Below, in pieces: positions 1-34,184 of a stretch of 34,184 bases of DNA. Under the pieces are notes generated by a model. The model saw only the letters and a program-made list of their open reading frames with translations. It was not told the origin of the DNA and did no database searches. The DNA is taken from the NCBI GenBank assembly GCA_026991395.1, contig JALXBP010000084.1:20221-54404 (forward strand), given 5' to 3'. The translations under genes and the position numbers were made by a program. Numbering within the stretch: position 1 is the stretch's first letter; every line of letters starts with the position of its first letter. The stretch is from Anaerolineae bacterium. GTDB lineage: Bacteria > Chloroflexota > Anaerolineae > B4-G1 > SLSP01.

Positions 1-530
1 CACCGGCATCCTCCTCTCCGTTGTCGTTCACGTCGTACCATACCCGGTTCCCTACGCTCAGCCGGTAGAAGCCGAAGTCTATCGTCAGGTTCGTGTTCGC
101 GTCCCCGTCGCCGTCTCCCGTCGGCTCCCCGCCGACCGTCAGCGTTACCACGCTGCTCGCCACGTAGCCGCCCGCGCCCAGGTCGCCGTTCACCGCCCCG
201 TGATCCACGTCGTTTACGTCGCTGTTCCCCCCGTAGGTCGCCGTGCTGTTCGCGTATCCTTCCAGCACGCCGCCCGCGGTGAAGTTGCTCCCCGTGATCA
301 CCACTACGTACCCTCTCGCAGGCAGCAGTCTCGTGAAGGTGTAGTACCCGCCGTCCGCTGTGACCGTCGTCGAAACCAGTTCGTCCACGCCCGCCGTGTA
401 GCTCCCGTCTCCGTTCGTGTCCTCGTAGAGCTCCACCGCCACGCCGTCGATGCCCACCTCGCCCGCATCGACCTGCCCGCTGTCGTCCGTGTCGTACCAC
501 ACCCGGTTCCCTAACGCTACCAGCGCCACC
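1..530 (-). repeat. Tandem SdrD_B coding repeat, copy 1 (may extend beyond the left edge)
   Basis: caccggcatcctcctctccgttgtcgttcacgtcgtaccatacccggttccctacgctcagccggtagaagccgaagtctatcgtcaggttcgtgttcgcg at 1 recurs nearly verbatim at 880. Confidence 0.9.
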
Positions 531-3500
531 AGCCCGAAGTCCACCGTCGGGTCGTGCGTCCAGCCCTGGCTGCCCTCTACCGTGTTGTTCCCCTGCGCGC
601 CACCGCTCCCCGCCGTCGGCGTGAAGACCGCGCTCCGTATCGCTGTCCCTGCCCAGCGCACGCCGTTGTCGTCGCCGTCGATGTTGTTCCCAGGGTCGCC
701 AGAACTGGCAAGGTCCGTGCTGCTCGTGTACGCCGCAGGTACCTCCACCTCCACCGCGTATCCCTCTCCCGAGACCAGCCCCGTGAAGGTGTAGTACCCC
801 TGCGCGTCCGTCGTCGTGGTCGCTATCACCGCGCCGCTCCCATCGACCAGCCGCACCGTCAGCCCTCCGGCTCCACCTTCACCGGCATCCTCCTCTCCGT
901 TGTCGTTCACGTCGTACCATACCCGGTTCCCTACGCTCAGCCGGTAGAAGCCGAAGTCTATCGTCAGGTTCGTGTTCGCGTCCCCGTCGCCGTCTCCCGT
1001 CGGCTCATCGCCGCCGGTTACCGAGACGGGCGTACTGGCCACGTATCCGCCGCCGCCCAGTGTCCCGACCACTACACCGTGATCGACATCGTTCACGTCG
1101 CTGTTCCCGCCGTAGGTCGCCGTGCTGTTCGCGTATCCCTCCAGCACGCCGCCCGCGGCGAAGTTACTCTCCGTGATCACCACCAGGTAGGCCAGGTTCG
1201 GCGCAAGGCTCGGATAGAGGCGCGTGAAGGTATAGTATCCGCCGTTCGCCGTGGTCGTCGTCGAAACCAGTTCATCCACGCCGGGCGTGTAGCTTCCATC
1301 TTCATTCGTATCGCGGTAAAGCTCCACCGCCACGCCGTCGACGCCCACTTCGCCCGCATCGACCTGCCCGCTGTCGTCCGTGTCGTACCACACCCGGTTC
1401 CCTAACGCTACCAGATCGACGAAGCCGATGTCGAAGGTGTAATTGTCGTCGGTGATGATCGGCGTCGTGATGATCAGTCCATCCGAATCCAGCGCGTCAT
1501 CGCTCCCCGCATCCGTGAGCGTCTGCGTGTAGGCTTCCAGCGGCCCGCCGGGGGCGAAGTTCTCCTCCAGTACCGTGATCGTGTAGGCCTGGCTCACCGG
1601 CACGGTGAAGGTGTAGTAGCCGTTTGCATCGGTCGTTGTCGTGAAGATGCGTCCGTCGGGATAGGTCAGCGTCAGCGTAACCCCGGCCACACCGTTGGCC
1701 GCCCCGTCGTTCTGCACGCCGTCGTTGTTCTCGTCGAACCAGAGGTAGTTGCCCACCTCGACCAGGCGGACGAAGCCGTAATCCAGCGTCAGGTCCTCGG
1801 TGAAGGCGGTCGTCAGCGTGGTCGTGATAGCGTAAGGCGCACCGCCAAAGGTCTGGGTGATCGCGGCATCGGAGTCTGTGGCCGCCGTCGCAGCCGCCGC
1901 CTGATAGAGCGTCTGCGTGAACTCAGCCAGCGGCCCGCCGGCCATATAGCTGACACTGGAGATGCGCACCGTGTACGTTACACCCAGCGGCAGATGCTCG
2001 AAGAGATAACGGCCGGTTGCGTCGGTCGTCGTGCTGGTAATGTACGCCCCGGTCTGGCCGTTGAAGAGATCGATAACGACCCCGCCCAGGCCAAACTCGC
2101 CCGCGACCGATCCCTGCAGGCCGTCATCATCCAGATCGTACCAGACATAATCACCAAGACGTCCCAGAGGCCATGTGAGCATCTGCTCGTCCTCGGTGAT
2201 GTAGGGACGCACGCCTATCACGGTATCGGTGAGCGAGGTGTTGTGGACGATCGCCGTGTTGGTGAACAGGTCATCGGTGTAGATGGCGCGATCGAGACGG
2301 GCGGTGCAGGTGAAGATCGCTATGCCGCCCACGTCCAGCGAGGCCAGCGTCCACGTTACTACCCGTCCGTCGGGGGCAATCGTCCCCCCGGCGGAGGCAC
2401 CGATGGCGGTCAGCCCATCGGGCAGCACGTCGGTGATGAGGAGGCTGTAGGCGATCGCGTCGCCGTCGTTCGTCACGGTGAGCGTGTAGATCGCCGTCTG
2501 CGGATCATCCGTTACACGCCCCTCTTTGGCGATATGGACGTTCGGCTCTCCAACGGTGTTACTGACCTCGTTGCTCGTCGTTACCACGCTCGCCGTCGCA
2601 TGCGTCATCGAGGCCGTGTTGGTGATGAGGTCTCCGGCATTCGCATCGGCATCGGCAGAGGGCCACTCGTGCGAGATGCGGGCCGTAACGGTGACGAAAG
2701 CCTGCGTGTCGTGCGGGATGGAGGCGAAGGTAGCCGTCAGCGATTGCCCGCTCCAGCTCGCCGCCGCGCCCGTACCGCCCGCCGTCGTGACGCTCTTGAT
2801 GCGCAGACGGCTATCGACCGTGTCCGTAACGACCACATCGTACATCGTCGCCCGGATAGGAGCACGAGGCACGATGAGGGTATAGGTTACCAGCGTGCCG
2901 AGTGTCGCCGTCGGCGGCGGCGCGAAGTTCATCACCTTGGCGATGCCTCCGTCAACCGTGCGCAGTGCGGTGGAATGGCTGCCGCCGCTGTAGCGCCGCG
3001 TGATCGTCGTCGGCTCCGAATGGCCCGGCCAGGCATCGTAGGCCAGCTTCACCCGGCTGGGAAGGAAGACGTTCGCCGTGATGCCCGACGATACCCGCAG
3101 CACGACGGTCATCATCAGCGTACCCGAATCGCCGCTTGGGGGGAAGCCGAGCCGATTGATGTGCCACACCAGTTCATCCTCGTCGCCAGGTGTCGGCTCG
3201 GCGGTTACGACGGAGGCAGCGTCATCGCTGGCGATGGAGGAGGTCACGAAGCTCAGGCCGTCGGCGATGGTGTCGGTTACGACCAGATCGTAGGCCGTCA
3301 TACCGGTCTGCGAGTAGGGCCAGCGGCTGGCAATGGTGATGGGGAAGGTGTAGGTTACCAGATCATCGGCACCGACGACGCAGCCCATCTCATCCATGCG
3401 CGTTACCAGCGCATTGTCGAAGGCCACATCCGCCATCTGATAGGTGTAGAAACCGACTCGACCGCGCGGATAGAAATCGGGATCGTAGGCTTCCAGCACC

Positions 3501-6500
3501 AGTTCGCCGTTGACGAAGGCTTGCAGGTGATTGCCCACGGCCCGCACCTCGATGTGATACCATTCGCCCGGCACGTAGGTCATATCGAAGCGCTGGGCCA
3601 GCACGGGATAGGTCGCGCCATCGCGCTTCTGGAGCCGCATCCGTGGCGTATTGTTGCGCCACTGGAAGCGATACCAGTGGTGATCATCTACGTAGCGGAA
3701 GTAGAGGCCGAAATAGCGTTCCCCATCCTCCGGCACACGCACCATCGCGCTGAAGCTATAGTCGCTCCAACTGCCCTCTCCAGCCAGTGCTCGAACAAGG
3801 CCCGTCGTATTCTCGAAGAGCACGGCGGCCTGCGCCGGGGCGGCGGGATCGCCGATGATAGACCAGGGGGCGGGCGGCAGGAGCGTCCAGCCGTCGGCCA
3901 CGCCATCATTGAAGTCCTCGTGGAGCAGGGTGGCATTGCACCCCGGAGGGGTTACGTAGCTCTTGCCGATGTGCAGCAGCGGGGCCACGATCCTCACCTT
4001 CGCCGTGTCGGTGTAGAGATAGGTCTGGCCGTCATCCACGTAGCTCATCTCCAGGTGATTAACCTGTTGCGCGCCGCCGTAGTTGCTCTCCACATCGCGG
4101 ATCACGGCGGTCAGCACACCACTGATGCGCACCGTGCCGGGGAGATCGCCCAGCGACCAGACGACGTTCCCCGTTCCCAGGTAGGCCGGAGTGGAACTGG
4201 GTGTCGGGTGCGTCGTCGTCGGGCCGCCGCTGTTGCCGTCGCCGTCGACGGTCATCGTGAGCGCCGAGGCAACATAACCCAGCCCGTCCGGCAGGGCGTC
4301 GGTGAGCACGGTCGAGGCGTAGAGGTTGTCGTAGTCGGAGAGGGCGACATCGAAGGTGAAGACGGTCAGACTGCCGATCGTCCCCGTCTGCACCTCCGGA
4401 TTCTTCTCGAAGCGGGCCAGCAGCGTGGCGTAGGCCACATCATCAACCTGATTGTTGGTACAGCCGCTATCGCAGCCGGTCGTTGCCGTTACGACATTGG
4501 CATTGTTCCCCGTCGCGCCGTGGATGGCGCTCACCTGCGCCGTCCACGTCCCGCCTGCAGGAATGGTAGCCGGATGCCAGATTACCGTGTTGCCGCTCAC
4601 CGTCGGCACGGCCCCATCCGAGCCGTTGGTCGCCTGCAGAGCACTGTACGTGTTGCCCGCCACGTCGGTAACGACGACGTTGTAGGCGGCTCCCGTTCCC
4701 GTGTTGGTAATCCGAACCGTCCAGGTTACGCGCTCACCGACATCGGTCGTCTGCGCGTGCGGCAGTTTGGCGACGACGAGATCGGGGCCGATGATGTTGA
4801 GCGCCGTCGTCGATGTCGCGACATAAGGCCCGGTCAGACTGCAGTCCGGCACATCGTCATCGTACTGCACAACGGCGATATTCGGCCCGCCGGGCAGCGC
4901 ACAGGTGCCCGCCGGTGTATCGTTGCGGGCGCGGAAGGTGATCGTCGTCCTGCCGGAGGGGAGCACCATCCAGGTATAGACCACCGTCTGCCCCAGATCG
5001 GTCGTCCCCGAAGGCGGCGTGCTCACATAGACCGTCTCGCTGTACACGTATCCGGCGGGCAGCGTGTCGGTGAAGATCACGCCGTAAGCCGGTGGGCCGG
5101 CGTTCTCCAGCGTTACGGTGATCAGCCCGCCGCAACGGTGGAAGGAGAGAGCCGGCATATCCGGCGTAACGAGTGGATCGCCGAAGACGGGGCGCGTGCG
5201 CAGCACGACCGCATCGCCCTCCACGAGGTGGCGGCAGCCGTTCGGGCAGCCCCACGCCCCCTCCACCTCGTTCTGCATATCGAGTTCGGTACAGCCGTTC
5301 GGCTGGACGATGCGCGTGCTGATCGTCAGCACGCGGCTGGCTCCGGCGGCCAGCGGCCCAAAGGTCCACGTGATCAACTGCCCGGACTGCACGTAGCCCG
5401 GCGTCGCATCGACGAAGGTTACATTGGGGGGCAGCGTATCGGTCACGACGACGACACTCGCCGGAGCCGCATTGCCCGCGTTGGTCGCCGTGATCGTCCA
5501 GTTGACATACTCTCCCGGCTCACCGTAGACGATCTCCGTCAGCGGCGGCGTGCGGTCGATGTTCACCCCCGTCTTGACGATGGTGAGATCGGGCTGACGC
5601 ACGGGCAGGATGAAGTGCGAAGCATCGGTCAGATAGACGCCTCTGCAGACATCGCGGTAACTGGTGTGGACGACCAGTTGCCCGCCCTCGAAAGGACAGG
5701 AGGGCACGACGTCGAAACGAATGTAGACGATGCCCGAAGGCGAGATGCGTGAGAGCCATTCTCCCAGCGGCGGTCCACTCGACGGATCCCACACCAGGGT
5801 CTGGCCGCTGATCGTCGGATCGGGGCCAGGTTGCCAGTGGACGGTATCGGTGCTGACCTCGGTCGAGGCAGGGATGTAGGCCAGGCCGGTCGGCAGCGTC
5901 TCCGTAACCGTCGCCGAGTAGACGCTGAGCAGTCCGGCATTCTTCAGCGTGATCGTAACCGTGCGGCTGTAGCACGAATCGATGGGCGTCAGCATCTGGT
6001 TGGTGTTGATGAGAATGGTCGGCGGCAGTTCCACGTGGGAGCGTTCCGGGCCTACCGAGCAGCAATTCTCCCCCAGGCATCCCCGTGTCGCCGAGTAGAT
6101 GTTGGTCAGGTCCTCACAACTGACGATCTGCGCCGTGAATTTGATCGTATACATCTCCCCGGAGAGAATCGTCAGGTCTTCCCAGCGGGTCGTCTGGCCG
6201 TTGACGATGGGGGCCGCTCCGGCAGCCGAGCCGAGCGTCGAAGTCATCGTCGAGGTCAGGTAGCGCAGCCCGCTTCCGAGCACGTCGGAAAGGACAACGT
6301 TCCGCGCAGCGCCCGCACCTCCGTTGATCGCCGTCAGCGTCCACGTCACGACATCATCCTGGGCGTAGATCACTTCCGGGAATTTGGTGAGGAACATATA
6401 GGGCGCAAGGGTCAGCGGCGAACCGCCGCTATCGGAGACCGAGCACTGCTCACCCGTAACACCGTTGTCGCCACAGGCGTTTTCGTAGTAAAGCGTCGTC

Positions 6501-8926
6501 TGCAGCGGTGCAGCGCCACTGTTGCAATGAAGCTGCACGTGCAGATGCAGCGTCGCCGTCGTCGCCGAGGTGAAGGCGTCGCCGTAGAACCAGTGGTAAC
6601 CGGAGGCATTGGCCGTGGTGTAGAGCGGCGTAACACCGCTGAAATCGAAAGCCGAGAGGACGGCATAGGTATCGGTTACCAGGTCCAGGCGGACGTCATA
6701 GGCCCCCACATCGGAGGTGCGCTCGATATCGATCGCCACGGTGTACTCGCTGCAGGCTTCCACCTGCGCCGGAATGTCGCGCACGGTAACCTCCATCTCC
6801 GGGGCGAGGCTGCCCATCGTGACACCTTCCTCGAAGCGGGGGCTTGCCGCACAGGGGCCGTTGCCGGTTACGCCCAGATCGAGGTAGGACCAATCGTAGA
6901 AGCTCGCATTGGAGCACATCGAAGGCTGCGTAATGGCCGTCCGGTAGGTAATCACCATCGTCGAGCCGGGCACGGTGATCGAGCATGTCGGCGAAATCTG
7001 CGTCAGGACGAGTTGATCATCGATCAGAGCCTCGACGTAAGTGGCCGGACAGCTCGTTGCCCCATCGCTGACCATGATCCCCGTCGAGTGGCTGATGTAA
7101 TGCTGGTAGTTGAGTGTCTCGGTGAAGACCATCCCTTGCCAGGTCGGCGTAACCGTCAGCGAGGTGAAGGTATAGGTATTCACGACCGTGTAGGCCGGAT
7201 TGGCGCAGTTGGGTGCGGCCTGCGGGTCCGCCCCCTTGCTCGAGCCGACAACCGAATCGCCGCATTGGATATGCGTCGTCGCCGAGGCCGTCGCCACCTG
7301 GCGACAGTCCTGACAGTCGGCCCCCGTCGCCGTGACGACGTTCGTCGCCGCCGTTCCGCACAGCGAGCAGCCGGAAACAACCGGGGTTCCGAAGACCGGC
7401 TCCAATGTCGTGGCGGCGGAGACCAGCCACGTAATGTAGCTCCGCGTCCCAATGGTGAAGACGGAGCCGCCGTCGGCATCCCGGACGAACCACCCCTCGG
7501 GCACGGCATCGGTGACGAGTGCCGAACCGGCAACGCCTGCCGGATCGATGTTGATCGTCGCCGTTACATCCTGACCGAGATAGATCTCCTCCGGCATCGA
7601 CTTGGAGAGCGAGAGGTTCGGCGGCGTTGCGATCAGATGCCATGGCGCAAATTGCGGAGCATTCGTGTAATAGTGATGACACCGATCCTCGTATGTCATA
7701 TCGAACCGGAACATTCCGGTCGGTGAACCGGAAAGCGTGCACATATTCGCGGGAAGCGTCAGGGTGAAGACGAGATCGAAGGTCTCGCCGGCAGGAATCG
7801 GCGGCAGATGGAAAGCGCCGCCCGTGTAGGTTACGTTGGGGGCAGGCGTGACGACGAAAGGCGTAAAGTCCACGGTGTAAGTGCCGCTGTAGGCCGTCGC
7901 CGTCCCATCGTTCGTAATCGGCACGGTGAAGACTTGGGAGCCCGTACAATAGGGGACATCGAAACTGCTCGGCAAAGGTGTTAGCAGCGTGGGAACCGTG
8001 GGGATGAGGTCCACGGCCCCCTTGGCCGTCTGCGGGAGGAGACAGGAGCCGGAGCCACAGCCCCACGTCGCCGTAACCACATTCTCCAGCTCGGAGCAGC
8101 CCACAACACGCGCAGCAATATCGAAGGAGCGTGTCTCACCCACGGGAATGGAGACGTAGCTCGTCGAGGTGAGACCGCTGACATACTCCAGGCCGTTGCC
8201 CAATACATCGCTCACAACGACATTGGAGACCCGACCATAGCCCGTATTCTCGACCGTTATCGTCCACGTTACCACATCATCGAGATGAGCAGGAATAACG
8301 GCGGGCTCCTTGCGGATGGTGATCGCGCCGGGCTGTACCGCAAAATCGGTGTACACGTAGATAGGCGGAGCCCCATCCTGCGTTACCGTTACCAGATTCT
8401 GCCCCGAAACGGCGGAACAGGTCGCCTCGTACACGGCCTCCAGCTCGACGACCTCGTTGGGAGCCATCGTGCCCACATCGAAGGTGCGCACCGTCGGCTC
8501 GAAGCCGACCGGCATCGTGCTGGTCACGAAAACCCCCGTCGCCGTCGAACCATCATTGGTCAGCCGAATGGTGAAGGTAACCGTATCACAGTTTTCGATC
8601 TGTGTTGGCCCCTCCACCTGCACACCCGTCCCGTCATCGGTGATGAGGCGCTGCGGAGCCAGGAGCCTGCGCGGCTCTACCGACCGAGAGCGCATACAGG
8701 GCGAAACCGCCTCCTGCGCGGAGGCCGGCGCATCACGATGGAAGCTCTCTTTCGCTGCCGCGCTTTTCACCGCGCCGGATAGCGCCGCAGGGGCGATCCC
8801 TCCGTCATACCAGCTCGGTAAAACCTGCGAAACCCCCGCGGCCTCGACAGAGGCAACGGGGAAGGGGATGATTCCGATCAGTAAGGAGATCAGCGCCCAG
8901 ATACTGAAAAGCCTACGTTTGTTCAT
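1..8926 (-). CDS. Giant secreted surface protein, partial (continues past the left edge): signal peptide, many DUF11/TIGR01451-like repeats, one LamG/concanavalin-like domain, C-terminal SdrD_B-like repeats
   Basis: ATG at 8926 (MNKRRLFSIWALISLLIGIIPFP...) preceded by GGAGG on the minus strand. The frame read at the left edge (WYDVNDNGEEDAG) is in register with this start. No ORF in the track uses this frame, consistent with no stop in 2..8926. DUF11-like phrases (VTWTITVENTGYGRVSNVVVSDVLGNGLEYV) and SdrD_B-like phrases (LGNRVWYDTDDSGQVDAGEVGVDGVAVELY). Confidence 0.93.
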   Translation of the reverse strand, partial: MNKRRLFSIWALISLLIGIIPFPVASVEAAGVSQVLPSWYDGGIAPAALSGAVKSAAAKESFHRDAPASAQEAVSPCMRSRSVEPRRLLAPQRLITDDGTGVQVEGPTQIENCDTVTFTIRLTNDGSTATGVFVTSTMPVGFEPTVRTFDVGTMAPNEVVELEAVYEATCSAVSGQNLVTVTQDGAPPIYVYTDFAVQPGAITIRKEPAVIPAHLDDVVTWTITVENTGYGRVSNVVVSDVLGNGLEYVSGLTSTSYVSIPVGETRSFDIAARVVGCSELENVVTATWGCGSGSCLLPQTAKGAVDLIPTVPTLLTPLPSSFDVPYCTGSQVFTVPITNDGTATAYSGTYTVDFTPFVVTPAPNVTYTGGAFHLPPIPAGETFDLVFTLTLPANMCTLSGSPTGMFRFDMTYEDRCHHYYTNAPQFAPWHLIATPPNLSLSKSMPEEIYLGQDVTATINIDPAGVAGSALVTDAVPEGWFVRDADGGSVFTIGTRSYITWLVSAATTLEPVFGTPVVSGCSLCGTAATNVVTATGADCQDCRQVATASATTHIQCGDSVVGSSKGADPQAAPNCANPAYTVVNTYTFTSLTVTPTWQGMVFTETLNYQHYISHSTGIMVSDGATSCPATYVEALIDDQLVLTQISPTCSITVPGSTMVITYRTAITQPSMCSNASFYDWSYLDLGVTGNGPCAASPRFEEGVTMGSLAPEMEVTVRDIPAQVEACSEYTVAIDIERTSDVGAYDVRLDLVTDTYAVLSAFDFSGVTPLYTTANASGYHWFYGDAFTSATTATLHLHVQLHCNSGAAPLQTTLYYENACGDNGVTGEQCSVSDSGGSPLTLAPYMFLTKFPEVIYAQDDVVTWTLTAINGGAGAARNVVLSDVLGSGLRYLTSTMTSTLGSAAGAAPIVNGQTTRWEDLTILSGEMYTIKFTAQIVSCEDLTNIYSATRGCLGENCCSVGPERSHVELPPTILINTNQMLTPIDSCYSRTVTITLKNAGLLSVYSATVTETLPTGLAYIPASTEVSTDTVHWQPGPDPTISGQTLVWDPSSGPPLGEWLSRISPSGIVYIRFDVVPSCPFEGGQLVVHTSYRDVCRGVYLTDASHFILPVRQPDLTIVKTGVNIDRTPPLTEIVYGEPGEYVNWTITATNAGNAAPASVVVVTDTLPPNVTFVDATPGYVQSGQLITWTFGPLAAGASRVLTISTRIVQPNGCTELDMQNEVEGAWGCPNGCRHLVEGDAVVLRTRPVFGDPLVTPDMPALSFHRCGGLITVTLENAGPPAYGVIFTDTLPAGYVYSETVYVSTPPSGTTDLGQTVVYTWMVLPSGRTTITFRARNDTPAGTCALPGGPNIAVVQYDDDVPDCSLTGPYVATSTTALNIIGPDLVVAKLPHAQTTDVGERVTWTVRITNTGTGAAYNVVVTDVAGNTYSALQATNGSDGAVPTVSGNTVIWHPATIPAGGTWTAQVSAIHGATGNNANVVTATTGCDSGCTNNQVDDVAYATLLARFEKNPEVQTGTIGSLTVFTFDVALSDYDNLYASTVLTDALPDGLGYVASALTMTVDGDGNSGGPTTTHPTPSSTPAYLGTGNVVWSLGDLPGTVRISGVLTAVIRDVESNYGGAQQVNHLEMSYVDDGQTYLYTDTAKVRIVAPLLHIGKSYVTPPGCNATLLHEDFNDGVADGWTLLPPAPWSIIGDPAAPAQAAVLFENTTGLVRALAGEGSWSDYSFSAMVRVPEDGERYFGLYFRYVDDHHWYRFQWRNNTPRMRLQKRDGATYPVLAQRFDMTYVPGEWYHIEVRAVGNHLQAFVNGELVLEAYDPDFYPRGRVGFYTYQMADVAFDNALVTRMDEMGCVVGADDLVTYTFPITIASRWPYSQTGMTAYDLVVTDTIADGLSFVTSSIASDDAASVVTAEPTPGDEDELVWHINRLGFPPSGDSGTLMMTVVLRVSSGITANVFLPSRVKLAYDAWPGHSEPTTITRRYSGGSHSTALRTVDGGIAKVMNFAPPPTATLGTLVTYTLIVPRAPIRATMYDVVVTDTVDSRLRIKSVTTAGGTGAAASWSGQSLTATFASIPHDTQAFVTVTARISHEWPSADADANAGDLITNTASMTHATASVVTTSNEVSNTVGEPNVHIAKEGRVTDDPQTAIYTLTVTNDGDAIAYSLLITDVLPDGLTAIGASAGGTIAPDGRVVTWTLASLDVGGIAIFTCTARLDRAIYTDDLFTNTAIVHNTSLTDTVIGVRPYITEDEQMLTWPLGRLGDYVWYDLDDDGLQGSVAGEFGLGGVVIDLFNGQTGAYITSTTTDATGRYLFEHLPLGVTYTVRISSVSYMAGGPLAEFTQTLYQAAAATAATDSDAAITQTFGGAPYAITTTLTTAFTEDLTLDYGFVRLVEVGNYLWFDENNDGVQNDGAANGVAGVTLTLTYPDGRIFTTTTDANGYYTFTVPVSQAYTITVLEENFAPGGPLEAYTQTLTDAGSDDALDSDGLIITTPIITDDNYTFDIGFVDLVALGNRVWYDTDDSGQVDAGEVGVDGVAVELYRDTNEDGSYTPGVDELVSTTTTANGGYYTFTRLYPSLAPNLAYLVVITESNFAAGGVLEGYANSTATYGGNSDVNDVDHGVVVGTLGGGGYVASTPVSVTGGDEPTGDGDGDANTNLTIDFGFYRLSVGNRVWYDVNDNGEEDAGEGGAGGLTVRLVDGSGAVIATTTTDAQGYYTFTGLVSGEGYAVEVEVPAAYTSSTDLASSGDPGNNIDGDDNGVRWAGTAIRSAVFTPTAGSGGAQGNNTVEGSQGWTHDPTVDFGLVALVALGNRVWYDTDDSGQVDAGEVGIDGVAVELYEDTNGDGSYTAGVDELVSTTVTADGGYYTFTRLLPARGYVVVITGSNFTAGGVLEGYANSTATYGGNSDVNDVDHGAVNGDLGAGGYVASSVVTLTVGGEPTGDGDGDANTNLTIDFGFYRLSVGNRVWYDVNDNGEEDAG
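880..1412 (-). repeat. Tandem SdrD_B coding repeat, copy 2 (offset 879 bp, becoming 891 bp after a 12-bp indel)
   Basis: Near-identical DNA to 1..530. The offsets are multiples of 3, so the protein frame is kept. Confidence 0.9.
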
Positions 8927-9272
8927 CGTGCTTGGCCTCCTTCCGCCACCAGGCGGTGGAAAAGACAAACTCTCCTGCGAGAACCAGGATGACGGCAAGT
9001 ACGGCCACAGGCGCGTGGCCTCCTGAGACGGGTAAGAGAGGTTCAGGCGAAACGGGGGTCCCGACCACCGGGGTCGCCGACGCGGGGGGTGGCGGCGGTG
9101 TCGGCGTCGTCGGTATCGGCGTCGGCGTTGGCGTCATCGTTGGCGACGGCGTCGGTGTCGGCGTAAAACCGGCCATGGCGGGAGCGACGCCGTATCCAGG
9201 CCAGATCACAGCCAAGGTTATGGCCACGATCAGCAGGCTCGCCACACCCCACGATAAATGCCCCTTCTTCAT
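8913..9272 (-). CDS. Small secreted/anchored protein: signal peptide, Thr-Pro linker, LPVSGG + hydrophobic segment + basic tail (sortase-signal-like)
   Basis: MKKGHLSWGVASLLIVAITLAVIWPGYGVAPAMAGFTPTPTPSPTMTPTPTP...LLPVSGGHAPVAVLAVILVLAGEFVFSTAWWRKEAKHDEQT. AGGAGGTGGAGG lies just upstream of the ATG at 9272. The 3' end overlaps the giant gene start by 14 nt. Confidence 0.75.
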   Translation of the reverse strand: MKKGHLSWGVASLLIVAITLAVIWPGYGVAPAMAGFTPTPTPSPTMTPTPTPIPTTPTPPPPPASATPVVGTPVSPEPLLPVSGGHAPVAVLAVILVLAGEFVFSTAWWRKEAKHDEQT

Positions 9273-9344
9273 CCTCCACCTCCTCATATTCAGCCCCCAA
9301 CCCCTGCAACGACTGCACCGCTTGCAGTCCCGCAAGCTACGTTG

Positions 9345-9373
9345 ATTATAAAGGAACCCAAAAAGCAAGTCAA
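9345..9373 (-). promoter_or_regulatory. Sigma70-type promoter for the small gene + giant gene operon
   Basis: Minus strand TTGACT (9373-9368), N17, TATAAT (9350-9345), about 73 nt upstream of the ATG at 9272. Confidence 0.8.
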
Positions 9374-9677
9374 GATTAAATGGGTAACTTCTAACTAAGG
9401 CAAGACCATTTTTCATAAACTTGTTACCTTTCGTTGACAATTACCCCCTCGCCGCGAGAGGCAAGCACAACTCGCCCATCCCGACGCCACACGGCATCAG
9501 AACAGGCTCACGCGGCACAAGGGTAGAGTGAGGTGCCCGGTCAACAACAGGACAAGAGGATGCCCCCGAAGCACATTGCGGATGCCCTTCCTGCACCTAT
9601 TGGTCGGCACAAAGCCCGAAATCCTGCGCTGCAGCAAGCCTTGCGTGCAAAGAGATTGGCCGAGAGGGAGACGAAAA

Positions 9678-9703
9678 GCGTGCCCGCAGAGGTGCGGGCA
9701 CGC
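9678..9703 (-). terminator. Intrinsic terminator after the 9722..10861 gene
   Basis: Perfect 11-bp stem GCGTGCCCGCA/TGCGGGCACGC with a 4-nt loop, followed on the minus strand by TTTTCG. Confidence 0.8.
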
Positions 9704-9721
9704 CCAATGGATGAGCGGAGA

Positions 9722-10861
9722 TCAGTCGCTCATCGCCAGATCACCGACGATGTTGGCGTAGCCCGCCTCCATCACCCGCTGGCTGAGGCGAAGGAAAGGA
9801 TGCAACGCATCGGGCAGCGCCCGGTAACAGGCCCGATAGGCCCGCCGGACCTCCTGGAGGATGATCTCGCTGAACATCTCGACATCCCGGCGGCGGAGAG
9901 CTTCCATCAGCGGAGGACGGGAGCGCCCGTCGATGTCGCCGACCTCCAGCAACGCCTCCAGGTAGCGCGGGTGCGGCTGGTTGAAGAGGTTGATGGAGAA
10001 GAGGTCCCAACCGGCGACCTTGCCCTCGTCCGTCAGGCGATCGCCCCAGTCGTCGAAGAGGCGAATAGCCAGCGACGGCTGACGGCTCAGCATCTCGATG
10101 GGCCGCCGAGCCTCCTCGATCGCCGCCAGCGAGGGCAGGCGGGGATCGCGGCGACGGTAGAGCGCGTAGATGACGGAGGTTACGTAGATGAGGCCGTTCA
10201 TCCGCACGGTATGCCTCGCCAGTTCATCCGCGTGCCGCGCCCAGAAAAGCGCTCTCTCCTCCTCTTCCATCTCCCGATAGCGGCGGGAGAGCCGTGCCAC
10301 CTCCATCTCGCGCCAAAGCGTTTCGATGAAGGCTTCACGCATAACGAAGGGGCGATCCTCCTCCGCGGTCAGTTGCTCGATGACCGAGCGCAGACGCTCG
10401 AGGCCGTAGGTGCGCGTCCTCACCAGCGCCGGAGGAGCGGACGGCGCAGGCGCAGGCTCGACGATCGCCGGCCAGTGCCGATGCAGGTAGCGGTGGAGAG
10501 CCTCCTCCATCGCCCGGTCCCCGCGATCCATAGCGTGATCGGTCCAGTAAACGAGGGCGATACTGACACCGGCTTCGGCCACCTCCGCGACCGATTCGAT
10601 CTCACCCGCCGTAACCATCGCACAGAAGACCGTCGATTTGTTGACGAGCTGCCGCAGCCAGCTTTCGATCTGCGCTTCAGAGGCGGGGACCATCCAGCGC
10701 CGCAGAACCGGGCGGAGCGTCGTCAACAGGTGCGCGTAGACGGCACCGATGTAAGCCTGCATCGAGGGCACATCGAGCCTTTCCAGCGGCGGATAAGAAT
10801 CGGGCAGCACTTTGTTGCGCCAGGTGGAGAGGATGAGTTCCCGCACTTTGCCGTTCGACAT
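9722..10861 (-). CDS. Putative class I isoprenoid/terpene synthase-like protein
   Basis: All-helical sequence with two Asp-rich motifs in plausible positions: YWTDHAMDRGD, and RLFDDWGDRLTDEG (DDxxDxxxD-like) followed by INLFNQPHPRYLEALLE. Start MSNGKVREL at 10861, preceded by AGGAG. Confidence 0.5.
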   Translation of the reverse strand: MSNGKVRELILSTWRNKVLPDSYPPLERLDVPSMQAYIGAVYAHLLTTLRPVLRRWMVPASEAQIESWLRQLVNKSTVFCAMVTAGEIESVAEVAEAGVSIALVYWTDHAMDRGDRAMEEALHRYLHRHWPAIVEPAPAPSAPPALVRTRTYGLERLRSVIEQLTAEEDRPFVMREAFIETLWREMEVARLSRRYREMEEEERALFWARHADELARHTVRMNGLIYVTSVIYALYRRRDPRLPSLAAIEEARRPIEMLSRQPSLAIRLFDDWGDRLTDEGKVAGWDLFSINLFNQPHPRYLEALLEVGDIDGRSRPPLMEALRRRDVEMFSEIILQEVRRAYRACYRALPDALHPFLRLSQRVMEAGYANIVGDLAMSD

Positions 10862-11141
10862 TGTTATTCTCCTCGAGAAACATCGATGAAAGCGCGATGC
10901 CGGAGCGGCAATCCGCAGCATCGAGAGAAAGGCCGCCAACATCTCGGATTATAGCGCAATTTCTTTTTTACGGCAATAGCGATTTTCGCGCCCCTCCCCG
11001 AAGTCTGCAGAAGAGGGTTGCAAAAGAAAATGCAAACCGCTCCCGACCCCGGCCACCCCGGACTTCAACATCGGTCGTTTTGGGTTATGATGGAAAGCCC
11101 TGAGGTGCGGCAACCGCATCAGACCACGGAACGGGGGAGCT

Positions 11142-12296
11142 ATGGCAGAACGGAAATGGGCGGCCACGAGTGCGCCGCCGGGAGTCGTAACCTGGGCCGA
11201 AATCGACCTGGCGGCCATCGCCGCCAACACCGAAGCCATCCGGCGCTGGGTCGGCCCGCAGACGGAGATCATCGCCATCATCAAGGCCAACGCCTACGGC
11301 CACGACGAGGTCGCCGTCGCGCGGACGGTGCTCGAAGCGGGGGCGACCCGCCTCGCCGTCCACCGGACGATCGACGGTGTCCGCCTCCGCCGCGAGGGGA
11401 TCGAGGCTCCCGTCCTCATCCTCGGCTACACGCCGCCCTCCGGCCTGCCGATGGTCATCGAGCATCACCTCACGCCGACCATCATCGACGCCGAAGTGGC
11501 CAGCCAACTCGACGCGCTGGCCCCCCACCCCATCCCCATCCACGTCAAGGTGGATACGGGGATGAGCCGCTACGGCCTCTTCCCCGACGAGGTCGTTCCC
11601 TTCCTCGACCTCGTGGCGGCGCTGCCCAAGGTCTGGGTCGAGGGGCTCTTTTCCCACTTCGCCACCGCCGACGAGGCGGATCGCGGCCCGATGCTGGAGC
11701 AGTGGCACCGCTTCCAGGCGGTGATGGCGGCGGTCGAGGCGGCGGGGCACCACATCCCCGTGCGCCACATCTGCAACAGTGCCGCCCTCATCGCCCTGCC
11801 GGAAGCCCACCTCGACGCCGTCCGCCCCGGTATCCTCCTCTACGGGATGAATCCCTCGGCGGAATGTCAGGCCCCCTTCTCGCTGCGCCCGGCGCTCTCA
11901 CTCAAGAGCCTCGTCGTCCGCGTGCGCACGCTGCCCGCCGGAGCGGCCATCGGCTACGGACGTACCTACATCACCGAGCGAGCGATGACCGTCGCGCTGG
12001 TCCCCATCGGCTACGGCGACGGCTACCATCGGCTCATCTCCAACCGGGGCGAGGTGCTCATCCACGGGCGGCGCGTCCCGATTCGCGGGCGCGTCAGCAT
12101 GGATCAGATCGTCGTGGATGTGAGCGAACTGGAGGATGTGCGCGTGGGGGATGAAGTCGTCGCCATCGGTCGCCAGGGGGATGAGGTCATCACCGCCGAG
12201 GAGGTCGCCGTCTGGGCGGAGACGATCAACTATGAGGTGGTAACCGCCCTCCATCCGCAGGTCGTGCGTCTCTACCTCGGCGGCTCTGCCACTTGA
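11142..12296 (+). CDS. alr: Alanine racemase
   Basis: PLP-lysine motif IIAIIKANAYGHD, KVDTGMSRYG, HICNSAALIALPEAHLDAVRPGILLYGMNP, AIGYGRTY, IGYGDGYHR, RGRVSMDQIVVDV. Confidence 0.95.
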   Translation: MAERKWAATSAPPGVVTWAEIDLAAIAANTEAIRRWVGPQTEIIAIIKANAYGHDEVAVARTVLEAGATRLAVHRTIDGVRLRREGIEAPVLILGYTPPSGLPMVIEHHLTPTIIDAEVASQLDALAPHPIPIHVKVDTGMSRYGLFPDEVVPFLDLVAALPKVWVEGLFSHFATADEADRGPMLEQWHRFQAVMAAVEAAGHHIPVRHICNSAALIALPEAHLDAVRPGILLYGMNPSAECQAPFSLRPALSLKSLVVRVRTLPAGAAIGYGRTYITERAMTVALVPIGYGDGYHRLISNRGEVLIHGRRVPIRGRVSMDQIVVDVSELEDVRVGDEVVAIGRQGDEVITAEEVAVWAETINYEVVTALHPQVVRLYLGGSAT

Positions 12297-12320
12297 CAGC
12301 GCGACACTATCGGCTAAGAT
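12293..12320 (+). promoter_or_regulatory. Promoter for nrdR-nrdJ, overlapping the alr stop codon
   Basis: TTGACA (12293-12298), N16, TAAGAT (12315-12320). The spacer contains ACACTAT, resembling an NrdR-box half. Confidence 0.6.
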
Positions 12321-12414
12321 GCAACCCGCTAAAGGTGCCGCTTTTGGCCGCTCGCACCACAACATCTTGGGTATCGAGGAGGCACCGCAGTCAGCCCGCA
12401 GGGAAGGAGTCGTG

Positions 12415-12870
12415 ATGAAGTGCCCCTACTGTCACAGCACGAGGACCCGCGTCATCGACACGCGAAGTGATAGCGCAGGCAACATACGGCGGCGCCGTCG
12501 CTGCCAGGATTGTGGCAAACGCTTCACCACGCTGGAGCGCCCCGTCATCACCACGCCGCTCGTCATCAAGCGAGACGGTCGGCGCGAGCCGTTCGACCGC
12601 GAAAAGATTCTCTCCGGCCTGCGCATCGCCTGCGCCCGCCGCCCCATCGCCGCCGACGAGCTGGAGCGCCTGGTCGATCGCGTCGAGTACACCATCCGCC
12701 AGCGGGGCCGCACCGAGGTCAAGAGCAAGATCATCGGCGATGCCGTTCTCGACGAACTGCGCGAACTGGACGAAGTCGCCTACATCCGCTACGCCATCGT
12801 CTACCTGGGTCTGCAGGATTTGGAAGCCGTCCGTCGAGAGATCGACCGCATCCGTTCCCTTCACCGCTGA
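12415..12870 (+). CDS. nrdR: Transcriptional repressor NrdR
   Basis: MKCPYCHSTRTRVIDTR...RRRRRCQDCGKRFTTLERP zinc ribbon plus ATP-cone region; RBS GGAAGGAG upstream. Confidence 0.95.
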   Translation: MKCPYCHSTRTRVIDTRSDSAGNIRRRRRCQDCGKRFTTLERPVITTPLVIKRDGRREPFDREKILSGLRIACARRPIAADELERLVDRVEYTIRQRGRTEVKSKIIGDAVLDELRELDEVAYIRYAIVYLGLQDLEAVRREIDRIRSLHR

Positions 12871-12894
12871 CCGTTTCCGAATTTCCGTCCCATC

Positions 12895-12915
12895 AGCGCC
12901 CTGCCCAAGGGCGCT
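12895..12915 (+). terminator. Hairpin between nrdR and nrdJ (attenuator or partial terminator candidate)
   Basis: AGCGCCCT-GCCCA-AGGGCGCT followed by TT: perfect 8-bp stem. Confidence 0.5.
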
Positions 12916-12960
12916 TTACTTGCCCTGCGCAGGTGAAAATGAGAAAGGAGGTCTATTCTG

Positions 12961-15555
12961 ATGGACATTCTCGATCTACCGATATTGACAGAGGAACAAC
13001 TCCGTGCCCAATTCAGCGAGAACGCGCTCACCGTCCTGCGAAGGCGCTACCTGCGCCGCAACGAGAAAGGCGAACCGGCGGAGACGATCTCGGAGATGTT
13101 CCGTCGCGTCGCCCGCCACGTCGCCCAGGCGGAAGCGGAGATGGGGGGCGATCCGCACGACGCCGAGGAGCGTTTCTACCGCCTGCTGACCTACCTGCGC
13201 TTCATCCCCAACTCGCCGACGTTCACCGGTGCGGGCACGCCGCTGGGACAGCTCGCCGCCTGCTTCGTTCTCCCCATCAAAGACGATATGGGCCGCATCG
13301 AGGGAGGCATCTTCCAGACGCTGCGCGATGCCGCCCTCATCCAGCAAACCGGCGGCGGTAACGGCTTCTCCTTCTCGCGCCTGCGCCCCAAGGACACCCT
13401 CGTCAAGAGCAGTATGGGGAAAGCGACGGGGCCGCTCGGCTTCCTGCACGTGTACGATGTCGCCTTCGGCGAGATCGCCCAGGGGGGGACACGTCGCGGA
13501 GCCAATATGGGCGTCCTGCGCATCGACCACCCCGACATCGAAAGTTTCATCACCAGCAAGACCGACGAGAACGCCATCACCAACTTCAACATCTCCGTGG
13601 GGATGCTCGATGCCTTTATGGAGGCGGTGGAGAAGGACGAGATGTGGCCGCTCCGCTTTCCCGATGTTCTCCATCCCAAATACCGCACCTTCCACGGCAC
13701 TTTGGAGGATGCAGAGGAGGCCGGCATCCCCATCAAGACCTACCGCAAAGTCCGCGCCCGCGAGCTTTTCCAGAAGATCGTCCACCAGGCATGGCGCAAC
13801 GGCGAACCGGGCATGCTCTTCCTCGACACCGCCAACCGCGACAACCCCGTCCCGCACCTGGGACGCTACGAAAGCACCAATCCCTGCGGGGAGCAGTTCC
13901 TCCTCCCCTACGAAAGCTGCTGCCTCGGCTCCATCAACCTCGCCCGCCACCTCGCCCACACGGAGGACGGTCGCCCCACCGTCGATTGGGCCAAGCTGGC
14001 CGAATCCGTCCATCTGGCCGTGCGCTTCCTCGACGACGTCGTGGAGGCCAACGGGTACGTGCCCGCCGTCCCGCAACTGAAGGAAGCCGCCCAGCGCTCG
14101 CGCCGCATCGGGCTGGGGATCATGGGGCTGGCCGATCTCCTCTTCCATATGCGCATCCCCTACGGCAGCGAGGAGGGACAGGAGATCGCCGCGCAGTTGA
14201 TGGAATTCATCCGCTACGAGGCGATGCTGGCGAGCATCGACCTTGCCTCCCGGCGCGGTCCCTTCGCCACCATCAAAGGCAGCGTCTACGATCCGGAGAA
14301 CGTTACGTGGAGACCGCCCGCCTGGCCCGAATGGCTCGGCGGCAAGCCTCGCCACGACTGGGGACGCCCGCCCATCCACTGGGAGCGCGTCCTGGAGGGA
14401 CTGCGCCAACACGGCATCCGCAACGCGGCCCAACTGACCATCGCCCCCACGGGGACGATCGCCACCGTCGCCGGAGCCGAGGGCTACGGCTGCGAGCCAG
14501 TCTTCGCTCTGGCCTACACGCGCAACGTCCACGAGGCCGATCGCATCATCCCGCTGCGCTACGTCAGCAAGGCCTTCACCCGCGCCCTGGAAGAGACCGA
14601 CCTCGATGAAGCGACCAGGGAGGCCATCTTCGAGCAAGTCGCCCTCACCGGCAGTTGTCAGCAGGTCGAGGAGGTGCCGGAAGCCATCCGCCGCGTCTTC
14701 GTCGTCGCCTCCGACGTCCCCGCCGAAGGGCACGTCCGCATGCAGGCGGCCCTCCAGATTTTCGTCGATGCGTCCATCTCCAAGACGATCAACTTCCCCG
14801 CCGATGCGACGGAAGAGGATGTTGCCAATGCCTTCAAACTTGCCTGGAAGCTGGGCTGCAAGGGGCTGACCGTCTACGTGGCCGGTTCCCGTGAACACGA
14901 GGTACTGGAGACGGAGGCGACGCGCAAGGCGAAGAACGGCGAAGCTCCGGCCCCATCTGACGAGGCCGCAGGAGAGACAACGGAGGAGGAACCTTGCACG
15001 CCGCCGAAGCTCAAGCCGTGGGAAGGCCCCACCATTCGGCCCCGCCCACCACGGCTCGTGGGGCGCACATACCGCATGCCGACCCCCGTCGGTGCGGCCT
15101 TCATCACCATCAACAGCAACGGGCACGACCAACCCTTCGAGGTCTTCATCAACGTCGCCAAGGCCGGCTCGGAGACGGCGGCGATGGCCGAAGCCATCGG
15201 CAGGCTCATCTCCCTCGTCCTGCGGCTCCCCTCCGCGATGGAGCCGATCGACCGGCTGGAGGAAGTTACGGCCCAGCTACGCGGCATCGGCGGCGGGCGG
15301 CCCTTAGGCTTCGGGCACAACCGCGTCCTCAGCCTCCCCGACGGCGTCGCCCGCGCCATCCAAACCTACCTGGAGGAATACGAGGCCGCCGATGAAGACG
15401 AGGACGAGGAGGAGCCCCCCGCCTTCGAGGAGCCGCCCGTCGTGCAACAGGCACTCTTCCCCACCGGCGATCTCTGCCCCGTCTGCGGCCAGCCGACGAT
15501 GGTCTACACCGAAGGATGTCGTCGCTGCTACAGTTGCGGTCACAGCGAATGCTAA
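12961..15555 (+). CDS. nrdJ: Adenosylcobalamin-dependent (class II) ribonucleoside-diphosphate reductase
   Basis: [80 protein letters not shown]-terminal CPVCG...[20 protein letters not shown] upstream. Confidence 0.96.
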
Positions 15556-15572
15556 GGCTCTTTCCAACGACG

Positions 15573-15600
15573 AACGGGGAGGCACTTGGCCTCCCCGTTT
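15573..15600 (+). terminator. Intrinsic terminator of nrdJ
   Basis: AACGGGGAGGC-ACTTG-GCCTCCCCGTT followed by T: 11-bp perfect stem. Confidence 0.75.
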
Positions 15601-15633
15601 GTCGAGCGCGTCGGGTGTCGAGTGGTGTGGGTG

Positions 15634-15659
15634 TATTGGCTGCAGAAGGGGTTTTAGGC
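15634..15659 (-). other. Truncated attC-like half site downstream of the HEPN-like gene
   Basis: Minus strand GCCTAAAACCCCTTCTGCAGCC, 8 nt after the TGA. It shares TCTGCAGC with the stem of the 29930-30038 site. No matching right half was found before the nrdJ terminator. Confidence 0.3.
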
Positions 15660-15667
15660 AGAATCTA

Positions 15668-16279
15668 TCACGGATATTGTACAGCTATGTAAGCCATCTG
15701 CCGTAATTGGATTACCCATATTTCAAACAATGCAACACCGGAAGGCAATTGAGGCTGGCTCGCCCAATCTATCGGTCGCGCTTGTGCTGCCATCCCGATG
15801 GAGCGAGCAATACTCCTAACATGTTTAGCAGTTGTAGCATTGCGATGCGCAAAGAAGTTTCGCATTCGGCGTAAGTCATCCACCGGTGATGGTGTCATGC
15901 CGAGTCCTCCGCTGACATTTAGAAAATTCGTGATACTGAGTCTTTGGGCTGCACTGATACTCTCATTGGCATCCGCCCAACGAGGTTCACGCCTACCCCC
16001 TTTACGGGTTTTGATCTTAGCCCTACTAATAGCATCACCCCTTGAGCGAATATCTGGTGCTTTAGGGACAATCACGCCGTTAATTGAATAGGGACGAGCA
16101 TAACTTGAAATAATAATCAGTTCCCTACAAAATCTCGCCCAAGCGTCATGCAATCTTATCACACTCATTTCCCTCGCTTGCACGGGGCAGATTGCACTAT
16201 GCGCATTGTTAAAGCAATGTAGCAATACCGCCGTTTCCATGACGAAACGGCGATACAGTTTTCCCAAGTCTTTCAGCAT
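15668..16279 (-). CDS. Uncharacterised protein with HEPN-like Rx4H motif
   Basis: RRMRNFFAHRN (R140-N-F-F-A-H145) matches the HEPN Rx4-6H active-site pattern. Starts 3 nt after the DUF262 stop. Confidence 0.55.
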   Translation of the reverse strand: MLKDLGKLYRRFVMETAVLLHCFNNAHSAICPVQAREMSVIRLHDAWARFCRELIIISSYARPYSINGVIVPKAPDIRSRGDAISRAKIKTRKGGRREPRWADANESISAAQRLSITNFLNVSGGLGMTPSPVDDLRRMRNFFAHRNATTAKHVRSIARSIGMAAQARPIDWASQPQLPSGVALFEIWVIQLRQMAYIAVQYP

Positions 16280-16282
16280 TCT

Positions 16283-17356
16283 TCACAACCGCTGTGGCAA
16301 TAATGCTCGAAAATAAACAGGGAAGCGCTTTCGACGGCTGGCAATACGCTGGGTAGTACCTGACGACGCCATCCAGAACTCTTTCAAATATGCTTCCGAA
16401 GGGGGCTCATCACTCTCCAATATTTGTGACAAGTAGCCTAGATTCTCTATCACCATAGAAATATTGCTGAGAGCGTGAGAACTCCTCGCCGGCATCCTCT
16501 CACCCATTTTCCCTTGGGGAATACCAAACAAGGCATGAGCAACTGCGGCATATAACATCAAGAAATGCGGAGATCTGCTAATTGGGCCATCAAGAGCTAA
16601 GGAAAGATTCCGTACAATAAATTCTATAACCTCATTAACTTTCAAGATCGTTTCTTCCTTGTTGGGGAAATCTTTATCATATTTAACGTACAGCTTTCTG
16701 ATATTGCGTTGTCCCCCATCAGTAACCCCTTCCAAAATCACTCCAAACATTTCTGCCATTAACGAATCGTCCAACATCCTCACACGTTGGCGCATAGAGA
16801 GAATCGAAAATCTTTCCCATAAGTCCTTACCCCATTGCATAGATGTATCATGCACCGCCCATTTGAAATCACCCTGAAATTCCGCATGGCGCAACTCAGC
16901 ATCGTTAAGTCGCACGTTATATGAATTCAATCGTGAGAATATTTCTAATACCTCCTCATCTGACGCATTGATTAGAAGTTCAACTGCCACAGTGTAGGAT
17001 AAAAAATGCTCTTGGATATCTTCCGAGAGAGTACTGTATCTATACCCTCTAAACTCCTTAGCTCTGCTTCCCAAGATCAGCTTGTCATCGGCAAACTCAA
17101 TAATTGCACGCAACCTCTGCTGCCCATCTACCACTTCACGGTATGATTTCTTAGTTCTCAAATCAATGCGAGAACGTATGTAGATTTTAGGTATGGGGTA
17201 ATTTCTTAGAATAGTATCTATCAGGTAAGACTTAGCAGCTTGCGTCCACACACTCCGGCGCTGAAAATCAGGATTTAGCTTAAGCTGTTTTTTTCTATGC
17301 CATTCAAGGAAGTCCGCAATAGTATATTGCTGAAGGTTTGATGTGGCCATTTTCAT
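16283..17356 (-). CDS. DUF262 (ParB-like/GmrSD-type) domain protein
   Basis: TIADFLEWHRKKQLKLNPDFQRRSVWTQAAKSYLIDTILRNYPIPKIYI...REVVDGQQRLRAIIEF is characteristic of DUF262. Alternative start at 17350. Confidence 0.9.
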   Translation of the reverse strand: MKMATSNLQQYTIADFLEWHRKKQLKLNPDFQRRSVWTQAAKSYLIDTILRNYPIPKIYIRSRIDLRTKKSYREVVDGQQRLRAIIEFADDKLILGSRAKEFRGYRYSTLSEDIQEHFLSYTVAVELLINASDEEVLEIFSRLNSYNVRLNDAELRHAEFQGDFKWAVHDTSMQWGKDLWERFSILSMRQRVRMLDDSLMAEMFGVILEGVTDGGQRNIRKLYVKYDKDFPNKEETILKVNEVIEFIVRNLSLALDGPISRSPHFLMLYAAVAHALFGIPQGKMGERMPARSSHALSNISMVIENLGYLSQILESDEPPSEAYLKEFWMASSGTTQRIASRRKRFPVYFRALLPQRL

Positions 17357-17388
17357 GCACCTCTTGAAATCCGATTTCTCAAAAGCCT

Positions 17389-17535
17389 GTCTAACAACAA
17401 CGTCAGTGAAGCTGCAACGCTACCACGGACATTATTGGCGACATATCTTTCTCGCAGGAGCCCCACTAGACTCACGAGAAGTACATCCGCCGGATGCAAG
17501 ACTAGACATTTTCTGCAGCTTTGCCCTAATTGGGC
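17389..17535 (-). other. attC-like recombination site between the PRTase and DUF262 genes
   Basis: Minus strand: GCCCAAT (RYYYAAC-like, one mismatch) ... TGTTGTTAGACAGGC (GTTAGAC = GTTRRRY). Arms TGCAGCTT/AAGCTGCA (17514-17521/17409-17416) and an inner TTCTCG/CGAGAA pairing. The right end GACGTTGTTGTTAGACAGGC closely matches GACGCTATTGTTAGGCAGGC at the 29.9-kb site. Confidence 0.55.
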
Positions 17536-18122
17536 TTGCGCGAATCTCGAACATAGCCATATCCCTTGTACATCCAAGGCATACGGAAATCCCCGGTAAT
17601 CTCTTTACCAAAATAATCTGGGCGATATGCAGAGGTAACCCCCTTTACAAAGCAAGCCGTCCGTATCTCTTGAGGATTTACTTGCTCAATTTCATGGAGA
17701 AAGAATTTCATTGTTCCTCCAGTAAGAACATCGCCAGCCACTAATAGTACCTTTTTCCCTCTGAGTGGGGCAAAGTCGATCATTCTGTTTTCCACTTCTA
17801 TCCGTTCCCCATCATGCCATTCATACATTCGATCCACACCTAGTAAGGGAATATTTCGCATCTTGTCCGGTACCCGTAAGTTTCCTGACAATAAGGCCCC
17901 AAGGATTGAACCACCTCGACCAATTCCCACAATCACGTCTGGAACAAACATATCACTGCTCATCTGGGAGATTAATTTCTTCACCAATTTATCCACCTCC
18001 GCCCAGCTAAAACTCCGCAGGTTAAGCCACACCTCTGCCGTTTTATACAAAGTGGCTAAAAAGCCAACAAATGCCAACGCATAACTCGCAATGTCGAAAA
18101 GGTTTTTTACATCCATTGTCAT
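17526..18122 (-). CDS. Membrane-anchored phosphoribosyltransferase-like protein
   Basis: N-terminal hydrophobic helix (IASYALAFVGFLATLYKTAEV), then VIVGIGRGGSILGALLSG and VLLVAGDVLTGGT (PRPP-loop-like). Confidence 0.75.
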   Translation of the reverse strand: MTMDVKNLFDIASYALAFVGFLATLYKTAEVWLNLRSFSWAEVDKLVKKLISQMSSDMFVPDVIVGIGRGGSILGALLSGNLRVPDKMRNIPLLGVDRMYEWHDGERIEVENRMIDFAPLRGKKVLLVAGDVLTGGTMKFFLHEIEQVNPQEIRTACFVKGVTSAYRPDYFGKEITGDFRMPWMYKGYGYVRDSRKPN

Positions 18123-18721
18123 CGCCCCACCAAAAACCCTAACTCCATATTGAGAGATTGCAGTTGTAAGTCACCCTCTTCCTTGAATAATAGTGTTGTC
18201 ACGCTGCAATTTGAACAAGGTAATAAACGGAACTTATTCAAGTCAAGTCCAAGAACTTGAGCAACTATTAGTCGGATAGTTGTGCGGTGAGAAACGCAAG
18301 CAACACTGCGAACTGATGTTTTCTGAGCAATAAACAGTATTTCATCATATACCTCCAATGCATGTTTCCGTATGCTTTTACCACCTGGGAAAGTCACCTC
18401 CCCTGGTGCAGTATGCCAACGCCGCATCACCTCATCGTCATATGTACGGGGTACTCCCTCATAATTTCCATAATCGAATTCAATTAATCCTTCAGTTATA
18501 ATTATCTCATGTTGTGGGAAAATAATCTTTGCGCTCTCAAGTGCACGGGACAATGGACTCGCAAACACTGCTTCTACAGGGAATTTAGAGAAAAATTCTC
18601 TAAGTCGATAGCATTGTTCCCTTCCAGTCTGAGATAAAGGAACATCACTCACTCCAGAAAGCAGATTTTTTTGGTTCTGCACACTTTCACCATGCCTAAT
18701 CAAATAAAGGCGCTTCATCAA
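18119..18721 (-). CDS. Histidine phosphatase (phosphoglycerate mutase-like) family protein
   Basis: LYLIRHGESVQNQ, VFASPLSRALESAKII, VACVSHRTTIRLIV. ATGA overlap (4 nt) with the downstream PRTase. Confidence 0.9.
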   Translation of the reverse strand: MMKRLYLIRHGESVQNQKNLLSGVSDVPLSQTGREQCYRLREFFSKFPVEAVFASPLSRALESAKIIFPQHEIIITEGLIEFDYGNYEGVPRTYDDEVMRRWHTAPGEVTFPGGKSIRKHALEVYDEILFIAQKTSVRSVACVSHRTTIRLIVAQVLGLDLNKFRLLPCSNCSVTTLLFKEEGDLQLQSLNMELGFLVGR

Positions 18722-18945
18722 ATCTTACCCCCGAAATGAATACAGAGAAACCCATACTAGTGCGACGCGTAAGCACCAAGCACCAGAGCGTCACGGATAC
18801 ACACAGAGGCCCATTCCATTATGCAGCATAACTTCTACATAACGCCTTCCCCTTTGAAACCATATGCGACTCCTCCCTTGCCCTTGAAACATCCCGGCTA
18901 CACCTCCATCACCGATGATCCTTCATTACCCTACGCTTCAAGCAA

Positions 18946-18974
18946 AATATATCCTATCTTGAGAATAGTGTCAA
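18946..18974 (-). promoter_or_regulatory. Pc-like promoter of array 1
   Basis: Minus strand TTGACA-N17-TATATT in CTTGACACTATTCTCAAGATAGGATATATTTTGCTTG. Near-identical copy at 30992-31020. Confidence 0.75.
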
Positions 18975-19070
18975 GAACGAGATACGTGCCCACCAATCCG
19001 GGGAACGGCTCAGCCTGAGAGGGCAGAGGAAGGTGTCGCCGAGGTGCAGGCATTGGAGGATTCATTGACC

Positions 19071-19102
19071 GAGGACGGGCACCATAGCGGCAACCCGTCC
19101 TC
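19071..19102 (-). terminator. Hairpin downstream of greA
   Basis: GAGGACGGG / CCCGTCCTC 9-bp perfect stem with a 14-nt loop. A second weaker hairpin directly follows the greA stop (19142-19160). Confidence 0.45.
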
Positions 19103-19160
19103 CGGCGATGGATCGAATCAGTCGGCGAGGTGATAGCTCACGAGGGGCGTCAGCCCCCTC

Positions 19161-19637
19161 TCATCTCACCTCGAGGATGCGGAATCGGAGCACGCCTATC
19201 GGCGCGTGGTATTCGACGATCTCCCCTTCGCGATGACCGAGGAGCGCTTTGCCCAACGGCGATTCGTAGGAGATCTTCCCCTTGCTCGGCTCGGCCTCCG
19301 TCGGGCCGACGATGACGTACTCCTCGACCTCGCTCTCGTCCATCCCCTCCTCCAGCAGCCGGACACGCGACCCCATATCGATGCGGCCGTTGCCCCGTGG
19401 CTTGCGGATGATCTGCGCATTGCGGATCATCGCCTGCAACTGCTGGATGCGGCCTTCGAGGAAGCCCTGCTCCTCCTTCGCCGCGATGTAGTCCGCGTTC
19501 TCGGAAAGATCGCCCTGCTTGATGGCCGCATGCAGCCGCCTGGCCAGCGCCGGGCGCTTGACGTTGATCAGTTCATCCAGTTCGGCCTTCAGGGCCTCCA
19601 AGCCCTCCTCGGTCAGATAGACAGGCTTGTCGTTCAT
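19161..19637 (-). CDS. greA: Transcription elongation factor GreA
   Basis: MNDKPVYLTEEGLEALKAELDELINVKRPALARRLHAAIKQGDLSENADYIAAKEEQGFLEGRIQQL...; RBS GGAGGTG before the ATG at 19637. Confidence 0.94.
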   Translation of the reverse strand: MNDKPVYLTEEGLEALKAELDELINVKRPALARRLHAAIKQGDLSENADYIAAKEEQGFLEGRIQQLQAMIRNAQIIRKPRGNGRIDMGSRVRLLEEGMDESEVEEYVIVGPTEAEPSKGKISYESPLGKALLGHREGEIVEYHAPIGVLRFRILEVR

Positions 19638-19664
19638 CTTCACCTCCTCCGCTATTGCTGGCCT

Positions 19665-19692
19665 ATTGTAACACGGATGAGATGCGGGACAA
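19665..19692 (-). promoter_or_regulatory. Probable greA promoter
   Basis: Minus strand TTGTCC-N16-TACAAT, 28 nt upstream of the greA ATG. Confidence 0.5.
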
Positions 19693-19797
19693 TCCTCGTT
19701 GCCCGCGCCGGGTACAGGAACGGCCTTCCCGCCTCCAGCGTCCATAGTATAATGACGCCGACGGCGAATCGTCACGTCGTATATCCAGGCAACGAAG

Positions 19798-19818
19798 GCG
19801 GTTGGCCGGGCCAACCGC
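19798..19818. repeat. Near-perfect 21-bp palindrome in the greA/rseP intergenic region
   Basis: GCGGTTGGCC-G-GGCCAACCGC, 24 nt upstream of the rseP-like GTG start. Confidence 0.85.
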
Positions 19819-19841
19819 TCGCTCGAACAAGGGAGGTCTGC

Positions 19842-21044
19842 GTGTCCACCTTACTGGCCCATCTCAATCCGGCTCTCGGTGCATTGCTCAGTTTCCTGCT
19901 GGGCCTGGTGCCGCTCATCGCCCTGCACGAGGCAGGGCATATGCTGATTGCGAAGAAAGTCGGCGTCTGGGTGCGCGAGTTCGGCATCGGATTGCCGCCG
20001 CGCATCACCACCCTCTTCCACTGGAACGAGACGGCCTTCACACTCAACTGGATTCCGCTGGGCGGCTTTGCGCGGATGGAGGGAGAGGAAGAAATCCTCG
20101 CCGACGAGCAGACGAAGGAAAAGGAAGCCCGGCGGCGCGCCACCCTCCCGCCGGAGGAGCAGGCCAGGCTGGCCGCAGAAGACGAGGAGCGCCGCAAGCA
20201 CAGCCTCTACGCGCAGCCTCCTGCCAAGCGCATCCTCATCTACCTCGGCGGGCCGATGATGAACCTCCTGCTCGGCTGGCTGCTCGCCATCCTCCTCTTC
20301 GCCAGCGGGACGCCGGTTATCGACAAGGGCGTCGTCTATGTCGAGATGGTCTCCCCCGGCTCACCCGCCGAGGCCGTCGGCCTGCAGGCCGGCGATCTCA
20401 TCCTCGAGGCCGCAGGAGAACCGCTGGAGAGCGTGGAAGCCTGCATCGAGGTCATCCATCGGCACGCCGGAGAGCCGCTCCCGCTGGAGATTCAGCGCGG
20501 CGAAACAACCTTCGTCGTCACGCCCACGCTGCGCACCGAAGCGCCCAAGGGCCAGGGCATCCTCGGCGTCGCCATCAGCGAGATGCCGCTGGCATCGCAC
20601 ATCGAACGGATGCCGCTCGGCCAGGCCATCGTCACTGGCAGCCGCTACTTCGGCGGGCTGGTCGTGGGGCTGATGATGCTCCCCGTCAACCTGGTGCGCG
20701 GCCTCTTCCCGGCCAGCGCCGCCCGCCCGATCAGCGTCATCAACATCAGCCGCATCACCTACCAGAGCGTGCAAGCCAGCGTCGATGTCGGGGCGCTCTA
20801 CCCCATCCTCAGCCTGCTGGTGATGCTCAACGTCAGCCTGGGCCTCTTCAACCTCCTCCCCATCCCCGCGCTGGACGGCGGGCGCATCCTGCTCACGCTC
20901 GTCGAGATGGTCAGCCGCAAACCGCTGACCCCGCGGCAGCAGGAACGGGTCCACCAGGTGGCGATGTTCTTCCTCCTCCTCTTCTTCCTGGGAACCCTCG
21001 TCCTCGACCTGCTCTACCCCGTCAATCTGCCGGGTGCTCCCTGA
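19842..21044 (+). CDS. rseP: M50 site-2 protease (RseP-like) with PDZ domain
   Basis: HEAGH zinc motif, EFGIGLPPRI, PLGGFARMEGE, PDZ region GSPAEAVGLQAGDLILEAAGEPL, NLLPIPALDGGRIL. GTG start at 19842 with GGGAGG RBS. Confidence 0.93.
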   Translation: MSTLLAHLNPALGALLSFLLGLVPLIALHEAGHMLIAKKVGVWVREFGIGLPPRITTLFHWNETAFTLNWIPLGGFARMEGEEEILADEQTKEKEARRRATLPPEEQARLAAEDEERRKHSLYAQPPAKRILIYLGGPMMNLLLGWLLAILLFASGTPVIDKGVVYVEMVSPGSPAEAVGLQAGDLILEAAGEPLESVEACIEVIHRHAGEPLPLEIQRGETTFVVTPTLRTEAPKGQGILGVAISEMPLASHIERMPLGQAIVTGSRYFGGLVVGLMMLPVNLVRGLFPASAARPISVINISRITYQSVQASVDVGALYPILSLLVMLNVSLGLFNLLPIPALDGGRILLTLVEMVSRKPLTPRQQERVHQVAMFFLLLFFLGTLVLDLLYPVNLPGAP

Positions 21045-21065
21045 GGCGCGGCAGGAGGGTTCGCT

Positions 21066-22049
21066 ATGGACGAGAGGAAACGCGAGCGCCTGGAACGGCT
21101 CTGGCACGCCCTGGAGCGGGGCGAGATGCCTTACGAAGGCGACATCACCGCGCTCAGCGATCTCTCCGGCGAGGCGCTGGCACGGACGGCGCGGCTCTGG
21201 CGCGAGGCACCGGAGCAGGTGCGCCGCCATCTGGCCCACCAACTGGCCGTCATCACCCCCTTCACGCCGGAGTACAGCTTCCTCGACCTCTTCCGGATGA
21301 TGCTCGACGACCCCGACCCCCGCGTCGTCGAGGCGGCGCTGCGCGGCTTGGCGGATGAGGAAGCCGACGATTACCGGCTCGTCGAACCGCTCGTCAAGCT
21401 CCTGCGCGGCCACACCGCCGAGGCGGTACGCGCCGCCGCCGCCCGCACGCTCGCCTACCTGATGGCGATGGGCCTGGAGGGGAAGCTGCCCGAAGCACGC
21501 TACCATCAGGCAGAAGAGGCGCTCCTGGCCGCCCACCGCGATGCCGGGGAGAGCGTCGAAGTGCGGCGTCGCGCCCTGGAAGCCGTCGCCGTCGCGGGCG
21601 GCGATGTGATCGCGGCGCTGATCGAGCGCGCCTACCGCGCGGAGGAACCGGCGATGCGCATCAGCGCGCTCTACGCGATGGGCGCGCACGGCGACAAACA
21701 GCGCTGGCAGCGTCCGGTGATGCGTGCCCTCTACAGCAGCGATCCGGAGGTGCGCTACGAGGCCGCCGTCGCCAGCGGCAAGCTCGACCTCGACGAGGCG
21801 GTGCCGGCCCTCCTCGATCTGACGGATGACGTGGACGAGGAGGTGCGCCAGGCAGCCATCCTCGCCCTCGGTACGATCGCCAGCAGCGAGGCCATCCGCG
21901 AACGGCTCCTCACCCTCCTCGACGACGAGAGCGAGGTCATCCGCGAGGTGGCGGAGGAGGCGCTGGCCCTCTTCGAGACCTTCCACCCCGATGCCGAGCG
22001 GTTGAAGCGGCTGGCCGAGTGGCTTCCCCCCGACAAGGAGCAAGGATAA
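21066..22049 (+). CDS. HEAT-repeat protein
   Basis: Repeated helical units: DPDPRVVEAALRGLADEEAD, DDVDEEVRQAAILALGTIASSEA, DDESEVIREVAEEALALFE. Confidence 0.85.
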   Translation: MDERKRERLERLWHALERGEMPYEGDITALSDLSGEALARTARLWREAPEQVRRHLAHQLAVITPFTPEYSFLDLFRMMLDDPDPRVVEAALRGLADEEADDYRLVEPLVKLLRGHTAEAVRAAAARTLAYLMAMGLEGKLPEARYHQAEEALLAAHRDAGESVEVRRRALEAVAVAGGDVIAALIERAYRAEEPAMRISALYAMGAHGDKQRWQRPVMRALYSSDPEVRYEAAVASGKLDLDEAVPALLDLTDDVDEEVRQAAILALGTIASSEAIRERLLTLLDDESEVIREVAEEALALFETFHPDAERLKRLAEWLPPDKEQG

Positions 22050-22050
22050 G

Positions 22051-23262
22051 GTGAAACACATTCGTCTCTTCCTGCTGGCCAGTGCGCTCCTGCTCATCCT
22101 CCTGCCCCTTCGCGCCCCGCCCGCCGCCGCCGGAGGCGCAGTCACGACCTACAACTACACCTTCGCCCAGCAGGCGACCTTCACCTTCATTCTCCCGCCC
22201 GGGGAGGCCGCCCGCGAGGTGCAACTCTACCTGCGCATCGACGATCGGCCGATCGAGATGCACAACGTCCCCATCGAGGAGGGGCGGGCCGTCTACCGGC
22301 GCGACCTGCGCACCCACCCCTTCCCGCCCTTCGCCCCCATCACCTTCTGGTGGAGCTATCCTCTGGCCGGTTCGCCCCAGCAGACGGAGGAGCACTACTT
22401 CCTGTACGAGGACAACCGCTTCAACTGGCACGAGATCGGGAAGGACGGCATCACCGTCAAGTGGGTGGAAGGCGACGAAGCGCTGATGCTCAACGCCCTC
22501 GACATCGCCATCGAGGCACGGGAGACGATCGGGGTCCAACTCCAGTACTCCGCCGTCGAGCCGATGACGCTCTACATCTACCCAAGCCAGGCCGATCTCC
22601 AACTGGCCTTGCTGCTCAGCGGCGAAAGCTGGGTCGGCGGCGAGGCCCGCCCCGAAGTCGGCGTCATTCTCCTGGCCATCCCCCCCACGGAGGAGGCCGC
22701 CCTGCAGATGCAGCGCGACATTCCCCACGAGATGACCCATATGCTCCTCTACCGGCGGCTGGGCGAGAGCGGCTATCACAACCTGCCGGCCTGGCTCAAC
22801 GAGGGGCTGGCAACGCGCTTCGAGCAGCGCCACGATGCCAGTTACGCCGTCGCGCTGGAAAAGGCTCTCTCCGGCGAGACCATCATCCCGCTGAAGACGC
22901 TGTGCCGTCCCTTCTACGACCTGCCCGATGAGCGTGTCCTCCTCGCCTACGCCGAAAGCTACAGCGTCGTAACCTACATCCAGCAGCGTTACGGCTGGTC
23001 GGCCATCCGCGGCCTGCTGAGCGCCTATCAGGACGGGCTGGACTGCTCCAGCGGGGTGCAGCAAGTCCTGGGGAAGGGGATCGGGGAGGTGGAGCGCGAG
23101 TGGCTGACGTGGCTGGGCAACACGCAGGGCGAGGGGGAAAGCGGCGGCACGGCCATCCTCCTGCGCCTCTTCGCCCAGCAACTGGCCCCCTGGCTGCTCC
23201 TGCTGGCGGCACTCAGCACGCCACTCCTCCTCACGCTCCTCGTCCATCCGAAAGGGAGATAG
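22051..23262 (+). CDS. Secreted/anchored metallopeptidase, peptidase_MA-like
   Basis: GTG start with signal peptide; IPHEMTHMLLYRRLGESGYHNLPAWLNEGLATRFE (HExxH plus downstream E); C-terminal TM. Confidence 0.85.
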   Translation: MKHIRLFLLASALLLILLPLRAPPAAAGGAVTTYNYTFAQQATFTFILPPGEAAREVQLYLRIDDRPIEMHNVPIEEGRAVYRRDLRTHPFPPFAPITFWWSYPLAGSPQQTEEHYFLYEDNRFNWHEIGKDGITVKWVEGDEALMLNALDIAIEARETIGVQLQYSAVEPMTLYIYPSQADLQLALLLSGESWVGGEARPEVGVILLAIPPTEEAALQMQRDIPHEMTHMLLYRRLGESGYHNLPAWLNEGLATRFEQRHDASYAVALEKALSGETIIPLKTLCRPFYDLPDERVLLAYAESYSVVTYIQQRYGWSAIRGLLSAYQDGLDCSSGVQQVLGKGIGEVEREWLTWLGNTQGEGESGGTAILLRLFAQQLAPWLLLLAALSTPLLLTLLVHPKGR

Positions 23263-23269
23263 GCCGGCC

Positions 23270-25150
23270 GTGGCCGCCAGGCAGCGCCGCCGCACCTTCG
23301 CGCCGCTCATCCTCATCCTCTGGGGAGCGATGGTGCTCCGCTTCTACCACCTGGGCTTGCAGTCGTTCTGGAACGACGAGGGCAACGCGGCCCGCCTGGC
23401 GGAGCGGAGCCTCGCCCTCATCGTCAAGGGGGCGGCGATGGACATCCACCCTCCCGGCTACTACCTCCTGCTCCACTTCTGGCAACTCGGCGCGGGGAGG
23501 ACAGAGTTCGCGCTGCGGGCCTTTTCCGCGCTGTGCAGTCTGCTCACCGTGGCCGTCGTCGCCGCGCTGGGGCGCAGCGTGGGCGGGCGGCGCGCAGTTG
23601 CGACCGCGGCGATCCTGATGGCTTGGCACCCGCTGGCCGTGTACTACGCGCAGGAGGCGCGAATGTACGCGCTGCTCGGTCTCCTGGCCGCGCTGACGCT
23701 CTGGGCGGGAGAGCGCCTCCGCTCGCGAGGCGACCGCTCCACGGCGGTGATGCTGGCCGCGCTGCTGACCGCGGGGCTTTACACGCACTACGCCTACCTC
23801 TTCGCGATAGCGGCGCTGAACGGCGCGGCCATCATCGAGGCCCTGCGGCGCAGCACGAGGCGGCCCTTCCCCCGCCGCCTCTGGCTCGCCGCGAACGGCT
23901 TCGCCGCGCTGGCCTTCCTCCCCTGGCTGCCCCACCTGCGCAAGCTGACCACGTGGAAGCCGCCCGACCTGGCCCAGACCGGGGCCTTCACCCACCTGTG
24001 GACGGCGCTCCTCGTCGGCACCACGCATCCCGCGCCGCCCGCGTGGCTCCTTTGGCCTGCCCTGGCGCTCCTCCTCTGGGGCACAGTGCGCGGGATGGGC
24101 CGACGGCCCTTCCTGACCACGGCGGCGCTCCTCCTCGTCCTCCTGCCGCCGCTCCTCTTCCTCGCCACCGGAAGCTACCGCCCGGCCTACCTGAAGTTCC
24201 TGCTCGTCTCGCTCCCCGCGCTGACGGTACTCATCGCCGCCGCGACGGCGGTCAGGACGAGGTGGGCATCGTGGCTCGCCTGCCTCCTCCTGGTCGCGCT
24301 GTTCATCCCCCAAGAGACGGCGCTGGACCATCTCTATCACGACCCCGCCTATCGCCGCACCGACTACCGCGGCATAGCCGCCCTCATCGCCGCCGAGGGA
24401 CGGCCCGGCGATGCCGTCGTGTTGGACGCGCCCAATCAGTGGGAGGTCTTCACCTACTACTACCGCGGCCCGCTGGAGGTCTTCCCCGCGCCCTACCACC
24501 CAGATCCGGCGGAGGCGCAGGCTTGGCTCGCCACGCTCCTCGACGGGCATGAGCGGCTCTTCGTCCTCTACTGGGGAGAGCGGGAGGCCGATCCCCAAGG
24601 CTACATCGAGCGCGGCCTGGCCGAGCGGAGCTACAAGGCGGGGGAAAGCTGGATCGGCGAGGTGCGCCTGGCCCGCTACGGCGTCGCGCCGCTGCCGGAG
24701 GAGCCGACCCGTCCGCTGGAGGCGACCTTCGGCTCCGCCATCCGCCTGGAGGGCACGGCCATCGGCGGCGAATGCTTCCGCGGCGGGGAGATCATCCCCA
24801 TCTCCCTCTTCTGGCGGGCGACGGCGAAACCGGCGACACGCTACAAGCTCTTCGTCCACCTCCTGGACGCGGCGGGGAACCTCGTCGCCCAGTACGACGG
24901 CGAACCGGTCGGCGGCTTCCGACCGACGGATGGCTGGGAGCCGGAGGAGCGTCTCATCGATCGCTGCGGCCTTCTCCTCCCCGCCTCGCTCCCCCCCGGA
25001 CGGTACCGTCTGCGCCTGGGCCTCTACGACGCCGCGGGGACACGGCTCCCCGTCCGCAGCGGGGGTGAGGTGGACGACGGCGTGCTATTCGCGACTTTGG
25101 AGCTTCCCTGTCACGACGCCCAGGGGGTGAGCAGCCGAGCCGGGCAGTGA
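23270..25150 (+). CDS. GT39/ArnT-like membrane glycosyltransferase; C-terminus reads into island DNA
   Basis: RFYHLGLQSFWNDEGNAARLAERS...DIHPPGYYLLLHFW, many TM segments. The last codons (GVSSRAGQ*) are encoded by the 25128-25162 repeat. Confidence 0.85.
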   Translation: MAARQRRRTFAPLILILWGAMVLRFYHLGLQSFWNDEGNAARLAERSLALIVKGAAMDIHPPGYYLLLHFWQLGAGRTEFALRAFSALCSLLTVAVVAALGRSVGGRRAVATAAILMAWHPLAVYYAQEARMYALLGLLAALTLWAGERLRSRGDRSTAVMLAALLTAGLYTHYAYLFAIAALNGAAIIEALRRSTRRPFPRRLWLAANGFAALAFLPWLPHLRKLTTWKPPDLAQTGAFTHLWTALLVGTTHPAPPAWLLWPALALLLWGTVRGMGRRPFLTTAALLLVLLPPLLFLATGSYRPAYLKFLLVSLPALTVLIAAATAVRTRWASWLACLLLVALFIPQETALDHLYHDPAYRRTDYRGIAALIAAEGRPGDAVVLDAPNQWEVFTYYYRGPLEVFPAPYHPDPAEAQAWLATLLDGHERLFVLYWGEREADPQGYIERGLAERSYKAGESWIGEVRLARYGVAPLPEEPTRPLEATFGSAIRLEGTAIGGECFRGGEIIPISLFWRATAKPATRYKLFVHLLDAAGNLVAQYDGEPVGGFRPTDGWEPEERLIDRCGLLLPASLPPGRYRLRLGLYDAAGTRLPVRSGGEVDDGVLFATLELPCHDAQGVSSRAGQ

Positions 25151-25162
25151 GCGGAGCGAAGG
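25128..25162 (-). repeat. Cassette-boundary repeat, copy A (attC-like half)
   Basis: tgagcagccgagccgggcagtgagcggagcgaagg matches 27648-27682 with one mismatch in 35 bp. Confidence 0.8.
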
Positions 25163-25266
25163 TGTTGGCTCAAGGGAAGAGCAGCGTGTCGGCTGGAAGC
25201 GCTTGTCGGGCAACGCTCTCGACTACACGAGCCAAGCATATCGCAGCGTACTACCTTTAAAACGAA

Positions 25267-27600
25267 TCACCTGGTAATCATGGGCAAGTAATTCTTATAT
25301 TGATATATCGAAGGCTTGGCACACCAGTCGAATTCGACAAAATCAAAATCGGCCTGAAGTGGGTTATCCTGCCATTCGTTTATCAGGTGAACACCAGCAT
25401 AGAGAGTATTGGCCGCGCTGAAATGAACATCCCCTACTTGGATCCAATCCGTACCAGTCCGACTATACCAAGCAGTGAAGCTGTTGTTATCTCGCTCGAA
25501 TCTGAGATACACATCAGAAGCAGAAAGTATAATATCTCCACTATCTGTATATGTACCACTAACACGATAAATAAACCGCAGATGCCCACCAGTCTTGAGT
25601 TCTAGCCTGATATAGTTATTTTCGTCTTGCCAGATGAGAAGGCCAGCACCCTGGTATTCATCAGGCACGGGCACAATTCTTACATGGGTTTGAACAACAA
25701 ACCTCCTTCCTACCGGCTGCAAGAGACGAGGAGCATTTAGATTGAGAAACAGATCGTGGCCACTGCCCGGAGTCATTAAGCGCAAGTAACCGGGATTCGC
25801 GGTCAGGCTGTAAGTGGAATCGGCCAACGGATCGACCCACAACCATCGCAAGTCAAGCATGGAAGTGTTGAAAAGATCGCAAAAGCCCGGCGGGAAAAAG
25901 TCGCTATCCCACAAGGTAACATACACTATATCGTCTTTCTCAAAAGTCTCTGCCCAAAGGTTGGCTCGACGATTGACATAGTTGAAGGTCAAGTTTAACC
26001 CTATTCGTCGACCATGCTGCAGAATCAGTCCAGTTTGGGAATTGTACGGAATGGCTATTTGGACAAGGTAGCCACTGCCGTAACTACGTGCATATCGACC
26101 AATGTCTGACTCCGTAATAAGTCTTCCAAACGGGTAGTTAGGGTCATCATCCCACATCGGATAGCCCTTGGTGGCAATGATGGTTTCACTGCTATCCCAA
26201 ATATGTGCCTTGCCTATAATCAAAGGGGCAGTTGGGTCTGAATAACTTGGGTCTATGTTGATCTCATAGTTATCTTTGCCGTGAAACCATCCATCAGCGT
26301 TGGCGTCAATCATAAGATGTATTTCCGCAAACCTATCAACCTGTATCATCAGGTAGAGATAGTTGCTATCCCAGTTGGCGTATACTGTGGAGGAAAAAGG
26401 CGCGTTTGCAGCATTGACACCGCTAATGAGTATATCCCAACCGGCAGGGTCCCCATTGAGCGGCAAGGTCTTCTCTGACATCTGTGTATTGATGCGATAC
26501 AGAGGTTCAAAATCATTGCCGTCCAAAGCTTTATCCCCATCTGTATCAGGAGCAGTCAGATCGGCGTTTCTGAAAAAACCCGCAATACTCTCTTCGAGAT
26601 CTCCATATCCATCTCCATCTGTATCAACAAGAGCTGTTGAACTTCCAAGGGACTGTTCCGTGATGGGCAGAGATGGATTTTGGTCTGGGACACCATCTCC
26701 GTCCGCATCAGGAGCCTGGATAATATCTCCCCAAGGAGGACGTAACACGAGCCAATTATCGGCTGGCCAGATTTTCATTCCATAGGCCCAAAAACTCCAG
26801 TTTTCCCCAAATGCACCTTCCAAATCCCAAGGGCGATCTGGAAAGAAATACTCAGGGTAGCCGCTGTTTTCCAGCATAAAGTCAATAGTATGCTGAATCT
26901 CGTGGGGAAACGCAGTAGAAAATACCTCTGCTCCAGACGGCTGAAATATCGGAATCTCTGTTATGCCGGTGAGACCCAGTTGCCAATAGATGCCCCCACC
27001 CAAGCCTCCATAGGCCGCTGGCAATGAGCCGTTGTTATGTGCCCATAGGTAATTGATGCTATCAAACTGATCCCTCTCGACTCCTCGATTCAACAGATCA
27101 GATTCAACAGATACGCCATCCCCATCATCATCAGTAGGATTCAACCAGTAGCCGCCATTCTGGTGTTGCGTGAACTCAGATGAGTCTTTATAATCATCGA
27201 TAATCATAAAAGTTAGATTAATATAGAATTTAAAATGAGACTGCCGCCAAATGAATCTGGCCGTGTTTGCAACATGCTGTTGAAGGAGATCAATATCACT
27301 TGAGCTTAATGTGCCAGCAGCCGTATTAGGATAAATTACGATAAGAGTGTCGAGCTCAGTGTATGCCGTCGTGCCAGAGGCTGCCTGGTAAGCAGACTGT
27401 GGAACCTGCAAGGGAGGAAATAAATAGGGGTTTCGAATTTCGATATAGCCTTGAGGTTGATCTATGGGAGCGTCAAATACCGCATAGATGTAGGGCGATC
27501 CTGCATTTGGCAGGTTATTTACGCTCGAAGTTGGCGTAACCTGCAAGCCAGTGAATAAGACTAATGCAAAAACTATTCGAAGATATTTGTGACTAAACAT
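25267..27600 (-). CDS. Secreted multidomain protein: HExxH metallopeptidase-like region, Ca-binding TSP3-like repeats, CBM9-like and DUF1349/LamG-like C-terminal regions
   Basis: Signal peptide; AFPHEIQHTIDFML; DADGDGVPDQNP and DTDGDGYGDLEE; VYANWDSNYLYLMIQVDRFAEIHLMIDANADG; LLIWQDENNYIRLELKTGGHLRFIYR. RBS AGGAG before the ATG at 27600 (alternative start 27615). Confidence 0.75.
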   Translation of the reverse strand: MFSHKYLRIVFALVLFTGLQVTPTSSVNNLPNAGSPYIYAVFDAPIDQPQGYIEIRNPYLFPPLQVPQSAYQAASGTTAYTELDTLIVIYPNTAAGTLSSSDIDLLQQHVANTARFIWRQSHFKFYINLTFMIIDDYKDSSEFTQHQNGGYWLNPTDDDGDGVSVESDLLNRGVERDQFDSINYLWAHNNGSLPAAYGGLGGGIYWQLGLTGITEIPIFQPSGAEVFSTAFPHEIQHTIDFMLENSGYPEYFFPDRPWDLEGAFGENWSFWAYGMKIWPADNWLVLRPPWGDIIQAPDADGDGVPDQNPSLPITEQSLGSSTALVDTDGDGYGDLEESIAGFFRNADLTAPDTDGDKALDGNDFEPLYRINTQMSEKTLPLNGDPAGWDILISGVNAANAPFSSTVYANWDSNYLYLMIQVDRFAEIHLMIDANADGWFHGKDNYEINIDPSYSDPTAPLIIGKAHIWDSSETIIATKGYPMWDDDPNYPFGRLITESDIGRYARSYGSGYLVQIAIPYNSQTGLILQHGRRIGLNLTFNYVNRRANLWAETFEKDDIVYVTLWDSDFFPPGFCDLFNTSMLDLRWLWVDPLADSTYSLTANPGYLRLMTPGSGHDLFLNLNAPRLLQPVGRRFVVQTHVRIVPVPDEYQGAGLLIWQDENNYIRLELKTGGHLRFIYRVSGTYTDSGDIILSASDVYLRFERDNNSFTAWYSRTGTDWIQVGDVHFSAANTLYAGVHLINEWQDNPLQADFDFVEFDWCAKPSIYQYKNYLPMITR

Positions 27601-27629
27601 TCTGATACTCCTCATCTGCAGCGATAAGC

Positions 27630-27689
27630 CACCAACGAAGCGGCGGATGAGCAGCCGGGCCGGGCAGTGAGCGGAGCGAAGGGGGTGAC
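27630..27689 (-). other. Degenerate attC-like site upstream of the 27600 gene (contains repeat copy B, 27648-27682)
   Basis: Minus strand ...GCCCGGCCCGGCTGCTCATCCGCCGCTTCGTTGGTGGCTTA aligns with the right half of the 30762-30850 site, GCCCGGCCAGGCCGCTCATCCGCCGCCCTGTTGGGTGGCTTA. Confidence 0.5.
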
Positions 27690-27739
27690 TTAAGGGTCTG
27701 CACCCGTACTGCGCGTCAGCCCACTATGGACGGTTGGTT

Positions 27740-27936
27740 CCGCCACCAATACGGCTGCCCATCTCTCTTCCCCGCTCCCTGCCCGCTATCCAAATCGGAT
27801 ACCGCGCATTAGCACCCCGCGTTACCCGCTGCACCTTCCCCGTCGCCACCTCAGCCAGCCAGATGTCCGGCACGCCTCCCGCATCCGTGCTGAACGCCAG
27901 CCACTTAGAAGGTGTAGTGCTTCGCCGAATACACAA
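27740..27936 (-). pseudogene. Remnant of a TolB/PD40-type beta-propeller protein (C-terminal fragment)
   Basis: KWLAFSTDAGGVPDIWLAEVATGKVQRVTRGANARYPIW is typical of one PD40 repeat, with no surrounding full-length frame. Confidence 0.5.
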
Positions 27937-27945
27937 ACCCTCGGC

Positions 27946-29280
27946 TTATTCCCCAAAGCGCCGGAGGAGTTGGTAGATAGCATTTGCGCCAAAACCGATT
28001 GCTTCAACGGGAATGCGTTCATCTACACCATGGATCACCTGGATGAAATCGAAATCTCTTGGAAGCTGCATCGGCACAAAACCGTAAGTTTGAATCCCCA
28101 AGCGAGCGAAGAAGCGCGCATCGGTAACCCCGCTCATCAAAAAAGGAACTGGAATCCCATCGGGATCGGCCTGACGCAAAATATCAGCCAGCAAATCAAA
28201 GAGGCCCATATCCGGTTCAGCCGGGCCGGGATCATAACGTATGACTTCGATCTCGACATCGTGGCCGACAATGCCGGTTAACTCCGAGATCAAGTCATCG
28301 GGGCTATAACCGGGAAGCAGCCGCCCATCGAGTCCAATAGACACTTCGCCTGGTATGACATTGATTTTGGAGCTTCCGTGCAGGACGGTCGGACTTACCG
28401 TGTTGTGCAAAAGGGGATCAAATGGACGGCTATGTTCCCCCATTGCATCCAGCACCATGTTCGTGAATAGTGGGTTCGTCAATTGACCGAGAACGAGTTT
28501 CTTCACTCCCCCACTTGCCGATGCCACGGCATCGAACATGAGCCGCGCGGCTGGTGTGATATGCACCGGCAGACGATTCTCATCCAACAGCCGAAGGACC
28601 TGAGACAACTTCGCCATCGCTCCTCCACGGACGGGTATTGCCCCGTGTCCACCAGTACCGCGCACTGTCATGTTCAGCCAGCACAATTGTTTCTCCGCAA
28701 TCATAATAGGGTAGAAACGTTGTTTGCCAACATAGAAGGTAAATCCACCGAATTCTCCTATGGCATATTTGATTCCTTCGAACACTTTGGGGTGATTCTC
28801 GACCAGATACCTCGAACCAAAATCGCTGCCTGCCTCCTCGTCGCTGACAATCGCAAGGACTACATCTCCGGGCAATTTCAAGGCATCCCCTTTTGCCCGC
28901 AAAAAGGCAGCCAGCATCATGGCTACTCCGCCCTTCATATCAAGAGCACCACGTCCCCACACAAATCCATCGCTCACTTCACCGGCAAACGGGGGATGCT
29001 GCCATGGCTGATTCTCCGTTGTCACAACGTCTATGTGTCCGTATAGCAATAACGGAGGTGCGTTGCCCATCCCCGGCAATCGTGCGATCAAATTGGGGCG
29101 CTCAGGCGTTTTGCCGAGAATGGTCGTTTTGATCCCGGCTTCGGCCAGCAGGCCGTTGATAAAGGAGATGCATTCAGCCTCGTTGCCAGGCGGATTGGTG
29201 GTATCGAATCGGATAAGGCGCTGGAGCAGCTCTGCGGGGCGCTCATAGATGGCCGACCGGTTGCGTTTATTAGATGTCAA
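27946..29280 (-). CDS. M20 family metallopeptidase (ArgE/DapE-like)
   Basis: PPLLLYGHIDVVTTENQPWQHPPFAGEVSDGFVWGRGALDMKGGVAMMLAAF, SDEEAGSDFGSRYLVENHP. Confidence 0.93.
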   Translation of the reverse strand: MTSNKRNRSAIYERPAELLQRLIRFDTTNPPGNEAECISFINGLLAEAGIKTTILGKTPERPNLIARLPGMGNAPPLLLYGHIDVVTTENQPWQHPPFAGEVSDGFVWGRGALDMKGGVAMMLAAFLRAKGDALKLPGDVVLAIVSDEEAGSDFGSRYLVENHPKVFEGIKYAIGEFGGFTFYVGKQRFYPIMIAEKQLCWLNMTVRGTGGHGAIPVRGGAMAKLSQVLRLLDENRLPVHITPAARLMFDAVASASGGVKKLVLGQLTNPLFTNMVLDAMGEHSRPFDPLLHNTVSPTVLHGSSKINVIPGEVSIGLDGRLLPGYSPDDLISELTGIVGHDVEIEVIRYDPGPAEPDMGLFDLLADILRQADPDGIPVPFLMSGVTDARFFARLGIQTYGFVPMQLPRDFDFIQVIHGVDERIPVEAIGFGANAIYQLLRRFGE

Positions 29281-29305
29281 GGCAACAGCCTCCTTTTTCC
29301 CTCTA

Positions 29306-29878
29306 TCATTCGAGTATTGATACCACCTTAGCCGATGGCATATTCATGACTATTGCCGTAGGCATCTTCAATTGCTTCCAGAACTCAAAGGGGGTTACTC
29401 CTCGTACTACTCGGCTAACATACAAACTCATCACCGTCCCATGCGACACGATGACCATATCGTATCCCGTTCCCTGTTTCCAACAATCTGCTATCGCTTT
29501 CTCTATACGCTCTGATGCTTGCAATGCGGTTTCCAGGCCAAAAACTTTCTCTGTCGGATGTTCATAAAACTTTCGCAACATCTCGTCAAAACCATCTCCT
29601 ACCCAACCTACGTTACGACGATCGTGTTCTCGTAGCCCTTCATGTACAGCAACTGGCACATTGTCCAATTGCGAAGCCAGAATTCTTGCCGTTTCCTGCG
29701 CTTTATTCTCTGGACTCGTAAAAATGATCTTGATTGTATAGGTCTCGAGGTTCTCGGCTAATTGAAGGCACCGCCTCCGTCCTTCATCCGACAAATGCCA
29801 TTGGAAGGAAGGAACGGCGGGATCAACTTCTGGGATCGAATGACGGACAAGGATCAGATTTGACAAGCCGGGCTCCAT
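29306..29878 (-). CDS. Histidine phosphatase family protein (second copy of this family in the window)
   Basis: LILVRHSIPEVDP, IIFTSPENKAQETARILA, MVIVSHGTVMSLYV. Confidence 0.88.
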   Translation of the reverse strand: MEPGLSNLILVRHSIPEVDPAVPSFQWHLSDEGRRRCLQLAENLETYTIKIIFTSPENKAQETARILASQLDNVPVAVHEGLREHDRRNVGWVGDGFDEMLRKFYEHPTEKVFGLETALQASERIEKAIADCWKQGTGYDMVIVSHGTVMSLYVSRVVRGVTPFEFWKQLKMPTAIVMNMPSAKVVSILE

Positions 29879-29929
29879 TATACGATTCTTTCTCCTGTTT
29901 ACACCGGAGAGCGTCTACTGGTACTGCCT

Positions 29930-30038
29930 GCCTAACAATAGCGTCAGCGGCGCGGCGAGTTTGTCCAGAAGCATTGCGGCTCGAAGTCGTCTGGTTGTCC
30001 CACAGCGAAGCTGCTGTCCGCTGCAGACGTGGTTGGGT
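29930..30038 (-). other. attC-like recombination site (best example)
   Basis: 109 bp; minus strand begins ACCCAAC (RYYYAAC) and ends GTTAGGC (GTTRRRY). Inner arms CCGCTgcaGAC/GTCaGCGG and CCAGA/TCTGG. Begins 11 nt after the Abi_C-like stop and ends 51 nt before the next ATG. Confidence 0.65.
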
Positions 30039-30049
30039 GACATCGTTTT

Positions 30050-30745
30050 TTAATCTCCGTCCGCAAAACGTTCTTGGTAGGTTTCCAACAAAAATAATCC
30101 AATTGTCGTCAACGCATTTACAGCAAGCCTAGCATGTCTTCTACCTAGCCGATACTGATGATGCCCTTTTCCATGAAAATCACTGTATTTTGTCCGCAAT
30201 GTTGCTATTCCCGCACCTACGTTCACTAAACCGCCAAGTATGCGTTTGATATCACTGTCAGCATGGTTTTCAGGAGACAATTGCATCTTGCGGAAAACCG
30301 CTTTTTGAAGCGACTGAAGACTCTCGTCTTTAGGGTACGCTTCGTCAAATGAATCAAGGATAGCTTTACAAATGCTCTCTAATGTTGTAGAAGCAAGACC
30401 GATTGCGCTTTCTGGGCGTACATCTACATCTCGTAATGCTTTGTCAAAGTCTCTCTTCGCATGTGCATATGCTGACCCATCCAATAAGCTCCGCAAATGG
30501 ATTGCACCGGTAATTTCACTGGATGGAATATCAAGCCCTAAATCCAGAGCAATTTGCGTGACAATGCTATCATCCACATTACTCAACAACTCTTTCACAT
30601 AAACCCATTTGCTGTGAACCATTGCAGCACCGTCATTCGCAATACCAAAGCCACCAAGATAAACGTTGATGTCTGTGGTTGTCATTGTGCTTTGAAGACG
30701 GCGACCTATTTGATCAATTAGATTGAAGCGGTCTATCTTTCTCAT
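30050..30745 (-). CDS. Abortive-infection family protein (Abi_C-like)
   Basis: SAIGLASTTLESICKAILDSF...RILGGLVNVGAGIATLRTKYSDFHGKGHHQYRLGRRHARLAVNALTTIGLFLLETYQ resembles the abortive-infection C-terminal domain. Confidence 0.8.
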   Translation of the reverse strand: MRKIDRFNLIDQIGRRLQSTMTTTDINVYLGGFGIANDGAAMVHSKWVYVKELLSNVDDSIVTQIALDLGLDIPSSEITGAIHLRSLLDGSAYAHAKRDFDKALRDVDVRPESAIGLASTTLESICKAILDSFDEAYPKDESLQSLQKAVFRKMQLSPENHADSDIKRILGGLVNVGAGIATLRTKYSDFHGKGHHQYRLGRRHARLAVNALTTIGLFLLETYQERFADGD

Positions 30746-30761
30746 ACAACTGAATTAAGCC

Positions 30762-30850
30762 ACCCAACAGGGCGGCGGATGAGCGGCCTGGCCGGGCGGC
30801 GAGCGTAGCGAGCCAAGTCCGGCCAAGTCCGTTCCATCCGCCAGTCAGGC
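30762..30850 (-). other. attC-like recombination site upstream of the Abi_C-like gene
   Basis: 89 bp; minus strand GCCTGAC (one mismatch to RYYYAAC) ... TGTTGGGT (GTTRRRY). Arms CATCCGCC/GGCGGATG (30835-30842/30774-30781) and inner GGCCGG/CCGGCC. Confidence 0.55.
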
Positions 30851-30869
30851 ATTGCTCGCTCCGCTCGCG

Positions 30870-30889
30870 GCAGCCTAACTGTAGGCTGC
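30870..30889. repeat. Perfect short inverted repeat next to the attC-like site
   Basis: GCAGCCTA-ACTG-TAGGCTGC; contains GCCTAAC (plus) / GTTAGGC (minus). Confidence 0.75.
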
Positions 30890-30991
30890 AAATCTGTTCC
30901 ATATACTCCATGACGCAGCACAACTGCCGCATTCGAAACGTCTCGGCAGCGTCGGGTATGCCTCCGACATCTTGCACCACGCCCCAAGCAA

Positions 30992-31020
30992 AATATATCC
31001 TACCTTCAGAAGACTGTCAA
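30992..31020 (-). promoter_or_regulatory. Pc-like promoter of array 2
   Basis: Minus strand TTGACA-N17-TATATT in CTTGACAGTCTTCTGAAGGTAGGATATATTTTGCTTG; near-identical to 18946-18974. Confidence 0.75.
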
Positions 31021-31043
31021 GCAAAACTACGCTATCCCTTCAT

Positions 31044-31072
31044 TTGACAAGAGGGACGCCCTCTCCTACAAT
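31044..31072 (+). promoter_or_regulatory. Promoter of the baeRF-like gene with a palindrome in its spacer
   Basis: TTGACA-N17-TACAAT; spacer contains AGAGGG-ACG-CCCTCT (31050-31064). Confidence 0.75.
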
Positions 31073-31119
31073 GGAAGCAGGTGAGGAGAGAGACGATGAT
31101 CGAACTCGGTGATCGAGCG

Positions 31120-31150
31120 AAGCGGGCACTTTGTCGCAAAGCGCCCGCTT
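31120..31150 (+). terminator. Strong leader hairpin (attenuator candidate) upstream of the baeRF-like gene
   Basis: AAGCGGGC-A-CTTTG-TCG-CAAAG-C-GCCCGCTT followed by TGTCTT. Confidence 0.55.
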
Positions 31151-31247
31151 TGTCTTGCCGAGAAAGGAGGTGTCACGAGGTCGAGGGCCTCCTCAGCCCA
31201 CGGGCGATCGTCCCACGATGCCAATCCCTACAAGAAAGGATGGTACC

Positions 31248-32351
31248 ATGTTCGACGAAGCGTTGCTGCGAGAGTTGGCCGTGCTACAGGCCCGGGGACC
31301 GATCCTCAGCCTCTACCTGGACGTGGACCCGACGCGCAAGAGTCCGGATGAGTACAAGCTGGTGCTGCGCGATCTCCTCCACCAGGTGGAAGGCGAGGCC
31401 GATGCCGAGGACATCGAAGCCGTTCGGCGCTACGTGGAGCTGGAATACGATTGGTCGGGGCGCGGATTGGTCCTCTTCTCCCGACAGGCGGAGCATCTCT
31501 GGTATGCCCTTCCCCTTGCCGTCCCCGTCCGCTCCGGCGTTACGGTGGCGACCAAGCCCTACATCTCCCCCCTGGTGGAACTGGACGGCATCTACGGGCG
31601 CTACGCCGTCGCGATGATCGATCGGCAGGGCGGGCGCTTCTACCTCTTCCAGATGGGCGAGCTAAGCGCGCAGGATGGCTACCTGGGCGAGGAGGTGCGC
31701 GGCTCACGCAAGGGACGCGGCTCCTCGATGGTCGGCATGCGCGGCGGTGCGCCGACCTCCGGTCGCCGCGAGGAGGAGGTCATCCAGCGCAACCTGAAGG
31801 AGACGGCGCAGGCGCTGGAGGAGTTCTGCCGCCTCCACAAGCCCCGTCGACTCCTCGTGGCGGGGACGGAGCACACGGTGGCGCAGTTCGTCGAGGTGCT
31901 GCCGCCCACGCTGCGCCAAATCCTCATCGGCACCTTCAACGCCGATATGGGCGCGGGCGAGGTGGAGGTGCGCCGGGAATCGCTCCGCCTCCTCGCGGAA
32001 CAGCAGGCGGCACGCAAGCAGGCGCTGGTGGAGGCCGTCTTCACGGCGGCGGCCAAAGGCTCCAACGGCGTCATCCGCCTCGACGAGACGCTGAGCGCCG
32101 CCCACGAGGGGCGTATCCAGGTGCTCCTCATCGAGCGCGGCTTCCATCGGCCCGGCTACCGCTGCGATGGCTGCGGCTACCTCACCACCCAGACGCTGGA
32201 GCGCTGCCCCTTCTGCGGCGGCACCTTCCTCGAAATCCCCGATGCCGCCGAGGCGGTCGTCACGCAGGTGGTGGAAAAGGGCGGCACGGTGGAGGTGGTG
32301 GACGACGGCGCGATGGGCGAGGCCCACATCGGGGCGCTCTTGCGCTACTAA
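31248..32351 (+). CDS. Bacterial eRF1-like (baeRF/Vms1-related) protein
   Basis: GPILSLYLDVDPTR..., YAVAMIDRQGGRFYLFQMGEL, CxxC pairs CDGCGYLTTQTLERCPFCGG, C-terminal VEKGGTVEVVDDGAMGEAHIGALLRY. Confidence 0.75.
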   Translation: MFDEALLRELAVLQARGPILSLYLDVDPTRKSPDEYKLVLRDLLHQVEGEADAEDIEAVRRYVELEYDWSGRGLVLFSRQAEHLWYALPLAVPVRSGVTVATKPYISPLVELDGIYGRYAVAMIDRQGGRFYLFQMGELSAQDGYLGEEVRGSRKGRGSSMVGMRGGAPTSGRREEEVIQRNLKETAQALEEFCRLHKPRRLLVAGTEHTVAQFVEVLPPTLRQILIGTFNADMGAGEVEVRRESLRLLAEQQAARKQALVEAVFTAAAKGSNGVIRLDETLSAAHEGRIQVLLIERGFHRPGYRCDGCGYLTTQTLERCPFCGGTFLEIPDAAEAVVTQVVEKGGTVEVVDDGAMGEAHIGALLRY

Positions 32352-32372
32352 AAAGCTGCAACTCCACAGACG

Positions 32373-32399
32373 AAGCCCCCAGGGAATCCCTGGGGGCTT
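32373..32399 (+). terminator. Strong hairpin terminator after the baeRF-like gene
   Basis: AAGCCCCCAGGGA-A-TCCCTGGGGGCTT: 13-bp perfect arms. Confidence 0.7.
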
Positions 32400-32418
32400 G
32401 CGTGAAAGGCGAATCACG

Positions 32419-32643
32419 ATGCCCAAGCTTTCGGAAAACCGTCAACGACGGCGACAGTGGGAACGCCGCAATCTCCTCCTCGTGCTCGGCATGCTCCTCC
32501 TCGGCGGTGAGGCGATCATCGGGCTGCTCTACGGCCGCTCGGCGGCGCTGAGCGCCCTCCTCTGCCTTGTGCCCGCCGCCGTGCTGATCGTCCTCCTCTG
32601 GCTGCTCCTTGTCGCCGTGGAACGCTGGCTCGACCGCGGCTAA
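32419..32643 (+). CDS. Small two-TM membrane protein
   Basis: MPKLSENRQRRRQWERRNLLLVLGMLLLGGEAIIGLLYGRSAALSALLCLVPAAVLIVLLWLLLVAVERWLDRG; two hydrophobic segments. Confidence 0.6.
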   Translation: MPKLSENRQRRRQWERRNLLLVLGMLLLGGEAIIGLLYGRSAALSALLCLVPAAVLIVLLWLLLVAVERWLDRG

Positions 32644-33926
32644 ATCCAGCCGCGCAGGCGCATCGCCGTCTCCACACGGCGGATGGCGACCCAGTAAGCC
32701 GCATCGCGCATGTAGAGGTCGTGCTCCCTGGCCATCTCCAGCACGCCCTTGAAGGCGTTGGTCATCTTCGCATCGAGCTTGGTCAACACCTCCTCGCGCG
32801 GCCAGTAGTAGTTCATATCGTTCTGCACCTGCTCGAAGTAGGAGCAGGTTACGCCGCCCGCGTTGCAGAGGAAGTCGGGGATGACGAAGATGCCGCGCTG
32901 CTTGAAGACCTCATCCGCCTCTAACGTGGAAGGGCCGTTCGCCCCCTCGGCGATGATCTTGACGCGGTCGCTGACCTTCGGCGCAGTCTCCTCGGTGAGC
33001 ACATCCTCGATGGCGGCGGGGATGAGGACGTCCACATCCTTGGTGAGCCAGGCGTCCCCGTCCTCGACTGTGTAACCGGCACGCACGGCCTGGTCCTTGT
33101 CGATCGTCCCGTAGATGTCGGTGATCTTCTGCAGGTAGTAGGGATCGATCCCCTCCTCCTTGGTGAAGGTGTAGGCGGTGCGGTCGTGGCGATCCCAGCA
33201 GGAGACGCTGACGACCTTGCCGCCCAGCATCTCGATGAAGTGGATGGCCGCCCACTGCGCCACGTTCCCGAAGCCCTGGATGGCAGCCGTCGTGCCGCGG
33301 GAATCCATCCGCAGATGCTTCATCGCCTCGCGCACGGTGACGATGACGCCGAAGCCGGTCGCTTCGGTCCGCCCCTGCGAGCCACCGCTGCCCAACGGCT
33401 TGCCGGTGATGACGCCGGGCGTGTACTCGCCGACCAGCTTGGAGTATTCGTCCATCATCCAGCCCATCATCTGCGCGTTGGTGCCCACGTCGGGGGCGGG
33501 GACATCCATCCTCGGCCCAATATTCCGCCACATCTGATCGACCCAGCCGCGACAGAGACGCTCTTTCTCGCCGGTGGAAAGCGTCGCCGGATCGACGACG
33601 ACGCCGCCCTTGCCTCCGCCCAGCGGAATGTCGGCGACGGCGCACTTCCAGGTCATCCACGTCGCCAGGGCACGCACCGTGTCGATCGTCTCATTGGCGG
33701 CGAAACGGATGCCACCCTTGCACGGCCCGCGCGAATCGTTATGCTGGACGCGGAAGCCGAAGAAGACCTGAATCGAGCCGTCATCCATCCGCACCGGAAT
33801 CTGGAAGCGGAATTCGCGCAGAGGCCAGCGGAGAATCTGCCTCACCGAAGGGTCGAGGTTCATCTGCTCGGCCACGTGGTCAAACTGGGCCTGCGCTAAC
33901 GCAAAGGGATTGGTTTTCTTCGCCAT
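32640..33926 (-). CDS. gdhA: Glu/Leu/Phe/Val family dehydrogenase (glutamate dehydrogenase)
   Basis: GPCKGGIRFAANETIDTVRALATWMTWKCAVADIPLGGGKGGV, DVPAPDVGTNAQMMGWMMDEY, AIQGFGNVAQWAA, EGANGPSTLEAD, IPDFLCNAGGVTCSYFE. Confidence 0.96.
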   Translation of the reverse strand: MAKKTNPFALAQAQFDHVAEQMNLDPSVRQILRWPLREFRFQIPVRMDDGSIQVFFGFRVQHNDSRGPCKGGIRFAANETIDTVRALATWMTWKCAVADIPLGGGKGGVVVDPATLSTGEKERLCRGWVDQMWRNIGPRMDVPAPDVGTNAQMMGWMMDEYSKLVGEYTPGVITGKPLGSGGSQGRTEATGFGVIVTVREAMKHLRMDSRGTTAAIQGFGNVAQWAAIHFIEMLGGKVVSVSCWDRHDRTAYTFTKEEGIDPYYLQKITDIYGTIDKDQAVRAGYTVEDGDAWLTKDVDVLIPAAIEDVLTEETAPKVSDRVKIIAEGANGPSTLEADEVFKQRGIFVIPDFLCNAGGVTCSYFEQVQNDMNYYWPREEVLTKLDAKMTNAFKGVLEMAREHDLYMRDAAYWVAIRRVETAMRLRGWI

Positions 33927-33968
33927 AAACTGTTCTCCTTGATGTAGTTTAGGATCAAAGGTCCAACC

Positions 33969-33989
33969 ACTGCGTACCGAAGACGCAGT
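33969..33989 (-). terminator. Hairpin between gatB and gdhA
   Basis: Minus strand ACTGCGT-CTTCGGT-ACGCAGT: 7-bp arms with a UUCG-containing loop. Confidence 0.45.
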
Positions 33990-33998
33990 ATCCTTCTC

Positions 33999-34184
33999 TC
34001 ACGCCTCATCCAATGCCCGCCGGAGGAGCGTCCGCGCCTCCTGGGGATTGGCCTTGCCGCGCGTCGCCTTCATCACCTGACCGACGAACCAGCCGATGAC
34101 CGCCTTCTTCCCGGCACGATATTGCGCCACCTGCCTGGGGTTGGCGGCGACAACCTCGGCGACGATGCGGGCCAGCGCCTCGCT
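33999..34184 (-). CDS. gatB: Asp-tRNA(Asn)/Glu-tRNA(Gln) amidotransferase subunit B, C-terminal fragment
   Basis: [61 protein letters not shown] is the GatB/YqeY C-terminal signature. Confidence 0.88.

Follow-up and report, generated by a model that had tools for sequence, protein, structure and literature searches.

The stretch of DNA that we analyzed, the window, comprises 34,184 nucleotides (C84:20221-54404) of a 2.46 Mb metagenome-type assembly (MAG) in 153 contigs. A reading made from the sequence alone had described two AT-richer islands whose clear genes all lie on the minus strand, and both points agree with our data: the GC content of islands A and B is about 0.43-0.54, against 0.61-0.72 in the backbone, and the main genes of both are on the minus strand throughout. 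Searches with Pfam, PADLOC, and NCBIfam assigned accessory-type functions to these genes, and in neither island did Pfam show a main gene with a phage, conjugation, or transposase function. Rfam gave no match at its gathering thresholds.

The first gene of island B (main genes on the minus strand) is an Abi_C/AbiJ-like abortive-infection cassette gene at 30050-30745 (Pfam, 74.2 bits; PADLOC AbiJ, 66.6 bits). The next cassette carries a histidine phosphatase gene at 29306-29878 (Pfam, 74.6 bits), followed by genes for an M20-family peptidase at 27946-29280 (Pfam, 111.7 bits; NCBIfam NF005913, 405 bits) and a GH43_C2/DUF1349-type carbohydrate-binding protein at 25267-27615 (Pfam, 59 and 50 bits). 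The GH43_C2 gene is flanked by an 88% direct repeat, of which one copy (27645-27696) lies upstream and the other (25125-25176, minus strand), at the distal edge of the island, extends into the end of the core gene that flanks it on the plus strand. This repeat may have been the entry route of the 2.5 kb GH43_C2 segment.

Island A, likewise on the minus strand, contains a gene of the histidine phosphatase superfamily (His_Phos_1) at 18119-18721 (Pfam, 145 bits), a phosphoribosyltransferase-domain gene at 17526-18122 (Pfam, 49.9 bits), a GmrSD_N (DUF262-type) gene at 16283-17356 (Pfam, 84.3 bits; PADLOC, 115 bits), and a last gene at 15668-16279 that matched nothing in Pfam, PADLOC, or NCBIfam. 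In PADLOC, the GmrSD_N gene is kin to the defence proteins NsnA and PD-T4-2_A. Anti-phage-related genes of cassette type thus occur in both arrays, the NsnA/PD-T4-2_A-like gene (16283-17356) in A and the AbiJ-like gene (30050-30745) in B. Just 3′ of the last island A gene, at about 15638-15659, we found GCCTAAAACCCCTTCTGCAGCC, which may be all that is left of a truncated attC, namely its left half. A ribonucleotide reductase search for an empty island A site returned distant matches only.

The sequence-only reading had proposed that the islands are integrase-less integron cassette arrays inserted in the core backbone, and had cited four attC-type sites. One of these, at 29930-30038 on the minus strand (R′′ ACCCAAC, R′ GTTAGGC), is unambiguous. 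Its 5′ edge lies 11 nt past the Abi_C stop codon, as had been noted, and its 3′ half recurs elsewhere in the genome. A covariance model (R2) trained on eight sites, this one not among them, recovered it at 47.3 bits, with E=1.1e-11 in the window and 7.4e-10 genome-wide. When nine full sites were aligned and scored for the R, L′′, and L′ pairs, with one unpaired base in L′′, covariation was 0.300, compared to 0.107 for shuffled alignments (0 of 500 as high) and at most 0.115 for slid controls. In this alignment 86.5% of cells were paired, a figure that is biased because the structure was drawn from the same nine sites; the 21 cells that changed on both sides are stronger evidence for attC than the cells paired.

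Genome-wide, R2 identified 16 sites down to E=1e-5, below which only chance scores remained, and a search of fetched contigs added one, giving a family of 17. No attC match was found in 110 kb of core contigs. The family is conserved in structure and not in sequence, in the form of an R′′/L′′...L′/R′ palindrome. All 17 sites have a same-strand open frame upstream, which ends a median of 11 nt before the site, while only 3 of 17 have one on the opposite strand. Islands on C45, C50, C81, and C133 each contain two or more sites. Applied to the intI loci of relatives, the model found nine attC in 7 of 28 loci, every one on the canonical cassette side and pointing away from intI. The site at 29930-30038 is a clear attC, and a chance or REP-like origin is refuted for it.

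These results bear on whether the islands could be unrelated genomic islands, such as phage, ICE, or transposon remnants, whose palindromes arose by chance or are REP-like. The GCGGATGAGCGG palindrome family is indeed repeat-like, and the genome contains other tyrosine recombinases. Given the attC covariation, the attC beside genuine intI in relatives, the adjacency to genes in 17 of 17 cases, and main genes devoid of phage, conjugation, and transposase functions, we regard this explanation as highly improbable for the islands as a whole; it may hold for parts of island A.

The other three cited sites fared less well. The island A candidate at 17389-17535 (minus strand) gave no R2 match even with filters off; its resemblance to attC is confined to a 19-nt 3′ half-site with 3 mismatches, of which the window holds three where 1.1 are expected. 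It is at best a decayed attC remnant. Similarly, the proposed degenerate attC at 27630-27689 was not matched by the model and proved to be a truncated copy (27632-27679, minus strand; 83% identity over 48 nt) of the palindrome at 30762-30850; it too is a remnant at best. The 30762-30850 palindrome (minus strand) is genuinely repeated, but as an attC it scored only 14.3 bits with R2 (E=0.02), no better than the background of 13.0 bits at 32201. Array contigs hold 7 copies, full or partial, among them copies of 88-95% identity in the C45, C50, and C85 arrays, whereas 110 kb of core DNA holds none. The palindrome contains no ORF and has the position expected of a gene-less first cassette, with an attI-like core on one side and the Abi_C gene on the other. 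The family that it represents, GCGGATGAGCGGCCTGGCC, is present in array contigs C45, C50, C85, and C102 and looks like an ORF-less micro-cassette or a second attC subfamily. In island B a single strong attC is joined by an attC-like palindrome, and island A has no strong site. Counting unambiguous attC only, of which there is one among the four sites cited, neither island alone would reach the two clustered attC that IntegronFinder 2 uses as its default for a CALIN (PMC9024848).

The sequence-only reading also quoted right ends shared between the islands. The sequences in question belong to the 3′ halves of attC and do not mark the ends of the islands. Those right ends that are actually shared, 18926-18975 and 30972-31021, form an 82% identical promoter stretch of 50 nt, part of what the earlier reading overlooked: the main feature here is a homologous leader that opens both islands. 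In island A (18740-18974, minus strand) it consists of TTGACA (18974-18969), a 17-nt spacer, and TATATT (18951-18946), and in island B (30873-31020, minus strand) of TTGACA (31020-31015), a 17-nt spacer, and TATATT (30997-30992), followed by an attI-like core. TTGACA-17-TATATT is an 11/12 promoter match and is directed inward in both islands; we predict that it is a strong sigma70-type Pc with a putative transcribed leader 3′ of it. The attI-like core of island B, GCCTACA-GTTAGGC at 30886-30873, lies 141 nt downstream of the promoter, and the leader ends in CCTACAGTTAGG, with GTTAGGC as the putative crossover point. In island A the core is degenerate and GTTRGGC is lacking. Island A is more decayed than island B, and it is mainly the leader that assigns it to the integron arrays.

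The leader pattern occurs elsewhere in this genome, with five exact matches and one with 3 mismatches, compared to none for the reversed pattern. Similarity searches added leaders at the C45 end (99.5% identical to that at the C45 start) and in C102, and a shorter one in C85. We count eight or nine leaders, which is a lower bound. Every one is directed into a low-GC island, and a model-supported attC lies downstream of all of them except those of C93 and island A. On C93, a decayed leader (C93:2391-2426) lies near tRNA-Arg and tRNA-Val genes and is followed by a short ORF and GCGCCTAACTATACCGTTAG; this is probably an array stripped of its cassettes. Contigs C45 and C81 overlap in the assembly: their positions 1-127 are identical, with opposite orientations. 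The array at the C45 start therefore probably runs on for ~6 kb into C81.

The leaders at the C45 start, C45 end, C50, and C133 carry a core of the type GCCTAAT-TATAA-GTTAGGC and share a common end, CTAATTATA(A/C)GTTAG, after which they diverge, as an attI crossover point predicts. Relative to these four, the island B core is shortened to CCTACAGTTAGGC, and the core is absent from island A. Upstream of genuine intI, a motif of similar form occurs at 8 of 25 loci (1.0 for shuffled sequence). Searches for the leader pattern in 98 relatives, in viral contigs, and in 85,000 species genomes detected it in no other genome. Homology to the class 1 attI1 was considered and dropped, as most leaders gave no significant alignment.

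At their other end the leaders stop sharply. Among 28 pairs, similarity in the leader body had a median z of 5.2; upstream of the -35 box the median z was -0.17 and the maximum 1.85. CTTGAC forms the 5′ edge that all copies share, with a C preceding TTGAC in each.

As the sequence-only reading had stated, there is no intI in the window. A genome-wide search for an IntI-type tyrosine recombinase found none in the rest of the assembly either: the TIGR02249 cut-off was reached nowhere, and the four tyrosine recombinases present all fall below the IntI cut-off. Remnants of intI were also absent near the leaders of this genome (best tblastn E=0.012, spurious). The assembly breaks within the C45, C81, C102, and C133 arrays; with 153 contigs in the MAG and arrays that often run out at the end of a contig, a contig with intI could be missing.

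Integrons are common in this class: intI is present in 110 of 397 genomes, and R2 sites in 27 of 50, our genome included. Two relatives were informative. G028, of the same order and in about 30 contigs, has one full-length intI with attI on its contig C27 and three intI-less arrays with related leaders on C10, C17, and C11, each leader heading an attC on the same strand. The intI-attI intergenic region of C27 matches these leaders at 74% over 160 nt (C10), 76% over 127 nt (C17), and 87% over 39 nt (C11), and on C10 the similarity stops exactly at GTTGGGC. Broken pieces of intI are retained on C10 and C17, and none on C11. A promoter pair beyond the 3′ end of the G028 intI was set aside for the intI-attI intergenic match. 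G021, of the same family as our genome, has one full-length intI with the core TCTAATACATAGTTGGGC on its contig C103 and, on other contigs, three intI-less leaders that end in TACTACATAGTTGGGC or close variants and are followed by attC; here the match between the intI-side and remote leaders spans 26 nt only. Repeats in a further genome, G002, showed no leader. In G028 and G021, attI-type leaders are thus found next to intI as well as at remote arrays, which supports duplication of the platform followed by decay of intI.

We conclude, with a probability of about 0.8, that the islands are integron cassette arrays that have no neighboring intI and keep the rest of the platform, presumably having arisen by duplication and intI decay. 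The original proposal of integrase-less cassette arrays in the core backbone is thereby upheld, through the attC model, the 17-site family, its adjacency to genes at 17 of 17 sites, and the attC beside intI in relatives. The CALIN-like label fits in that no intI is nearby; the Pc-attI-type leaders of both islands fall outside it. Integron platforms would have been duplicated or moved within the chromosome, and intI of the duplicated platforms would then have decayed while Pc-attI and cassettes persisted. The cassettes may still be expressed from the predicted Pc, and where a single intI survives, it could recombine the remote arrays in trans. The arrays of our genome would now be immobile, unless the assembly lacks an integrase that serves them.

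Off-target integrase insertion at secondary (attG-type) sites would instead yield ordinary CALINs with no platform of their own. This is a published CALIN route (PMC8618304, PMC12444791), and the arrays do lie at many separate chromosomal places. However, a bare off-target insertion would begin with a cassette, and eight or nine arrays open with a homologous promoter-attI leader; moreover, G028 has leaders similar to its intI-attI intergenic region, two of them accompanied by pieces of intI. We therefore consider this origin improbable.

Decay alone does not explain why the leaders of our genome stop sharply at the -35 box without an intI remnant. One possible explanation is that the leader is a mobile, intI-less module of promoter and attI, which spread by copying to new sites and gathered cassettes there afterwards. 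The common edge at CTTGAC, the lack of upstream similarity in all 28 pairs, and the lack of intI remnants near any leader of our genome fit such a module. However, the constant base at that edge is C, not the G of an integrase crossover, we identified no terminal repeats or target duplications, and the G028 copies with intI remnants indicate that there the unit was the whole platform. Overall this explanation seems unlikely, though less so than off-target insertion.

A more tentative idea, which we put at below even odds, is that this lineage has a distributed integron, in which one intI (or none) serves many scattered attI-Pc platforms, each expressing its own first cassette. That a surviving intI serves the arrays in trans is our inference.

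CALINs are common and spread more widely than intI, with Chloroflexota among the phyla concerned (PMC8618304, PMC9668308), and off-target insertion or the degradation of integrons has been proposed as their origin (PMC9024848, PMC8618304). Like CALINs, the arrays described here consist of attC cassettes without an adjacent intI at several loci per genome (PMC8618304, PMC9668308, PMC9024848); unlike CALINs as described, they open with a homologous Pc-attI-type leader. They resemble a complete sedentary chromosomal integron (intI-attI-Pc-array) in their inward Pc, attI-like core with a GTTRGGC crossover, and attC cassettes, and differ from it in having no adjoining intI and several platforms per genome rather than one. 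One report on Xanthomonas describes loss of intI and, in genomes that have intI at ilvD, CALINs at as many as seven further loci (PMC12444791). Decay of intI with persisting cassettes and remote CALINs are thus common to both cases, whereas the available text of that report describes no homologous attI-Pc leaders at the remote CALINs, as are present here (PMC12444791). Outside class 1, attI is reportedly poorly described and is not detected by IntegronFinder (PMC9024848). In the literature searched, largely open-access papers, no account came up of Pc-attI leaders in multiple copies at arrays that lack intI. CALINs as such are known; the multi-copy attI leaders provisionally look new.

CALINs are usually described by attC alone, and here many have their own promoter and attI-type site, which suggests that integrase-less arrays can stay expressed and receptive to cassettes. 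Since homologous leaders cease to match at attI, the copies of a leader within one genome can be used to locate this site. As G028 holds intact, decayed-intI, and intI-less stages together, the origin of CALINs becomes directly testable. Integron platforms in these bacteria seem to multiply and to shed their integrase, and if the distributed arrangement is true, shuffling could move cassettes between several expressed positions simultaneously.
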